64,000 nt of DNA, taken from positions 6,426,845 through 6,490,844 of the forward strand of contig OX639973.1 of assembly GCA_951828385.1 (NCBI GenBank), in the 5' to 3' direction. Of this stretch, positions 1 through 64,000 are shown in pieces. The notes beneath the pieces are model-generated. The model made no database searches. It saw only the letters and a program-made list of their open reading frames with translations, and had not been told where the DNA came from. The number at the start of each line of letters is the position of its first letter. The stretch's first letter is position 1. Both the position numbers and the translations under genes were made by a program. This DNA is from an uncultured Poribacteria bacterium (lineage in GTDB: Bacteria > Poribacteria > WGA-4E > WGA-3G).

Positions 1-178
1 AATGCGATATGAACACTTCGCATTCAACACACCGGGTTGGGTGGATGCAGAAATCTCTCTATCTGAATTCGCGGGTGAAACCATATTATTGGAATTAGTA
101 ACCGACGCTGTGGAAAGCGCAACCTGTGACTGGGCACACTGGGCGGATATGTTTATTACCGCTAAAGAAAATTGGTAA
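1..178 (+). CDS. C-terminal fragment of a probable carbohydrate-binding or glycosidase-like protein (cut by the window edge)
   Basis: A frame open from the window edge ends at TAA 176-178 and gives about 58 residues. The text W-V-D-A-E-I-S-L-S-E-F-A-G-E-T-I-L-L-E-L-V-T-D followed by D-W-A-H-W-A-D resembles the last beta strands of NPCBM-like or jelly-roll modules, which commonly read 'vdlsayaGqtvrLrlvtd... DwaywgdprI'. The ATG at position 2 is probably internal because the module would be incomplete without residues upstream. The parent enzyme cannot be named from this tail. Confidence is good that this is coding, low for the family. Confidence 0.5.
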   Translation, partial: MRYEHFAFNTPGWVDAEISLSEFAGETILLELVTDAVESATCDWAHWADMFITAKENW

Positions 179-353
179 TTTTTGTTTTTTACTAAGCAAT
201 ATTAAATAATAATCTTCCGATTTTTTCGGCAGATGACGACACCGAGCTCGCAGGGGGTTTTTGCTTGGGTGTTCTTCAGGGTTTCCCCGCCCGATAGCGA
301 TGGACAAAGCGTTGAACTGACGTTAATCAACTTCTTGACGAGAGGAACCCTGC

Positions 354-1784
354 TTAATCAAACCTAAATCCTGTCCGGAATTCACCCAAGACGGCAATGC
401 CACCACCGTAAAACACCACCGCCAACGGGATCAATACCCAAACCGACAAAATCCCCTTCAACCACACTAAACCGATACCCATTACACCAGAGAGAAAGAC
501 TGCTTTCAAAAGCGTCGGCAGTATCGGAAATGTTTTCCGAAATTTAACGATATGTCTTGAGATATAGCCAAGCCCAACGACAAGCACGTACGCTTCGCTG
601 ATGACCATCGCGATCGCTGCACCCACATGGCTAAAACGCGGGATCAGATATAGATTCAGGCAGATGTTCAAGAATGCGGTCGTCCCCATGAGTACTGAAA
701 AAGCACGCCGTTTATCTGTCGCTCGTAATACCGCCAGCACTGCCGTCGTTAAAAAGAGAAGTCCACCTGACCAACTGAGCCATTGAAGTGCCATTGTGAT
801 TTTACCGACTTCATCCGATGTGTAAGTCGAAAATAAGACCCTCGTAATTTCAGGAGATAGTGTTGAAAGCCCAACAGCGAACGGAAATCCGCACAGTACC
901 ATCCATCGCATACTGAACGTGTACGCACTTGGAAATCTGCCCTTTTCTCTCTCCCAAGCACGAGAGAGCACTGGAAACATCGCACCCATCATGAACGCGC
1001 CCGGTAGAATCGTGAAGGCATTGACAATCGTATACGGCAACCCATACCACGTATTGGCATCTAAGCCTTCTGAACTGAGTTTTGATAGCATGATCGCATC
1101 TACACGAAGATAGAGCAGATTGAAGAGATTACCGACCGCAAACGGTAACGCCTGCTGCATCAGCATCTTTATGGTCTCTCGGCTCGGTTGAAAGCGGAGT
1201 GGAATGAAACGGAGACGGGTGAACCCAACACTCAAGATTAGGTTAATGCAACTTGCTACCAACATTACTTGACAAATAGTCACCAGTCCATATCCAAATA
1301 GGATCGCACCACCGCTGATTAAGAGAAACGTACCACGCTCAGCAATCACGGTGAATGCCTCATATTTCAACGCCTCGTGTGCGCGGAAGACGCATCGGTA
1401 CAGCTGCGCAATGGAATTGGTGATCTCTGCCAATCCTAAGAAAATTATCATATCTACGATTATCGGGGTATAGAGGAAGATACCGCTGACAAGCATGATC
1501 GCATAAGCGATGATCGACAGAATCCCGCGAACGATGAGCGCGTTACCGAGGTAATGCCGCGTCTGCTGCAGATGTAGCGTCATTTCCCGGATGAGTGGGT
1601 TTTGGATACCGAGTTCTGTCAGAATCGCAATTAGGTTCGTGAGCGCGATTGCAACAAAATAGCCGCCTAACTCCGTTTCAGTAAAATAACGTGGCATTAA
1701 CCAAAGCGTTATCACAAATGAGCCGAGGCGGCCGATAAGGTGTGCACTAAGGAGACTGGAGGTGTTTTTAAAGATACGGTTCAT
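354..1784 (-). CDS. Polysaccharide flippase, MOP superfamily (Wzx/RfbX-like)
   Basis: This 476-residue integral membrane protein has about 12-14 hydrophobic segments over its whole length. It starts 'MNRIFKNTSSLLSAHLIGRL', the usual opening of polysaccharide biosynthesis flippases, and has the 'YFVAIALTNLIAILTELGIQNPLIRE' type first loop (cited in part). Family knowledge says such proteins flip lipid-linked glycans across the inner membrane. The ATG lies 5 bp after the TAG stop of the redoxin gene, and its ribosome site (AGGG) is inside that gene, so translation is probably coupled. No sugar synthesis genes are adjacent, so the substrate is unknown. Confidence 0.85.
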   Translation of the reverse strand: MNRIFKNTSSLLSAHLIGRLGSFVITLWLMPRYFTETELGGYFVAIALTNLIAILTELGIQNPLIREMTLHLQQTRHYLGNALIVRGILSIIAYAIMLVSGIFLYTPIIVDMIIFLGLAEITNSIAQLYRCVFRAHEALKYEAFTVIAERGTFLLISGGAILFGYGLVTICQVMLVASCINLILSVGFTRLRFIPLRFQPSRETIKMLMQQALPFAVGNLFNLLYLRVDAIMLSKLSSEGLDANTWYGLPYTIVNAFTILPGAFMMGAMFPVLSRAWEREKGRFPSAYTFSMRWMVLCGFPFAVGLSTLSPEITRVLFSTYTSDEVGKITMALQWLSWSGGLLFLTTAVLAVLRATDKRRAFSVLMGTTAFLNICLNLYLIPRFSHVGAAIAMVISEAYVLVVGLGYISRHIVKFRKTFPILPTLLKAVFLSGVMGIGLVWLKGILSVWVLIPLAVVFYGGGIAVLGEFRTGFRFD

Positions 1785-1789
1785 CTGCC

Positions 1790-2665
1790 CTAAAGCTGCG
1801 AGAGTTGTTCAAGAATCAGTGCTCGATCCGGACGGTCGGAATTCCTCTCACCGATATAGAGCCATTTCAGGTTACCCTCTTTATCGATTAAGAATGTCGC
1901 GGGTAGGTACATATCCTGCCGGTGGAAGTGATAAGGTTTAACGATGCCATAAGCCTCATGGACAGAGGAACCCGGATCCGCAAGCAACCGGATGTCCATT
2001 GTTTCGGGGTCCTTAAATTTCGCTATGACGGAGATCGGCTCCGGTTTAATCGTTACAACGACGGTATCGTATTTTTCGTCGAATAGTTTTCGGTCGGTCG
2101 CAAACTGCGCCGTATAGTTGGCACAGACCGGTCAGTAAGTCTGAAGCAGTAGACTAACGAGGATGTTCTTTTTTCCCTTATAGTCTGAGAGCCTGAACGC
2201 TGTTTCGCCATCTGCTTCGGTGAGGTTAAAATCCGGGGCAGGCGAACCAATAAATAACGGTATATCCCGTTTGAGTTTGGCGAGTTCCTTTCTGATTAAG
2301 TCGTCTGTGACGACCAGATCTTTTTCCGTGTTTTTCCATCGTACATAGCCTGATTTATCAATGATAACCAGCCCTTCTTCTCCCGGATCGGGCACTTCTC
2401 GCCATGCTAACAAGATGTCAAATCTTGCTTTGTATTCTTCCACAAGTTTCATGTCGATCGACTTATGATCAGGGTCGGAATAATGGGCAACCAACAGATT
2501 TACTTTTCCATGAAAGAGTGCTGTGTATTTAAGATCTTTGGCGAGTGCAGAGTCAAACACACGGTCACCGACTTCCACGCCGTGTGCAGCTACAATAACG
2601 TCTGCCAAGAGCATCGCGGCGAGAATCGGCATGAGTAAGTATCTATGAAAATGTGCAAATAGCAT
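1790..2665 (-). CDS. Putative selenocysteine-containing exported redoxin (AhpC/TSA-like, UxxC motif)
   Basis: Reading through one in-frame TGA (2132-2134) gives 291 residues. The start at 2665 has GAGGAG seven bases upstream and opens a signal peptide or membrane anchor (residues 1 to about 28). Residues 30-135 look like a first, degenerate thioredoxin-like half. Residues about 140-291 are a standard AhpC/TSA redoxin with 'GSPAPDFNLTEADGE', then 'LLLQTY-U-PVCANY' and 'YLPATFLIDKEGNLKW'. The TGA is residue 178 and is followed by P-V-C, so it replaces the first cysteine of a C-x-x-C redox site. Coding continues without a gap for 113 codons to TAG. The gene sits between tsaB and the flippase. 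The alternative is a pseudogene with a chance stop, but the stop falls exactly on the catalytic residue. Confidence 0.75.
2095..2130 (-). promoter_or_regulatory. Candidate bacterial SECIS hairpin just after the in-frame UGA
   Basis: On the minus strand the RNA directly after the UGA can pair as CGGTC/GACCG (lower stem, 2126-2130 with 2095-2099) and TGTGCC/GGCGCA (upper stem) with an 8-base loop. A competing small helix CGCA-GTT-TGCG (2099-2109) puts a G-U-containing loop about 27 bases after the UGA, the position and loop type expected for bacterial SelB-binding SECIS elements. Only one of the two folds can form at a time. The pairing is read directly; the function is inferred. Confidence 0.5.
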
Positions 2666-2690
2666 AAAATATCTCCTCAAGTGTTTTGGG

Positions 2691-3371
2691 TCAATAGAGT
2701 CCAACCCTAACGTAGTTCGGCACTAAGGTCCAGTAGTCATCAATATCGCCGTTGTGTAGACGCTGCGCGCCGAGGTGAGCGATGGTCGCACCGCGTGGGA
2801 CGTTGAAAATAGCATCGGCAAAGCAGGCTTTTTCACCAAGCCTTTCGCGGACTGCATCCCCGTATGTCAACAATCCGTCACCAACGAAGTTAATAGCGCG
2901 ATCTGGAGAAATATGCGTATCAAGATGATCAAGGAAAGCATCAAGTGATACGCAGAGATCCTCACTGAGACGTTGCCATTCCGTGCCGCCTTGAAAAATA
3001 GCACCGTAGACTTCACTCCGCCGGGCATCGAGAAGTGGGCAGATAATACCGTATGTCCATCGGAGGTTATAGGCAACAGCCTCCAAGGTGGAAATGCCGA
3101 CAATCGGTTTATCGAGGGCGTAACAGAGGGATTTAATCGTTGCAACGCCGATACGGATACCGGTAAACGAACCGGGCCCGATACCGACTGTACATCCGTC
3201 TAAGTCTGCTGCCGTAATATCGCTCCACTTTAAGACCGTATCAATCGCAGGCATGAGTCTCGAGGAGTGCGCTTGCACAATATTGAGGGTATGTTCCGCC
3301 GCTAAGTTATCGCCATCTATTAAGGCGACGCTGCCAATCGGCGTTGAAGTATCAATACCTAAAATTTTCAT
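2691..3371 (-). CDS. tsaB: tRNA threonylcarbamoyladenosine biosynthesis protein TsaB
   Basis: The 226-residue product begins 'MKILGIDTSTPIGSVALI', continues with 'AHSSRLMPAIDTVL' and 'GIGPGSFTGIRIG', the hallmark motifs of TsaB (YeaZ), an ASKHA-fold partner of TsaD in making the t6A base at position 37 of ANN-decoding tRNAs. Length is normal for the family. TsaB acts in the cytoplasm with TsaD and TsaE, neither of which is in this window. The stop codon lies 25 bp before the ATG of the redoxin, so the two genes, plus the flippase, probably form one transcript. Confidence 0.95.
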   Translation of the reverse strand: MKILGIDTSTPIGSVALIDGDNLAAEHTLNIVQAHSSRLMPAIDTVLKWSDITAADLDGCTVGIGPGSFTGIRIGVATIKSLCYALDKPIVGISTLEAVAYNLRWTYGIICPLLDARRSEVYGAIFQGGTEWQRLSEDLCVSLDAFLDHLDTHISPDRAINFVGDGLLTYGDAVRERLGEKACFADAIFNVPRGATIAHLGAQRLHNGDIDDYWTLVPNYVRVGLY

Positions 3372-3444
3372 TGGAATTCGACTAACAATTCTGAGCCAGA
3401 CTCGTTCCTCTGTTCACCCCTTTTATAAAATAGTACTCATGGAA

Positions 3445-3475
3445 GTCCCGAAGGGATTTCAAAACCCTCCGGGAC
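3445..3475. repeat. Intergenic hairpin between the LamG gene and tsaB
   Basis: The arms GTCCCG-A-AGGG and CCCT-C-CGGGAC enclose a 9-base loop. There is no U-run on either side, so it is not a classical intrinsic terminator. It may be a REP-like dispersed palindrome or a processing site between two minus-strand genes. Confidence 0.45.
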
Positions 3476-3504
3476 ATCTAACACGAGAACTAATATCCAA
3501 ATAT

Positions 3505-4287
3505 TTATCTCGTTTTCAGTCGTGCCCACGTAGTAGCGAGTTTACCGTGCGCTTCCACGTTAAGCGTGTCGGGTAGCAGTTTTTTTATCTCCGCCTGGCT
3601 GAGAACAGAGGCGTAGATACGTGAATCCTCAATGTGAGCATCGAGATCGCCGGGACCGCCGCCTAAACCACCGTGCCGCTTGCCCCAAATTGCCTCGGCA
3701 TCCTTGTTATCAAAGGACACGAATTGACCAAATGTATAGTCCCCAATTTCGTCACCGTTACGGTATAGCCTCACACGCGCCGTGCCACCATCATCTTCGT
3801 ACGAGATCGCCATCATAATTAGCTCGCCCGTTTTCTTTTCTTCAAACCCGGGTTCCGGATCCTGAGTGCGGTGAAACCATCCGCTACCTGCCATCCAACG
3901 ATGGGGCTGGCGTTCTCCAAAGACAATCGCGTCAAATGTGGGATCGGAGAGGCGGTCAATAGTCAATATCGAGCCTTTCTGGACATCAAGGTCGTCCATG
4001 ATAGCCCACGACACCAACGTCTTTTCTTCTATGTCAGGGCCGTCATATCCACTGGCGATTGCCCACTTACCCAGGTCAACATTCAATTGACCATCCTCGA
4101 TTTTAGCATCCATGAGTGTAATGTCGGCAAAGTTACCCGTAAGATCTTCCAGTTCGACTCCTCGCTCAAATGTCCAATGTCCAACAAGGGTTTCCGCCTT
4201 TTCCCACTGCCCCAATGCGGGTATTGATAAGCTGAGCAGAAGCAGCACAGAGCACACCCAGGTGCCATAGCGTTTCAGGTTCTTCAT
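3505..4287 (-). CDS. Secreted LamG/concanavalin-like domain protein
   Basis: The start at 4287 (GGAGGAGATAACC-ATG) gives 260 residues with a clear signal peptide ending near 'SIPALGQ'. The body has 'LVGHWTFERGVELEDLTGN' and ends 'IEDSRIYASVLSQAEIKKLL', the usual start and finish of LamG/ConA-like jelly rolls, where the last strand reads 'dvriYnraLs..EI..L'. A longer reading frame begins at 4383 but would bury the signal peptide. The C-terminus 'EAHGKLATTWARLKTR' is shared in form with the secreted protein at 42719. The binding target is unknown; such proteins bind glycans or cell-surface material. Confidence 0.8.
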   Translation of the reverse strand: MKNLKRYGTWVCSVLLLLSLSIPALGQWEKAETLVGHWTFERGVELEDLTGNFADITLMDAKIEDGQLNVDLGKWAIASGYDGPDIEEKTLVSWAIMDDLDVQKGSILTIDRLSDPTFDAIVFGERQPHRWMAGSGWFHRTQDPEPGFEEKKTGELIMMAISYEDDGGTARVRLYRNGDEIGDYTFGQFVSFDNKDAEAIWGKRHGGLGGGPGDLDAHIEDSRIYASVLSQAEIKKLLPDTLNVEAHGKLATTWARLKTR

Positions 4288-4523
4288 GGTTATCTCCTCC
4301 ATTGTTAATTCGGGTTGAGATTTTTCCAGAGACCGCTGAAATTCAAATACAGTGTTGCCTTTAGCCATTTTGCGGACTGCCACGGACTCGGAAGCAAAAA
4401 TTCACTTCACAGCGGGCATCCGCTAACAGTATATTCGGACTCAGTATATCACATCCGAGAAAAAAAGTCGTGTTTTTGGGGATTTCTATTTTTTGTGGTG
4501 CTAATGCGTGTGTCGTCCTATTC

Positions 4524-5378
4524 TTAATTCAAGCGAGAAAGTAGTTTGTGGAGGTGTTGTATATTTTGTTCGACTGCTGCGGTGTCCGGCGTTTTCCCCG
4601 CAAGTTGAAGATAGGTCTCAAAAGCAGTGATACTCTCGCCATACGCATGATTCTTGTAATATAAGTAACCGAGTGTACGGTAATCACCAGTAACCTTGGG
4701 CAGCAACCATGTAATGCGTTCAGCCGCGGTGAGGGCTTTATCGTACTGCTCAAGAAGTGTATAGGCACGGGTCAGATTCCGCAAAATACGTGCTAAAATT
4801 TCCTTATCCGTGGCTTCCGCTAACATATTCCGTTCTAACGGTACGTCTTCACCGAAGTTCGCTTGGAGTCTTTCGCGGAGTCTTTCATCATCCATGAACA
4901 TCCCGCTTTCAAACACGTCGAGCAGAATGTCTAAATGTTCACGTCGGTATTTAACAAGGAAATGACTCGGGAAATTTACACCGACGAGCGGGAGCCCAGC
5001 ACGCCTGCCGACTTCAATGTAGACAACGCCTAACGTAATTGGGATACCTGTCTTGTTTTTCAGCACCACGTTAAGGAAGTTATTCCCTAAAGCGTAGTAG
5101 TTATCAATATTTCCAGTGAACCCTTTCTCTTCAAATAGATACCGATTAAGTGCGGCAATATGCTGTTCCGGCAGTGTTGTGCCTTGAATCCGTTCCCGAA
5201 CCGTGTCTGCCATTTTATCCAATTCGTGGAGGCACGCCTCAATGTCAAGTTCAGGGTACTCGCTTTGGGCGATAAGGAGCGCACCTGTTGCAAGCTGCAT
5301 TTCGTCATTATCAAGATTCGCGAAGGCGAAAAATGGATCGCTTTTCGGGGTTTTCTTCATTTTTCTAAAAAAGGGCAA
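4524..5378 (-). CDS. SirB1-like transglutaminase-fold protein with TPR tail
   Basis: The product is 284 residues. Its N-terminal 200 residues carry the SirB1 family pattern: 'NRYLFEEKGFTGN', 'NNFLNVVLKNKTGIPITLGVVYIEVGRRAGLPLVGVN' (in part) and 'PSHFLVKY'. The last 80 residues form TPR-like helices ('DYRTLGYLYYKNHAYGESI'). SirB1 proteins have a transglutaminase-like fold, but their biochemical role is not settled. The catalytic cysteine of true transglutaminases is absent at the expected 'GxCxd' site. A start at Met-7 (5360) is also possible. The gene is divergent from the tRNA-Ala promoter. Confidence 0.8.
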   Translation of the reverse strand: MPFFRKMKKTPKSDPFFAFANLDNDEMQLATGALLIAQSEYPELDIEACLHELDKMADTVRERIQGTTLPEQHIAALNRYLFEEKGFTGNIDNYYALGNNFLNVVLKNKTGIPITLGVVYIEVGRRAGLPLVGVNFPSHFLVKYRREHLDILLDVFESGMFMDDERLRERLQANFGEDVPLERNMLAEATDKEILARILRNLTRAYTLLEQYDKALTAAERITWLLPKVTGDYRTLGYLYYKNHAYGESITAFETYLQLAGKTPDTAAVEQNIQHLHKLLSRLN

Positions 5379-5385
5379 ATTTTTC

Positions 5386-5414
5386 TTGCATTTCTTGGGA
5401 ATGTATAGTATAAT
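5386..5414 (+). promoter_or_regulatory. Promoter of tRNA-Ala
   Basis: TTGCAT (5386-5391) and TATAAT (5409-5414) are separated by 17 bases and lie 17 bases before the tRNA. This is a near-consensus housekeeping sigma-factor promoter. Confidence 0.7.
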
Positions 5415-5431
5415 TAAATAATCTTTACTGT

Positions 5432-5504
<73 letters not shown>

Positions 5505-5510
5505 CTTTTT

Positions 5511-6005
5511 TTATTTTCGCTGCTGCGGTGTTTCATCTGTTTTCTTCCTGGTTTGCGGCTTTGCTATTCTCGGCGGAATACCGTTGTCCAGCACACCTAA
5601 GAGTGTTAAGTGGAGTTGTGCTCGAACCGGCAGCGTCTTAAGCAGCCCCGCCTCGATTTCCTCAATCTGTTGTTGTGTTTCCTTGCGTTTCGTGCGAAAT
5701 TGCACCAGTGTCTTCTGAATCTCTGCCTCTTCGGCGAGCGCATCTTTTGCAAGCCGATTTAAAGTTTTCAAGTCTTCGATGGCTTGAATCTGCTTTTGGC
5801 GTTTCAGTTTCCACAATGTTTCAAGTTCGGTTTGCTGTGCTTCTGTTACACCGAGATCTGCCAAGGTGATGCCTTTCTCGTCTTCATCGCTACTTTTTTG
5901 CGCCCACGCGATAACACCACAGAGTGCAATACATATCAGAGCTCCCAGAGTTCGCTTTATCCAGATGTGTCGGTGTCGCTTTCGTATCCGTTTACCGTCT
6001 TGCAT
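5511..6005 (-). CDS. Small exported Spy/CpxP-like helical protein
   Basis: The 164-residue protein has a basic N-terminus, a signal peptide or anchor (residues 18-36, ending 'VIAWAQ') and then a long, charged, coiled-coil-like helix. 'LADLGVTEAQQTELETL' resembles the LTxxQ motif of Spy/CpxP-type periplasmic chaperones and heavy-metal sensors, and a second partial copy occurs near 'LPVRAQLHLTLLGVL'. The family call is tentative because the rest of the sequence is low in complexity. It runs toward the tRNA gene and ends 6 bp after it. Confidence 0.55.
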   Translation of the reverse strand: MQDGKRIRKRHRHIWIKRTLGALICIALCGVIAWAQKSSDEDEKGITLADLGVTEAQQTELETLWKLKRQKQIQAIEDLKTLNRLAKDALAEEAEIQKTLVQFRTKRKETQQQIEEIEAGLLKTLPVRAQLHLTLLGVLDNGIPPRIAKPQTRKKTDETPQQRK

Positions 6006-6569
6006 GATCTTCCTCCGGCTTTAACATCGAACATGATGTGAATTTACCTATATCATGATAACACGGCAGATAGAGGATGTCAAGGCAAAACCCCAGAACC
6101 ATCAGTGCCATTCAGTTCCCACTAAAAGTAACCAAGCCCCTCTATTTCTTTCTGAAATGCCCCCGACTGATGCCTGAGTGCCCACAATTAATTATCCTAA
6201 GAACTCTAAAATCCTGAAAATCTTGGATCTGAAAATCATAGCAAATTTCATAGCAGCTTCTAATAAACCCGATACTAAATCTCCTCAAAAATCAGTCGTG
6301 GATTAGGTTTTTGGCACTTCATAAAATTCATAACTCTCCAGATTTGCTATGAAAACTGTGAAATTTTACATCCCTTTTCAGCAGTATTAGAGAGGAACGC
6401 AGCCCAACTTGTTCCATACAACCGACAGAAATCGAAAACTGAAGATTCTGCTCTAACAACAATTTTTCCTTGACAAAAAACAACGTATCTATTAGAATTA
6501 CTTATAATACTACGCCTCAAACGGCTTGGACACTACACGGAGAGGCACTCGAATGCAAGGAAGGACTGA
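6006..6569. other. Non-coding spacer with helicase promoter
   Basis: This 560-bp stretch is AT-rich with no convincing reading frame. I see no strong repeat or RNA fold in it. Near the right end TTGACA (6470-6475) and TAGAAT (6494-6499), 18 bases apart, make a likely promoter for the helicase. A separate TATAAT at 6503-6508 lacks a -35 at the right distance. Confidence 0.5.
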
Positions 6570-9017
6570 ATGCACTATAAAGGGTTAGAATTAGATCGGT
6601 TTCAGGAGGAAGCGATCGCGGCAATTAATCGGGATACCTCGGTGATTGTCACCGCTCCTACGGGGGCTGGCAAAACTGTTATCGCAGAGTACGCTGTCGA
6701 AAAGTGCCTTCAGGAAAACTGCCGCGTTATCTATACCGCACCCATCAAAGCCCTCAGTAATCAGAAATATCGCGACTTTCATGCTGAATACGGCGACAAA
6801 ATTGGCATTGTTACAGGCGATGTCGTACTAAACCCCTATGCCCAAGTACTATTAATGACGACTGAGATTTTCCGAAATACCATCTTTGACGACATTGAGC
6901 GATTACAGGATGTCTCTTACGTCATCTTTGACGAAATCCACTATATTAACGATATTGAGCGCGGCACCGTTTGGGAAGAAAGCCTCATCTTCGCCCCCCA
7001 GCATATTAAATTCGTCTGCCTGAGTGCCACGATTCCGAACATTAACCCGTTCACGGAGTGGATGCAGAGCGTCCGAGATATTCACATTGAGGTCGTCGAA
7101 GAATTAGAACGTCCGGTACCTTTGGAGCATCACCTCTATTTTAAAGATTACGGGATTGGCAGTATAAAGCATATCACTGCGCTTCGTAACACAGCAAAGA
7201 GCGAGACACGTAAACGAAAATCCGATCCATTTAATAATAAACCTGCAAAGGCACTTCCGGCTGATTTCACGGAGACGCGGCTCATTCCATATCTCCATCG
7301 TGAGAAGCAGCTACCCTGCCTCTATTTCTGTTTTAGCCGAAAGGGGTGTGAAGAAAACGCAGCTGCATTGGTATTCAGTTCGCAGCTGCAGCTGCTGAAT
7401 AAAAAACAGAAAACAGAAATTCTGAGGCACTTTGACGAACTGTGTGTCCAGTTTGACATCGTTGAGGAGAAGAAAATTACTGAATTTCGCAGACTCGTCA
7501 GCCGCGGGATCGCCTACCATCATGCCGGTATGTTGCCGACGCTTAAAGAAGTCGTAGAAAGGTTATTTACTTCCGGATTAATTCAGCTCCTCTTTACCAC
7601 TGAAACCTTTGCTGTCGGTATTAATATGCCCGCCTGTACTGTCGTCTTTGATAGTCTTGAAAAATTTGACGGTATCGGATTCCGCTACCTCAAAGCGCGG
7701 GAGTATCACCAGATGTCCGGACGAGCCGGCAGACGCGGGATTGACACTATCGGCTACGTTTACGCCCAAATTGTACCCGCTTATGCCGATTCAGGTGAGA
7801 TTCGAGCCGTCGTCGCTGATAAGATAGAACCCATAGAGAGTCAGTTTAATCTCTCCTATTCCAGTATTCTTAATCTTTATCAAAAATATGGCGACGATAT
7901 ATACGATGTTTACACCATGAGTTTGAGCAATCATCAAAACCACGTACGCGTCGCGAAACTCAACAAACAGATTGAGGATAAAACAGAGAAACTTCAGACA
8001 TTACCGGCACCCGAATGCATCCACGACGGTATTGATGGCAGCGAGCAAATTCAGAAGCATTATCGCCACAAGCGGGAGATCGAAAAAAAGATTCGGCGTT
8101 TGCATGTAGAGATAGCGCAGGTCAAAGCGGAAACCCGGAAAAAGAAGAAGCAAAAAGAACGCGTTAAAAGATTGAACGCTGTTCATAAAAAAATTATGCT
8201 TCTTCAAAGGGAGACCGAGCAGAGCCTTTGTGAGGGATGCCAACACTTGCAAACATGTACAAACAGATATAAAACTATCCGCAGAGAAGAAGAGCGACTT
8301 CAGAAACTTAAAAAGAGAACGACTTATATTGAGAATGATCCCAGGCAGCAGATAGCCGCGCGCCTGAAGGTCCTTGAAGAATTGGGGTATACGGAAGCAC
8401 AGACACTTCTGCCGCGCGGGAGTAACGCCGCACATCTCTACGGATATGAAGTCCAATTGACCCAATTGCTGTTTGGCGGTTTCTTTGAAAGACTTACCGA
8501 AGACGAAATTAACTGTCTCATGGTCGCAATTGTCACTGAACCGCGTAAGGATGTTTACTTTAAGCCACTCAAGGATGAACGCTTATTGGAGATACTCTAT
8601 GCTGTCAATTCTGAAATCTCTTTTATTCAGTATTTGGAGAGCAAGCATAAGGTGACAGAAATTACGCCTATGTTGGAGTTTCGACTTTGTACTGCAATGC
8701 TGGCGTGGAGCCGCGGGTGTGAATTTGATCAATTAGAAAAATATGCCCATTTGGATGCCGGCGATTTCGTTCGAACCTTCCGACTCGTTATTGATCAGCT
8801 CCGTCAGATTCGCCGCACCATGGCTGGACATACCGCTCTCGTTGATAAACTCAGCCGATGCATCGGAAAAATTAACAGAGACGTTATTGATGCCGAGCGA
8901 CAGTTGCGAATCGGTCAGGAAAATCTCGATGAAATGACAGCAGAAGATGTTGTTAACGGCGATGCGGCGCCATCTGCTGCGCAGGAAAACCCTATAAATG
9001 ACCCTGAGCCTCTCTAA
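6570..9017 (+). CDS. Ski2/Mtr4-type superfamily 2 RNA helicase with DSHCT domain
   Basis: The 815-residue protein has a full SF2 motor: Walker A 'APTGAGKT' (residues about 29-36), 'DEIH' (about 120), 'LSATIPN' (about 151), and motif VI 'QMSGRAGRRG' (about 380). The C-terminal 180 residues ('LTEDEINCLMVAIVTEPRKD') match the DSHCT domain of Mtr4/Ski2 helicases. Between them is a helical arm with 'CEGCQHLQTC'. Relatives in actinobacteria and cyanobacteria (HelY/ISE2-like) act in RNA processing and decay, so a cytoplasmic role in RNA unwinding is likely. The start has AAGGAAGG upstream. It appears to be transcribed alone. Confidence 0.93.
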   Translation: MHYKGLELDRFQEEAIAAINRDTSVIVTAPTGAGKTVIAEYAVEKCLQENCRVIYTAPIKALSNQKYRDFHAEYGDKIGIVTGDVVLNPYAQVLLMTTEIFRNTIFDDIERLQDVSYVIFDEIHYINDIERGTVWEESLIFAPQHIKFVCLSATIPNINPFTEWMQSVRDIHIEVVEELERPVPLEHHLYFKDYGIGSIKHITALRNTAKSETRKRKSDPFNNKPAKALPADFTETRLIPYLHREKQLPCLYFCFSRKGCEENAAALVFSSQLQLLNKKQKTEILRHFDELCVQFDIVEEKKITEFRRLVSRGIAYHHAGMLPTLKEVVERLFTSGLIQLLFTTETFAVGINMPACTVVFDSLEKFDGIGFRYLKAREYHQMSGRAGRRGIDTIGYVYAQIVPAYADSGEIRAVVADKIEPIESQFNLSYSSILNLYQKYGDDIYDVYTMSLSNHQNHVRVAKLNKQIEDKTEKLQTLPAPECIHDGIDGSEQIQKHYRHKREIEKKIRRLHVEIAQVKAETRKKKKQKERVKRLNAVHKKIMLLQRETEQSLCEGCQHLQTCTNRYKTIRREEERLQKLKKRTTYIENDPRQQIAARLKVLEELGYTEAQTLLPRGSNAAHLYGYEVQLTQLLFGGFFERLTEDEINCLMVAIVTEPRKDVYFKPLKDERLLEILYAVNSEISFIQYLESKHKVTEITPMLEFRLCTAMLAWSRGCEFDQLEKYAHLDAGDFVRTFRLVIDQLRQIRRTMAGHTALVDKLSRCIGKINRDVIDAERQLRIGQENLDEMTAEDVVNGDAAPSAAQENPINDPEPL

Positions 9018-9153
9018 GAAAATACTTGTAGGGCAACGGAATCTATATTAGAATAGTAGGATAACATACTATAGATGCCGGATATGTAGACATACGAACT
9101 ACCGCACGATGTGTGAAGATGCCGGCAACCTGATAACAATAAAGGAGAATCAC

Positions 9154-9693
9154 ATGGCAAATCAAGACTTCAATTTGGCTGGCGCGCTTAAAGTGCGATC
9201 GGCTGAGAAAGAAGATGCAGCACATTTACAATCATATTGCTTCCCTGAAAAAACCAAGACCCAGGTTACGAAAGACTTGGATGCCGATTTGGCGGAAGAC
9301 AGTCAAACACACCGACTTGTCGCAGAGGTCGGCGGATACCCGATCGGACAAATTTCCGTAACGCGGGATGCCGTTGATCCTGAAGTCGCAGGAGTCGGAG
9401 ATCTTGCTGTGTCTGCGCCTTTTCGACCATTAGGGGTAGCTGACCACCTTATGAAGGCGGCTGAAGCCACAGCTGCAGAAGATGGCGTGAAAACCCTCGA
9501 AGTTGAACTGCCGGCTTCCGAGGCACCTGTCATACAGAGATATAAGGATTGGGGGTTCACTGAAAAACCGCTTGTTGTCCTCCAAAAGTCGCTTGACTCC
9601 GCACCAGAAGATGATGAAGAAACAGCAGAAGATGGAGAGGAAAACGAAGCTGTTGACCCAGGTGGCGAGCAGCAAGAACTGCTTGATACTTAA
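9154..9693 (+). CDS. GNAT-family N-acetyltransferase
   Basis: The ATG at 9154 is preceded by AAAGGAG and gives 179 residues. The core 'HRLVAEVGGYPIGQISVT', 'VGDLAVSAPFRPLGVADHLMKAAE' (in part) and 'YKDWGFTEKP' follows the GNAT fold: strand 4, the acetyl-CoA loop (here R-P-L-G-V-A, a variant of Q/RxxGxG/A) and the final 'GF' turn. The last 25 residues are strongly acidic and probably disordered. The substrate is unknown. Confidence 0.8.
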   Translation: MANQDFNLAGALKVRSAEKEDAAHLQSYCFPEKTKTQVTKDLDADLAEDSQTHRLVAEVGGYPIGQISVTRDAVDPEVAGVGDLAVSAPFRPLGVADHLMKAAEATAAEDGVKTLEVELPASEAPVIQRYKDWGFTEKPLVVLQKSLDSAPEDDEETAEDGEENEAVDPGGEQQELLDT

Positions 9694-9761
9694 GAATATT
9701 AGCGGAACTTATGCATCTCACTTTGTTGCTTCGTGAAGTTTGAATTTTGGGTTCAGTCCGC

Positions 9762-9790
9762 TGTAGGGGCGAGGTCACCTCGCCCCTACA
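9762..9790. repeat. Perfect 29-bp palindrome (REP-like)
   Basis: Two 14-base arms, TGTAGGGGCGAGGT and its complement, flank a single central C. There is no T-run, so it is more like a REP element or bidirectional barrier than a terminator. It lies between the acetyltransferase and the HEAT lipoprotein. Confidence 0.75.
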
Positions 9791-9876
9791 ACCCCGAATG
9801 TGGACTGCTCTACTCTCAAGTTGCAACCGCGTTGAGGATGCAAGTGGCTCTCGCGCTGACCGCGTAGGAGAATTGA

Positions 9877-10767
9877 ATGAATATAAAAAAAATTGGGCTC
9901 GCCTTTCTACTCGTCCTTTTTAGTGTTGGATGTGGCACCCAGAACGAAAATCTCGCGAAAGGCAAAGAATTAATTAAATCGGATAAACGGCGCAAAGAGG
10001 AACGCGCTGTCCGAGAATTTAAACTCGCACTGCAGCAACCGACGGATAACGCTGAAGCACATTATCTGCTTGGGTTTTACAACTCTCAGGAGTTTTACGA
10101 ACCTAATACGCCTGATTCGGAGGCAGCATCGATCGCTGAGCGCGGTAAACAGATGTTCCTTGCCTACCAAGAAGATAAAGGTAAGTATCTTGAGAGACTC
10201 GTTTTTGAGACGCTTCGCGATGATGATCTGGATATACAAAACGCCGCACTTGACGCGTTAAAACGCGTCTATGAACAAGGCGATAGGAAACGGCTGCTCA
10301 GCCAACTCCAAAAGGCAATTAAGTCGAGTGATAATCGCGATAGACACAATGCACACTGGGTCCTTGGGCATCTTGGCAAAGATGACCCCAACACAATTGT
10401 CCCTATCTTGGTGAAACTGCTGGAACACGGACGGACCGAAACCCGTTTGAATGCTGTCAAAGCACTCGGAGAGGTCGGCAGCGAAAAGGCTATTCCAGCA
10501 CTCGCTGTACTCATTGAATCCGGTTCCGCGAAGTGGGAACGCGACCGCGAAGAACCCGAGGTCCGTCAAATGGCTGTAGATGCCCTCGGAAAAATCGGCG
10601 GGGCTGCCGTGCCAGAGTTAGTCAAAATTGTGGAAAATAAAGGATCATCGCTACGCGTTGATGCGATCCGCGCGCTGGCAGTACTCGGTGACGAAAAAGT
10701 TGTGGAACCTCTCTTAGATGCTTTGAAAGAACAGAGCAGTCGAGATGTTGCTATTCCTCTTAATTGA
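9877..10767 (+). CDS. HEAT-repeat lipoprotein
   Basis: The 296-residue product has a lipoprotein signal with lipobox L-F-S-V-G-C and Cys-19 as lipidation site. Residues about 30-75 look TPR-like ('ALQQPTDNAEAHYLLGFYNS'), then residues about 110-296 are five or so HEAT/PBS-lyase-type repeats ('RLNAVKALGEVGSEKAIPAL', 'RQMAVDALGKIGGAAVPEL'). HEAT solenoids bind partner proteins; the partner is unknown. The start is preceded by AGGAG. It is followed 73 bp later by a second lipoprotein with the same repeat type. Confidence 0.85.
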   Translation: MNIKKIGLAFLLVLFSVGCGTQNENLAKGKELIKSDKRRKEERAVREFKLALQQPTDNAEAHYLLGFYNSQEFYEPNTPDSEAASIAERGKQMFLAYQEDKGKYLERLVFETLRDDDLDIQNAALDALKRVYEQGDRKRLLSQLQKAIKSSDNRDRHNAHWVLGHLGKDDPNTIVPILVKLLEHGRTETRLNAVKALGEVGSEKAIPALAVLIESGSAKWERDREEPEVRQMAVDALGKIGGAAVPELVKIVENKGSSLRVDAIRALAVLGDEKVVEPLLDALKEQSSRDVAIPLN

Positions 10768-10770
10768 ATC

Positions 10771-10804
10771 GCGAGTTGCACTCGCATCTCTCGGTGCAGC
10801 TCGC
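10771..10804 (+). promoter_or_regulatory. Intercistronic hairpin between the two HEAT lipoproteins
   Basis: GCGAGTTGCAC (10771-10781) pairs with GTGCAGCTCGC (10794-10804) with one G-U pair and a 12-base loop. It has no poly-U tail, so it may be a partial terminator or an RNA-stability element that sets the ratio of the two products. Confidence 0.4.
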
Positions 10805-10840
10805 AAGTCGAAACATGCTTTTAAACGGAAGGATGCCTGT

Positions 10841-12286
10841 ATGCCGGAAAAAATAACAAGGTTCGGTAAATCCCGATACTTTATGTTTATCGTGCCACTT
10901 TTCGCACTGATCGTAGCACTCGGTTGTGAAAATCAGCATTACGATGAACGGCTGCAAATGCGATTGCAGCAGTTAGATAGCGACCTCAAAGACCGTTGGT
11001 CGACGAGTGGCGTCGTTGTTTTAGAAACTACCACGAATGGGCCCGCAGATAAAGCGCAACTCGAGAGCGGCGAACTTATCTCTTATGTGATTGCGGAATA
11101 TCCTATCCGAAGTACCAGCGACTTTAACAGCGCACTGAAAAAAGGATTCGAGGAAGACAATAACCTTATTCTTTATTTGAAAGATAAACCGCCGCTCCGC
11201 ATCGCCCTTCGTAGACGCGGCGATAAGGTCGGATTAAGCGTTGAAGGGAGTGGCACTGTACGCATCAAGCAAATTCAGCCCGGAACGCCCGCCGCAAACG
11301 CTGATATTCAGGTAGGCGACATTGTTGAAAAAATTGTCGATGAACGCAAGATTTATAGCCTTGATGATTATAAGAAGATACTCGCTAAACTCGCTAAACA
11401 GCAGGTTACTTTCCGAACCTCTGAATTGATAGGCGTGAAAATTGCCGCTGTGACCGCACTCGGTGATTTGGGGGATGCTCGGGCAATTGAATCCTTGGTC
11501 GATATTTTCAGCAATAATACCGAGCTTTCGCTCCGGAAAGCGTCAATTAGCAGTTTACAACGTCTCGTTGAATTGAGCGTCTTAAACGAACTCTTCCAGC
11601 AATTCCAGACCGCGAATGTAAACGTACTTCCTGCCGATAGCCTTCAGGCGCAGCAATTGGAATCTGCTGCTATCCTTGGCTTGCTTACGGTGGACCGAAC
11701 CGAGAACACTGCTACCCTCAAAGCTCCATTTGGAACCCAGTTCAGACACAGATCCGAGGCACTCTATAAAAAAATTAATGAAGGTCAACTTGCTGAACTT
11801 GCACAAGAATACATCCAAATTAAGGTAGAACCGGACCAAGAAATTCGACGTGCCTGCCTCGCAATACTCGGAATTCTTAAACCGGTTTCTGCAATTGATA
11901 CGCTTGTGGCTGTCCTCAAAAATTCAACTGAAATTCCAGGTATCCGTTTCCAAGCAGGGGTCGCACTCAGACAGATAGGGCAACCTGCGGTTGATGCACT
12001 CATTACTGCTTTTGAGAGTGAGGATACCAGCACAAAAGATATTGCGGCTTCCGCACTCGGCGGCATCGGTGGAATTAAGGCGCGGGATCGTCTCATCAAA
12101 GCTTTGGAAAATACCAGTGAACCCGCGATTCAACTCACCCTTGTTGATGCAATTGCCAAGATCGGCGACGCACCTTCGATGCAAGCACTTGAACGCCAAC
12201 GTCAGCAATACCAAAATGATGAAGACAGCGGGATCCGTATCTTTTTGGACGAGGTGTTCAAAAACTTGACACAGAAATCAATGTAA
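10841..12286 (+). CDS. Lipoprotein with tandem PDZ domains and HEAT repeats
   Basis: Starting at 10841 (GGAAGG upstream) the 481-residue protein opens with a lipoprotein signal, lipobox V-A-L-G-C with Cys-29. Residues about 45-135 and 137-210 are two PDZ-like modules ('GPADKAQLESGELISYV', 'IKQIQPGTPAANADIQVGDIV'). From about 215 to the end it is HEAT/PBS-type repeats ('KIAAVTALGDLGDARAIESL', 'IRFQAGVALRQIGQPAVDAL'). An earlier in-frame ATG at 10745 would overlap the previous gene and hide the lipobox. There is no protease domain, so it is probably a scaffold or adaptor at a membrane surface. Confidence 0.85.
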   Translation: MPEKITRFGKSRYFMFIVPLFALIVALGCENQHYDERLQMRLQQLDSDLKDRWSTSGVVVLETTTNGPADKAQLESGELISYVIAEYPIRSTSDFNSALKKGFEEDNNLILYLKDKPPLRIALRRRGDKVGLSVEGSGTVRIKQIQPGTPAANADIQVGDIVEKIVDERKIYSLDDYKKILAKLAKQQVTFRTSELIGVKIAAVTALGDLGDARAIESLVDIFSNNTELSLRKASISSLQRLVELSVLNELFQQFQTANVNVLPADSLQAQQLESAAILGLLTVDRTENTATLKAPFGTQFRHRSEALYKKINEGQLAELAQEYIQIKVEPDQEIRRACLAILGILKPVSAIDTLVAVLKNSTEIPGIRFQAGVALRQIGQPAVDALITAFESEDTSTKDIAASALGGIGGIKARDRLIKALENTSEPAIQLTLVDAIAKIGDAPSMQALERQRQQYQNDEDSGIRIFLDEVFKNLTQKSM

Positions 12287-12323
12287 TTCAACAAAGGTTC
12301 TCGTAGCGGATTGTCGGCTACTA

Positions 12324-13160
12324 ATGAAAATAGGACTCATTTCAGACTTACACACAGACGTTACGCCTTTGAACAGAGCAATCGTCCCACATCTTATTGA
12401 GGCGGTAAAGGCGGCACAACTTGATGTTTTCGTGCTTGCAGGTGATCTTGCCCGCCATTTAGTTCAACTTTCTGAAACACTTAACGCATTTCAACTTGCA
12501 GATTTAGCGTGTGAGAAATTGTTTGTGCCCGGCAACCATGACATCTGGGCAATTGAAACACCCGATGTCACAAGCGAACAGAAATGTGAGATTATTTCAA
12601 CACTCTGTTATGAGTGTGGGTTTCACCCACTCATGGACGCACCTCTCGTCAAAGGACAGATCGGTTTCTGTGGGACGATCGGTTGGTACGATTATAGTTT
12701 CGCACCGGATGCGTATGACTTTTCCGATGCCCAATATGCCGAGAAAACCTTGATGGGAGCCGTCTGGAACGATAAACGCTACGCCAAATGGTCAGGAACG
12801 GATCGTGTTGTCGCTCGGCGTTTTGAGTCCGAACTTAAAGCACAGATTGCTGCTGTCCGTGGTGATGTATCACGTATCGTTGTTGTTACGCACCACGTTC
12901 CTTTTCAAGAGTGTATCCACTACCGCCGTGAATTGCCGTGGGATTACTTCCGCGCATTCATGGGAAGTAAATGCCTTGGGACTCTCTGTTTGGAGGAACC
13001 GCGTGTCACGCATGTCCTCTTCGGGCATACGCATCGGGCACTTGATATGCAAATTCGCAATCTCCGAGCTATTTGTGCACCTGTCGGCTATCTCCAAGAA
13101 GAACCGACGGTAGGATTACGGGATTACGCAACGCAACGGTTGACTTGTTTCGAGATATGA
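12324..13160 (+). CDS. Calcineurin-like metallophosphoesterase
   Basis: The 278-residue protein has every metal-site motif of the family in order: 'GLISDLHTD' (D-x-H), 'LAGDLARH' (G-D), 'PGNHDIW' (G-N-H-D), 'VVTHHVP' (H) and 'FGHTHRAL' (G-H-x-H). Such enzymes bind two metal ions and cleave phosphomono- or diesters. No signal peptide is present, so it is cytoplasmic. The substrate is not predictable. It ends in TGA, showing that TGA acts as a normal stop here. Confidence 0.92.
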   Translation: MKIGLISDLHTDVTPLNRAIVPHLIEAVKAAQLDVFVLAGDLARHLVQLSETLNAFQLADLACEKLFVPGNHDIWAIETPDVTSEQKCEIISTLCYECGFHPLMDAPLVKGQIGFCGTIGWYDYSFAPDAYDFSDAQYAEKTLMGAVWNDKRYAKWSGTDRVVARRFESELKAQIAAVRGDVSRIVVVTHHVPFQECIHYRRELPWDYFRAFMGSKCLGTLCLEEPRVTHVLFGHTHRALDMQIRNLRAICAPVGYLQEEPTVGLRDYATQRLTCFEI

Positions 13161-13161
13161 C

Positions 13162-13283
13162 AGGACTTACGCAATTCCTTGGTAGGTGCGGTTTTGCGGC
13201 GTACTCGCCCAAATGCGATCTGCATTCCTAACCGCACCTACCATATCATAATAGGCGTAAGGCTTCGATTTTGCGTAAGTCCT
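13162..13283. repeat. Nested inverted repeat element (MITE-like), copy 1
   Basis: The outer arms AGGACTTACGCAA (13162-13174) and TTGCGTAAGTCCT (13271-13283) are perfect 13-base inverted repeats. Inside them GGTAGGTGCGGTT (13181-13193) and AACCGCACCTACC (13230-13242) are a second perfect pair. The inner part, including GCGG.GTAC and 'CCCAAATGCGA.CTGCATTCC', recurs at 26241-26309. The element fills the gap before the cupin gene. Confidence 0.8.
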
Positions 13284-13319
13284 ATATGATTAAATTCGGA
13301 AGACAGAAAGGAAGTCGTT

Positions 13320-13679
13320 ATGGAAATAACCTTAACTAATAGTAACGATGCAGGTGCCCTTGAATTCCCTTGGGGCGCAATTAAATGGCTCTGCAATGAT
13401 CAGATTGACCCAGAAGCCGAGATGACTTTCGGAGTCGTCTACATTAACGCTGGCGAAGGGAATCCTACCCACTACCATCCCAACTGTGAGGAACTCATCT
13501 ATGTACTCTCTGGTGAGTGCGACCACAAGTTGGGAGATGAAGTTATTCCGCTGAGGCCTGGTATGATGTTGCGTATTCCGAGAAACGTCAAACATAACGC
13601 CGTCAACACCGGTTGGCAACCCGTAACGATGATTATCTGTTATTCGGATGCTAACCGAAAAACTGTTTTTGAAGAGTAA
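13320..13679 (+). CDS. Small single-domain cupin protein
   Basis: The 119-residue protein is one cupin barrel. The first motif is 'THYHPNCEELIYVLSGECDH', giving the H-x-H and E metal ligands, and the second is 'PGMMLRIPRNVKHNAVN' with the last His. Single cupins bind a metal and can be isomerases, dioxygenases or sugar sensors; nothing nearby narrows the choice. The start has GAAAGGAAG upstream. Confidence 0.85.
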   Translation: MEITLTNSNDAGALEFPWGAIKWLCNDQIDPEAEMTFGVVYINAGEGNPTHYHPNCEELIYVLSGECDHKLGDEVIPLRPGMMLRIPRNVKHNAVNTGWQPVTMIICYSDANRKTVFEE

Positions 13680-13757
13680 AAAACGATCGTCTTGTAAGAG
13701 GGATTTGTAATCCCGATCTGAGTCGGTATACTTCCTGCCAAAAGGATTATTGCACAA

Positions 13758-14447
13758 ATGTCCAAAGAACCTCGTTGCACTGTCAAAATCTGTGGCATAA
13801 CCTCTATCCATGATGCTCGGCTTGCCGCTGACGCAGGTGCAGATTACGCTGGCGTGTTAGTTGATGTTGCCGTATCCGAACGGACACGCTCTACTGCCCA
13901 AGCCGTCGAAATCGCAAGCGCAAGCCCTATTCCAACCGTCCTTTTACTATATAATCGCACAACAGCCGACATCCAAGCAGTGGTGTCCCAAGTTCACCCC
14001 TATGCCGTTCAACTGCTTGGGCAAGAGGCACCACAACAGGTGGAAGCACTCAAACGCAGCGTGATGTGTCAACTCTGGAAATCGGTTTATCTGCCTGCAG
14101 GGAGTCCGGAGAATGTCGATAAGTCTGCTGTCCGTGCTGAGATGCAAGCCTACCGGGATGCTGGTGCGGATTTTCTCTTATTTGATAGTGTTGATATGAG
14201 CCTTGAGAAACCACGATACGGCGGCACTGGCAAAACCTGTGATTGGAATATCGCCGCTGAACTCATCGCGGAAAGTCCGCTACCGGTCTTCTTTGCAGGT
14301 GGGATCCGTCCAGAGAACGTCAAAGCCGCGATTGAGACGATCCGTCCGCACGGTATCGACCTCTGTTCCGGTGTTGAAGCCTCTAAAGGTATCAAAGACC
14401 CACAAAAATTGGTACAATTGATGGAACAGATCGAACAAGCGAATTAA
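13758..14447 (+). CDS. trpF: Phosphoribosylanthranilate isomerase
   Basis: The 229-residue TIM-barrel protein starts 'TVKICGITSIHDARLAADAG', with the catalytic Cys of K-I-C-G, and has the C-terminal phosphate-binding text 'GGTGKTCDW', 'FFAGGIRPENV' and 'GIDLCSGVE'. The general-acid Asp fits 'LLFDSVD'. The enzyme makes CdRP from PRA in tryptophan synthesis. No other trp gene is in the window, so trpF is unlinked from a trp operon here. AAAGGA lies upstream of the ATG. Confidence 0.93.
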   Translation: MSKEPRCTVKICGITSIHDARLAADAGADYAGVLVDVAVSERTRSTAQAVEIASASPIPTVLLLYNRTTADIQAVVSQVHPYAVQLLGQEAPQQVEALKRSVMCQLWKSVYLPAGSPENVDKSAVRAEMQAYRDAGADFLLFDSVDMSLEKPRYGGTGKTCDWNIAAELIAESPLPVFFAGGIRPENVKAAIETIRPHGIDLCSGVEASKGIKDPQKLVQLMEQIEQAN

Positions 14448-14512
14448 AAAATAGCAATCAGTTACCAGTCATCGATTAAAGCGAACTCTATTTTAACAGC
14501 TATCTCTTGACC

Positions 14513-14564
14513 TTAACCATCAACTCGCCTCCGTTATAAGTGTTAAGCACGAGTTGATGGTTAA
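14513..14564 (+). promoter_or_regulatory. Strong leader hairpin upstream of an outer-membrane protein gene
   Basis: TTAACCATCAACTCG (14513-14527) and CGAGTTGATGGTTAA (14550-14564) form 15 perfect base pairs with a 22-base loop. It ends 29 bases before the ATG at 14594. It could terminate trpF transcripts, but the short A-rich tail 'AAC' after it makes a leader or mRNA-stabilising role equally possible. Confidence 0.6.
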
Positions 14565-14593
14565 AACTGACAACCATTAAAAAGGAGATTTTT

Positions 14594-15349
14594 ATGAACG
14601 ATCGTATTGTCTGCCCTGTGCAGCCTTTTAACAATCTTTTTCGGCTAGCTGCTATCGTAATACTTATATGTGGAATGTCTATTGTCAGTTTTTCTGTCGC
14701 CTTCGCTGATGCCCACGAAATGGAAGGCGAAGCGATGAAAGAAAAGCCGATGGAAGAAAAACCGAAAATTACAGGATGGTTCCAGATTGATGTTGATAGC
14801 CTCGGCACCTATTTTTTAGTGGGTGCGAGTCATCCGCTCAGCGGTGGCATTTCATTTGATTCTAATATCTATGTTAACAATTATTTGGGCGAGTTTGATA
14901 TGGGCGTTACATTCCCTGTTATCGCAAATGACAGCATGGCACTGCTGCTAACACCTATGCTCGGCGTTGGATTCAAGTATAATAGTCCAGATGGTCCCTA
15001 CGCCTTATACCCACAAATCTTTGCGATCCTGCCCGCCGGTAAAATCTTCGGTTTCCATTGGACAATCAGTACAATTTCTTCCATATTTGATGACAAAAGT
15101 ATTAATGAACTCTACAACCGGACTTACATTACCTATGCTTTAAACGATACCGTCGCTATTGGTCCACAGTTTGAATCCGTCCTCGGTCTCGGCGAGAAGG
15201 GCGCATTGTGGGCTCTCAATTTCGGTGGACGTTTGAACATCGGCTACGGTGAGAACAACACCCTCGGCTTATATGTCGGGTATGAGACAAAAAAAGACGA
15301 ATGGGAAACGGGACTTACCGGGAGGATGAATTTTACGCGTAGATGGTAG
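14594..15349 (+). CDS. Outer-membrane beta-barrel-like protein, paralogue A
   Basis: The 251-residue protein has a signal peptide (cleavage likely after 'FSVAFA'), a short acidic and Met-rich linker ('DAHEMEGEAMKEKPMEEKP') and then alternating amphipathic strands ending 'GLTGRMNFTRRW'. The aromatic last residue is typical of beta barrels handled by BamA. It is clearly homologous along its whole length to the protein at 23758, sharing 'YGENNTLG', 'LNDT.AIGPQ' and 'GWF..D.D.LGT'. I do not recognise a named family. AAAGGAG precedes the ATG. Confidence 0.75.
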   Translation: MNDRIVCPVQPFNNLFRLAAIVILICGMSIVSFSVAFADAHEMEGEAMKEKPMEEKPKITGWFQIDVDSLGTYFLVGASHPLSGGISFDSNIYVNNYLGEFDMGVTFPVIANDSMALLLTPMLGVGFKYNSPDGPYALYPQIFAILPAGKIFGFHWTISTISSIFDDKSINELYNRTYITYALNDTVAIGPQFESVLGLGEKGALWALNFGGRLNIGYGENNTLGLYVGYETKKDEWETGLTGRMNFTRRW

Positions 15350-15380
15350 ACATATTTTCCTATCAATCTGTAGGCCTGTA

Positions 15381-15410
15381 GGCGCGCTCCAACCAAATGA
15401 GAAGCGCGCC
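15381..15410 (+). terminator. Rho-independent terminator of outer-membrane protein A
   Basis: GGCGCGCT and AGCGCGCC pair as an 8-bp stem with a 14-base loop, followed by TATATCTTTT. It lies 30 bp after the stop codon. Confidence 0.75.
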
Positions 15411-15447
15411 TATATCTTTTATTTCCTATAACGCGTTGAAAAGAAAA

Positions 15448-17652
15448 ATGGTAAACACATCAAAGTCTGCTATAGCGTGTGTGATCTTAATCTTCGCTTT
15501 CGCTGTGAATGCTGCAAACGCCCAAGAACCGCTTTCATTAACCTACTTGACAGAGCCTATCCAAATTGATGGTCTGAGCGATGAATCGGGATGGCAGAGG
15601 ATCAAACCACTCCCCCTGATCATGTACAAACCTATCTATAAAGGTGAACCCACTGAGAGAACTGAGATTAGAATCGCTTATGATACGGATTATTTTTATT
15701 GTTCAGCGCGGTGTTATGATACCGATACCTCTGGAATTCGTGTGAACTCGCTCTATCGAGATAGGTCCAGCAAGGACGATAAATTTGGAATCATTCTTGA
15801 TACCTTCAACGACAAGAAAACTGCCTTGTCATTTTGGACGACACCAGCCGGTATTCGCGGTGATGAAGCCGTCTTTAATGATGGCAAATCTGAGAACAAG
15901 AATTGGGATACCTATTGGGATGTCGCCACAATTCAGAATGAAAAAGGTTGGTTCGTTGAAATGCGTATCCCCTTCTCCAGTCTGAGTTTTCAGGATGAAG
16001 CAGGTCGGGTGACCATGGGATTAATCGCTTATCGAAATATTGCCCGAAAAAACGAGCGGGTTGTCTTCCCGGACCTGTCTCCGGAGCGCGGAATTGATAC
16101 ACCCTCGCGAGCACATCCTATCGTTTTAAACCAGGTTTACAGCCAAAAACCAGTTTACTTTACACTTTACGCCATCGGCGGACTCGAACAAACACCCACG
16201 CTAAACGATACCAGAATCGCCTATCATCTCGAAAATGAGTTGGCGAGAAATGTAGGGCTTGATATTAAATATAATATCACCAGCAACCTCACCTTGGATA
16301 CCACATTCAATCCTGACTTTGCCCAGGCAGAAGCTGATGATCAGCAAGTTAATTTAAGCCGATTTTCGCTATTCTTTCCGGAGAAGCGCCAATTTTTTCA
16401 AGAACGTTCCGGGATTTTCGCCTTCAATTTCATTGAGCGTGCTCGACTTTTTCATAGCCGTCGGATCGGCATTCAGGACGATGAACAAACCCCAATCATT
16501 GGGGGCGCGAGACTTGTTGGGCGTATTGGCGATTGGGACCTCGGTTTTCTTGACATGCAAACCGCCCGTAAGGAAGACATTCCGAGCGAAAACTTCGGGG
16601 TACTACGGCTTCGGCGGCAAGTTCTGAATCCATATTCTTATGCTGGGGTCATGGTAACAAACCGTATTGATGAGGAAGGCACGTATAATTTCGCATACGG
16701 ACTTGACGGTATTTTTCGGGTTTTTAAAAAAGAATATTTGACTCTTAAGTGGGGGCAAACTTTTGAAGAACAAGCCGTTCAAGAGCAACCATCCAATTTT
16801 GTCGATACAGCGATGTTTCTCGCAGAACTCACCCGGCGCACCGATGTTGGATTCGATTATGAACTCGTCGCAGCGCGGAGAGGCAAGGACTTTTCGCCTG
16901 GACTTGGATATACAAAACGAAAGGATTTTACGCAACTGCAGTGGGGTGCGCGTTATGATTGGCTCATGAAAAAAGGCACCTCAATTAGGCAGGTAAGTCC
17001 GTTACAATTTAAAGGGTTCGTTGTGCTCCGGAATGAAGATAGTTCTGTGGAATCCGCGCAACTTGATTATGATATAGATATAGAGTGGAAGTCCGGGGCA
17101 GTCGTGACACTCGACCTTCAAATGGATTATGAGGACCTCACCAAAGATGAAGAATTTCCAAAAGACACAATGGTGCCACCAGGCAGCTACACCACCTTTG
17201 AGGCTAAGGGTAAATTTGATATGCCGAGTAGAAAATTGTTCCGCGCCGATTTCGATTGGGCTTTCGGCGGTTTTTATGATGGGTGGCGGCTGGAATGTGG
17301 CGTTAAACCAACTTGGAATGTGTCTCGGCATTTGGAAATGAGCAGTGAGTACGAAGTCAATGTTATCCGTTTTCCTGAACGCAATCAGGGGTTTAATGCA
17401 CATGTGGTTCGACTTCGCACTCGCGCAGCTGTGAACACACACATCTCTCTGAATGCATTTGTGCAATACAATAGTGCTAATGATCGGTTCTCAACAAATA
17501 TTCGGTTTCGATATAATTTCCGAGAGGGAAATGACCTATGGCTGGTCTACAATGAAAATCTCAACACGGATAGAGAAGATAAAGTACCAAGGAAATTGTT
17601 GACAAGGGGACGCACAGTGTTACTAAAGTATACAAATACCTTTGGCATATAG
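15448..17652 (+). CDS. DUF5916 protein with CBM9-like N-terminal domain
   Basis: The start at 15448 gives 734 residues with a signal peptide ending 'NAANAQ'. An upstream in-frame ATG at 15397 lies inside the terminator hairpin of the previous gene and is unlikely to be used. Residues about 30-220 match CBM9-like folds ('IDGLSDESGWQ', 'TEIRIAYDTDYFYCSARCYD', 'GWFVEMRIPFSSLSF'). The rest has the DUF5916 signature 'NPDFAQAEADDQQVNLSRF' and 'FFPEKRQFFQE', then beta-strand-rich text to the end, probably an outer-membrane barrel. Such proteins are common in polymer-degrading marine bacteria; the precise role is unknown. Confidence 0.88.
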   Translation: MVNTSKSAIACVILIFAFAVNAANAQEPLSLTYLTEPIQIDGLSDESGWQRIKPLPLIMYKPIYKGEPTERTEIRIAYDTDYFYCSARCYDTDTSGIRVNSLYRDRSSKDDKFGIILDTFNDKKTALSFWTTPAGIRGDEAVFNDGKSENKNWDTYWDVATIQNEKGWFVEMRIPFSSLSFQDEAGRVTMGLIAYRNIARKNERVVFPDLSPERGIDTPSRAHPIVLNQVYSQKPVYFTLYAIGGLEQTPTLNDTRIAYHLENELARNVGLDIKYNITSNLTLDTTFNPDFAQAEADDQQVNLSRFSLFFPEKRQFFQERSGIFAFNFIERARLFHSRRIGIQDDEQTPIIGGARLVGRIGDWDLGFLDMQTARKEDIPSENFGVLRLRRQVLNPYSYAGVMVTNRIDEEGTYNFAYGLDGIFRVFKKEYLTLKWGQTFEEQAVQEQPSNFVDTAMFLAELTRRTDVGFDYELVAARRGKDFSPGLGYTKRKDFTQLQWGARYDWLMKKGTSIRQVSPLQFKGFVVLRNEDSSVESAQLDYDIDIEWKSGAVVTLDLQMDYEDLTKDEEFPKDTMVPPGSYTTFEAKGKFDMPSRKLFRADFDWAFGGFYDGWRLECGVKPTWNVSRHLEMSSEYEVNVIRFPERNQGFNAHVVRLRTRAAVNTHISLNAFVQYNSANDRFSTNIRFRYNFREGNDLWLVYNENLNTDREDKVPRKLLTRGRTVLLKYTNTFGI

Positions 17653-17876
17653 CAATGAAGAGCACTAATGAACCCAAGATGTTCAGCGATGTTGTTAATA
17701 ACGTGAGTTGAATAAATAAACGCTAATGATAACAACGAGTACATGTCTGTTGAACGCTGTGGCAACTGGTTGACTTTCTACGCCGGTGTCCTCATCACCC
17801 GATCGGATATAGAAATCTATCCAGCGATGGAAGCGCAACCTGAACGTCAGTAAAGTTTATCCCTGAATTACCTATA

Positions 17877-17914
17877 AGGCGAGGTCTTTTGACCTGTACT
17901 GCCTACGGTTTTTT
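17877..17914 (+). terminator. Terminator-like hairpin before the first IS element
   Basis: AGGC...GCCT encloses GGTC-TTTT-GACC and is followed by GG and a run of Ts that merges with the left end of the IS element. The 225 bp before it, back to the DUF5916 stop, has no gene that I can support. Confidence 0.5.
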
Positions 17915-17973
17915 AGGCCACTCCCTAAAACAAGATTGTGCTATAATACAATCTCACTGAAAGGAGTTATCTA

Positions 17974-18267
17974 ATGGCCAAACGAAGGAAATTCACCTCC
18001 GAGTTTAAGACGGAGCTTGTGCTGGAGGTTCTTAGCGGTGCGACTTCGCAAGCAGAAGTGTGTCGGCGTCATAATCTTAATGAGGACCAACTCTCGAAAT
18101 GGAAGCAGCAGTTTCTTGAAAAAGCGCCCTCGCTGTTTGACTCTACTGATAAACCGTCCAGCGAGGTCTCCGAGAAGCGTATCGCTCACCTTGAGCATCT
18201 CATTGGGAGAATGGCCGTAGCGTTAGACATCCAAAAAAAACTATTGACTTGGTTGGACTCACGTTAG
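17974..18267 (+). CDS. IS3-family transposase OrfA
   Basis: The 97-residue protein is a helix-turn-helix OrfA: 'FTSEFKTELVLEVLSGATSQ' then 'AEVCRRHNLNEDQLSKWKQQ'. AAAGGAG precedes the ATG. At the end, an A8 run at about 18234-18241 is a likely -1 slippery site that would join OrfA to OrfB. OrfA itself seems intact. Confidence 0.9.
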   Translation: MAKRRKFTSEFKTELVLEVLSGATSQAEVCRRHNLNEDQLSKWKQQFLEKAPSLFDSTDKPSSEVSEKRIAHLEHLIGRMAVALDIQKKLLTWLDSR

Positions 18268-19101
18268 CTGAAAAGCGATGCTTCATTTCGGCATTGCAGC
18301 AGGAGCATTCCGTGCGAGATATTTCTGGCATCCTCGGTGTCAACCGGGGCAGTTTCTATTATCACCCCCAAGAGGATCCGTCCGAAGCGGTGCTACGCTC
18401 GGAAATAGAGAAACTTGCGGGACGGTATCCGAGATACGGGTATAGGCGTATCACGCAGTTGCTACAGCGTCAGGGATACACCGTTGGAACCCGACGCGTT
18501 GCTCGGTTGATGAAAACTAATAATCTCTTGGTCTCTGTCAAGCGTGCGTGTCAAACAACAAAATCGTTTCAGGGGGATAACCCCTGGAGCAACCGTCTCG
18601 AAAACCTTGAAGTCTCTCGTCAGGATCAGGTCTGGGTGGCAGATATTACCTATATTCGTCTCAAGGGACGCTTCATTTATCTTTGCCTGCTCATGGATGT
18701 TTTCACCCGGCTTATCAAAGCCTGGCATATCGGTTCTCCAGCACTTGAACCACTCTTTGACACTCAAACCGCTCAAAGAAGCATTCTGCCACAGCGTCTG
18801 TGAGATTCATCATTCTGATCAAGGCGTGCAGTATCTTTCAAAGGCCTATGTTACCACACTCGAAGAACATGGCGTTGAGATTTCCGTCGCCCGTCGCGGA
18901 CGCCCTTGGGAGAACGGATATGCTGAAAGACTTATCCGCACGCTCAAAGAAGAAGAAGTTGACATCAATGACTATCAAAGCATCACCGAGGCGAGAGATC
19001 GCATCGGACATTTTATCACACAGGTGTATAATCAGAAACGCCCACATTCGGCGTTAGGATATTTGACACCTATCGAATTTCAACGACAAAACTTGTCTTA
19101 A
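18249..19101 (+). pseudogene. IS3-family transposase OrfB, frameshifted
   Basis: The first half (18249-18803, TTG start) reads 'GVNRGSFYYHPQEDPSEAVL' and 'QVWVADITYIRLKGRFIYLC' in one frame. The second half ('EIHHSDQGVQYLSKAYVTTL', 'RPWENGYAERLIRTLKEEEV') continues in the next frame. The switch is near 18735-18745, at the point where the intact copy reads 'WHLSQDLTESLTLKP'. The catalytic D, D and E are all present but split over two frames, so no active integrase is expected. Confidence 0.88.
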
Positions 19102-19190
19102 CTTTGCGAAATTGTGGCCTAAATAAGCGTATGCACTTCACGTTCTCATTCTATTCTATCAAAAAATCATGTTTTGGAGGAATTTGTTTT

Positions 19191-21209
19191 ATGCGATTTA
19201 AACTGTTATTTCTGATGCTAACTCTTGTGTTCAGTCTTTTTTTACCTACTTTAAATGGAATTACACAAGATGCCCGCCTCCGCGCGACACTCAAGGGCCA
19301 CACAGATTTTGTGAGTTCAGTAGCATTTTCCCCGGATGGCCGGACACTTGCCAGTGGAAGTTGGGATAACACAATTCGTTTGTGGAATCCACACACTTTA
19401 CAACCCGGACTTATCATCAAAGGCCACACAAATGATGTCACCTCGGTAGCATTCTCAGCGAACGGTGTCATGCTCATGAGCGGGAGCAAGGACAAAACTG
19501 TTGGATTCTGGAATCCATCGACTGGAAAGTTGGTTAAGAGTACCTATAATAAGTACAGAACGAATGAAACATTTACTTCTGTTGTGTATGCTGATGCTGC
19601 TGGCGATCACTATTGGTCTGCCAGTGGGAGTACCGATAACCTTGTTTGGTTATGGAAGGGATACGGAAGTGCAAATTATCCAGATTATTACAAACTTGCT
19701 GGGCATACACAAGATATTTCTTCCGTGGACTTCTCAGCTGATGAACGAACTATTGCCAGTGGGAGTCACGACCATACAATTAAAATGTGGTACGTAGAAA
19801 ACCGAAAACTGCGCGCGACCCTTAAAGGCCATACCGACTTTGTTTCCGCGGTAGCGTTTAGCCCGCATGGACAAACACTCGCCAGTGGTAGCTGGGATAA
19901 CACAATTAGATTGTGGGACGTAGCCACTGGAAAAACCATTGCAACACTTAGCGGACATACAGATCGGGTTTTAGCTGTAGCGTTTTCACCTAATGGGCGG
20001 ACGCTTGCCAGTGGCAGCGATGACCAGACGATTCGTTTATGGAACGTAGCCACCGGAAGACAGAAAGATATGCTCCTCGGCCATACAAATAGCATCACTT
20101 CGCTTGCGTTTAGTCCTGACAGCAGAACACTCGCAAGTGCCGGTGGGTGGGACAATACTGTCCGGTTGTGGGATCTCTCACCTGCCCCTACGCCTGCACC
20201 TACGGTCAGAATTACGCCGTCGCCCGTTGTTTCCCCGGCTTTCGGAGACGATCTGGTTGTCAAGATTGACATTAGCGGCGTTGAAAATGTCGCTGGCTAT
20301 CAGGCAACGGTGCAATTTGATCCGACGGCACTGCGCTATGTTAAAAGTGCTAATGGTACCTATCTGCCTGCTGGAGCATTTTTTGTGCCACCAGTCGTTA
20401 ACGCGAATCAAGTCACCCTCGCAGCGACTTCGCTTTCCGGTGATAGTGACGGTGCTGGTACCCTCGCGACCGTCACGTTTGAGGTTGTAGCTGTGAAACC
20501 TTCATACATTATCCTCTCTGACGTTATGATCATGGAACAAGATTTAACATCTATACCGATTATTGTTAAAGCTGGTAATGTTGTTGTTAGGTCAAAAGAG
20601 GCGTTGGATGTTAACGGAGACGGGGTCGTAGATCTTCAGGATTTAACAATTGTCGCTACGCATTTTAGCACAGTTGGCATAAATCAAGCAGATGTTAACG
20701 GCGACAATGTTGTTGATATAAGAGACCTCTTATTGGTTGCAGGGGAAATCGATGCTGCAGCGGCTGCGCCTTCAGCATATCCACAAGCAATTTCCATACT
20801 AACTATGGAAGAGATACAGATATGGCTGGGTCAAGCACATCAACTTGACTTGAATCCTGCTATCTATCAAAGAGGTATTGCTGTACTACAACAGTTATTG
20901 GCAGTACTAACACCAAAAAAGACAGCACTTTTGCCAAACTACCCGAACCCGTTCAATCCTGAGACGTGGATACCGTATCAGCTGGCGAAGGATGCGGAGG
21001 TCACACTGCATATCTATATCGTGAACGGCACATTGGTGCGAACGTTGACGCTTGGGCATCAGCCTGTCGGTATCTATCAAAGCAAAAACCGTGCAGCGTA
21101 TTGGGATGGTAGAAACGCGCGGGGTGAACCCGTGGCAAGTGGTGTCTATTTCTATACACTCACCGCAGGAGACTTTACCGCGACCCGGAAGCTGCTGATA
21201 AGAAAATAG
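19191..21209 (+). CDS. Secreted WD40-cohesin-dockerin protein with FlgD-like C-terminal sorting domain
   Basis: The ATG at 19191 (GGAGG upstream) gives 672 residues with a signal peptide. Residues about 28-330 are seven WD40 repeats, enough for one propeller. Residues about 340-465 look like a cohesin ('[20 protein letters not shown]'). Residues about 470-525 are a type I dockerin with two calcium loops, '[13 protein letters not shown]' and '[13 protein letters not shown]'. The last 90 residues are a FlgD Ig-like tail with '[16 protein letters not shown]' and '[15 protein letters not shown]', as in cell-surface or type IX-like sorted proteins. Repeats 1 and 5 are nearly identical, a sign of recent internal duplication. 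Its partner and export system are unknown. Confidence 0.88.
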
Positions 21210-21235
21210 TATCATGGGTAAATGCCAAAAAAATC

Positions 21236-21264
21236 TTGATTTTTTCCATAAAGGCAGGTATAAT
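21236..21264 (+). promoter_or_regulatory. Promoter for the coiled-coil membrane protein
   Basis: TTGATT (21236-21241) and TATAAT (21259-21264) are separated by exactly 17 bases. The spacing and hexamers match those upstream of purD. The start codon of the next gene is 124 bp downstream, leaving a long leader. Confidence 0.6.
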
Positions 21265-21387
21265 ACTCGTATGCTGTACGATTGGAGGCAACCATCATCA
21301 CGAGCCGTGTGGAACTCGCGAAGCAGCTCGGTGTGACAATCAGACCCTGCCGCGTGATTTTAAAGCCGTCAGGTTGAGGAAAAAGCA

Positions 21388-21777
21388 ATGAACAACGATA
21401 CGATAACAACTAAAGAGATGTTTGAGTTATTGCGTTCTGATATACAAAATCAGTCCTCAGAACTCAAGGGACAGATCACTGAACTCAAAGCAGAGATCAC
21501 CGATGTCCGTTCTGATATGAAAAACCAGTCTTCAGAACTCAAAACACAGATCTCCGAAGTCCGATCGGACCTCAAGGCGGAGATTTCCGATGTCCGATCC
21601 GAGATTTCCGATGTCCGATCCGACATCCAATCTTTAGACGATCGACTTCGGAACGTTGAGACCGCTGTAGCTGGGACAACAGCCGTTGCGACGTACAAGA
21701 AAACATTAATTGACTGGTTATTTCGGATTGCAGCCGCAGTCGGTGTCGGGGGGGCAATCAAGGCGTTTTTATCTTGA
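21388..21777 (+). CDS. Small coiled-coil protein with C-terminal membrane anchor
   Basis: The 129-residue protein is a long coiled coil (residues about 8-90) made of near-repeated heptads such as 'SSELKGQI', 'SSELKTQI' and a perfect doubled 'EISDVRS'/'DISDVRS' unit, then a hydrophobic segment 'LIDWLFRIAAAVGVGGAIKAFL'. The layout resembles DUF1640 or phage XhlA-type anchors but I cannot assign it. The doubled heptad is a perfect 21-bp tandem repeat at DNA level (21580-21621), so the coil length can change by slippage. Function is unknown. Confidence 0.75.
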   Translation: MNNDTITTKEMFELLRSDIQNQSSELKGQITELKAEITDVRSDMKNQSSELKTQISEVRSDLKAEISDVRSEISDVRSDIQSLDDRLRNVETAVAGTTAVATYKKTLIDWLFRIAAAVGVGGAIKAFLS

Positions 21778-21879
21778 AAGTGGTTGTATTCGGGAAGCCG
21801 ACGAGAGCGACTCATCCGTGAGCTTCGCCTTTGAAGGAAGCCCATCCAAGCTATTTTTCGTTAGAGTTGTTACCGTGTT

Positions 21880-23289
21880 TTATTTCAACAGATAAATATG
21901 AATCGTCCTATCTTTCGCGCGTGAGAAGGCAGGGAACGTTTGGACAAGATGTCCGCGGTGGCGAACCCAACTACGGACATTTTCATTTACATCAAAAACG
22001 TTAAAACTCGCCACGTCCACAACGAACCATAACCGATTTCTCCCTGAATCTTCCCACTGTCTCTCAAAACCATCCTTGTCATCTAACAACCCACCAATAT
22101 AAATTGGCGATAGTTCTGGCAAATAGTATTTGCCCATCTCAGGTTCCGAAAGCACCACTTTGTCGTTAGGTCGCTTCTCTGTCTGGATGGCTGCAAACGC
22201 CTCTCGCCATTTCGGTCGCCCACCATTTTCAATCTTAAAGTAGAGATAGGTCTGTGAGAGTAATGCTATCACCAAAATACACGGCACAAGTACCACTCTT
22301 TTTTCTTCTGATTGCGGCCCTGTCCCCCTCCAGACAACCCGTTCACAGACAACGCCAGCGAAAATAAAATAGGCAGGCGTTGCCCAGAATAGGTAGTATC
22401 CAGCGACGTTTTGAAACTGTGAGGCTATGAGAAAAAATGCTAACGGGACACCCGCATAACAAAATAAAAAGCGCGTTGACCTATGAGTTAATGTCGTAAC
22501 GAAACCGAAGAAGGCAGCAACGGCTATCGGTACACTCACACCTTCGACGAGCGTTAGCACAATATAAAGCGGACTACGTTGCCATTCGTTGCGTCCCCAA
22601 CCGGAGAAAAGATAGCCGCGCACTTCTGGAAGTGCTAAGGCAAACACGGGCAGCGCGAATGGGATAAAGAAGATGAGCACATTGATCCAGCGTTTCCTGT
22701 TGGAATTTTCTAATAGAGAGATTATTGCATAAGCAGCTAACGCTGGCACAATCACAACCGAAAGCGTGTGAGAAAGAATCAGGCAGAAACAGCAAGCGAG
22801 CGCGCCTATTGTCAAAAGTGTCGAATCGCGTTCGAGAGATAGATAGAAACACCACACCGTCAGGACCGCAAAGAGAAACGTAAAGACCGGGTAACGAGCG
22901 TTTTGTGACCAAAACAGATGCCAACTTGAACATGCCACAAACGCGCTACTGAGCAGTCCGACCTGCCAATTGAAGAGGGTCCGTCCTAACCCAAAGACCG
23001 CAGGAATTGATGCAATCCCGACAACGCACGGAACTAAACGACTCCCCCATTCGCTATGCCCCGCGAGTACTATTGATAATTTCACCGCGAGGTAAGGAAT
23101 AGGGTTCGGAATAGACTGCCAATGGTTAAGCGAGAGGTTTTGGGCATCTCTGACTGTAAAGACTTCATCGATCCAGAAACTCCAGTGTCCCAAGTTCCAA
23201 AAGCGAAGCACTGCACCGAGCACTATGACGACACTCAAAACCACGATTTGCATCTTTTTTGGGCAATGTCTTGTTGAAAATTTCAGCAT
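21880..23289 (-). CDS. GT39/PMT-like membrane glycosyltransferase
   Basis: The 469-residue integral membrane protein has about ten hydrophobic segments. Near the N-terminus 'FWNLGHWSFWIDEVFTVR' carries the acidic 'DE' pair of the first periplasmic loop, the catalytic site of GT-C enzymes such as PMT and ArnT. Later 'SQNARYPVFTFLFAV' fits the same family ('ea R.Y....l'). Such enzymes move sugars from polyprenyl phosphate carriers to proteins or lipids outside the inner membrane. The donor and acceptor are unknown. It is convergent with the coiled-coil gene. Confidence 0.82.
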   Translation of the reverse strand: MLKFSTRHCPKKMQIVVLSVVIVLGAVLRFWNLGHWSFWIDEVFTVRDAQNLSLNHWQSIPNPIPYLAVKLSIVLAGHSEWGSRLVPCVVGIASIPAVFGLGRTLFNWQVGLLSSAFVACSSWHLFWSQNARYPVFTFLFAVLTVWCFYLSLERDSTLLTIGALACCFCLILSHTLSVVIVPALAAYAIISLLENSNRKRWINVLIFFIPFALPVFALALPEVRGYLFSGWGRNEWQRSPLYIVLTLVEGVSVPIAVAAFFGFVTTLTHRSTRFLFCYAGVPLAFFLIASQFQNVAGYYLFWATPAYFIFAGVVCERVVWRGTGPQSEEKRVVLVPCILVIALLSQTYLYFKIENGGRPKWREAFAAIQTEKRPNDKVVLSEPEMGKYYLPELSPIYIGGLLDDKDGFERQWEDSGRNRLWFVVDVASFNVFDVNENVRSWVRHRGHLVQTFPAFSRAKDRTIHIYLLK

Positions 23290-23298
23290 TTTTTTTAG

Positions 23299-23333
23299 AG
23301 TTATCAGTTATCAGTTATCAGTTATCAGTTATC
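23299..23333. repeat. Five tandem copies of AGTTATC
   Basis: A perfect 7-base unit is repeated five times just upstream of the glycosyltransferase start. Diverged runs of the same motif and of CAACTGA continue to about 23450. Similar runs occur at 24496-24590, 36427-36610 and 37720-37872. Confidence 0.9.
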
Positions 23334-23757
23334 AGACTTGCCTCACAGCGAGAGTTATCTGTTATCTATTATCGGTTAAATGCTTGTGATGCTTACATTA
23401 CTGACAACTGAAAGTGAGCGAAGCGAATGCACTGACAACTGAAAACTATTAATTGGCACGCGTTTTGCTTTAAACGAAAATAGGTGCGAAGTAAGTATTG
23501 GTGAAAGTCTGCCGTTTGCAGGCGAAATCACTATATCACAAATTGATGCCAGAGTCAAGTGACCCTTTCTCAATAAAAGCTTCAGAATGGCATTATTCCA
23601 CCGTGATTGTATGTTGCTCAAATTTACATAATCCTATAGGCGCGTTTTGGACGCACATATTAACGGGGTCTAATCCCTAACCTGATTTTGACAGGGGTCC
23701 CATAGTCAATAACGTATGGGGCCGAAAAAATCGGAGTAAAACTCTAAGAGGTAAAAA
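23334..23757. other. Gene-free leader region of outer-membrane protein B with a hairpin
   Basis: This 420-bp region between divergent genes has degenerate AGTTATC/CAACTGA repeats on the left and no credible gene. At its right end GGTCCCATA (23696-23704) pairs with TATGGGGCC (23715-23723), 34 bases before the ATG at 23758. The position parallels the leader hairpin of the paralogous gene at 14594. Confidence 0.5.
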
Positions 23758-24492
23758 ATGAAAACGTATACATTTTGGTTAGTTCGGTTGTTCGTAATGG
23801 TTTGTATTTTTGCAGTGGGCAGTGTCCCCATGGTTTACGCAGATGCCCACGAAATGGGTGAAGAAATGGCAGAAGAAGAAGCGTCAGGTGCTTCCGGTTG
23901 GTTCCGAACGGATACAGATGGTTTGGGAACACAGATTTGGGTGGGTGCCAGCCATTCCCCAAGTTTCCTCGGCGGTCTCTCCCTGGATACTGATATTTAC
24001 GTCGTTGGTACATTTGGTGAGTTGGACATTGGTCTTGGCATTCCGGTCGTTGATAGCGATTCACTGTCCCTCAGTTTCCTTCCGATGGTAGGTATAGGAT
24101 TTGACTATGCAGCGGCGAATGGTCCCTCTTCTTTAATTGCACCGCAGCTTTTCACCTATCTCACCGCGGGTTCCATCTATTTTGAATCATGGATCCAAGG
24201 ATTCTTTAATACACCCTTTGATTACGGTGATGATTCTCTTTACACGCGTAACTTTATCCTCTATTCGCTCAACGATACCATTGCTATCGGTCCACAAGTA
24301 GAAGTGACGATTGGTGTGGGTGGTTTAGCGGACGACTACGAAAGTGGTCTTAGCAGTATGGTTGTCGGGGGTCGGGCAAATGTCGGCTACGGTGAAAATA
24401 ACACACTCGGTGTCTTTGTCGGATTTGAAACCCAAAAAGGCGACGATGAAACAGGGCTTACCGGTAGAATGACCTTCGTCCGCTCGTGGTAA
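23758..24492 (+). CDS. Outer-membrane beta-barrel-like protein, paralogue B
   Basis: The 244-residue protein has a signal peptide (to about residue 29, 'VPMVYA'), an acidic linker 'DAHEMGEEMAEEEA' and strand-rich text ending 'GLTGRMTFVRSW' with a terminal aromatic residue. It is a full-length paralogue of the protein at 14594. It sits 117 bp upstream of an ammonium transporter on the same strand. A role as an outer-membrane channel or sensor linked to nitrogen uptake is possible from position alone. AGAGGT precedes the ATG. Confidence 0.75.
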   Translation: MKTYTFWLVRLFVMVCIFAVGSVPMVYADAHEMGEEMAEEEASGASGWFRTDTDGLGTQIWVGASHSPSFLGGLSLDTDIYVVGTFGELDIGLGIPVVDSDSLSLSFLPMVGIGFDYAAANGPSSLIAPQLFTYLTAGSIYFESWIQGFFNTPFDYGDDSLYTRNFILYSLNDTIAIGPQVEVTIGVGGLADDYESGLSSMVVGGRANVGYGENNTLGVFVGFETQKGDDETGLTGRMTFVRSW

Positions 24493-24495
24493 AGA

Positions 24496-24590
24496 TGGAA
24501 ACTATCAGTTGTTAGTTATAAGTTATTGGTAACAAGAGATGTTTGATGTATCAATCTCTCTTCACTGACAACTGATAACTGACTGCTGTT
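24496..24590. repeat. Degenerate AGTTATC / CAACTGA repeat tract
   Basis: The spacer between paralogue B and the ammonium transporter contains 'ATCAGTTGTTAGTTATAAGT' and 'CTGACAACTGATAACTGACT', members of the same short-repeat family as 23299-23450. The ribosome site AAGGAG of the transporter follows directly. Confidence 0.7.
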
Positions 24591-24609
24591 CTACAAGGAG
24601 ATATTCTAA

Positions 24610-25992
24610 ATGAAGAAAAAGGTTATTATAACAGTTTTTGTGCTCACCTGCCTCCTGAGCCTAAACGCTTTCGCCTTAAATGGGTTGATAGATGATGAAG
24701 GCACGCTCACAAAAGTTGAGGATTCCAAGTATATGGGCGATACACTGTGGGTGCTTGTCGCTGCATTTCTGGTGTTCTTTATGCAGGCGGGATTCGCTAT
24801 GGTGGAATCTGGTTTCACACGTGCCAAGAATGCTGTCAACATTCTCATGAAAAACCTGATGGACTTCTCAATGGGTTCGATCGCTTATTGGGCAATCGGC
24901 TTTGCTATTATGTTTGGTGCCGGCAATGCCTTCATGGGGACAAGTGGTTGGTTTGTTCCTTCTCAGACCCTCACAGAAGGCGCGGCAGCGAGTACAAGTG
25001 TATTTAGTTCATTAGAATGGAGTTCTGTCCCGACTTATGCAGCGTGGCTTTTCCAGCTCGTATTCGCCGCTACCGCCGCTACTATTGTCTCTGGCGCAAT
25101 GGCGGAGCGTACACAGTTCAAAAGTTATCTGATTTACAGTGTCTTCATCACCGGTCTCATCTATCCGATTGTTGGACACTGGATTTGGGGTGGCGGTTGG
25201 TTGGCAAATTTCGGCGCAGGGATGCTTGATTTTGCCGGTTCAACAGTCGTTCATTCAACAGGCGGTTGGCTCGCACTGACCGGTGCCATCGTCTTAGGAC
25301 CCCGAATTGGTAAATATGATGGTGAAGGAAAACCGAGACCGATTGCCGGGCACAACCTTCCGCTCGCCGCACTCGGGGTCTTTATCTTGTGGCTCGGTTG
25401 GTTCGGGTTTAACCCCGGTAGCCAAATGGGGGCTGATGCAGCTGACATCTCTCTCATCGCCGTAACGACAAATATCGCCGCTGCCGCAGGGGCTATCACC
25501 GCTATGATCACAGCATGGATGTTCCTCGGTAAACCCGATGCCGGTATGTCACTCAACGGTGCACTCGCCGGCTTGGTCGCGATTACTGCCGGTTGTGCTT
25601 TTGTCAGTCCAGTATCCGCCGCAATTATCGGGGCACTCGGTGGCATTGTGGTTGTCCTTAGTGTCCTATTGTTAGAACGTATGAAAATTGACGATCCAGT
25701 CGGTGCTATCTCTGTTCACGGAACGTGTGGCGCATTAGGCACAATCCTTCTTGGATTCTTCCATAGTGACCAGGGGATTTTCTTCGGCGGTTCGTTCGGA
25801 TTCCTCGGGGCACAGATCGTCGGTGTCCTCGCGGTCTTCGTATGGTGTCTCGTTACTGGCTTTATTCTCTTCTACGGGATCAAAGCAATTACAGGCTTGC
25901 GGGTCACAGAAGAAGAAGAACAGGCAGGGCTTGACTACGAAGAACACGGCGCAAGTGCCTATCCTGACTTTAACGTCTCTTCAATACGGTAA
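24610..25992 (+). CDS. amt: Ammonium transporter Amt, type 1
   Basis: The 460-residue protein has a cleavable-type signal (residues 1-22) and eleven membrane spans. The text 'FMQAGFAMVESGFTRAKNAVNILMKN' (in part) and 'WIWGGGWLANFGAGMLDFAG' is that of Amt/Rh channels. The twin pore histidines are in 'VVHSTGGW' and 'SVHGTCGALG'. Amt proteins conduct ammonium across the inner membrane. The sequence differs markedly from the second Amt at 26497, so this is not a recent duplicate. No glnK/glnB gene adjoins it. Confidence 0.95.
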   Translation: MKKKVIITVFVLTCLLSLNAFALNGLIDDEGTLTKVEDSKYMGDTLWVLVAAFLVFFMQAGFAMVESGFTRAKNAVNILMKNLMDFSMGSIAYWAIGFAIMFGAGNAFMGTSGWFVPSQTLTEGAAASTSVFSSLEWSSVPTYAAWLFQLVFAATAATIVSGAMAERTQFKSYLIYSVFITGLIYPIVGHWIWGGGWLANFGAGMLDFAGSTVVHSTGGWLALTGAIVLGPRIGKYDGEGKPRPIAGHNLPLAALGVFILWLGWFGFNPGSQMGADAADISLIAVTTNIAAAAGAITAMITAWMFLGKPDAGMSLNGALAGLVAITAGCAFVSPVSAAIIGALGGIVVVLSVLLLERMKIDDPVGAISVHGTCGALGTILLGFFHSDQGIFFGGSFGFLGAQIVGVLAVFVWCLVTGFILFYGIKAITGLRVTEEEEQAGLDYEEHGASAYPDFNVSSIR

Positions 25993-26030
25993 ACACATCA
26001 CTTAGGTAGCCTTGTGCTACAAATTTAATA

Positions 26031-26099
26031 GGGACCACCCACAGGAAGTTTCACTTGTATCCCTGAGTTTTACTTCACGCCGTGTGGGTGTTCCCTTTT
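26031..26099 (+). terminator. Probable terminator after the first amt gene
   Basis: GGGACCACCCACA (26031-26043) pairs with TGTGGGTGTTCCC (26083-26095) at 12 of 13 positions and is followed by TTTTG. The loop is 39 bases and holds a smaller pairing GAAGT/ACTTC. The size is unusual for a plain terminator. Confidence 0.55.
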
Positions 26100-26240
26100 G
26101 CCGTTTGAATTCTATCCACTGTCTTTTCGTGCCGAAATTATCACTTGATAGGACTCTAATATTCTGCTAAAATAGCAAACCAACACCTTTTTATCGTAAA
26201 ACTGAAGATAGTTTAAATCGGTAATCCCGATTTTCCCCAG

Positions 26241-26309
26241 GCCCGGTAGGTGCGGTTTTGCGGTGTACGCACCCAAATGCGACCTGCATTCCTAACCGCA
26301 CCGGACCCT
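26241..26309. repeat. Inverted repeat element (MITE-like), copy 2
   Basis: GGTAGGTGCGGTTTTGCGG at 26246 onward, CCCAAATGCGACCTGCATTCC in the middle (in part) and AACCGCACCGG at the right repeat the inner part of the element at 13181-13242. The outer AGGACTTACGCA arms of copy 1 are missing here. Confidence 0.8.
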
Positions 26310-26418
26310 ATCAGGAAATTACCGAATTAACTTTTTAATCTTCATTGAAGTATGATAGATGTCCCACTTTGCTGGCGAATTACAAACTGCGTTGGCGAAA
26401 GTGTATGCTTAATTGAAG

Positions 26419-26440
26419 GGGCAGACGAAGGTGTCTGTCC
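26419..26440 (+). promoter_or_regulatory. Leader hairpin upstream of the second amt gene
   Basis: GGGCAGAC pairs with GTCTGTCC around a 6-base loop, 56 bases before the ATG at 26497. The pairing is visible; whether it controls the transporter is unknown. Confidence 0.35.
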
Positions 26441-26496
26441 TTACCTAAACAACAAAAACAAGCAACTGCTGCTTGTAAATATTATGGAGGATTCCG

Positions 26497-27909
26497 ATGC
26501 AACAACGATGTGCATCACTGTCAGCACTTTTCGCTGCAAGTTTTGGCTCGCAAGCTGCACCAAAAAGGCGAGCGGCTTACACGCGAATTGGAACGCTAAT
26601 CGTTATTTTATTGATATGTGGCGTGCCGAGTTTGGCAATGGCACAAGATGCGACAGCCCCTGATTCCGGCGATACCGCTTGGATGCTTACTTCAACCGCG
26701 CTTGTGCTCTTTATGACTATCCCTGGACTCGCGCTTTTCTATGGCGGCTTAGTACGCGTCCAGAATGTACTCTCCGTACTTATGCAATGTTTTGCATTAA
26801 CAGGGTTGATTACAATTGTATGGATAATCTGCGGCTATAGTCTCGCCTTCAACACCGCCGGTATGGAGGCTGGGAAGATTACCCTCACTTCTTTTGTCGG
26901 TGGACTTGGCACCATGTTCCTCAAGGGTGTCGGCGTAGACTCACTCTATGGGACTATCCCCGAAACTGTTTTTATTACCTTCCAGTTGACATTTGCGATT
27001 ATTACACCCGCATTGATCGCTGGCGCGTTCGCAGAACGCATGAAATTCTCGGCGATGCTAATTTTCTCTATCCTGTGGTCAATAATTGTGTACGCACCGC
27101 TCTGCCACATGGCGTGGTCCGGCGACGGTTCGCTATTTGGCGATATTATCGGTGCACTCGACTTTGCAGGCGGAAATGTTGTACATATCAACGCAGGGAT
27201 CGCCGCCCTTGTCGCTGCTATCTTGGTCGGAAAACGGATCGGATACGGTACCTCCGCTATGCCACCGCATAGCTTGACGCTTACCGTCGTCGGCGCATCA
27301 ATGCTTTGGGTAGGTTGGTTCGGTTTCAATGCCGGTAGTGCTGTTGCCGCTGATGGCGCCGCTGGCATGGCGATGCTCGTTACGCAGATCTCAACTGCCA
27401 CCGCTGCGGTTGCGTGGATGTTCGTTGAATGGGGAAAACATGGCAAACCGAGTGCTTTGGGTATTGTAACAGGTGCCGTTGCCGGCTTGGTCGCTATTAC
27501 GCCCGCTTCCGGTTCTGTCGGACCGATTGGCGCGCTCGCTATTGGACTCGTCTCTGGCGTTGTCTGTTTCTGGGGTGCTACGAGTCTAAAATCAAAACTC
27601 GGTTATGACGATTCGCTGGATGCGTTCGGTGTTCACGGCATCGGTGGGATTGTCGGCGCGCTGTTAACAGGTGTTTTTACTGCTAAAGTTTTAGGCGGTG
27701 CTGGAGTAGATGGAGTGGAAATTAACATCGGTATGCAGGTTTGGAAGCAGTTCCTTAGCATTGTTGTCACCATTGCTTGGAGTGGAATCCTTTCGTTTAT
27801 CATCCTCAAAATTGTGGATGCCACAGTCGGCTTACGCGTTGAAGAAGATGACGAACGACAGGGGCTTGACCTCTCCCAACACAACGAACGTGGATACAAC
27901 CTTTCATAG
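26497..27909 (+). CDS. amtB: Ammonium transporter Amt, type 2 (AmtB-like)
   Basis: The 470-residue protein starts after TATGGAGG. An N-terminal hydrophobic signal ends near 'PSLAMAQ', then eleven spans follow, opening 'DTAWMLTSTALVLFMTIPG' and 'ALFYGGLVRVQNVLSVLMQC' as in bacterial AmtB. Pore histidines lie in 'VVHINAGIAALV' and 'GVHGIGGIVG'. In many bacteria amtB is paired with glnK for post-translational control, but here the next gene is an unrelated minus-strand esterase. The N-terminus is about 25 residues longer than in E. coli AmtB, so a start further in is possible. Confidence 0.95.
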   Translation: MQQRCASLSALFAASFGSQAAPKRRAAYTRIGTLIVILLICGVPSLAMAQDATAPDSGDTAWMLTSTALVLFMTIPGLALFYGGLVRVQNVLSVLMQCFALTGLITIVWIICGYSLAFNTAGMEAGKITLTSFVGGLGTMFLKGVGVDSLYGTIPETVFITFQLTFAIITPALIAGAFAERMKFSAMLIFSILWSIIVYAPLCHMAWSGDGSLFGDIIGALDFAGGNVVHINAGIAALVAAILVGKRIGYGTSAMPPHSLTLTVVGASMLWVGWFGFNAGSAVAADGAAGMAMLVTQISTATAAVAWMFVEWGKHGKPSALGIVTGAVAGLVAITPASGSVGPIGALAIGLVSGVVCFWGATSLKSKLGYDDSLDAFGVHGIGGIVGALLTGVFTAKVLGGAGVDGVEINIGMQVWKQFLSIVVTIAWSGILSFIILKIVDATVGLRVEEDDERQGLDLSQHNERGYNLS

Positions 27910-27964
27910 GGACTCCATTTTCCGATTCAGCACGATAGTATAATAATCGTGTATTGCAAATATA

Positions 27965-27992
27965 AAGGCGGATCCTCAATGAAGGTCCGCCT
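27965..27992 (+). terminator. Rho-independent terminator of the second amt gene
   Basis: AAGGCGGATCCT and AGGTCCGCCTT form a GC-rich stem with a short loop, about 55 bp after the stop. The tail is TTATATTA, a modest U-run. Confidence 0.75.
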
Positions 27993-28135
27993 TATATTAC
28001 GTTCAAATAGAATTTACGTAAAATCCATTTCTTTGCTTGTGGATTTGAAAGTGTTTTTGCTTGGGTGTTTCCCTTAGGAAGATTAGAAGCGTAGACGGCT
28101 CCATTCTTCCCTCCCTTTCATACTTCCACCGTTTA

Positions 28136-30148
28136 CTACGCCGACGTTACTCGTCCAATAATCTCTTCATCAGACAGCCTATCTTCCGATACAAGCAGCT
28201 CGTCGCTCGCTTCGATATTACCGTAAACCTCAGTAAGCCATGTCGTATCGAATGCACTACCGGTATTGTGGATAATCAAGGGTCGAGGCGCGACGAGTGT
28301 GCCTGCTGTCCGAAAATCGCCAGCCTGACGGATATTCGGTATCGGTAAGGTTTCCAAAAAGGCATCATCACTATCGTTATCAAATGCTGCCGCATCTATA
28401 ACAACATTCTTGACATCTGTGAATCCTGCTGCCAACAGACTCCATAAACCTGCCTCACCTATTCCTATGAGATTTACCTCTGAAACATCACCTCTGCCTG
28501 TAAAACAACGTAGTGTCGTTACGATGTCTTGCACACGCAGTGCTGCAGCTGTCCGATTGTAGGTCGTAAAGTAGCCAGTGTCTTCCGGTCTCTCATAATC
28601 CTGGTGTTCGCCTGTTCCAAAGACATCAATGAGTAGCACCTTTCGGTCAGTACTGAGCAAATCCGTGATGAGTGGCAACGGTTCGCCTGTTTCTAAATCG
28701 ATCAACTTCTCCTTGCCCTCTGGATGAACGATAAGGACTATTGGGTCGTGTCCGACCTGTGGTTCCGGACTAAATAGGATAGCAGGGATCGCATCACCAA
28801 CCCCTTTTCTACTGATGACGAGATGTCTCGCAGATAAACTCGTCTGATAGGTTGTTGGAAACGCACCTTCAGGCTCAACAAGCTTCACGTCTGTAATTTT
28901 CGGAATCTGTAATCCGAGCGCATATTTCAACCCGATCCCGAATTCTTCACGGAATCTTGGCTGTTCTGATGCGTTTATCGGTTTTCGGTTTTCGAGTGCT
29001 TGCTCGAAACGGTTTATCCACGCCGGTAGAAACGCATCCTGTTTCAACGCGTGCGCTGGCATCTCACGTTCCGAGAAGACTAACAACGCCTCGTCTGGCT
29101 CAACCTGAAATGTAACCTCTTTAAACGCCGAAGTATCCTCTGCATCCAAAAACCATTTTGCGAACCATGCGTATACCGCCTCACGACTCTCTTGATTGTA
29201 GTTATGCTCTGCGTCTACCTGAACCTGATGCACTTTATCTTCTGCGTCAAAGTGTGCATAGATACTTCGGATGGCAGGGTATTCAACAGTCGGTGTCTTC
29301 ACTGTCCAGTCGCCTGTCGCAGACACGAGCAGCAGCGGACGCGGTGCCATCAACGCACCGATTTCGATATTACTGACATCTAAACGCAGATTCGGGGCGT
29401 TTTCACAGAGACAGCCGCCTTGCATCGTCGCAGAGATCATGTTAACCGGTGCCGAGACCTTAATGCGTTCATCAACTGCCGTCAAGATAAAGGTTTGTGT
29501 GCCGCCCCCCGACGCGCCTGTACACCCGATACGGTCATTATCCACGTCCGGTAAACTCTCTAAGAAGTCAATCGAGCGGATGCTGTTCTGGAGTTGGAGG
29601 CCCATCGCACTCAGTCCCCAGAGATCTTCGCGCGCGCCACCGTAACGGTGCTCTATCTGTTTACCGCTATCGTTGTAACCGAGCATGTCGTAGGCAAAGA
29701 TGACATACCCCTGTTTCGCGAAGTTGATACAGCGCCCCGGAATTGAACCGCGTTCAATATTTTCAAGTCTACCGCGCCCCCAATGTCCATGCGGACTCAC
29801 AATGCCCGGAAACGGTCCAGTTTTTCCGAGTGGACGATACAGGTTTCCGGTTGTGAAGAAACCCGGAAAGGGTTCAAAATAGACCTTTTCCACGCTATAA
29901 TCTTCCCGCTCGATTCTTCCGAAGATTTCGGCATTTAGCGGAGTCGGTTCATGTGTTGGAACTAAGCCGTTGGCGACGCGAATCTGCTGACGCAGTGCCG
30001 CAGCTTTTTCGGTCCATTCTGCTTTGGTATAACCGGGAAACGTATACGGTGTGTTCAGATCACGAGGCGGGGCACCGCGGGCATCGTTAACGCCTTGCGA
30101 AGCCTCAGTAAAAACGTGAGCGAGTTCATGGTGTTGTTCAGTTTCCAT
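28136..30148 (-). CDS. Large alpha/beta hydrolase, acetyl-xylan-esterase-like, with a second hydrolase-like half
   Basis: The start at 30148 has GAGGAATTAAC upstream and gives 670 residues with no signal peptide. The N-terminal half has 'PFPGIVSPHGHWGRGRLEN', 'GCTGASGGGTQTFILTAVD' (nucleophile elbow G-A-S-G-G) and 'MAPRPLLLVSATGDWT', the order seen in AXE1-like esterases. The C-terminal half repeats this plan in decayed form: 'VNLIGIGEAGLWSLLAAG' replaces the nucleophile Ser with Glu, followed by 'LVAPRPLIIHNTG'. It probably deacylates sugars or related esters with the first half, while the second is structural. Confidence 0.8.
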   Translation of the reverse strand: METEQHHELAHVFTEASQGVNDARGAPPRDLNTPYTFPGYTKAEWTEKAAALRQQIRVANGLVPTHEPTPLNAEIFGRIEREDYSVEKVYFEPFPGFFTTGNLYRPLGKTGPFPGIVSPHGHWGRGRLENIERGSIPGRCINFAKQGYVIFAYDMLGYNDSGKQIEHRYGGAREDLWGLSAMGLQLQNSIRSIDFLESLPDVDNDRIGCTGASGGGTQTFILTAVDERIKVSAPVNMISATMQGGCLCENAPNLRLDVSNIEIGALMAPRPLLLVSATGDWTVKTPTVEYPAIRSIYAHFDAEDKVHQVQVDAEHNYNQESREAVYAWFAKWFLDAEDTSAFKEVTFQVEPDEALLVFSEREMPAHALKQDAFLPAWINRFEQALENRKPINASEQPRFREEFGIGLKYALGLQIPKITDVKLVEPEGAFPTTYQTSLSARHLVISRKGVGDAIPAILFSPEPQVGHDPIVLIVHPEGKEKLIDLETGEPLPLITDLLSTDRKVLLIDVFGTGEHQDYERPEDTGYFTTYNRTAAALRVQDIVTTLRCFTGRGDVSEVNLIGIGEAGLWSLLAAGFTDVKNVVIDAAAFDNDSDDAFLETLPIPNIRQAGDFRTAGTLVAPRPLIIHNTGSAFDTTWLTEVYGNIEASDELLVSEDRLSDEEIIGRVTSA

Positions 30149-30171
30149 TGTTAATTCCTCTATTATTGAGA

Positions 30172-30570
30172 TCAATCTGATTCAGATAATTGGGGCTCTT
30201 CGTTGCTGAGTTGCGAGCTTTCGGTATCGATGGCGAGTTCGATGTCAGGTTGAGCGGCCTCTTCCACTAAAGGTTCAATAGAAAGCCGACATCCAAGTGC
30301 TTTCAGAATGATTAAAAAGGTGTCAAAGTGCGGAGCTTCTTCGCTTGAAAGAATTTTCGACAGGGTTTGCGGATCCATGCCAGTGCGTTTAGCAACCTCT
30401 CCAACCCCACCTTGTGATTCTACAAAGGTGTAGAGTGCTAACAGAAATACTTCGGTGTCACCGTCCACCTGGTATTCTTCCATTGCGAATTGAATATAGT
30501 CAAGTGCTTCATCCCAATTGGCAGCAAGTTGTTCTATTACGATATCTCTCCATTTTCGATACTTTCTCAT
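30172..30570 (-). CDS. HigA-like antitoxin with HTH domain
   Basis: The 132-residue protein has a central HTH_XRE-type helix-turn-helix: 'GVGEVAKRTGMDPQTLSKIL' followed by 'SSEEAPHFDTFLIILKALGC', the pattern of addiction-module antidote proteins. The C-terminal 35 residues are acidic and probably unstructured. Its start overlaps the last 4 bases of the toxin gene (toxin first, antitoxin second, as in HigBA systems). It should neutralise the toxin and repress the pair. Confidence 0.85.
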   Translation of the reverse strand: MRKYRKWRDIVIEQLAANWDEALDYIQFAMEEYQVDGDTEVFLLALYTFVESQGGVGEVAKRTGMDPQTLSKILSSEEAPHFDTFLIILKALGCRLSIEPLVEEAAQPDIELAIDTESSQLSNEEPQLSESD

Positions 30571-30905
30571 CCGTGTTTCTCCTTATGTTCTAACCAATAG
30601 GTTTTTGCACGTTGGATGTCCCGTGTCTGCGTTGACTTATCCCCACCACAAAGCAAAAGGACGATTGTTCTATCCATTTCACCAAAGTAGATGCGATAGC
30701 CTGGTCCAAAGTGGAGACGTAACTCAAACACACCACCACTAACAGATGCACAATCGCCAAAATTCCCTCTTTCAAGCCGGTCAAGTCGTCCTCGAATTCT
30801 GGTTTGTGTGCTTGTATCTTGAATTGCGTTAAACCATTCCGTGAAAGGTTCACGTCCGTTTTGCATTTGGTAAGTTTCTATTTCTCGTGGCTGTATGTTA
30901 CGCAT
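30567..30905 (-). CDS. HigB/RelE-like toxin (Gp49 family)
   Basis: The 112-residue protein has the Gp49/RelE-fold text: 'PFTEWFNAIQDTSTQTRIRG', 'RLERGNFGDCASVSGGVFEL', 'LHFGPGYRIYFGEMDRTIVL' and 'LLCGGDKSTQTRDIQRAKTY'. These proteins cleave mRNA at the ribosome. GGAGA lies upstream of the ATG at 30905. The basic and aromatic residues of 'GPGYRIYF' are those usually needed for activity, so the toxin looks intact. Confidence 0.87.
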   Translation of the reverse strand: MRNIQPREIETYQMQNGREPFTEWFNAIQDTSTQTRIRGRLDRLERGNFGDCASVSGGVFELRLHFGPGYRIYFGEMDRTIVLLLCGGDKSTQTRDIQRAKTYWLEHKEKHG

Positions 30906-30971
30906 GAATGATTTCTCCGATCTCCATGATTAGCATAACCTATCCTACATAACTTTGTCAAATAAAAATCC

Positions 30972-31000
30972 TTGATTTTCCGAACATTGTATGATATAAT
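30972..31000 (+). promoter_or_regulatory. purD promoter
   Basis: TTGATT (30972-30977), a 17-base spacer and TATAAT (30995-31000) lie 22 bases before the purD ATG. A leader this short leaves no room for a purine riboswitch. Confidence 0.7.
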
Positions 31001-31022
31001 ACAATCAAAAAGGATATATGGC

Positions 31023-32303
31023 ATGAAAATTCTGGTTATAGGGCAAGGCGGACGCGAACATACACTCGTCTGGAAACTTGCCCAGGGCCAACGCATCGAA
31101 AAAATATATTGCACCCCCGGTAATGCCGGCATCGCACAAATCTCGGAAGTTATGCCTATGCCAGATCGATTTACTGATCTGGCTGACTGGGCAGAATCTC
31201 AAAACATCGCTTTGACTATTGTCGGACCTGAAAATCCGTTGGCTGAAGGCATCGTTGATATCTTTCAAGCACGCGGGCTTAAAGCATTTGGACCCAATAA
31301 ACGCGCAGCACGGCTCGAAGCAAGTAAACATTTTGCCAAGCAGCTGATGGAGAAAAACGGAATACCTACAGCCGCACATCGTACATTTACCGACATCGAA
31401 AAAGCGATGGCTTATATCGAAGATTACAACGCACCGGTTTTCGTCAAGGCTGACGGACTCGCTGCAGGAAAGGGCGTTATTCCCGGACGCACCTTCAAAG
31501 AGGCGTTGCAAGCTGTCACAACGATTTTGGTGGATAGAGCATTTGGCGACGCAGGCAATAGCGTTGTGATTGAGGAAGAATTGATCGGCGAAGAAGCCTC
31601 TTTTACCGTCCTCACTGATGGCTCCTACTGCCTCCCATTTGTCAGTTCACAGGACCACAAGATGTCCCATGATGCTGATACGGGTAAGAACACCGGTGGC
31701 ATGGGCGCATACTCACCGGCACCTGTTATCACGCCAGAGTTACACGACTATGTCATGAATCACGTCGTTTACCCGACTGTCAACGGGATGGCGGCTATCG
31801 GCAGCCCGTTCAAAGGGGTACTCTACGTCGGATTGATGATTACGGATGCCGGACCAAAGGTACTCGAATTCAACTGCCGTTTTGGGGACCCAGAGGCCCA
31901 AGTCCTCTTACCGCGCCTCAAAAGCGACTTGGTACCTTTGCTGATTGCCTGCATTGATGGGACCCTTGAACAGCACGCTGACGTGCAATGGCATGATGCC
32001 GCAGCAGCATGTGTCGTTATGGCTTCCGGTGGGTATCCAGACCCGTACGAAACAGGTGAGGTTATCACGGGACTCGAAGATGCCGATGCGATTGAAGGCG
32101 TTACCGTCTTTCATGCTGGTACGAAGCAAGACGGTGAAAACATTGTCACGGCCGGCGGTCGAGTGTTAGGTGTCACGGCTGTCGCTGACGGATTACACGA
32201 TGCAATCCAACAGGCATATCGAGGCGTTTCTGCAATTCACTTTGATAAGGCACACGCACGGAGCGACATCGGATATCGAGCATTAGAAAAGTTAGAAAAA
32301 TGA
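31023..32303 (+). CDS. purD: Phosphoribosylamine-glycine ligase (GAR synthetase)
   Basis: The 426-residue ATP-grasp enzyme begins 'MKILVIGQGGREHTLVWKLA'. It carries 'APVFVKADGLAAGKGVIPGR', 'LPFVSSQDHKMSHDADTGKN' and 'NTGGMGAYSPAPV', all diagnostic of PurD, with the metal ligands near 'FNCRFGDPEAQVLLP'. It joins phosphoribosylamine and glycine in the second step of purine synthesis. The start at 31023 has AAGGA upstream and follows the promoter closely. No other pur gene is near. Confidence 0.97.
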   Translation: MKILVIGQGGREHTLVWKLAQGQRIEKIYCTPGNAGIAQISEVMPMPDRFTDLADWAESQNIALTIVGPENPLAEGIVDIFQARGLKAFGPNKRAARLEASKHFAKQLMEKNGIPTAAHRTFTDIEKAMAYIEDYNAPVFVKADGLAAGKGVIPGRTFKEALQAVTTILVDRAFGDAGNSVVIEEELIGEEASFTVLTDGSYCLPFVSSQDHKMSHDADTGKNTGGMGAYSPAPVITPELHDYVMNHVVYPTVNGMAAIGSPFKGVLYVGLMITDAGPKVLEFNCRFGDPEAQVLLPRLKSDLVPLLIACIDGTLEQHADVQWHDAAAACVVMASGGYPDPYETGEVITGLEDADAIEGVTVFHAGTKQDGENIVTAGGRVLGVTAVADGLHDAIQQAYRGVSAIHFDKAHARSDIGYRALEKLEK

Positions 32304-32323
32304 CCGTGTAGTGAGATAGAGAT

Positions 32324-32842
32324 ATGACGGCTGAACTCACCTATAAAATCGCTAAATGCTGCCACCCGCAAGAGAATGACCCGATTACCGGTTATTTCAA
32401 GGAGGACGGCACGATCGCTGTCCATCACACGACTTGTAATGCAGTCCAAGGTTTACGACCGGAGCGGTTATTAGCAGTCGCGTGGGATGAGATTCAGGCA
32501 ACCGAAAATTCAGCGGATTCCGTTACTATCGCGCCTGAATTCAATGAAATTGATGAGACCGATTATTTTATTCTCAAACATCATCAAGAATTCGGTATGG
32601 ATTACTCTATTGTTGTCGCTGAGGCTTTAAGAATCCCGCTTGAGGAGATGCACCAACGGCACCGAAAATTGAGAGCACTCGGCGGCTTAAAGCGCGTTGA
32701 AGGTCGAATCATCCATTATCGTAAGAATATCGTCAAAGGCAAATGGATCAAGCACCGAAATCATACCTATTATGAACTAACACCCGAAGGCAAGACATGG
32801 ATTCTGGCATTTGAAAATAAACAGGTTGCATCGGAAACATAA
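32324..32842 (+). CDS. RelA/SpoT RIS-like zinc module fused to a winged helix
   Basis: Residues 1-50 read 'LTYKIAKCCHPQENDPITGY' and 'GTIAVHHTTCNAV', which matches the ribosome-inter-subunit (RIS, or conserved-cysteine) domain of RelA/SpoT proteins: C-C near the start, then H and C. Residues about 75-160 look like a winged helix of the DUF2250 type ('DYSIVVAEALRIPLEEMHQR', 'LRALGGLKRVEGRIIHY'). No hydrolase or synthetase domain is present. It lies 20 bp after purD and may share its transcript. A nucleic-acid-binding or ribosome-linked regulatory role is an inference. Confidence 0.65.
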   Translation: MTAELTYKIAKCCHPQENDPITGYFKEDGTIAVHHTTCNAVQGLRPERLLAVAWDEIQATENSADSVTIAPEFNEIDETDYFILKHHQEFGMDYSIVVAEALRIPLEEMHQRHRKLRALGGLKRVEGRIIHYRKNIVKGKWIKHRNHTYYELTPEGKTWILAFENKQVASET

Positions 32843-32901
32843 ACACCACAAATTGACGACATATATCCAGCAAAAGAGAACAAAACCGGGAGGACCGAAC
32901 C

Positions 32902-34101
32902 GTGCTAAACCAACTCATGAACTGGCGGATTGATGCACAACGCCGTAAAAATCGGATGCGATCTGTCATCTTATTATCACTTATTCTACACTTGATTATC
33001 GTTATCGTCTACCTGTTCCTTCCAATGAATCAGCACGCCCCGGAAGATAAGGATGTTCTGGCAGTCGATTTGCTTAACGATCCAGAAGCACCGAAGAAAC
33101 GACGGCAGAAACCCAAACCGCCACTCACTAAGAAAATGTATGATCCAAGCGAGAAACTCGCCAGAGATGCCATGGAGCGGAAAATTGAATCCGCTCGGAA
33201 CAAGATGGATGAAGTGGTCAAGCTCAGCCCGCGCGTTGTCCTTGAAGACGTGGAAGTCAACAAAGCGCCTGTGAGTGAGATTGTGCCAGATGTCATGACG
33301 GATGCTAAATTACGCGATGCGGAAGCCTCAAACCTCAGCAGGTTAATCGCCCAACCCGGACAAACCGATGGACGCGGTCTCGTTACCGGCAGAGTCCGTG
33401 CAAAAGGCGACGGAATGGGGCGATTCCGTGGAGACGGACAGGGCGGCGGTGATGGACTCCTCGGCGGTGGTGGAAAATCCGGCATCTCTGACCGCCTCGG
33501 CATCATCGACTTCCTCAATGAATTTGGCGGCCCCAAAGATGTTGTTTACTGTCTTGATGTCTCAGCAAGTATGCAGGCAGCGGGATTGAGAAAACTTTTT
33601 CTCGCTGTCAATTCTCTCAAAGATTCTGTGTTGATGCTTGGAAGCGAAGACACTTTGAACTTGGTAACGTTTTCTACAACGGCAAGAGCCATGAGCCAGA
33701 AGATGCTACCCGCGAATGCTTCAAGTATGGAACGTACTTTGAAATACCTTGATAAATTCACACCTGAGAACATTCAAGGCAATACGGGAACAAATATTCT
33801 CACCGCACTTGAGGTCGCGCTAACATTGGACCCATCTGTCATTGTTTTAATAACAGATGGACTTCCTACTGCGCATACCGGTTCTGCTATTGAAGTCAAT
33901 AAAGACGTGATTCTTGAGAAGATGCGGGAAAAGAATGTCAATAACGCTGTTATCTATGTTGTTGCGCTTGAGATTGACATAAAACGTTCACCCGGCGCGA
34001 AACTGCTTGTTTCTCTGGCAGAGGAGCATAACGGGAAAATAAAGGTGATTGGTACGGACCTATTGCACCAATATGTAAAGCAGGATGGTCCAACGGAGTA
34101 A
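32902..34101 (+). CDS. Membrane-anchored von Willebrand factor A domain protein
   Basis: The GTG start at 32902 follows GGGAGGA and gives 399 residues. One membrane span (residues about 18-38) is followed by a Lys/Pro-rich stretch ('KKRRQKPKPPLTKK') like that of TonB and TolA, a helical region and a Gly-rich linker. Residues about 212-395 are a VWA domain with a complete MIDAS: D219-V-S-A-S, then 'TGTNILTAL' and 'LITDGLPT'. The VWA domain should face the periplasm and bind a protein through a metal ion. The target is not known. Confidence 0.85.
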   Translation: MLNQLMNWRIDAQRRKNRMRSVILLSLILHLIIVIVYLFLPMNQHAPEDKDVLAVDLLNDPEAPKKRRQKPKPPLTKKMYDPSEKLARDAMERKIESARNKMDEVVKLSPRVVLEDVEVNKAPVSEIVPDVMTDAKLRDAEASNLSRLIAQPGQTDGRGLVTGRVRAKGDGMGRFRGDGQGGGDGLLGGGGKSGISDRLGIIDFLNEFGGPKDVVYCLDVSASMQAAGLRKLFLAVNSLKDSVLMLGSEDTLNLVTFSTTARAMSQKMLPANASSMERTLKYLDKFTPENIQGNTGTNILTALEVALTLDPSVIVLITDGLPTAHTGSAIEVNKDVILEKMREKNVNNAVIYVVALEIDIKRSPGAKLLVSLAEEHNGKIKVIGTDLLHQYVKQDGPTE

Positions 34102-34125
34102 TCAAGCCTCAGATTGGAGTAAAAC

Positions 34126-34932
34126 ATGAATCAAAAATCTGCTACAGGGATGATCCAGCAATTTCAATTGGACGGTAAGGTGAGCCTCGTTACGGGCGCG
34201 AGTCGCGGCATTGGGCTCGCTATGGCGGAAGGACTTGCCGGGGCTGGTTCTGACCTCGTGATTGTAGGCAGAAAAATAGAGACCCTGACACCCATCGCTG
34301 AACGGATTGCTAACGAAACCGACAGAAGGATCCTTCCGATTCAAGCAGATGTTAGTAACCTTTCGGAAATTGACACACTTGTTGCACAGACCCTAAAAGC
34401 TTGCGGCAGACTTGATGTACTCGTCAACAACGCCGGGGTCAATGTCCGCAACCCAGCACTGGAATTCACCGAAGCGGATTGGGATTTCGTCACAGATGTC
34501 AATCTAAAAGGCGCGTTCTTTCTCGCAAAAGCCTGTGGCAAGATCATGAGAGCGCAGAAATCAGGCAAGGTCATTAATACTTTGTCGCTTACCTCAGCAA
34601 TCGGATTGCCGACAAGTGTCGCCTACACAGCGGCGAAGGGGGGGCTGCTCCAATTAACCAAACTTCTCGCCGTAGAATGGGCAGAACACAACATTCAGGT
34701 GAACGGCATCGCCCCCGGCTTCATCAGAACAGAGATGACTGCCCCCGCACGTGAGGACAAGCGAAATGAATGGATCCTCAATCGGACACCCGCCTATCGG
34801 TGGGGCGAGCCTGAGGACCTGGCAGGTTTAACGATCTTCTTCGCCTCTAACGCTTCGGACTTTGTTACCGGGCAGATGGTCTTTGTGGATGGTGGATTCA
34901 TGGCAGGTAGCGATTGGAGGCGGCGGTCCTGA
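34126..34932 (+). CDS. Short-chain dehydrogenase/reductase (SDR)
   Basis: The 268-residue classical SDR has the cofactor loop 'VTGASRGIGLAMAEGLAGAG', 'NNAGVNVRNP', the catalytic Ser in 'NTLSLTSAIGLP', the Tyr-Lys pair 'YTAAKGG' and the closing 'VTGQMVFVDGGFMAG'. 'DLVIVGRK' after strand 2 suggests NADP(H) preference. It reads as gluconate 5-dehydrogenase or 3-oxoacyl reductase type; the substrate cannot be fixed. It follows the VWA gene by 24 bp. Confidence 0.93.
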   Translation: MNQKSATGMIQQFQLDGKVSLVTGASRGIGLAMAEGLAGAGSDLVIVGRKIETLTPIAERIANETDRRILPIQADVSNLSEIDTLVAQTLKACGRLDVLVNNAGVNVRNPALEFTEADWDFVTDVNLKGAFFLAKACGKIMRAQKSGKVINTLSLTSAIGLPTSVAYTAAKGGLLQLTKLLAVEWAEHNIQVNGIAPGFIRTEMTAPAREDKRNEWILNRTPAYRWGEPEDLAGLTIFFASNASDFVTGQMVFVDGGFMAGSDWRRRS

Positions 34933-34933
34933 G

Positions 34934-35170
34934 ATGAAAAAAGATAACAATTCGCTGCAAGACGACAGTTCTGCAGCATTAACGCAAATCGAACAGATCC
35001 TCCACGAATTCCAGATCGAAAATGTTTCACTCTTTGACCACGACCCGGTCCTACGCATACAGGTCTCGGATGCCCAATTTGCGCGTGCCCTTCAATTACG
35101 AGAAACCTTGGTTGAACGGATAAAACCCCTCGGATACCGATTCGTCGCCATTGATTTAGATGAAGCGTAG
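34934..35170 (+). CDS. Small protein resembling the C-terminal domain of LarE
   Basis: Beginning at ATG 34934, directly after the SDR stop and with GGAGGCGG upstream, the 78-residue product reads 'PVLRIQVSDAQFARALQLRE' and 'RIKPLGYRFVAIDLDEA'. This follows the tail of LarE sulfur transferases ('..arIev...... l...l...ikalGfryvtlDLeGyr'). The PP-loop ATPase domain is absent. It is either a free-standing domain or a remnant. The overlap-like spacing suggests co-translation with the SDR. Confidence 0.6.
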   Translation: MKKDNNSLQDDSSAALTQIEQILHEFQIENVSLFDHDPVLRIQVSDAQFARALQLRETLVERIKPLGYRFVAIDLDEA

Positions 35171-35358
35171 AGGTGTTGCAAACGAAGAAGGTTGGAATAC
35201 TTACTGAAAAATTTGATTTTCACCCTATGGTGTGGTATAATTTTAAAGCAAAATTCATAAACCGACGCTTGATAAAGTCTGGCGTTTGTGCTCAAGGACC
35301 CGAGGAAACAGGGAGGATTGAGTAAACCAAGAGAACGGCGCAAAATGTAAGGGAAGCA

Positions 35359-36423
35359 ATGCAGAAAAACGGACAAGATATCTCACCAACAAAACACCTT
35401 GTCACTACGTACCTCAGCGATATTAAAAGTAAGGTTGATGCCTGTATCTTTGATTTTCTCCCGACTGCTCATCAGCACCCGGATGTGCATCAGTTGTACC
35501 AAATGATGTTAGACTACCCGCGCCGCGCCGCAAAAGGGTTGCGGCCCGCGCTCTGCATGCTGATGTGTGAGGCGTTCGGGGGGGATCCACACCGCGCCGT
35601 CAATACTGCTGCCTCCCTTGAACTCCTCCAGAATTGGCTCCTCATCCATGACGATATTGAAGACGGGTCCGAACTCCGTAGAGGTGAACCATGCCTGCAT
35701 CAAAAGCACGGGATTCCGATGGCGATCAATGTCGGTGACGCACTCCACTGCAAGATGTGGGAAATGCTACACCGAAACACCGAAATTCTTGGGCACGAAC
35801 TCGCCTTCCGCATCTTATCTGAATTTATACAACTCAGTAACCAAGTTGTTGAAGGGCAGCACATCGAATTGAGTTGGGTCAGCGATAACCGATGGAATCT
35901 CGCCGAAGATGACTACCTGACGATGTGCATACAAAAGACTGCTTGGTATACCTGCATCACGCCATGCCGTGTCGGAGCAATCATCGGCGGCGCAAGTGAA
36001 ACAGAAATAGATGGACTCGTCGAACTCGGTAAAGAACTTGGAGTCGCTTTCCAGATTCAAGACGATGTCCTGAACCTAATCGGTGATGTCGGTCGGTACG
36101 GAAAAGAGATCGCAGGTGATATTAGTGAGGGCAAACGCACCCTCGTTCTCATCCACCTTATCAATGCCTGCACCGCTACCGAAGCACAACATGTGATTGA
36201 CATTATGGCACGTCCCCGTGAAGAAAAAACGGAAGCAGAGGTTGAGAGTGTACTCCAGTTGATGCTGAAATATAAATCTATTACGTACGCACAACGGCGG
36301 TCTCAGGCACTATTACAGGAAGCTGCTGGAAGGTTTAAGAATAATTTTACGCATCTCCGTGATGGACAAGCAAAGCAGCTGTTTTTATCCCTAATTAATT
36401 TTTTCGTTGAACGTGAATATTGA
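35359..36423 (+). CDS. Polyprenyl diphosphate synthase (FPP/GGPP type)
   Basis: The 354-residue enzyme has the first aspartate motif as D-D-I-E-D (residues about 98-102) followed by 'GSELRRGEPCLHQKHGIPMA', and a second aspartate motif 'FQIQDDVLNLIGD' with Asn at the last acidic position. 'EGKRTLVLIHL' follows as usual. These synthases condense IPP with allylic diphosphates to build farnesyl, geranylgeranyl or longer chains. Chain length cannot be read safely. A possible promoter region and long leader lie upstream (35171-35358). Confidence 0.92.
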   Translation: MQKNGQDISPTKHLVTTYLSDIKSKVDACIFDFLPTAHQHPDVHQLYQMMLDYPRRAAKGLRPALCMLMCEAFGGDPHRAVNTAASLELLQNWLLIHDDIEDGSELRRGEPCLHQKHGIPMAINVGDALHCKMWEMLHRNTEILGHELAFRILSEFIQLSNQVVEGQHIELSWVSDNRWNLAEDDYLTMCIQKTAWYTCITPCRVGAIIGGASETEIDGLVELGKELGVAFQIQDDVLNLIGDVGRYGKEIAGDISEGKRTLVLIHLINACTATEAQHVIDIMARPREEKTEAEVESVLQLMLKYKSITYAQRRSQALLQEAAGRFKNNFTHLRDGQAKQLFLSLINFFVEREY

Positions 36424-36426
36424 ATG

Positions 36427-36610
36427 GTTATAAGTTTTTAGTTATAAGTTTTTAGTTAAGAGTCACCTTGTAGCAGTCCCGTTTGCTGTATCCGCCACAG
36501 AAACCCTCTTTAACCGACAACTGACAACTGACAACTGATAACTGATAACTGATAACTGCTGACAACTGAAAGGTTTTTCGCAGAAAAACCGAACTGACAA
36601 CTGATAACTG
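36427..36610. repeat. Tandem GATAACT / GACAACT repeat tract
   Basis: The spacer before the aldolase has a doubled 'TTATAAGTTTTTAG', then 'CAACTGACAACTGACAACTG', three 'ATAACTG' units, and after the small hairpin GGTTTTTCG/CAGAAAAACC a further 'AACTGACAACTGATAACTG'. It is the same family as at 23299, on the opposite strand. Confidence 0.85.
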
Positions 36611-36626
36611 TTTCAAAGGAGTACTT

Positions 36627-37691
36627 ATGAACGATATTTCCTCTGGAAAATTGCGAGGTATCATGAAACTCGCTGATGCGAATGGACGCTTTAAAATGAT
36701 GGCGATTGATCAGCGTGGCTCCATGGTACAAGCACTCGCAGACGCACTGAACAAGGACAAAACAGATGTCCAATATGAAGATGTCGCTGCACTCAAAACT
36801 TTAATTACGCGTGTCCTTGCCCCAAACGCCACCGCAGTTCTCACCGACCCAATTTACGGGCATCCCTATTCCATTACCGAAATCCCGCGGGATGTCGCCT
36901 TGCTCCTGGCTTATGAAGAATCAGGGTATGTCAGCGAAGGCGTTGCTGAAAACGAACGGCTCTCGAATCCAATTGAAAACTGGACCATTGCGAAGGCACA
37001 ACGTGCCGGGGCAGATGCTATTAAACTTCTTGCCTATTACCATCCCGATGCCTCCCCGGAAACGCTCAAGCATCAGCAAGCCTTTGTGCGTCATGTTGGC
37101 GACGAGTGTGAAAAACAGGACCTGCCCTTTCTGTTAGAATTGGTGAGTTATGCCCTCGAAGGTACGGCGAAAAGTGTTGGCTTCGCAAGACAGAAACCTG
37201 ACCTTGTTATTCGGAGTGTTCAGGAGTTCACAGATCCAAGTTACAAAGTGGACATCCTGAAATTGGAATTCCCCGCAGACCTGAAATATACTGCCGATTA
37301 TCGAGATGCTGATTTTTATGCAGGGGACTCGGCGTATGAACTCGCAGAGGTGAAGGACATCTGCCAGAAATTAGACGAGGCTTCCACGTTACCGTGGGTG
37401 ATTCTCAGTGCCGGTGTAGATATTGAGGAATTCATTGAAAATGTTAACCTCGCAACCGGTGCCGGCGCAAGCGGCTTCCTCTGTGGGCGAGCCATCTGGA
37501 AAGATGTTTTCCAATACTATCCTGATACCGATGCAGTTCAGAAATTCCTTGACAACGGAGCGACGACGAACTTCAAGAATGCCAACGCTGCAGCGGAAAA
37601 CGCGCTACCCTGGTTTGAGCATCGCCAATTCGGTGGTTCCGAAAACGTTCAAGTTGCCAAGCAGTCCGAAACATGGTATCAAGACTATTAG
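36627..37691 (+). CDS. LacD-type class I aldolase (tagatose 1,6-bisphosphate aldolase family)
   Basis: The 354-residue protein starts 'SSGKLRGIMKLADANGRFKM' and 'MAIDQRGSM', then 'GADAIKLLAYYHPDA' and 'YKVDILKLEFPADL'. The last motif holds the Schiff-base lysine, K212, at the place of the LacD catalytic Lys. LacD splits tagatose 1,6-bisphosphate, but family members also use fructose and sulfo-sugar phosphates. No lac or sulfoquinovose genes are adjacent, so the substrate is open. AAAGGAG precedes the ATG. Confidence 0.88.
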   Translation: MNDISSGKLRGIMKLADANGRFKMMAIDQRGSMVQALADALNKDKTDVQYEDVAALKTLITRVLAPNATAVLTDPIYGHPYSITEIPRDVALLLAYEESGYVSEGVAENERLSNPIENWTIAKAQRAGADAIKLLAYYHPDASPETLKHQQAFVRHVGDECEKQDLPFLLELVSYALEGTAKSVGFARQKPDLVIRSVQEFTDPSYKVDILKLEFPADLKYTADYRDADFYAGDSAYELAEVKDICQKLDEASTLPWVILSAGVDIEEFIENVNLATGAGASGFLCGRAIWKDVFQYYPDTDAVQKFLDNGATTNFKNANAAAENALPWFEHRQFGGSENVQVAKQSETWYQDY

Positions 37692-37719
37692 GTTCAAACG
37701 TGTTGGTGAACGCGGAAAT

Positions 37720-37872
37720 AGTTATCGGTTATCAGTTTTCAGTTCGGGGTCTGATTGTTCGTTAGCTCTTGCGAATCGTCGTTACCGAATTGCGGTGCCA
37801 ATGGTTACCAAAAAACATCTGTGGACAGAAAACCTCTTAACTGACAACTGATCACTGACGACTGATAACTAC
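37720..37872. repeat. AGTTATC-family repeat tract after the aldolase
   Basis: 'GTTATCGGTTATCAGTTTTC' near 37720 and 'AACTGACAACTGATCACTGA' near 37840 are members of the dispersed short-repeat family. Their orientations differ at the two ends. Confidence 0.7.
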
Positions 37873-38331
37873 ATTGTTGATTTTCTCAAGGATCATTTGG
37901 GCAATGCGGAGGGTCGTTTCTTCGGAAACTCGCCCTCCAATTTCCGCTACCAGCACAACGACGCTCTCTTGAACGAACAAGAAATTCGCACCCGCCTGCC
38001 ATACCACATCTCCCAGACCATGTTCGCCACTCAGTGGGGGTTGGTAGATAGATTCGTGTCCACCAAATTTCGACACGGTCTTTGCTGCGAGTCGAAGTCT
38101 ACCGTCATCGGCTGCTGTGCATGCTTCGTCGTGCGACTCGAAGAACCAGTAATGAATAGCGACCTGCTGTGCTGCTGAGTTGTTCAACCACCATCTATCG
38201 CGCCAACCGAATTGTGCGATAGGTGGCTTTGGGGCTGTTGGCGAATAGAGCTCTTGTGATGAGGCATGGCGCGCCGCTACATCCTTCAGATCTTCGACTG
38301 TAAGTTGAATTGATTCAAGCGTAAGTATCAT
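37852..38331 (-). CDS. Hypothetical protein
   Basis: The frame beginning at ATG 38331 gives 159 residues; an ATG 27 bases further upstream is also in frame. The text 'DRWWLNNSAAQQVAIHYWFF' and 'DVVWQAGANFLFVQESVVVL' and 'VSEETTLRIAQMILEKI' reads like a compact folded protein with alternating strands, and no signal peptide. I do not recognise a family. The 3' end overlaps the repeat tract, so the last residues may vary between strains. Confidence 0.55.
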   Translation of the reverse strand: MILTLESIQLTVEDLKDVAARHASSQELYSPTAPKPPIAQFGWRDRWWLNNSAAQQVAIHYWFFESHDEACTAADDGRLRLAAKTVSKFGGHESIYQPPLSGEHGLGDVVWQAGANFLFVQESVVVLVAEIGGRVSEETTLRIAQMILEKINNVVISRQ

Positions 38332-38408
38332 AATGATATGATAACATCTCTGAAGCATAATTTCAAATTAAATACAGACATCGTAGTTATAGCCTTCAGA
38401 AAAATAAA

Positions 38409-38471
38409 AGTTTTTTCGGCACAAATCAACTAATAAAATAGTGAAGTTTTTTCGGCACAAATCAACCAATA
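38409..38471. repeat. Direct repeat of 27 bp with 36-bp period
   Basis: AGTTTTTTCGGCACAAATCA begins at 38409 and again at 38445, with the copies differing at one base near the end. It lies in the 200-bp gap before lptF, where no gene is visible. Confidence 0.8.
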
Positions 38472-38561
38472 GGAACAGCACTACGGTATCAGTTAATAAT
38501 AATAAAGCCAATAGAATTGTTGAGGCATCTTACAGCCAAACTTGGCAACCACGCGAGAAAT

Positions 38562-39764
38562 ATGAGAATATTAGCACGGTACATACTCAAAGAATTTTTT
38601 CCGCCTTTCATAATAGCACTCATCTGTTTCACCCTCATGCTCATCTTCAATGACCTGTTTCGGTTGACAAAATTGTTTGTGCAGAAAGGGGTCAGTCCGC
38701 TGTACCTTGTCGAGCTGCTCATCTATGTGATGCCAGCGACGGTCGTGTTATCTCTGCCCATGGCGGTCTTAGTGGCGATTTTGCTTTCACTCGGAAGGCT
38801 CTCTACCGATAATGAGATTGTCGCGATGAAGGCACACGGGATCGCTTTTCATCAACTCATGCTACCTCTCTTAGGAATCGCGATAGTGCTGAGCGTTGTT
38901 GATCTTGCATTGATAGACTATGCGCTACCACGCGCAAACCTCGCTTACGCTTCCCTCCAACGTGACATTCGGCGGCATAAACCCGCGTTCGTTTTAGAGG
39001 AAGCCACCGTCATGAAGGAATTAGAAACTGAAGGGAAACTCTGGATGTACGAATCTACAGATAAAAAAAGTGGGCGTATGCTGAACGTCAGAATCTGGGA
39101 TAATATCTGGAGTGGACGCCCGCGATTCAGCGACGCACAAGAAGCCAGCCTCGGTTTTGAAAATGGGCGGGCGATGCTCACGCTTTACGATGGGCTTACT
39201 TATGAACCCGCAACCAGTGATTTAAACGAGTTTCGTGTAACAAAATTTCAACAACAACAACTCACACTCCAATTGACCGAAGACCTTGAACGGAGCGCAT
39301 TTCAGAACCAGAACCCGCGTTCAATGCACATTTCGGAACTCAAGGGATTCATCGGGACATTAAAGTCTACTGTCCCAAACAGTAAAAACCCGGAATACAT
39401 TCTCCAGAAAATTCGCTCCGCCGAGGTTGAATACCACAAAAAGTTTTCGATCCCTTTCGCATGCTTCGCACTTGGGGTAATAGGTATCCCGTTGGGGTTG
39501 ATGGTGAACAAGGGCGGTAGAATGCTCGGTTTTGGGCTCGGCTTAGCCGTAATTGTGGTATACTATTTGCTGCTCCAAGTGGGTCAGAACGCAGGCATGA
39601 ACGGTATGTTATCGCCGGCATTTGCTATGTGGTTACCTAATATTGTGATCGGTGTACTCGGAATTGGCTTCAACTTTTGGGTCATCGCTGAAGGGAAGAT
39701 TCATGCGTGGCGGGACCGGGACAGTCAACTGTCACTGGTCGTTAGTAGAAAAGTTGAATCGTAA
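38562..39764 (+). CDS. lptF: Lipopolysaccharide export permease LptF
   Basis: From ATG 38562 the 400-residue protein has the YjgP/YjgQ layout: three spans at the N-terminus (starting 'MRILARYILKEFFPPFIIAL'), a periplasmic beta-jellyroll of about 170 residues, and three spans at the C-terminus ('GVIGIPLGLMVNKGGRMLGF'). With LptG and the LptB ATPase it pulls lipopolysaccharide from the inner membrane. It is followed by lptG after 67 bp. An ATG 45 bases upstream is in frame but lacks the basic-hydrophobic start. Confidence 0.9.
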   Translation: MRILARYILKEFFPPFIIALICFTLMLIFNDLFRLTKLFVQKGVSPLYLVELLIYVMPATVVLSLPMAVLVAILLSLGRLSTDNEIVAMKAHGIAFHQLMLPLLGIAIVLSVVDLALIDYALPRANLAYASLQRDIRRHKPAFVLEEATVMKELETEGKLWMYESTDKKSGRMLNVRIWDNIWSGRPRFSDAQEASLGFENGRAMLTLYDGLTYEPATSDLNEFRVTKFQQQQLTLQLTEDLERSAFQNQNPRSMHISELKGFIGTLKSTVPNSKNPEYILQKIRSAEVEYHKKFSIPFACFALGVIGIPLGLMVNKGGRMLGFGLGLAVIVVYYLLLQVGQNAGMNGMLSPAFAMWLPNIVIGVLGIGFNFWVIAEGKIHAWRDRDSQLSLVVSRKVES

Positions 39765-39831
39765 TAGAGGCATCGTACTGTATGCCCCAGAATTCCCAAC
39801 TTCACGAAACCCTGAAAATATTTGATGTAGG

Positions 39832-40902
39832 ATGCATGCCTTGAACATTCTTGACCGGTACCTGCTTCGCGAATATCTCAAAGCCTTTGTTGTCGGCCTC
39901 TTATTCTTTATCGCGCTCATTATCATCGTACGGTTGTTAGATTACGACCTCAAGAAATTTGAAGACAACATCTCCTACATCACCGCTGTCAAGATTGTCC
40001 TCTATCAAGCACCCCGCCGGATTATGGAAATGGTGCCGATTGCCGGTTTTGTCGCTGTCTTTTTCACGCTCGGACGGATGGTTCGGCGCAACGAATTCAC
40101 AGCGATGAAAGCAGGCGGCATCAGCGTTTACCGGCTCCTTGCCCCTATCCTAATTGTGACCCTCATTATCTGTGGACTTTTCGCGGTGTTTTACAACAGA
40201 GTTGCGTCGCCTGCCTTCCATGAAGCACACCTCTTGCAAAACAAGGTGAAACCCCAGCGCGGCAGGAACGTCGTCTTCAGAGGCAAAAACAATCGCGTCT
40301 TTTACTCACAGCGTATCGCATTAGATGACCAAGAAATCAGTCAGTTGACGATTTATGAATATGACGCTGAAGATCAACTCGATCGCATCACCTTTGCGAA
40401 GACTGCGACCTGGACAGCCACGCACTGGGAACTCAGCGATGGCTATATTCGCCACTTTGAGCAAGGCGTTGAGGTGGATTACGAAACTTTCGATACCTAT
40501 ACAATTCAACGCCACGAAGACCCCGCCCGTTTTATCGGGAGTGAGAAAGACCCGAGGGCAATGACTATCAAGGAACTCCGCGAGCAGATTGCCTATAAAC
40601 AGGAGGCGGGTCAGATTTCACGCAAGGAGCAGGTGAAGTTGTATCATAAGACGGCTTACCCCTTCGCAGCTGTCGTCGTCGTGATGCTCGGCGCGCCAAT
40701 TGCGATCCGCTTTGGTCGGGCAGGATTTTTCGCAGGATTGGTCATCGCCTTTTTCCTCTCTTTCATCTACTGGGCACTCTCTTTCGCAACGCTTGAAGGG
40801 CTGAGTGAAAACGGTAAACTCCATCCATTTCTTGCTTGTTGGGGTGCGAACTTCTTGTACGCGGTTGTCGGAAGTGTCCTAATCTGGCGCACGCCTAAAT
40901 AG
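39832..40902 (+). CDS. lptG: Lipopolysaccharide export permease LptG
   Basis: The 356-residue paralogue of LptF begins 'MHALNILDRYLLREYLKAF' and shows the same three spans, jellyroll ('NVVFRGKNNRVFYSQRIALD') and three spans ('VVVMLGAPIAIRFGRAGFFA'). It pairs with LptF in the Lpt permease. Presence of both genes is the clearest sign in the window of a lipopolysaccharide-type outer membrane. lptA, lptB, lptC and lptD are not here. Confidence 0.9.
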   Translation: MHALNILDRYLLREYLKAFVVGLLFFIALIIIVRLLDYDLKKFEDNISYITAVKIVLYQAPRRIMEMVPIAGFVAVFFTLGRMVRRNEFTAMKAGGISVYRLLAPILIVTLIICGLFAVFYNRVASPAFHEAHLLQNKVKPQRGRNVVFRGKNNRVFYSQRIALDDQEISQLTIYEYDAEDQLDRITFAKTATWTATHWELSDGYIRHFEQGVEVDYETFDTYTIQRHEDPARFIGSEKDPRAMTIKELREQIAYKQEAGQISRKEQVKLYHKTAYPFAAVVVVMLGAPIAIRFGRAGFFAGLVIAFFLSFIYWALSFATLEGLSENGKLHPFLACWGANFLYAVVGSVLIWRTPK

Positions 40903-40950
40903 GATCAACGTCCTTCAGCCAAAACACGCCGCTTTCGTGTCGCGGGAAAC

Positions 40951-41532
40951 ATGATCTCCTCAAAAATTGGTAACTTCTTCTTCAAAATCCGTAGTTTCAC
41001 CCCGATCCCTTTTATTTTCGCACTGCTCTATTTCGCAAAATCCGCTTGGTATACCGTAGTTATGGGGGGGGCGTTCATCGTCGCCGGTGAATTTCTTAGA
41101 ATATGGGCAGTCGGATATGCAGGCGCATCCACGCGAGCAAGAACACTCGGTGCCGCCCGCGACCTCGTTACAACGGGGCCCTATAGTTACGTCCGGAACC
41201 CACTCTATCTCGGAAATTTCTTGCTTAGCCTCGGCGTTTGCCTTGTCGCAAACGTCTATTGGCTTGTCGCAGTATTGATTGTCGGCTACCTCTGTCAATA
41301 CCTTCCGATTATTGCGTTGGAAGAGACATATCTCTTGGAGTCCTGCGGTTCGGTCTATCAGACATACCGAGAGCGAGTCCCTCGCTTCCTTCCACAGTTC
41401 AGTCCTTATCCCAATCCCTCTGACCACGATTTCTCTTTCGCACGCGCTATCAAGAGTGAAAAGCGGACTTTAACAGCAATCGTCTGTGTTATCGGATTAA
41501 TTTTCGCCAGACAAGCGATCAATGTGCTGTAA
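40951..41532 (+). CDS. Isoprenylcysteine carboxyl methyltransferase (ICMT)-like membrane methyltransferase
   Basis: The 193-residue membrane protein has four or five spans. 'TTGPYSYVRNPLYLGNFLLS' and 'EETYLLESCGSVYQTYRERV' with 'PRFLP' are the cofactor-binding motifs of the ICMT/PEMT family, in which SAM binds near the RNPxY and ExxL...Y..Y segments. Bacterial members methylate lipids or small molecules; the substrate here is unknown. It follows lptG by 48 bp and may belong to the same transcript. Confidence 0.85.
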   Translation: MISSKIGNFFFKIRSFTPIPFIFALLYFAKSAWYTVVMGGAFIVAGEFLRIWAVGYAGASTRARTLGAARDLVTTGPYSYVRNPLYLGNFLLSLGVCLVANVYWLVAVLIVGYLCQYLPIIALEETYLLESCGSVYQTYRERVPRFLPQFSPYPNPSDHDFSFARAIKSEKRTLTAIVCVIGLIFARQAINVL

Positions 41533-41636
41533 GTAAAGGTGACAACTTGCATTAAAACTGAATGCCTGTAACGACGTAAATTTTTTCTGTTAGACGACTA
41601 CAGTCCGTGATATAATAACATCAAAAAAGGAACAGA

Positions 41637-42302
41637 ATGACGGATCAATCTAAAAAAAACACTCAGGTTTCATGGCAGGCGACGCAAGGGTTTTCAGTTT
41701 TCCTGCTTTATATATCGCGTCCAGATATTGAAGGCATAATCATCTTAATCTGCCTCACCGTTATGTTGGTCTGTATAGGTGTCACCCCGCTATACGTTGA
41801 GAATAAGCCGGTCTCTGTGTTGATTGCTTCCATGCTCATGATTGCTTTAGGTGGCGGTATCGGTGGATTGACAATTGGGACACTGTTGGAAAGACTGTTC
41901 GCTGAAAGCCATATAGAGATAGGCGGAAGCTGGGTAGCAAGTGTCGCTTTGATCTGCACAAGTCTCGGGATTTTAGCATGGGTTTTCATCGTTCTGCGGA
42001 TATCACCAGTAACCCGTCCGCCGCTTGTCGCTGCGATGCTCTTTGCTATCGCAGGTGCATACGCTTTAATCTACGGTATCTTAACATTAGAGACATATTT
42101 TTTAGGAATCACTCGGATAGCGTCAGCGTGGGGAGAAGGGATCGCATATATTTTAAATGGTAGCGCGATCGTTGGATGGTCACACCTCGTTATGCCGAAA
42201 ATGCTCATTACCAAGCGCAAGACATTGACGGTATGTTCAATGATTGTTGGTGTGGCAACTGTTGTGATTGGAATTATCGGTATTCTTGATGCCATATTTT
42301 AG
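41637..42302 (+). CDS. Hypothetical membrane protein with six spans
   Basis: The 221-residue protein has six hydrophobic segments spread evenly after a short polar N-terminus ('MTDQSKKNTQVSWQATQGFS'). I see no catalytic motif or known signature. TATAAT (41611-41616) lies shortly upstream and AAAAGGAAC precedes the ATG, so it has its own promoter. No functional assignment is possible. Confidence 0.65.
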   Translation: MTDQSKKNTQVSWQATQGFSVFLLYISRPDIEGIIILICLTVMLVCIGVTPLYVENKPVSVLIASMLMIALGGGIGGLTIGTLLERLFAESHIEIGGSWVASVALICTSLGILAWVFIVLRISPVTRPPLVAAMLFAIAGAYALIYGILTLETYFLGITRIASAWGEGIAYILNGSAIVGWSHLVMPKMLITKRKTLTVCSMIVGVATVVIGIIGILDAIF

Positions 42303-42336
42303 AAGCGACCCGGCTTAAATCGCGGTGGAAGGAAAC

Positions 42337-42528
42337 ATGTTTAAGCAGATTGCAAAAAAACTTGTAGCACGCCTAAAGTTAAACTTTTCATGGGAGAAGA
42401 TGCTTGGGGTAGATAGTGGAATCGTGTGCAACTTGCTAATATTTCAGGTATTACTTTGGATACCCGTCACAAGCTTGACAGGGACACTATTATGGATGTT
42501 GTATTCATCGCATTCGGAATCACCCTGA
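42337..42528 (+). CDS. Possible small membrane protein
   Basis: ATG 42337 is preceded by GGAAGGAAA and gives 63 residues: a basic amphipathic N-terminus ('FKQIAKKLVARLKLNFSW') and one hydrophobic span ('NLLIFQVLLWIPVTSLTG'). It could be real, or a chance frame in AT-rich DNA. No family is recognised. Confidence 0.35.
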   Translation: MFKQIAKKLVARLKLNFSWEKMLGVDSGIVCNLLIFQVLLWIPVTSLTGTLLWMLYSSHSESP

Positions 42529-42718
42529 CTGTGGTCCCAATACCACATTAGTGGAAAATGAGCTGTAATAATATGAGTTCGGGGGCTGTAACGTTCACAA
42601 TTTTCTTTCCATTAATTCTCAGATAATGTATAATCTGAAACAGATAGTTATGTAAGATGTTAGTTAACAATAAACCACTTAAAGCACATAAGTTTTCAAA
42701 AACAGAAGGAGACATCTC

Positions 42719-43411
42719 ATGAAAAAAGTCTTTTTTCCACTCATGATTCCATCTGTCCTCCTGATATTGCTGGTTTTACCTGTCAATCTCACCGCAGCGC
42801 GGGCGTTTAACAACGATTTCGAGACAGGTGACCTCACCGATTGGGAGAAAACAGGAGAGGCATTTGATTTCCAACCCACTTGGGGAGATAACCCAACGGC
42901 ACGAAACCGAGGACAGCCTTCTCAACATCAGGGAGATTGGTGGCTTGGATTAGCTGAAAAGTACCAAGGACCGGACAAAGGGGCAAAACTGGGGCAGAAG
43001 CCAGGCGATCTTGCAGACGGTGTGGATGCCCCTCAAGGCACCTTGACCTCAATTGAGTTCACCATTGTTGGCGAAACGATGAATTTTCTCATCGGAGGTG
43101 GAAACCGTGCTTGGGATACTGCTGAGCCATGTTGTGTCAATCTTGTGATTAATAACGAGGTTGAACGAACAATGACCGGTAATGCCACTGAAACCATGAG
43201 CCGAAAAGAGTGGGATGTTTCCGATTTGAAAGGCAAAACCGCCCAACTTGTTGTTGTTGATAAAAGCAGCGGCGGTTGGGGGCATCCGAACTTTGACGAT
43301 GTACACCAAGCTGATTCCAAGGGGAATAATATTCCTTGGGATCGGGTCCTTGCTGTTAACGCACGCGGCAAATTGGCCGTCACTTGGGCACAGATGAAAA
43401 AGTATTATTAG
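42719..43411 (+). CDS. Secreted beta-sandwich protein with the 'GKLA.TWA' tail
   Basis: The 230-residue protein has a signal peptide (to about residue 28) and then 'FNNDFETGDLTDWEKTGEAF', 'NRGQPSQHQGDWWLGLAEKY' and 'GTLTSIEFTIVGETMNFLIG'. This order is that of jelly-roll modules often found C-terminal to GH32-like or sugar-binding proteins. The last residues, 'LAVNARGKLAVTWAQMKKYY', parallel the tail of the LamG protein at 3505. AGAAGGAG precedes the ATG. It probably binds glycan or the cell surface; no enzyme domain is present. Confidence 0.75.
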   Translation: MKKVFFPLMIPSVLLILLVLPVNLTAARAFNNDFETGDLTDWEKTGEAFDFQPTWGDNPTARNRGQPSQHQGDWWLGLAEKYQGPDKGAKLGQKPGDLADGVDAPQGTLTSIEFTIVGETMNFLIGGGNRAWDTAEPCCVNLVINNEVERTMTGNATETMSRKEWDVSDLKGKTAQLVVVDKSSGGWGHPNFDDVHQADSKGNNIPWDRVLAVNARGKLAVTWAQMKKYY

Positions 43412-43450
43412 GCACAAGTCAAACAAAGTTAGTCTTTGTTGTTGCTTGAT

Positions 43451-43470
43451 AGGCGGAGCATGCTCCGCCT
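43451..43470. terminator. Bidirectional terminator
   Basis: AGGCGGAGCA and TGCTCCGCCT form a perfect palindrome lying between two convergent genes. TTTACTAC follows on the plus strand, giving a weak U-run. Confidence 0.7.
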
Positions 43471-43473
43471 TTA

Positions 43474-44424
43474 CTACGATACTTTTGCCAATCCCGCGCG
43501 CTCGCGAAAACGGTTGAACGTTTTCAGAATCCCTTGCTCCATCGTGTAGGCAGGCGTAAACCCCATCTCATCGGCGATGGTTGTTGCGTCGTAATCCCAC
43601 GAGATTCCGAATACTCCCGGCTCCACTGTAACCTCTGCATCCGGCACCAACGTTTTCAGGTATGCCACACCGTCTTTGACGGGACGGATACCGCCTTTAA
43701 CGTTAAAAACACGTGTCTGCGTTGTCGGGCAGGTGCACGCCATGACGATTGAACTGGAGACATCCTCTACGTATTGCCAATCCACCGCATCGTCGCCAAA
43801 CGGGCAGACATACGGTTCGCCTAATGCTACCGCCTCAATCAATTGCGTCGTGAACGAGCTCATGCCCCGCGTCCGACCGACACCATAGACAGCCGTAAAC
43901 CGAAGCCCGATTGAGTCAACACCATACGCATCGAAATAGTGAGTCGCATATTTTTCATTCAGGGATTTACAGGCACCGTAGATAAACTTAGGATAGTGTG
44001 CGGCATCGTTGAGAATCTGTTGGTGGTTGTAATCCTCCGGCGCACCGAAGACGGCAACGCTGCTTGCCCAGACAACACGTTTGAGATTGAAAATGCGTGC
44101 CGCTTCCAATATGTTGATCGTGCCTTCGCAGACGACTTTTAACGCCTGCGGTGGATTCGCATTGCACGCCGGCACTTGCCACGAGGCGAGGTGAATCACC
44201 CGATCAATGTCGTGTTCTTGGACGGTGCGTAAGACGTGTGGTAGGTCAGTGATGTCGCCTTGCACGAAGGTGAACCCTTCAATCTGTTCGTCCGTGAGTA
44301 CCATTTTCGGAATGGTGAGGTCATAAGCAAAATCGTAAACCACTACCTTTTCACCGGCGGCTAATAGATCGCGGATGACGTAAGTACCGATGCAGCCCAT
44401 GCCACCGGTGAGCAGATATGCCAT
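43474..44424 (-). CDS. NAD-dependent epimerase/dehydratase (extended SDR)
   Basis: From ATG 44424, with GAGGAGAAAAGATT upstream, the 316-residue protein opens 'MAYLLTGGMGCIGTYVIRDL' (Rossmann loop GGxGxxG), then 'IHLASWQVPA', 'VVWASSVAVFGAPEDY', 'YGACKSLNEKYATHYF' (the Y-x-x-x-K pair) and 'LRFTAVYGVGRTRGMSSF'. It is of the UDP-sugar epimerase or threonine/uronate dehydrogenase type, and the substrate is not clear. It is followed on the same strand, upstream, by a Rieske ferredoxin and a gamma-glutamyltransferase. Confidence 0.9.
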   Translation of the reverse strand: MAYLLTGGMGCIGTYVIRDLLAAGEKVVVYDFAYDLTIPKMVLTDEQIEGFTFVQGDITDLPHVLRTVQEHDIDRVIHLASWQVPACNANPPQALKVVCEGTINILEAARIFNLKRVVWASSVAVFGAPEDYNHQQILNDAAHYPKFIYGACKSLNEKYATHYFDAYGVDSIGLRFTAVYGVGRTRGMSSFTTQLIEAVALGEPYVCPFGDDAVDWQYVEDVSSSIVMACTCPTTQTRVFNVKGGIRPVKDGVAYLKTLVPDAEVTVEPGVFGISWDYDATTIADEMGFTPAYTMEQGILKTFNRFRERAGLAKVS

Positions 44425-44506
44425 AATCTTTTCTCCTCTGAATCGGACGCGATCGCGGAACCGCGCCCTTCTACCCAATTGCTATCTAAAACAGGTGTTA
44501 ACTCGG

Positions 44507-44824
44507 TTAGAGCGGCGTTTCCACATTCACAAGAATATCGTCGCCCTCCACTTTCACAGGATAGGTGGGGATGCTTTCCTCGCCTGGCCACACACATTCC
44601 CCTGTCGTCACATCAAATTCCCACATGTGGAGTGGGCACGTAACACAATTATTGTCTAAGAAGCCGTAACTCAAAACGCCACCAAGGTGGGGGCAAATAT
44701 TGTTCATGGCGTAATACTCACCCTTAACGTTGTAGATACCGATGAAAACGCCTTCAACTTTCACACCGATACATTTACCAGGCTGAATTTGATCGGTTGT
44801 CGCGGCTTTTACAAATTGTGACAT
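44507..44824 (-). CDS. Rieske [2Fe-2S] ferredoxin
   Basis: The 105-residue protein is one Rieske domain with both cluster motifs: 'CPHLGGVLSYGFLDNNC' (C-x-H) and 'CPLHMWEFDVTTGEC' (C-x-x-H). The small size and lack of a signal peptide fit the ferredoxin component of a ring-hydroxylating dioxygenase or a NirD-like electron carrier. No oxygenase gene is nearby, so its partner lies elsewhere. Confidence 0.93.
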   Translation of the reverse strand: MSQFVKAATTDQIQPGKCIGVKVEGVFIGIYNVKGEYYAMNNICPHLGGVLSYGFLDNNCVTCPLHMWEFDVTTGECVWPGEESIPTYPVKVEGDDILVNVETPL

Positions 44825-44890
44825 AATTTCTCCATCTTTTTGCGTCTCTTACGCAAGATAAGATTAAAATTGTATCAGAAAACATTGCTG

Positions 44891-46492
44891 TTATTTCGCC
44901 ATTACTTTGCCTTCGCCTCGTGGATCCGTACCGCCATCGTGATGCGTGCCTTCATTCCAGAGTCGGACACCGTGGCCAGGACCACCGATACCTGCACTTG
45001 CTGTGATTTCATGCCCAAGTTCCCTCATCTCAAGAAGCACTTGTTCACCGGCGCGCGATTCAATCTGGATCGGTTCAGCACCGTCACTATGGAAGCGCGG
45101 CGCATCTAATGCCTGTTGCATTGACGCTTGTAAGTCCATAAGGTTAATACTGATGTTAAGCTGGTTATTCGGGATAGTCCTTCCACCCGGAATTCCGTAT
45201 GTGGCGAAAGGCATGCCGTCCCGTGTCGCGAGGAATGGAGCCATGTTGTGAAGTGGACGTTTTCCGGGACCAACCGAGTTCGCGAGTCCCGGTCTCGGAT
45301 CAAAACGACCGACACCGTGTCCAAAGAGCAAGCCAGTGCCGGGAACTGTTACCATTGAACCGAACCCACCGCCGTGCGTCTGCGTTAGAGACACCATATT
45401 ACCTTGGGCATCCGCAGTAGAGATATGACTTGTGCAATTCATCGGTTCATGGTAGACAACCTCCCCAGGTTGGGGCGATTCCAGACCTGCCTTCAACTTT
45501 TCACTCAGTGTCGCGGTGAAGCGGTCTGAGACTTCTGTTTCAATATCTATCCCAACAACCTTCGGATCTCCAAATCGCCGGAGTCTTTCGGGCCAGCAAA
45601 CCTTCATCGCCTCAGCGAAAAGGTGGAACCGTTCCGTTACAGACATTTCTGCCACATCGAACGCCTCTACCAATCGAAGCATCTGTAAGGTTGTCAGTCC
45701 ACCCGCACCGAGTGGCGCAGTGTAGACGGAGTAACCTCGGTACTGGATTTGATAGGGGTCTGTGATGAAAGGACGGTAATCTTTCAGGTCGTCCGCAGTT
45801 AAGCATCCACCTAACTTTTGGATGTGGTTGGCGATTGTTTCCGCGATTGTCCCCTCGTAGAATGCAGAATGTCCGCCCTCCGCAACAGCCTCCAAGGTTC
45901 TTGCAAGTTCAGGGTTGGTCAGTGTTTCCCCCTTCTTTGGAGGTCTACCATTTTTCAGGAAAACACGCGCAGTTTCTGGGAAGTCGCGTTTCCACCGTTC
46001 GGCATTGCCGGCTATCCCACCGCGGTTCGCACCGTTCGGGGCGTAGCCGTGACGCGCGGAATTGATCGCTGGGCGGAGAATATCACGGAGGGGCAGTGTG
46101 CCAAACGTCTCCAACGCCAGACATAAGCCAGCCACGACCCCCGGTACCCCAATCGATAGTGGACCATGGACATTGACGCGGCCCGGCACGCGGTACCCCG
46201 CAACTGTCTCCGGCGCATCTTCAATCGTGAACATGTTTTCAGAGGCAGCAGCAGGCGCAGCGGAATTGTAATCTATGGCAATGACATCCTGCGTTTTGCT
46301 GCGATAGATAAGCACACAGCCGCCGTACCCCGCGATCCCGTTGTGGGACGGTTCCACGACCCCTTCCGCAAACGCCGCGGCGACAGCAGCATCTACAGCG
46401 TTTCCACCGGCAAGGAGCATCTCGAACCCCGCTTGCGCCGTCCGAGGATGCGGGCCTGCAACAGTACCGTAATCTCTTTTGTGTAAATTCAC
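44891..46492 (-). CDS. ggt: Gamma-glutamyltransferase family protein
   Basis: The 533-residue Ntn-hydrolase has 'GGNAVDAAVAAAFAEGVVEP', 'NGIAGYGGCVLIY', the self-cleavage site 'CTSHISTADAQGNMVSLTQT' with Thr-354 as expected nucleophile, and 'NMAPFLATRDGMPFATYGIP' and 'PGGRTIPNNQLNI'. It should cleave into large and small subunits. There is no obvious signal peptide, which is unusual for GGT enzymes of the periplasm, so a cytoplasmic hydrolase of gamma-glutamyl or cephalosporin-acylase type is possible. The symbol is given for the family only. Confidence 0.9.
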   Translation of the reverse strand: MNLHKRDYGTVAGPHPRTAQAGFEMLLAGGNAVDAAVAAAFAEGVVEPSHNGIAGYGGCVLIYRSKTQDVIAIDYNSAAPAAASENMFTIEDAPETVAGYRVPGRVNVHGPLSIGVPGVVAGLCLALETFGTLPLRDILRPAINSARHGYAPNGANRGGIAGNAERWKRDFPETARVFLKNGRPPKKGETLTNPELARTLEAVAEGGHSAFYEGTIAETIANHIQKLGGCLTADDLKDYRPFITDPYQIQYRGYSVYTAPLGAGGLTTLQMLRLVEAFDVAEMSVTERFHLFAEAMKVCWPERLRRFGDPKVVGIDIETEVSDRFTATLSEKLKAGLESPQPGEVVYHEPMNCTSHISTADAQGNMVSLTQTHGGGFGSMVTVPGTGLLFGHGVGRFDPRPGLANSVGPGKRPLHNMAPFLATRDGMPFATYGIPGGRTIPNNQLNISINLMDLQASMQQALDAPRFHSDGAEPIQIESRAGEQVLLEMRELGHEITASAGIGGPGHGVRLWNEGTHHDGGTDPRGEGKVMAK

Positions 46493-47015
46493 CAGTTCTC
46501 CTTTCGTTGAAGGCTAATATACAGAATTCTAAAGTTTTTTTACAGAATTGTCAAGTATTTCAAGCATTATATCTACTTTTTTTCTGTACTTATAGTAAAA
46601 TCTGCAATTAAGGACACTTTTTTCTCGTGAGATTTTATAGTAACATCCGAAAATAAATTTACACTTGTCGCATCAACTTTGTAGCATAGGAAACCGTTGG
46701 TCTCCTGTGTTTCTTTGTAGCATAGGCTGTTAGCCTGTGTTTCTTTGTAGCATAGGAGACTGTTGGTTTCCTGTGCCTCCGTGAGAACGAACTTCACACA
46801 TTCACACAACAATACAAGTGTCCAAGTAATTGCGGGCTTTACTATAAATCTCACCAACGATTAAATGCTAATGGCTGATGGCTATCTTGCTGACTGTCTC
46901 TTCTGGCGTTTTTGTTTGACATACCACCTAAAACCGTGTATAATACACGATAGCGTATCTAATGCAATAAAACTTCACGCGTTAACACTCGAAAATCGGA
47001 GCATCGGAAACTATA
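46493..47015. other. Non-coding spacer between ggt and nusB
   Basis: This 520-bp AT-rich stretch has no supportable gene. Its notable content is a triplet of related hairpins (46678-46775). A minus-strand frame through them (46573-46857) is only a translation of the repeats. A TATAAT box at 46938-46943, about 75 bases before the nusB ATG, may belong to the nusB promoter. Confidence 0.55.
46678..46775. repeat. Array of three tandem hairpin units 'TTTGTAGCATAGG...CCTGTG'
   Basis: Each unit starts TTTGTAG and holds a palindrome: CATAGGAAAC...GTCTCCTGTG (46685-46709), CATAGGCT-GTT-AGCCTGTG (46721-46739) and CATAGGAGAC...GTTTCCTGTG (46751-46775). The middle one has a different stem. Stem changes in units 1 and 3 compensate each other (AAAC/GTCT and GAGAC/GTTT), consistent with RNA-structure-preserving change or with REP-type copies. 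Confidence 0.8.
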
Positions 47016-47414
47016 ATGTCTCTTCGTCGGCAATCTCGCATCGTCGCGATGCAAATGCTATATCAGATTCAACTCACCAACGCGCCGGTACCGGTTGTCA
47101 TGGAACAATTTTGGCAGAACCATGATACATCCGCAAAACTCCGTCCGTTCGCTGTAGAACTCGTTGAAGGCACCACTTCACATCTCGAAGTCATCGATGA
47201 ATTGCTTCAAAACACCTCTAAAAATTGGAAACTCCATCGGATGCCTGTCGTAGACCTCTCTATCCTACGATGCGCGGCTTATGAAATCCTTTATCTTAGC
47301 GATATTGATCCGGCGACTTCAATTAATGAAGCCATTGAAATCGCGAAAGTTTACAGCACCCCAGATTCCCCAAAATTTATTAACGGAGTCTTGGATAACA
47401 TCGAAAAAAAATAA
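47016..47414 (+). CDS. nusB: Transcription antitermination factor NusB
   Basis: The 132-residue all-helical protein begins 'MSLRRQSRIVAMQMLYQIQL' and ends 'INEAIEIAKVYSTPDSPKFI' 'NGVLDNI', the hallmark text of NusB. It binds boxA RNA with NusE (S10) and aids rRNA transcription. In many genomes nusB follows ribH; here it stands alone. Confidence 0.97.
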   Translation: MSLRRQSRIVAMQMLYQIQLTNAPVPVVMEQFWQNHDTSAKLRPFAVELVEGTTSHLEVIDELLQNTSKNWKLHRMPVVDLSILRCAAYEILYLSDIDPATSINEAIEIAKVYSTPDSPKFINGVLDNIEKK

Positions 47415-47509
47415 AAACACATCAGTGTGTCTAAATGCAAAAGATTGACTGCGGAACGCGTGCTGTATGCCAAGAAGTAAAAAATCGAGGACACGTATAA
47501 AAATAGCAC

Positions 47510-49312
47510 ATGTTTAAATTAAAAAACCTAATAATTTGCCTGCTATTGCTGTTGCCGATACACGTAAACGCCGCACAAGAATTTGAATTTGTCGTCGAGT
47601 TTGGTGGCAAAGGAGAGGGTGAAGCACAATTCGCAGAGACCTTGTTCATGACGTTTGGACCTGACGGTGCCATTTATGTCGTTGATACCGATAACTTCCG
47701 AATCCAAAAATTCAATGAAATCGGGAACTTTCTATTTGACATCCAGATGGAGACTGAGAGCGAATTTCGGTTCATCAATCCCACGGCTGTTACTGTTGGC
47801 ACGGATAGTAGTATCTATGTAATGGATTGGATGTTCGTCCAGATTTCAGACCCCAACCTACAAACAACATTGGGATCCAAAATCTTTAACTACGGTCCCT
47901 GTATCCATAAATTTGACGCACAAGGCGCGTTTGTCGCAAGTTACCCGATCCAAGACTTCAGTCAGCGGATCGCACCCCTTGAAGCGGCTTCACCCGGCTT
48001 GGATGCTGACGGTAATTATGCACTCATTATCCCACAAGGAGATACAAAACGGGCGTTTCTTCTAACAGTAGATGCAAACGGGAATCTCTATGTTTGCGAT
48101 AGGACAACGGTTTACAAACTCAATTCTGAAGGTGAACCTGTCGCTCGGTATCTGCTCGCGCAACCGGGGACAGGTCGCCTCGTACATCCCGTGGATATAA
48201 CAGTAGATGCAACGGACAACCTCTACGTTGTTGATGAAAAAGGACATCGGGTACTGAAGTATAGTGCTCAAGGAACGTTCTTGCGCACTTTCGGTGAATA
48301 CGGCGACGCAGCCGGACAATTTATCGCCCCCTTCAAGATTGCAACGTTGACAGATGGCACACTCCTTGTCGCGGATACAGCAAAGTACTTAAAAGATTTC
48401 GCCTCCACGCTTCCGAATCGGCTTGACAACCCAACACGACGCTACAGCGGTGATACACGACTGTTTCGTTACCGTCTACGGCGCATCCAGCGGTTTACCA
48501 CAGACGGTGTGTATAAACAGAAGCTGCTTATACCGTTTCAGCGAGAGGTCGAAACCGATGTCGCACTGCAACTCAAAGGAATCGACGGTGCCGGAAACCT
48601 TTACTATCTCAATCCAGCGGAGCTACGCTTTAGGAAATATGCACCGACCGCATCGTTGTTCTCTTCGATGTTCCAGACGGAACTCAAACTCCGGTATACA
48701 CGCGATCTGCACGACATCGAAATCGACAATCAGGACGATTTGGATGCCGATCTCTATACCAAATCCGATTTTGATGAGCAGATTATTCAGGATACGGCGC
48801 ATGCAAATCTAATCCTCTCTTATGATCTGAACGAGTCGTTTCGCCTTGCATTTTCCAATCGCCTCACTTACGTCCGAATGACCGATACGAGTTATTATCG
48901 CGCAAGGGATTTTGTAGATTTTCGCGGCAGGTTCGATCCAGACGATAGAGCGACTGAAAACTCTTGGGACGATCGCATCCAGATCGATTTTACATGGATA
49001 CGCGACCATAGCCTCTACAATTATCGCGAGGCGCGGGCGTTTGCGTATTTCAGCCTCATACGCCTCGATTTTGTCAACTATGCTCTGAGTCCAGTCAACT
49101 ATCGTTTCTTGGACTTCAACGCGAATCTCTCCGACTGGGGCGCAGGTGCCCATTACGATTTAAGTCGGACATTCCGTTTGAATTTTGAAATCACACACTT
49201 TTTCGGAAAAAATGAGTACACGTATATTGACGAGACAAATGTCCTCTATGCAACCGGGTTTCAGGAAGCGAACTTCATACGCGCTGCCTTGTTCATAAAC
49301 GGGATCTTTTAA
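47510..49312 (+). CDS. NHL-propeller protein with C-terminal beta-barrel-like region
   Basis: The 600-residue protein has a signal peptide (to about residue 21, 'PIHVNAAQ') and then NHL-type repeats: 'MTFGPDGAIYVVDTDNFRIQ', 'LYVVDEKGHRVLKYSAQGTF', 'TLTDGTLLVADTAKYL'. From about residue 380 on the text changes to alternating strands with many aromatics ('YDLNESFRLAFSNRLTYVRM', 'LDFNANLSDWGAGAHYDLSR'), ending in F. This looks like a membrane barrel or a second propeller. A barrel fused to an NHL propeller is uncommon, so the call is tentative. Confidence 0.75.
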   Translation: MFKLKNLIICLLLLLPIHVNAAQEFEFVVEFGGKGEGEAQFAETLFMTFGPDGAIYVVDTDNFRIQKFNEIGNFLFDIQMETESEFRFINPTAVTVGTDSSIYVMDWMFVQISDPNLQTTLGSKIFNYGPCIHKFDAQGAFVASYPIQDFSQRIAPLEAASPGLDADGNYALIIPQGDTKRAFLLTVDANGNLYVCDRTTVYKLNSEGEPVARYLLAQPGTGRLVHPVDITVDATDNLYVVDEKGHRVLKYSAQGTFLRTFGEYGDAAGQFIAPFKIATLTDGTLLVADTAKYLKDFASTLPNRLDNPTRRYSGDTRLFRYRLRRIQRFTTDGVYKQKLLIPFQREVETDVALQLKGIDGAGNLYYLNPAELRFRKYAPTASLFSSMFQTELKLRYTRDLHDIEIDNQDDLDADLYTKSDFDEQIIQDTAHANLILSYDLNESFRLAFSNRLTYVRMTDTSYYRARDFVDFRGRFDPDDRATENSWDDRIQIDFTWIRDHSLYNYREARAFAYFSLIRLDFVNYALSPVNYRFLDFNANLSDWGAGAHYDLSRTFRLNFEITHFFGKNEYTYIDETNVLYATGFQEANFIRAALFINGIF

Positions 49313-49413
49313 AACGGTTGCAATATATTCCAAAATTAGATATTATCGGAGTTGAAATCCTTTTGAAACAGGCTTCAAAAGTACCTGGGCAGACTCGAAG
49401 GAGGTTTTCAGCA

Positions 49414-50076
49414 ATGCAAACGTATCCATTATCACAACTTACCGAAGAAACGCTCAACGCACTTGTGACCTTGTACGAACGACCAGATGTATCTGACAAA
49501 TGGGATGAAATGACATTAGTTCTGGAGCCGGAAGAAATCAAACTACTGAACTATCTCAAATCTCTGTTGCAGAAACGTCAACTGGTACTCATGAACGAAG
49601 CCACCCTTTGGGCGCGTGCGATCTATCCATTGTTGGTACTTGCAGAACAAGGGCATATTCAAGCATGGGCAGGAGTCCCACTTAGAGCGAGTTACCCCGC
49701 ATTTGAACTTGAGGGTGAAGCCGATGGCGCGCTCGCACCTTGTGTCGCCGGAAAGATGCGTTATCCTTATCTCGTCGTCCATGAAACCAAGAGGGGGATT
49801 AATGCACCCAACCCGCAGTATCAACTCTACGGCGAAATGCTCGCCGCCGCATGGCTCAATTGGAAAGGAAACGCCAACCCCGAACAAGAAATTTTTGGAT
49901 GCTATACTGTCGCAGACAGTTGGACGTTCGTTCACGGGGTCGTTAGCAATATTGAGGTAGAAAGACCCATGTTCACCGTCGAACTGTCAAAAGTATACAA
50001 CTGTCTTTGGGAAGCAGAACGCATCGTCCAAATTCTGAAATCTATTGTCGCTAAGTACATAAGCGTTGGCACTTAA
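49414..50076 (+). CDS. PD-(D/E)XK-nuclease-fold-like protein
   Basis: ATG 49414 has AAGGAGG upstream and gives 220 residues. A longer frame from 49318 is possible but lacks a ribosome site. 'ELEGEADGAL' (D104), 'YLVVHETKRG' (E124, K126) and 'YQLYGEMLAAAWL' follow the D...ExK...Q plan of restriction-endonuclease-like folds such as RecB C-terminal and Cas4-type domains. No helicase, Cys cluster or CRISPR genes are nearby. The reading is by motif only, so the catalytic role is tentative. Confidence 0.5.
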   Translation: MQTYPLSQLTEETLNALVTLYERPDVSDKWDEMTLVLEPEEIKLLNYLKSLLQKRQLVLMNEATLWARAIYPLLVLAEQGHIQAWAGVPLRASYPAFELEGEADGALAPCVAGKMRYPYLVVHETKRGINAPNPQYQLYGEMLAAAWLNWKGNANPEQEIFGCYTVADSWTFVHGVVSNIEVERPMFTVELSKVYNCLWEAERIVQILKSIVAKYISVGT

Positions 50077-50090
50077 CAGGAGGCATCACT

Positions 50091-50939
50091 ATGGCAACTT
50101 TTGGAACAGGCGATTATCAGTATGAAGTCGTGGAAGGATGGGGCATGATTCCCCAACTCGGTCTCGTTTCCGGGGTAGCGTGCGATTCAAACGATCGCGT
50201 CTATGTCTACAACCGGAGTCCACAACCCGCGATGCTCGTTTTCGAGGCGGATGGCACATTCGTTACCGAATGGGGCAAGAATATTTTCCAGAAACCGCAC
50301 GGCATCTGGATAAGTCCTGATGATGAAATCTATACCACCGATACCGTTGATCATACCGTACGAAAATTCTCACTTGATGGCGAATTATTGCAGACGTTCG
50401 GTACTGTCAATCAGCCTGGCGCGCCGGGAGGGCCCTTTAACGAACCGACGCGCGCTGTCCTTTCTACTTCTGGAGAAATGTACGTCTCTGATGGCTACGG
50501 GCAATCGCGGGTACATCGGATGACTGCCGACGGCGAAGTGATCGTTTCGTGGGGCGCACCCGGCACGGGACCCAGTGAATTTAATCTGCCACACGATGTT
50601 ACGGTTGACCATAACGACCGCGTCTATATTCTTGATCGGGGGAACCTACGCTGTCAGATTTTTAATAACAACGGTGAATATTTAACCGAGTGGACAGACC
50701 TCCGTTCTCCGAACGATCTCTTCATTGATAGCGATAATGTCATTCACATTGCCGAAGGCGGACAACGCATTAGTATCATGACGCTTGGCGGAGAAGTTAT
50801 CGGACGGTGGGGCGAGAAAGGCGAGGCACCCGGACAATTCAGCGATTCGCCGCACGGCATTTGGATTGATTCAAACGGGAACATCTATGTCAGCGAAGTC
50901 ATTGCGGATAGGCGTTTCCAAAAATTCGCGAGGATTTAG
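50091..50939 (+). CDS. NHL-repeat six-bladed propeller protein
   Basis: The 282-residue protein has no signal peptide and consists of six NHL/SMP-30-like blades: 'SGVACDSNDRVYVYNRSPQP', 'KPHGIWISPDDEIYTTDTVD', 'FNLPHDVTVDHNDRVYILDR', 'SPHGIWIDSNGNIYVSEVIA'. The family includes peptidylglycine amidating lyases and ligand-binding propellers. The repeated 'PHGIW' and 'D..D.VY' motifs face the same side of the fold. It follows the nuclease-fold gene by 14 bp with AGGAGG between. Confidence 0.85.
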   Translation: MATFGTGDYQYEVVEGWGMIPQLGLVSGVACDSNDRVYVYNRSPQPAMLVFEADGTFVTEWGKNIFQKPHGIWISPDDEIYTTDTVDHTVRKFSLDGELLQTFGTVNQPGAPGGPFNEPTRAVLSTSGEMYVSDGYGQSRVHRMTADGEVIVSWGAPGTGPSEFNLPHDVTVDHNDRVYILDRGNLRCQIFNNNGEYLTEWTDLRSPNDLFIDSDNVIHIAEGGQRISIMTLGGEVIGRWGEKGEAPGQFSDSPHGIWIDSNGNIYVSEVIADRRFQKFARI

Positions 50940-50945
50940 TCAGTT

Positions 50946-51959
50946 TTGAAGAACCGTTATTTCTGTTTTAGCGGCGCAACTTGCAAGCGCGTATTGCAAG
51001 CCATAATTATTTTTATCGGTATTGTCGGTTGCGCGTTGGTGTTTGCTGACGAAGGTCACGAGCATTCAGGCGACCGAATAAAAGAGTTAATAAACCAACC
51101 GCTTACGCTGCAATTAGCGATTGTTGCCCTTGTCGTTTCATTTGTGCTTGGTGGTTTACATGCCTTAACACCGGGACACGGGAAAGCCATCGTCGCTGCT
51201 TACCTCGTCGGTTCTAAAGGCAGGGTAATTGACGCAGTTTTCCTTGGGATTGTCGTTACCTTTACACACACCTTCAGTGTCATAGCACTTGGCATCGTCA
51301 TGCTCGTGGCACAGGGGTTTGCACCAGACGATATCGTTCCGTGGTTAAGCCTATTCTCTGGTGTCCTGATTGTTGGTATTGGCGCGTGGCTGCTTACCAG
51401 AAACATGAAGCAGTATTATAGGGGTGGTGCACACAGCCATGCACATGGACATCAGCACCCGCATCCACACGAGCATTCGCATGATCATGATCACGACCAC
51501 GCGCACGCAGACGACCACGATCATGGGCACGACCCTTCACATAACCATTCGCATGAAGATGACCAAGGACATTCACACGACCAAGCCCTAACACACAGTC
51601 ATGGGGGGCAGACGCATAGCCACGCCCCGCCAGAGCGAACCGGTTTTTGGGGGTTGTTATCGCTCGGCATCTCCGGTGGCATCGTGCCGTGTGTCGATGC
51701 GCTCATCGGACTCCTATTCGCGATTAGTCTTGGCAAACTTGTGTGGGGTTTGATTATCCTATGTGCTTTCTCATTGGGGCTTGCCGCCGTGTTGGTCGCT
51801 ATCGGTATTCTGATGGTGATGGCAAAACCGGTAATTGAGCGTTTCACTGGCGAAGGTATCTGGTTACAACGTCTACCGATGATCAGTGCCGCTGTCGTCA
51901 TCCTACTCGGCGCAATATTAGTCTTCAAAGCATTCAACACCGTCGGAATTCATATTTGA
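50946..51959 (+). CDS. NicO/RcnA-family nickel-cobalt exporter with His-rich loop
   Basis: The TTG start at 50946 gives 337 residues; the exact start is uncertain. A signal-like helix is followed by six spans. 'GGLHALTPGHGKAIVAAYLV' has the H-x4-D/G-H type metal site of NicO permeases and 'GIVVTFTHTFSVIALGI' is the second conserved helix. Between spans 3 and 4 lies a loop of about 70 residues rich in His, Asp and Glu, typical of RcnA and HupE-type exporters. It should pump nickel or cobalt out of the cytoplasm. No rcnR-like regulator adjoins it. Confidence 0.87.
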   Translation: MKNRYFCFSGATCKRVLQAIIIFIGIVGCALVFADEGHEHSGDRIKELINQPLTLQLAIVALVVSFVLGGLHALTPGHGKAIVAAYLVGSKGRVIDAVFLGIVVTFTHTFSVIALGIVMLVAQGFAPDDIVPWLSLFSGVLIVGIGAWLLTRNMKQYYRGGAHSHAHGHQHPHPHEHSHDHDHDHAHADDHDHGHDPSHNHSHEDDQGHSHDQALTHSHGGQTHSHAPPERTGFWGLLSLGISGGIVPCVDALIGLLFAISLGKLVWGLIILCAFSLGLAAVLVAIGILMVMAKPVIERFTGEGIWLQRLPMISAAVVILLGAILVFKAFNTVGIHI

Positions 51960-51974
51960 AAAGGAAGGCAATCT

Positions 51975-52856
51975 ATGCCCAACACTGTCGGAATTTTAAG
52001 CCCCGGTGATATGGGGCACACTGTCGGGAACGTCCTTCGTGAAAACGGTTTGCGCGTCATAACCTGTCTGCACGGAAGAAGTCAGCGCACCCATGAACTC
52101 GCTGAGAAAGCAGGCATTGTGGATGTCTCGACATATTCACAACTCGTTACGGAAGCCGACTTCATCCTCTCAATCATGGTACCTGCACAAGCAATGTCCG
52201 CCGCGGCAGCAGTCGCCGAAGCACTCCAACAGGTAAACACAACCCTAACCTACGCCGACTGCAACGCCATCGCACCCCAGACGGTTCGCGAATTGGGAGA
52301 TGTGATCACCGCCGCAGGTGGAACTTTCGTCGATGCATCCATCATCGGACCGCCACCTCGCACACCGGGCGCAACGCGCTTCTACGCATCGGGACCGACA
52401 CTCGACACATTCTCTGAACTCAACAATTACGGGTTAGATGTTCGCACACTTGGAGACGAAATAGGGCTTGCCTCTGCGATTAAGATGTGCTATGCCTCCC
52501 TGACAAAAGGATTAACCGCGCTCTGCACCGAATTGCTCACTGCGGCATCTCTATTAGGAGTATCGGAAGCACTCACAGCAGAGTTTCAGGTGAGCCAATC
52601 GGCACTTTTTGAACGGATGGAGAGAGGGTTGCCGAGCATGCCACCGAAAGCCAGACGTTGGATAGGTGAGATGGAAGAGATCTCGGCAACTTTTGAACAC
52701 GTCGGATTAACACCAAATATCTTAACAGGCGCGGCAGATATATACCGATTTGTTGGCGACACGCACCTCGCGGATCTCCCACCAGAAGCACGCGACGAGT
52801 TCCCAACTTTAGCCGAACTGATTGAAATCTTGGCGGAAAACCTAAAATCGAAGTAA
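51975..52856 (+). CDS. NAD(P)-dependent oxidoreductase of the 6-phosphogluconate dehydrogenase type (DUF1932)
   Basis: The 293-residue protein starts 'MPNTVGILSPGDMGHTVGNV' (a Rossmann loop G-x-l-S-P-G-D-M-G), has 'YADCNAIAPQTVRELGDVIT' and 'GTFVDASIIGPPPR', and then 'ASAIKMCYASLTKGLTALCT' with the lysine of beta-hydroxyacid dehydrogenases. The C-terminal part fits DUF1932, seen in phosphogluconate-dehydrogenase-like proteins. The substrate is unknown. AAGGAAGG precedes the ATG. Confidence 0.88.
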   Translation: MPNTVGILSPGDMGHTVGNVLRENGLRVITCLHGRSQRTHELAEKAGIVDVSTYSQLVTEADFILSIMVPAQAMSAAAAVAEALQQVNTTLTYADCNAIAPQTVRELGDVITAAGGTFVDASIIGPPPRTPGATRFYASGPTLDTFSELNNYGLDVRTLGDEIGLASAIKMCYASLTKGLTALCTELLTAASLLGVSEALTAEFQVSQSALFERMERGLPSMPPKARRWIGEMEEISATFEHVGLTPNILTGAADIYRFVGDTHLADLPPEARDEFPTLAELIEILAENLKSK

Positions 52857-52879
52857 CGAATCATCGCTGAATGCTTCTG

Positions 52880-54715
52880 TCAAACATACCACTGTGCTTG
52901 TGCTCTGAAGAACTGTGCATAGAGTCCATCTTTTGCCAATAAGGTCTCATGATCCCCGTCTTCGACAATTGTCCCGTTATCAAGGACAATGATGCGATCA
53001 CAGGTGCGAACTGAAGACAAGCGATGCGAAATTATAAGGGATGTCCGTCCGCTACTGCGTTGAATAAATCGTTCATAGATCGCCTGTTCAGCTAACGGAT
53101 CCAGTGCTGCAGTCGGTTCGTCAAGAACGACCAGCCATGGCGTTTCCCGCATAAACCCTCTTGCTGTTGCGATGCGTTGCCACTCGCCGCCAGATAGATC
53201 GCGCCCCCCAAAAGTCGGTCCTAACACAGTTTCATAACCCGAATTGAGGCCGTCAATAACCGAAACTGCACCACCGGCTGTCGATGCCACTTCCATGCGT
53301 TCCGGATGTTCAAGATCGCCAAAGATAATATTCTCGCGTGCCGTCAGATGATAGCACGTGAAATCTTGAAACACTGCACTACAATGTGTTAGCCACTGCT
53401 GACGCGCTTCTTCGTTTAAGGGTATATCTCCCACGCGAATTAAACCCGTTCGCGGTCGGTAGAGCCCAAGAAGCAGGCGTGCCAGTGTGGATTTCCCCGC
53501 ACCGTTGGGGCCAACGAGTGCCACCCGCTCCCCTTTATTCAATGTTAAGTTGACCTGACGAAGCACCGGTTCTTGCGCATTTGGATAGAAAAACGAAACA
53601 TTTTCTACTTGTAGATGTGAAGGTTCTTGTGAGCCTGTCAGGTTCGGTGCTTTCTGAGATGTTGAAGGAGTTTTACCGACTGTTTTAGTGTCACGATCCA
53701 AAAACGCATACAAATCTCCTGACAAACGGCGCATATCGTCCGCAATCAATAGGAAATACCCCGCAACGTTGTCCCAGATGCCATCTAAGTTGACGATGGC
53801 GTTGATTGCGGCGATATACTTACCAACAGTAAGTCCCCCACGAAAGACCGCCAGCAATAAAAGTATAAGCGAGCAAGCGTACAACAAAGCGCGTGAGATA
53901 CCAATTGCAAGATGCGCCCAAAATTTACGCCGTTCAATAGTCTGTTGTTCTTGTATCAGTTCTTTCCATAACTTTCGCCAGCGTCCTATCCAGAGGTCCT
54001 GTGCTTGGTATAACCGCACTTCCTTACCTGCGCCACGATCCGTCAGAATACCTTCTAACGCATCTCGTTCCCGTTGCTGTGATGTCTGTTGCACATCAAG
54101 GCTATAAACATCAGTAGCAAAGCGTGAACCACTCCACCAAGACGCTATACCGGTTACCATAGGCAACAGTGCTAACAACGGATGAAGACCCCACAGCACG
54201 ATACCCAGCGCAGTGACACTGATTAATTGTTGAATGCTATCAACGATCCACCAAACAATCTCTTCAAGTTCATCACCGGACATAGTGCGCGCTCGCGCCA
54301 GCGCGTTTTGGAATTCTGGGGTCTGAAACTCGATCAACTCTATTGTATTAGATTTCCGTGTGATACCCTCACTAATCCAAATCTCGATATTTTCTCTGAC
54401 ATTGAGGCGTAACGGTTCGCGTAACTGGTCTGCAAGCGTACTATAGATTTGTAGACCGAGCAGACCAAGCAACCACGGGACAACCTGCTGCCACCAATCG
54501 GCATCGCCTATAGCAGCGGTGATCGCATTGACCAAGTGTTCCGTCACGAAAAACTCGCCTACAGGCAGAACGCCGAGGGATAGTGTGAAAAGCATCATTC
54601 CTGAAAGCGAGAGCGCACCGCTCCGCCAGACAATCGCAAAAGTTCGGAAGTATGCGATAATACTTTCTTTCGCAGCCAATCCCCATGTCTTCCATTTTCC
54701 ATTACCGTTTCGCAT
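52880..54715 (-). CDS. ABC exporter, fused permease-ATPase (second half of a pair)
   Basis: The 611-residue protein has a six-span permease (residues about 25-330) and an ABC ATPase with Walker A 'GPNGAGKSTLARLLLGLYRP', signature 'LSGGEWQRIATARGF', Walker B 'WLVVLDEPTAALDP' and the switch His 'LIISHRLSSVRTCD'. It follows the other ABC gene by 21 bp, and the pair probably forms a heterodimeric exporter of the MsbA/peptide-exporter class. The substrate is not known. Q-loop 'VFQDFTCYHLTARENIIFGD' is complete. Confidence 0.93.
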   Translation of the reverse strand: MRNGNGKWKTWGLAAKESIIAYFRTFAIVWRSGALSLSGMMLFTLSLGVLPVGEFFVTEHLVNAITAAIGDADWWQQVVPWLLGLLGLQIYSTLADQLREPLRLNVRENIEIWISEGITRKSNTIELIEFQTPEFQNALARARTMSGDELEEIVWWIVDSIQQLISVTALGIVLWGLHPLLALLPMVTGIASWWSGSRFATDVYSLDVQQTSQQRERDALEGILTDRGAGKEVRLYQAQDLWIGRWRKLWKELIQEQQTIERRKFWAHLAIGISRALLYACSLILLLLAVFRGGLTVGKYIAAINAIVNLDGIWDNVAGYFLLIADDMRRLSGDLYAFLDRDTKTVGKTPSTSQKAPNLTGSQEPSHLQVENVSFFYPNAQEPVLRQVNLTLNKGERVALVGPNGAGKSTLARLLLGLYRPRTGLIRVGDIPLNEEARQQWLTHCSAVFQDFTCYHLTARENIIFGDLEHPERMEVASTAGGAVSVIDGLNSGYETVLGPTFGGRDLSGGEWQRIATARGFMRETPWLVVLDEPTAALDPLAEQAIYERFIQRSSGRTSLIISHRLSSVRTCDRIIVLDNGTIVEDGDHETLLAKDGLYAQFFRAQAQWYV

Positions 54716-54736
54716 TTCAGAACCCTCTTGACTTCT

Positions 54737-56578
54737 CTATTGGTACCAATGTGCTTGTGCTTGAAAAAATCTGGCGTAGAGTCCATCTCTGGCAAGTAAT
54801 GCCTCATGTGTCCCGTCTTCAACAATACGTCCCGAATCTAACACCAAGATCCGATCTGCGAGACGCGCCGATCCGATGCGGTGTGAAATCAGGAACGTCA
54901 TCCGCCCCGCCGCAAGTTCAACAAAACGTTGATAGAGTTCGACTTCGGCTTGTGGATCCAACGCTGCCGTCGGCTCGTCAAGAACCAGAACTTGCGGATT
55001 CCTAACTAAAGCCCGCGCAAGCGCAACTTTTTGCCATTCACCACCCGATAACTCTGCACCTTCACCCTCTTCACCGAGTGAAGGATCAAGGAAGGTATCC
55101 AAGCCGCGCGGCAGCGTCTGAAAACGCTCTTTGATACCAACCGCATTGATGACGCGCCAGAGTGCTGCGTCGTCAATGTTGAAGTTCGGGGGACCTGGCA
55201 CCAATTCCTCACGCACAGGTCTACGAAATCGCGCAAAGTCTTGGAAAACGGCGGCACAGTTAAGAGCTATCTGTTCCGGGGCAATTGCAGCGATATTTTT
55301 TTCGTCATAGCGGATTGTGCCATCATCGGGCTTGTATAATCCGAGCAATAGTTTAATCAGCGTCGATTTTCCTGCACCGTTAACACCCACGATACTCACG
55401 ATCTCTCCGGGACGCACGTGAAAGTTTATGTCTTGTAACACATCGTCAGTCGCACCCGGATATTGGAAACGTAGGTTGCGCACCTCTACGCCAGACTGTA
55501 GTGGCTGCGGAAATGTCTCGGTGCCTGACTCGCGCCGCGCCGTTTTTCCGCGTTCTAAGAGGTGATGCAAATCACGAAGCAAGGGGACATCTTCAAGTAT
55601 ATTTTGTATTTGTCTAAGCAATCCCTCCAGATCTCCTTGGAAGAATGCAGCGGTACCGGTAAGAACCACATAATCCCCAAGCGTGAGGGTGCCGTCCACA
55701 ATACGCGCAGCGAGGATGCCAATCGCTACTGCATAAGCAATTACTTCAGCGATAGTTGTTCCAATGGAGGCTCTCGCTTCCGTCCAGATCTTGGCAAGCG
55801 ATTCTTCTTTCCATTTTTCGTGGTTCGTTCGCCAGCGTCCGAAAAGCAGATTGAAAAGACCATAGAGCCGCACTTCCTGTCCAGAGGAAGTCCCGAGCAA
55901 TAAACTCAGCATATAATCCATCATACGCCGTACCGGTGTCGCTGCGTAATCGTGGCTGTACCTTCTTTCGGCTGCCCTAACTTTAATCCAAGCGGAGGGT
56001 AGTGCGGGTAACACGACTACGAGTACCAGCAGAGGATCCGCTAACCATAGGAGGACCCCGTACCCGGCCAGCGTCACGCAGAGTTGTCCGACTTCTGTTA
56101 GAAATCGCAGTAGATTTGTGAGCCGATGCCCCAGTGCTTGGCGCGCCCGTTGTATCAAATCATACGTCTGTGGCTCATCAAAAACGGCAAAGTCGATATG
56201 CGTTGTTGCCTCAAGTAAGGCACCCTGCTGGTGGAGTCCGATAAGATTTTTCATCTTCCATTGCAGATACCCATCACAAGTGCCTGCTATATTTCTCAAC
56301 ATTGCCAAAAGCACGAGTGCTACCACCCAGGGTGCTGCGGTTTCTAAACTCAAATCCGCTTCCTTATCGAGAAAAGCAGCGATGAGGTTCACCAGTTCTC
56401 GGCTTGCCCAAAGAATGCCTATCGGAATGCATCCATGTACAAGTGTCAGGAGTGCTTGCGCAATCGCGCCGAATCGGCTGGCGTGCCAAGCAACAAAGAA
56501 GAAACGACGCAACGTCTTTATTGCAGACGGACGGGATTCTGATGCTGTGTTGGCGGAGTGTATAGTGTTGGTATCCAT
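54737..56578 (-). CDS. ABC exporter, fused permease-ATPase (first half of a pair)
   Basis: The start at 56578 has GGAGAA upstream and gives 613 residues with the same plan: permease (about 20-350) and ATPase with 'GVNGAGKSTLIKLLLGLYKP', 'LSGGEWQKVALARALVRNPQ', 'VLVLDEPTAALDP' and 'FLISHRIGSARLAD'. It is a paralogue of the downstream gene, 'ARFRRPVREELVPG' in the Q-loop region being diverged. Walker A has V in place of P ('GVNGAGKS'), a common variant. Both halves seem catalytically competent. Confidence 0.92.
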   Translation of the reverse strand: MDTNTIHSANTASESRPSAIKTLRRFFFVAWHASRFGAIAQALLTLVHGCIPIGILWASRELVNLIAAFLDKEADLSLETAAPWVVALVLLAMLRNIAGTCDGYLQWKMKNLIGLHQQGALLEATTHIDFAVFDEPQTYDLIQRARQALGHRLTNLLRFLTEVGQLCVTLAGYGVLLWLADPLLVLVVVLPALPSAWIKVRAAERRYSHDYAATPVRRMMDYMLSLLLGTSSGQEVRLYGLFNLLFGRWRTNHEKWKEESLAKIWTEARASIGTTIAEVIAYAVAIGILAARIVDGTLTLGDYVVLTGTAAFFQGDLEGLLRQIQNILEDVPLLRDLHHLLERGKTARRESGTETFPQPLQSGVEVRNLRFQYPGATDDVLQDINFHVRPGEIVSIVGVNGAGKSTLIKLLLGLYKPDDGTIRYDEKNIAAIAPEQIALNCAAVFQDFARFRRPVREELVPGPPNFNIDDAALWRVINAVGIKERFQTLPRGLDTFLDPSLGEEGEGAELSGGEWQKVALARALVRNPQVLVLDEPTAALDPQAEVELYQRFVELAAGRMTFLISHRIGSARLADRILVLDSGRIVEDGTHEALLARDGLYARFFQAQAHWYQ

Positions 56579-56724
56579 TTTTCTTCTCCAATAAAAGTAG
56601 CCTACGGCGTTTAATCCGAAGACTTTGAAAAAAATCAATTAAAATTGAGAAAAATAGAACAAATTGTGTGGATATCCAAGATCCATTGAATTTGCCAGTA
56701 TGGATAAATTGTATGGTGCAAAAA

Positions 56725-56770
56725 AAACTGGCACCGAGTACGTTTTTCAAAGAGCGTTAGGTGCCAGTTT
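56725..56770 (-). terminator. Rho-independent terminator for the membrane-anchored hypothetical gene
   Basis: AAACTGGCACC and GGTGCCAGTTT are perfect 11-base arms around a 24-base loop. On the minus strand the stem is followed by TTTTTTT, so it stops transcription from 56782-57591. Confidence 0.88.
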
Positions 56771-56781
56771 CGTAACAGATT

Positions 56782-57591
56782 TTATTCTTCCGAGTTTTGC
56801 GCTTCAGGTTCAGGACGTGTGGTGATCCATGCTTGGAATGCTGCCATATCCGCAAAAAACGAACGCATGAGCGCAAACTCGCGCGGCGATGCAACAGCAC
56901 ACCGCAGCAACCCCTCTTGTTCCCCGTGTGTCTCTACGCGTTCGCGCCAAACCTCTTGAAACACATCATTATCCTCTGTCATGAAGATAGAAGACATACC
57001 GATTTGTACGATTTGAGTGGACAAGCCAGATATTTCAGAATCATTTTTCATCAATGGTTCAATGAGGTGTGTCTGTTGGAGTTTGTTGAGTTCCTTCATG
57101 TTATCAAGCGGGTCTTGAACTGTGGTCCCCCACTCACGAACAATGAAGTAGTAGTTCAGCCAGACCTGCAGTTCTGCATCGTCTTTATCTGCGCCGAGGG
57201 TGCCTTTGATTCTGGAAAGCGCAAGAGTTCTCATACTTTCTGTCGGCATTGCGTCAACGTACGCCCGAAAATTTTCATAATCTTGTCCGTCTTCCGTATT
57301 TATGTAGGTGAGATACGGTTCACTTGACAAGACGGCTTCTAAATCGTTTGGGCTTTGCGATGGGTCTGTTTCCGGTGCGGCTTCAAGAAGTTGCGACAAT
57401 AATATTTCTTGTTCTGCAGTCAACAGTTTGCTCGCCGATGCTTTTAATTCACGTCGGTGTTCCGCTTGTTGCGCGTGTATCTGATCCATCTCCTCCATCA
57501 TTTTACCGAACCACGGGACCACAAAAACGATCCCACCGACGAGAATTAGAACGCCTATACCGATAAGAATCAGAAATATTGGTTTTTTCAT
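56782..57591 (-). CDS. Membrane-anchored hypothetical protein
   Basis: The 269-residue protein has one N-terminal span ('FLILIGIGVLILVGGIVFVV') and a helical soluble part: 'MDQIHAQQAEHRRELKASAS', 'DAELQVWLNYYFIVREW', 'SEISGLSTQIVQIGMSSIFM'. I recognise no family. It is a single-gene transcript with a strong terminator. The soluble part would face the periplasm. Confidence 0.7.
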   Translation of the reverse strand: MKKPIFLILIGIGVLILVGGIVFVVPWFGKMMEEMDQIHAQQAEHRRELKASASKLLTAEQEILLSQLLEAAPETDPSQSPNDLEAVLSSEPYLTYINTEDGQDYENFRAYVDAMPTESMRTLALSRIKGTLGADKDDAELQVWLNYYFIVREWGTTVQDPLDNMKELNKLQQTHLIEPLMKNDSEISGLSTQIVQIGMSSIFMTEDNDVFQEVWRERVETHGEQEGLLRCAVASPREFALMRSFFADMAAFQAWITTRPEPEAQNSEE

Positions 57592-58083
57592 CTGATGCTC
57601 CTTTTTTCTTCGTGTTATGCTTTTATCGTAGCATTTTTCAAAGTAGACTGCAACCTTTTAACGCTCTCCCGTCAAATCCCCATGCTTTAGCTTGCGGGAT
57701 GTAGACGGAAACCAAGAGTTTGATAGAAAAATAAATTTGACATTCACACAGAAAAGTGGTATGATTACTATTAGCACTTGGTTAGGGTTCTCACCTCTCT
57801 CAATCTATGAGAGAGTCCTAACCGATCCCGTGAGAAGGATCGTGAGTGCGAAGTGCTATACCACTCAAAACTATATCGGTAGCATCGCGTAATCTCGTAG
57901 TAGCAGTGAAATGCACACGTTGCGTTTGCTACCACTTTTCAACTTTCAAAACGGGCGGGCTTGGCCGCCTAAAGTGGAGCGATACTAAGACGGGTTTTCT
58001 CTTAGAGAAAAGCGCAGTCGCTATGAAGCACAAGCCCCTACCTTTAGGTAGTGGGTACCTATGACGTAAGCATCGTGTTCCGG
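57592..58083. other. Gene-free region dense in hairpins
   Basis: This 490-bp stretch has no credible gene. Its core (57669-58055) is described in its own entry. A plus-strand frame at 57846-58064 encodes 'KCTRCVCYHF' but lacks a ribosome site and runs through the hairpins, so it is not accepted. Confidence 0.5.
57669..58055 (+). mobile_element. Possible tnpB-less IS200/IS605 relic or structured RNA
   Basis: At the left CCGTC...GACGG encloses ATCCC...GGGAT and a hairpin with loop TTTA (57669-57708). In the middle GGTTAGG...CCTAACC (57780-57823) encloses CTCTCTC/GAGAGAG, followed by GATCC/GGATC (57824-57841), GAGTG/CACTC (57844-57866) and GGTAGCA/TGCTACC (57879-57934). At the right CCCCTACC-TTTA-GGTAGTGGG (58035-58055). 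The end hairpins with TTTA loops resemble subterminal hairpins of IS200/IS605 elements and the 3' hairpin of TnpB-associated RNA. The function is inferred only from form. Confidence 0.4.
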
Positions 58084-60795
58084 TTAAAATTCGTAGATGA
58101 CCCCAAAGGAAAAAGTGAAACGAAATTGGGGGATTTCCAGAGATTCATTGAAGTCAATATTCAGTGCCTCCGTGGCTTCCTCAAATTCCAACGCTTCAAG
58201 TTCCGCCTCAAATCTATCGGCTAATTCATCGGCTAAACGAAACCGTATCGTGTTTTTCCTGTTATAGACATTCCAGATTTCAGTATATGCTGTTACGGGC
58301 AGTCCCCAGTACTTTCTTTTTTCGCTAAAGCGGAGATCCAAGCGGTGATACGCCGGAAACTCTGTCGGAAAAATCGCACCCGCAACATCAGAAATGAGCG
58401 GATGCATGCCTATCGTCACAGGATCCTGAACCATAATGAGGTTGCTTAAAGGCACAGCGGTGGTACCACTGGAATATTGCCACTTCGCGCCAATCTCTGT
58501 TGTCGTTGTTGGATTATAGTTAGCAACAATGCTAACAATGTGTGTGTTATCAAACAGAAACGGTTTATAAATATCGTCTGGTGTTTCACGCCGTTCAAGG
58601 TGCGTGTAGGCGTAGGATAGCCACCCGAAGAACTTTTCGCTCACACGGTGCCGCAGGAATATCTCCGCACCACTTACAAATCCTGCTCCTTGATTCAGGT
58701 ACGCCGTCGTTGTAGCAGCATCCGAGTCGTCAAAAAGTGCTTCAAGGTTGATGGAGCGCGCGACTAATCTTTGCATGTCTTTGTAATAAAGTGCGAACTT
58801 GAGCTCCGTTTGTGGCGATAACTTGTGTTCTAACTCCATGATGTAATGCTCGGTTAGGCTTGATTTTAGGTCTCGGGTGCCCTCCACCTTTAGTACTTGA
58901 TATGCCAACGGGCTCTGTTCATATCTACCGTAGGCAAACCGGAGCTTAGAAGTCGTTGGCAGTGTGAAGCTGAGACTCCCGCGCGGCTGAATTGAAAGCT
59001 CCTCCGTTAAATTGAGATAATCCAACCGCACCCCGAGCGCGATGGACAGAAACGATAGCGGATCATAGCGTGCCTGTAGGTACCCCTCGGCACGTCGAAA
59101 GGTATAATTAAATTCGTCAAGTTTCTGTGTCCATGCCGGTTCTTCTTCGCTTTCAAAATCTATCTTTCCTGGAGAAGAGGTGCGTGTAAGACTCTCCGCG
59201 GGACTCAGGGCAAGGAGAAATCCCGACTCTAATTGAAGTGTTGGTGTTAATTTGTAGGATACATCTTCGCGAAGCGTATACATCGGGGTGTTCACTTTGA
59301 TATCATAAATGAACCCTTCATTCTCAGGTTGATCCTCTTGGCGTGAGGTGCCGCCGAAATGAATATTGAGAAAACTGTGGGAACGCGTCAGCGAGAGATG
59401 AGATGTGAGTTTATCAGTGAAATGAGAGCGAAGATGGATACCCTCCGCTTCAAATCCGTTTTTGAAATAAGCGGAAAAATCAACGGCTTCCTCAATATCT
59501 TCTGATCCAACATCGGAGAAGTTAAAGTGATCTGTCGCGCCTAAACCGTTGAGCATTAAGTGATGCTTTGGCGTAAGTTGATATGCAAATTTGAGTTGAT
59601 AGTTCGACCAGTTCGGAAAGGTCCAATCAAAGAATAGTCCTAAGAGAAGATCAAGAGTGGTGAATCGTCCTGCCATGGAGGCGTACCCTTTGTCGCCGAT
59701 TTTGGCTTCAAGGAATCCAGAAGGCGATAAGATGTTTAGATCGATTGCACCCGCCCACCGTTTTTCCAAACGTTCACGGGAACGGATGGCAATCACCGAT
59801 TGTGAATCTAATCCGAACTCAGCACCGTACCCACCGGCGTAAATCTGAATATCCTCAATACTATGTGAGTTAATCGTTGAGATGAGACCGCCATAATGGA
59901 ACGGATAACCGAGTGGGGTTCTATCGAGATAGATAAGCGTCTCCCCAGGCGCACTTCCTCGGATATAGAGAATACCAAAGAGATCGTTCGGGATACCGAT
60001 GCTCGGCAACGTCGTGAGTCCCTTGAGCGCGTCGCGCCCTGTACCGGGAATCCGTATTAACTCACTACCCCGAATCTCTTTGCGACTAATCGTCGGTGCA
60101 AGGCGTTGCCCTTCTACAACAACTGTTTCGAGTCTAACCGCTGCACCGATATATATTTTTACCTGTGTGGTGTCGCCTGCTTTTACCTGTATTTTTGTAG
60201 TCGTAGCGGTCTCGAATGTCTCGTGGGTGATTGATAGGGTATAAATGCCAGGGGCGATACCTATAAACTGAAAGTTTCCCGATGCATCTGTTTTACCAGA
60301 CACGTCAATTTCGATGAAGCGGACCTCAGCATCCGCAAGAGTTTTTCCGGTCGTTTGGCTGTAGACGTGCCCGTCAATATCCCCGCTATCGGTGGCATTG
60401 ACAAACGGCACCTCCGCACCGGGGTAAAATCGTCCACGAAGCACCTCACCGGCGCGGATCTCAATCGGAATCTCTGTGGGTGTACTATGCGTCGGGTGGG
60501 AGATGGAGAGTGTATATTTTCCGACAGGTATATCGGTAAAGCGGAATGTTCCGTCTTCACCGGTTTTTTCAGATTGATCGGTCTCAACAATGTGAACTTC
60601 GGCCGCAAATAGGGGCGTGTCGGTATCAGGCTGAAAGACTGTGCCTTCTATATCGCCTGTGCGTGGGAGAATCCGCTGCCAGATACTTCTTTTCGTTTTA
60701 GGACTCTGATCTTTTTCGGTATCATCCGATTCAGCAAAAACAGAAAGCGGTAGCATAAGCACTACAAACAGGATTAGACATAGACGGAATAGCAT
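58084..60795 (-). CDS. TonB-dependent receptor with two carboxypeptidase-regulatory-like domains
   Basis: From ATG 60795 (GGAGG upstream) the 903-residue protein has a signal peptide ending near 'SVFAES'. Residues about 45-120 and 130-210 are two CarboxypepD_reg-like beta sandwiches ('GTVFQPDTDTPLFAAEVHIV', 'GHVYSQTTGKTLADAEVRFI'). A plug follows ('ETVVVEGQRLAP', 'DLFGILYIRGSAPGETLIYL') and a 22-strand barrel ending 'PQFRFTFSFGVIYEF'. No TonB box was identified. Such receptors import large ligands through the outer membrane. The ligand is unknown. It lies 115 bp after a disrupted DUF3352 gene. Confidence 0.9.
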   Translation of the reverse strand: MLFRLCLILFVVLMLPLSVFAESDDTEKDQSPKTKRSIWQRILPRTGDIEGTVFQPDTDTPLFAAEVHIVETDQSEKTGEDGTFRFTDIPVGKYTLSISHPTHSTPTEIPIEIRAGEVLRGRFYPGAEVPFVNATDSGDIDGHVYSQTTGKTLADAEVRFIEIDVSGKTDASGNFQFIGIAPGIYTLSITHETFETATTTKIQVKAGDTTQVKIYIGAAVRLETVVVEGQRLAPTISRKEIRGSELIRIPGTGRDALKGLTTLPSIGIPNDLFGILYIRGSAPGETLIYLDRTPLGYPFHYGGLISTINSHSIEDIQIYAGGYGAEFGLDSQSVIAIRSRERLEKRWAGAIDLNILSPSGFLEAKIGDKGYASMAGRFTTLDLLLGLFFDWTFPNWSNYQLKFAYQLTPKHHLMLNGLGATDHFNFSDVGSEDIEEAVDFSAYFKNGFEAEGIHLRSHFTDKLTSHLSLTRSHSFLNIHFGGTSRQEDQPENEGFIYDIKVNTPMYTLREDVSYKLTPTLQLESGFLLALSPAESLTRTSSPGKIDFESEEEPAWTQKLDEFNYTFRRAEGYLQARYDPLSFLSIALGVRLDYLNLTEELSIQPRGSLSFTLPTTSKLRFAYGRYEQSPLAYQVLKVEGTRDLKSSLTEHYIMELEHKLSPQTELKFALYYKDMQRLVARSINLEALFDDSDAATTTAYLNQGAGFVSGAEIFLRHRVSEKFFGWLSYAYTHLERRETPDDIYKPFLFDNTHIVSIVANYNPTTTTEIGAKWQYSSGTTAVPLSNLIMVQDPVTIGMHPLISDVAGAIFPTEFPAYHRLDLRFSEKRKYWGLPVTAYTEIWNVYNRKNTIRFRLADELADRFEAELEALEFEEATEALNIDFNESLEIPQFRFTFSFGVIYEF

Positions 60796-60878
60796 GAAAA
60801 AATTTCGACCTCCGTTTGGAATCTGAATTGTAGGCTTTAACGCTAAACAAAGCGTTCTGGTTGACACAATACGGAATG

Positions 60879-60911
60879 AAAAACGCGTCTACAAGAGGTG
60901 TGCAGACGCGT
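60879..60911 (-). terminator. Rho-independent terminator of the DUF3352 gene
   Basis: ACGCGTCT (60883-60890) and AGACGCGT (60904-60911) pair as an 8-bp stem; on the minus strand TTTTT follows. The stem includes one base of the stop codon, so termination is very tight. Confidence 0.8.
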
Positions 60912-62480
60912 CAATACTGTATCATCTGCACCATCAGTACGTACATTTGCCCGAGCTGTCCGAAGTCGTCAAGATTAATAAACAGTTTCGCATCAATTTC
61001 GCTATTTTGTGCTTTGGCAGCTAAACCGACACTGTAGTTATCTGGTAAGGTCATAAGCAAACCTGAAAACTGTCCTAATATCGCAATAGGATTGTCGGGG
61101 GCTACCTCGTCCAGCAACGGTAAAAGGGTCTTCACCGCAATAATAGGGGAAACCGCTAGAAGAACGTTGTTATCCGTTCCTAACTTAGGAATGAGTTTCT
61201 GATAACTCGGATGGTCAGCAAACCTCTCTTTGCTTCCCGCCCGCCTATCAAGGACGATTTGCATCGCTTCCGGACTCGTTCCTGTTGTGAAAAGGAGTTG
61301 CCCTTCAGTAAAAGCATAATACCAGTGCCATTCGGGGGGCACCAAATCGGAAGTTTCTTGTCCTGCCTCTGGCAGATCTGCCTTGAAATTTGGAAAAACA
61401 TAACTTTGGATCGCAACGCGGTTATACAGTATCGCCTGCCCCGGATAAGCTTCTGTCCAGCTGAGTTTTTCCAGAAACACTTCATCCATATAGATTTTCG
61501 CACGCGCTTCATCTTTCAGTTCGTAGATGAACACAGGCGACGCGGTCTTCCCTACATTGACACAGAAACTCCATCTGTCCGCTAGAGATTTATAAAAATT
61601 CTTCGTCTCTTCAAGGAGTACCTCTCGCTGCACGCGTTCTTCTGGGGTCTTTTCTGGAAAAAAACTAAACCATAACTTGCTTGTCTCAGTGAGAAACTTT
61701 GGACTTCCCTGAAAGGCAGCATTCACAAACGCACGATTTGGCAGTTCACCGAGAAAACCCAATTCGTTTGACCCCTCTTCAAAAATTTCTAAAAACGCAC
61801 TGCCGTTTTTGAATTTCAAGAACGGCTTGATTTGGACATCCGTGCCCTCCATTTCAAGGCGGACACTTGCAGATCGCACCTGTTTGATAAACGGTATCCC
61901 TGCTGCAGATATACCTTCAAGGAACGGCACAATATCGTCTTCTTCATCGGCATCTTCAATTTTATCTATCACCACCTGCAATTCTTCCGCAAGCGGTTTG
62001 TCGAGCGTAGAGATAGTGGTTTCAACGTCAAAGTAAACCGCCAACTGATCGTTGTCTTCTGAAATATCGGTAAGAAAAGAGGCGTAATCGGGATTTTGCG
62101 TGATAGCCTGTATTGTGCCGTTATAGGTATCAATAACATTTTCACAAACTTCACGCTGTTTTGAGAAGACAAGGATATTCCCCAAGATAGCGAAACTTTC
62201 GGCATCGTCACTGTCGTGCCAATAGGTTACGTCTTTATACGCTACGCGATCATCTTCTTTCCTCACTGCTTCAATCGTCCGTCTCATTGCTTCGGGATCT
62301 GTTAGATGCACGAGTAGGGCGAATTGCAGCGGATTTAAACGGGTGAGGATGATTGCAAAATCCTGGTTCAAATCCAATCCGATTTCTTCAAAATCGACTA
62401 AATGTACTGCCCCCCTAAATTCGGGCCACTCCCTAAACCAAGATTGTGGTATAATCTCCACGACTTGAAAGGAGGCCCCG

Positions 62481-62777
62481 ATGGCGAAACGAAAACGAAG
62501 AAACTTCACCCCTGAGTTTAAAGGCCAAGTTGTTCTTGAGGCACTTAGCGGTGAAAGTTCGCAAGCAGAAGTGTGTCGTCGACACAACCTGAGTGAAGAT
62601 CAACTCTCTAAGTGGAAGCAGCAAGTCGTTGAAAACGTAGGCTCTCTGTTTGTGTCCACAGAGAAACAGTCCAGCGAGGCAGCGGAGCGGATCGCCCACC
62701 TTGAACAGCTCGTCGGGCGGTTGACTGTGGCATTAGATATTCAAAAAAAAGCAGCGACGTGGTTAGACCAAAACTGA
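62481..62777 (+). CDS. IS3-family transposase OrfA (intact copy)
   Basis: The 98-residue protein has the helix-turn-helix text 'FTPEFKGQVVLEALSGESSQ' and 'AEVCRRHNLSEDQLSKWKQQ', then a leucine-zipper-like tail ('RIAHLEQLVGRLTVALDIQK'). GAAAGGAGG precedes the ATG. Near its end 'CAAAAAAAAGC' (A8) offers a -1 slippage site to make the OrfAB fusion transposase. Confidence 0.95.
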   Translation: MAKRKRRNFTPEFKGQVVLEALSGESSQAEVCRRHNLSEDQLSKWKQQVVENVGSLFVSTEKQSSEAAERIAHLEQLVGRLTVALDIQKKAATWLDQN

Positions 62778-63607
62778 CGGAGCAGCGAGAAATAGTTGAG
62801 GCACTCCGGACCGATTATTCGGTTCGACAGATATGTGAGGTGCTGGGTTTCACCCGAAGCAACCTCTACTATCACCCCAAGCAGGACCCTTCTGAAGAAG
62901 TCCTGCGGGATGAAATAGAGACGTTGGCACTGCGGTATCCGACATACGGATATAGGCGTATCAGACAGCTGCTACAGCGTATGGGATACACCGTTGGGTA
63001 TAAACGTGTCTCCCGCTTGATGAAAGCTTTGAACGTGTCGGTATCCGTGAAACGTGTCTGTCAAACGACGACCTCCGTTGACAGAACGCGTCCGTGGGTG
63101 AATCGCCTCAAAGACCTTCAGGTCTGTCGATGCGATCAGGTCTGGGTCGGCGATATTACCTACGTCCACCTGAAAAGACGTTTCATCTATGTCGCTCTGC
63201 TCATGGATGTCTTCACGCGTATGATCAGAGGATGGCATCTGAGTCAGGACTTGACAGAATCTCTGACCTTGAAACCCTTAGAGACGGCACTCTGTCAAAG
63301 CATCCCGGAGATCCATCATTCCGATCAAGGTGTGCAATATCTTTCAAAGGCTTACCTGTCAACCCTCAGGCATCATGGCATTGAGATTTCGGTCGCCCGG
63401 AGAGGCTGTCCTTGGGAGAACGGGTATGCTGAAAGACTCATCCGAACGCTCAAGGAGGAAGAAGTTCATCTCAACGATTACGAGGACATCCATGAGGCAA
63501 GAGATCGTATCGGTCATTTTATTACACAGGTGTATAATCAGAAACGCCCACATTCGGCGTTAGACTATTTGACACCTATGGAATTCGAGCAACAAAACTT
63601 GGATTAA
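62759..63607 (+). CDS. IS3-family transposase OrfB (intact copy)
   Basis: The 282-residue protein (GTG start, or -1 frameshift from OrfA) has an HTH_21 region ('YPTYGYRRIRQLLQRMGYTV') and an rve integrase core with all three acidic residues: D in 'QVWVGDITYVHLKRRFIYVA', D in 'EIHHSDQGVQYLSKAYLSTL' and E in 'CPWENGYAERLIRTLKEEEV', and the closing '[15 protein letters not shown]'. It should catalyse cut and circle transposition. Its reading frame is the standard by which the decayed copy was judged. Confidence 0.95.
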   Translation: MVRPKLTEQREIVEALRTDYSVRQICEVLGFTRSNLYYHPKQDPSEEVLRDEIETLALRYPTYGYRRIRQLLQRMGYTVGYKRVSRLMKALNVSVSVKRVCQTTTSVDRTRPWVNRLKDLQVCRCDQVWVGDITYVHLKRRFIYVALLMDVFTRMIRGWHLSQDLTESLTLKPLETALCQSIPEIHHSDQGVQYLSKAYLSTLRHHGIEISVARRGCPWENGYAERLIRTLKEEEVHLNDYEDIHEARDRIGHFITQVYNQKRPHSALDYLTPMEFEQQNLD

Positions 63608-64000
63608 CTTTGCGAAATTGTGGTCTGAATAAACGGTGGCACTTCAAAATTCTCAAATTGAGCCTTGAAGGTATGTGACAAAGTTTTCGCGACTACATCC
63701 GGTACTTCTGTTTGAGGTGAGAGTTCTGCTACCAACGTATTAATGCTGTTATCCAATTCAAGCGAGTTAGGACAGTAAATAAGTCCTAAAGTCTGTTCTG
63801 GAATTAGATGTAGCACACTATCCGTTGAAACAGGGAGCGGTATGCTTTCTGATTTATGTGAAGGGGCATCCGTAGCGAGATCAGCCTCTGCGATACTCAG
63901 ACTGACGCATAGAAGCATTGCCGTAAGGGTCAACGCGGTGACGGATAAGTGCAAACATTTCTTAATCATGATGAGTTCTCCATAGATATATTCACTGCGG

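Follow-up and report, generated by a model that had tools for sequence, protein, structure and literature searches.

The window analysed here is a 64,000-nt stretch of contig OX639973.1 (assembly GCA_951828385.1), the single 6.66-Mb contig of the genome of an uncultured Poribacteria bacterium, a sponge symbiont; all coordinates are window positions. Lying between two minus-strand ORFs (56782–57591 and 58084–60867) is a mobile element of 404 bp. The longest start-to-stop frame in it, with M, V and L allowed as starts, has 72 codons and there is no convincing ORF, as the original prediction had claimed of a hairpin-rich segment at 57669–58055; its location was right and its extent was not, the true limits being slightly wider. 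The DNA features of the element are as follows.

57657–57661, + strand: TTTAA, target motif and candidate TAM directly left of the element (empty sites in relatives; tnpA+tnpB elements)
57662–58065, + strand: the full element, gene-less and of IS200/IS605 type, 404 bp, target not duplicated (empty-site comparison; genomic copies)
57675–57698, + strand: left-end (LE) subterminal hairpin with a TTTA loop, AATCCCCATGCTTTAGCTTGCGGG (also in the tnpA+tnpB elements L031–L034)
57737–57765, + strand: sigma-70-type promoter, TTGACA-17-TATGAT, extended −10, 11/12 consensus (motif match)
58035–58055, + strand: right-end (RE) subterminal hairpin with a TTTA loop, CCCCTACCTTTAGGTAGTGGG, 10 nt from the element end (folding)

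Elsewhere in the window, at 62481–63607, are two ORFs resembling an IS3-type orfA/orfB pair.

Insertion site and relatives of the element

Five syntenic relatives without the element keep the empty site, TTTTAA/GTCAACATC (also given as TTTTAA/GTCAACATCG; ATTTAA in one), which in the window reads TTTTAA/404 bp/GTAAGCATCG. The insertion is exact, lies 3′ of a short target motif and leaves the target unduplicated, which is the signature of IS200/IS605 insertion and indicates that this copy arrived after divergence from the five relatives. In the same genome, TTTAA also precedes tnpA+tnpB elements whose ends are of this type, and the imperfect subterminal hairpins at both ends are common to the autonomous copies. 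With its shared ends and exact empty site, the element is a small, gene-less, non-autonomous IS200/IS605 transposon of the PATE/MITE type, and its earlier description as tnpB-less IS200/IS605 is upheld. The word relic, attached to that description, is not: the element is no decayed relic, because compensatory changes maintain its RNA in 41 gene-less copies and the insertion is lineage-specific.

The original prediction was to fail if further copies, covariation and transcription were all absent; the first two were found, covariation among gene-less copies. A blastn search with the segment gave 51 matches in the same genome, of three kinds: tnpA+tnpB elements of ~1.77 kb (L031–L034), tnpB-only elements of 1.4–1.5 kb (L035–L042 and L045–L048) and gene-less elements of 400–500 bp. 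Pfam assigns TnpA to Y1_Tnp (E-value of 3.6e-40) and TnpB to OrfB_IS605 with TNB domains; a Y1 transposase is thus encoded in the same genome by elements with the same ends, and mobilisation of the gene-less element is predicted. Its gene-less relatives number ~50 and are spread over 19 genomes, all from a single genus of Poribacteria. Searches of phage and plasmid collections gave no match to the element, and no relative of TnpA was found in viral contigs. Three further gene-less loci (L018, L026 and L029; G000:C1 6262046, 1824610 and 4978656) have IS605-type LE and RE and unrelated interiors, L026 and L029 having in common one interior of ~280 nt without D1, the first RNA domain described below.

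A structured RNA of three domains

The plus-strand RNA folds with −133.2 kcal/mol (z-score of −5.8), better than all 100 dinucleotide shuffles; the minus strand likewise beats 100 of 100 (z-score of −4.6), and the z-score of the DNA fold against such shuffles is −6.1. Hairpins lie where they had been predicted, with GGTTAGG/CCTAACC (57780–57786/57817–57823) enclosing CTCTCTC/GAGAGAG (57795–57801/57809–57815) and TTTA loops in the two outer hairpins. These hairpins are real and under selection. A further pairing, GAAAAGTGGTA with TACCACTTTTC (57751–57761 with 57930–57940), overlaps the promoter and is absent from other copies, and was therefore discarded as chance. An equivalent promoter is present in nearly all of 43 gene-less copies and also in the tnpB-only elements. 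Downstream of it are three RNA domains, here called D1, D2 and D3.

57770–57870, + strand: domain D1 (model R1), with P1, P2, P3, P4, a pseudoknot and P5 (alignment; homology to tnpB 5′ leaders)
57774–57779, + strand: 5′ strand of P1, GCACTT, complementary to repeats R1 and R2 alike (pairing analysis)
57788–57794, + strand: 5′ strand of the pseudoknot, TTCTCAC, in the P2/P3 internal loop (pairing over the alignment)
57830–57836, + strand: 3′ strand of the pseudoknot, GTGAGAA, in the P4 hairpin loop (pairing over the alignment)
57844–57849, + strand: repeat R1, GAGTGC, partner of the P1 5′ strand (97.4% of cells paired in gene-less copies)
57851–57856, + strand: repeat R2, AAGTGC, alternative partner of the P1 5′ strand (91.6% in gene-less copies) or of a downstream CACT-like segment, here CACT at 57862–57865 (P5, 77%)
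57875–57935, + strand: domain D2, which takes the place of tnpB and consists of a closing stem and a hairpin with GUGAAA (alignment, covariation)
57949–58065, + strand: domain D3, omegaRNA scaffold including RE (homology to tnpB-carrying elements)
58066–58081, + strand: presumed 16-nt guide in the right flank, GTAAGCATCGTGTTCC (position only, by analogy with the reRNA of PMC8612924)

D1 is a three-way junction closed by P1, from which extend an arm formed by P2 and P3 and the hairpin P4. The loop of P4 pairs with the internal-loop strand of the P2–P3 arm, forming a pseudoknot that is 100% paired across 39 distinct sequences, with compensatory changes in four of its seven pairs. The alignment of D1 and D2 covers 41 gene-less copies, drawn from many species of one genus. 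Over 40 pairs, 97.2% of cells are paired and changes on both sides occur in 26 pairs and 297 cells, a count that includes inherited changes and hence not independent events; shuffles give a mean of 88 such cells, and none of 500 reaches the real count. Sliding the partners by 1–3 columns lowers pairing to 35–48%.

D2, whose hairpin carries GGUGAAA, did not turn up in tnpB elements and is therefore no remnant of them. Among 60 relatives searched it occurs in 51 copies in 19 genomes, all of one Poribacteria genus; a search of 84,980 species genomes for its exact pattern gave 13 stretches, every one from Candidatus Poribacteria, and viral contigs gave no match. The GGUGAAA loop of the D2 hairpin, at 57899–57935 in the window and in D2 generally, looks to the eye like the 690 loop of 16S rRNA, which may be coincidence.

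D3 (positions 295–411 of the query) is 94–95% identical to the 3′ ends of those tnpB-carrying elements that match it best in this genome; for intact tnpA+tnpB elements the identity over the right end is ~95%. Over the last ~100 nt, gene-less copies (A5) and tnpB elements (A6) have one consensus, and in both the RE hairpin ends 10 nt before the flank. In A5, 7 of 17 pairs of the core stem and RE hairpin have changed on both sides and still pair, without a coding frame. The reRNA of ISDra2 consists of the tnpB 3′ end, RE and ~16 nt of flank (PMC8612924), and in omegaRNAs no more than 10 nt separate a stem-loop from the guide (PMC10278001); the layout of D3 fits both by analogy. Homology of the 3′ third to tnpB 3′ ends and RE makes a stand-alone guide-RNA-like element, as originally proposed, plausible, and suggests that TnpB may use D3. 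Part of the conservation of D3 could come from constraint on the DNA, since it doubles as the RE needed by TnpA. In the right ends of L036, L037 and L026, long palindromic expansions made of AACCAATAACCAAT or CCAGTTACTGG repeats lie in the omegaRNA hairpin that GACGGT and GAGAAAACCGC flank.

At the gathering and E-value thresholds no Rfam family matches the element, D1 and D2 included, and in this respect the proposal of a novel structured RNA holds. The covariance-model comparison included HEARO, which did not match. Group I and group II introns and IStrons were rejected, there being no Rfam intron match and a different topology.

D1 as a leader of tnpB genes

A model built from gene-less D1 alone retrieves tnpB leaders (E-values of 5e-8 and 1.6e-7). 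Aligned separately, 22 such leaders show the same topology as gene-less D1, with 97.9% of cells paired and compensatory changes in 18 of 32 pairs and 118 cells. Gene-less D1 forms a separate sequence group, and the matches of models R1 and R3 barely overlap. Within this genome, leader-type D1 lies just upstream of tnpB in 38 of 40 copies, and a D1 leader is present at 38 of 54 tnpB genes, the exceptions including the four tnpA+tnpB elements. Across 84 genomes of the phylum, searched with strict filters, D1 was found in all 38 of the genus and in 8 of 20 from elsewhere in the family; it was also found in 3 of 14 that belong only to the same order, and in none of the remaining 12. In leaders L040, L041 and L046 a GC-rich insertion (CGCCCC..AGTAACGGGCGGGG) makes P3 larger.

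Directly 3′ of P4, R1 and R2 are tandem copies of a motif of ~7 nt, each complementary to the P1 5′ strand. In the 22 leaders P1–R1 is 95.5% and P1–R2 93.5% paired, and the same variable column is compensated by both partners; D1 therefore has, as riboswitches do, two mutually exclusive helices that are both backed by covariation. Their energies, with the pseudoknot ignored, differ by no more than 0.6 kcal/mol in 14 of 22 leaders. The tnpB start codon follows R2 within a few nt, the second helix ending just before it, and none of the 22 leaders has a Shine–Dalgarno-like tetramer between the two. Pairing of the P1 5′ strand with either repeat suggests a switch, in which the modelled P1–R1 and P1–R2 helices would act in turn.

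A proposed use of the RNA and its rivals

We consider it probable that the element is a non-autonomous IS200/IS605 element of the PATE/MITE type that borrows TnpA and forms one transcription unit for an RNA of ~300 nt, which would guide TnpB to the element's own empty site. TnpA of intact relatives would recognise the LE and RE hairpins and make the insertions observed 3′ of TTTAA. Transcription would run from the promoter through D1, D2 and D3 into the right flank, and D3 with ~16 flanking nt would act as an omegaRNA for TnpB made elsewhere in the cell. Its target is likely to be the empty donor site (TTTAA and flank), so that sites left by excision would be cut and refilled from the sister copy. 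D1, with its pseudoknot and two exclusive P1 helices, most likely controls or stabilises the transcript, and D2, which replaces tnpB, may be a folding or stability module. Against this explanation, D1 and D2 are to our knowledge dispensable for the omegaRNA in every TnpB studied. The RNAs could also be made without being used by TnpB.

Were only the DNA ends to matter, for TnpA, as in an ordinary PATE/MITE, the internal RNA would be a passive remnant of a tnpB leader and 3′ end. Such ends-only IS605 elements exist, one consisting of LE, the last 58 nt of tnpB and RE (PMC7290912), but all three domains of the gene-less copies show compensatory changes, which largely refute this explanation, the promoter is conserved and D2 is no such remnant; we regard it as unlikely. 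About as improbable is that the gene-less RNA is a regulatory decoy, titrating through the shared D1 a factor that controls tnpB (TnpB itself or a host RNA-binding protein) rather than acting as a guide. The common topology of D1 in both classes and its presence at so many tnpB loci would suit a decoy, as would the reported inhibition of TnpB activity by its own mRNA (PMC10278001), yet the retained omegaRNA scaffold and the RE–flank boundary would be left without explanation, and gene-less D1 is a distinct sequence group.

Very unlikely, and the least probable of these alternatives, is a ribozyme or intron in D1–D2, self-cleaving or self-splicing, by which the omegaRNA would be released or the element cut out of mRNAs, as in an IStron. 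IStron copies without ORFs have spread (PMC4227781), and the D1 pseudoknot and tandem repeat, the latter a possible strand-exchange site, are what such an RNA might contain. Against it, there is no Rfam match to group I or group II introns or known ribozymes, the pseudoknot topology is not P3/P7, and the covarying helices contain little of the invariant sequence expected of an active site.

Several known systems come close to the element. IS605 elements that are non-autonomous are already a known kind, and so are guide-RNA loci that stand alone. With IS200/IS605 elements (IS605 with tnpA and tnpB; IS1341-type with tnpB only) the present element has in common the LE and RE subterminal hairpins, an omegaRNA/reRNA at the right end and the mode of insertion, whereas it has neither tnpA nor tnpB, the latter replaced by D2. 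Like PATEs and IS200/IS605-derived MITEs it is short, gene-less and multicopy, has the ends of an autonomous relative and is presumably moved in trans; unlike them it has its own promoter and ~300 nt of covarying RNA that include the full omegaRNA scaffold. As in TnpB omegaRNAs/reRNAs (Karvelis 2021; Nety 2023), the 3′ scaffold extends to RE, with a covarying core stem and a hairpin ≤10 nt from a flank-encoded guide, but D3 follows D1 and D2 and has no tnpB gene beside it, and its use by the nuclease is putative. IStrons also have IS605-type ends, a complex RNA and ORF-less copies that spread; the element lacks their group I intron.

HEARO, the omegaRNA of IscB, lies 5′ of iscB and has its guide at the 5′ end. 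At stand-alone HEARO loci a guide-RNA-like locus likewise lacks a nuclease gene, copies of which lie elsewhere in the genome; the present element differs in having no HEARO match. RAGATH-18, the reRNA of IS607 TnpB, adjoins an IS607 tnpB in 64% of cases and not in the rest (PMC11061315); as D1 is, it is structured, pseudoknotted and TnpB-associated, but it is of the IS607 type and a 3′ scaffold, whereas D1 is a 5′ leader without an Rfam family. Literature searches, whose scope took in few subscription papers, returned nothing that describes this element or a pseudoknot in a tnpB leader, and none of the papers searched had a gene-less element in which a promoter, leader pseudoknot, new domain and omegaRNA scaffold are conserved together.

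The usual view of gene-less IS605 derivatives is that they are debris with DNA ends only. Here, an omegaRNA scaffold and two more RNA domains are conserved in a gene-less family of ~50 copies, which makes it possible to test directly whether TnpB acting in trans protects non-autonomous elements from loss. For D1 and D2 there are now covariance models and dozens of sequences. A wider reading, offered tentatively and falling short of an even chance, is that these are a new class of transposon RNA: a bistable, pseudoknotted D1 would gate TnpB synthesis in tnpB-only elements, and gene-less elements with D2 would have taken D1 over, spread as RNA-only selfish units and supplied omegaRNA to the TnpB of others. 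PMC10278001 leaves open how an mRNA regulates the TnpB that it encodes, and the D1 leader offers a possible answer.

One D1 leader with a promoter (L192; G000:C1:3817252–3817350) lies upstream of a non-tnpB ORF of ~170 amino acids resembling a membrane protein, and is possibly a captured or domesticated leader.
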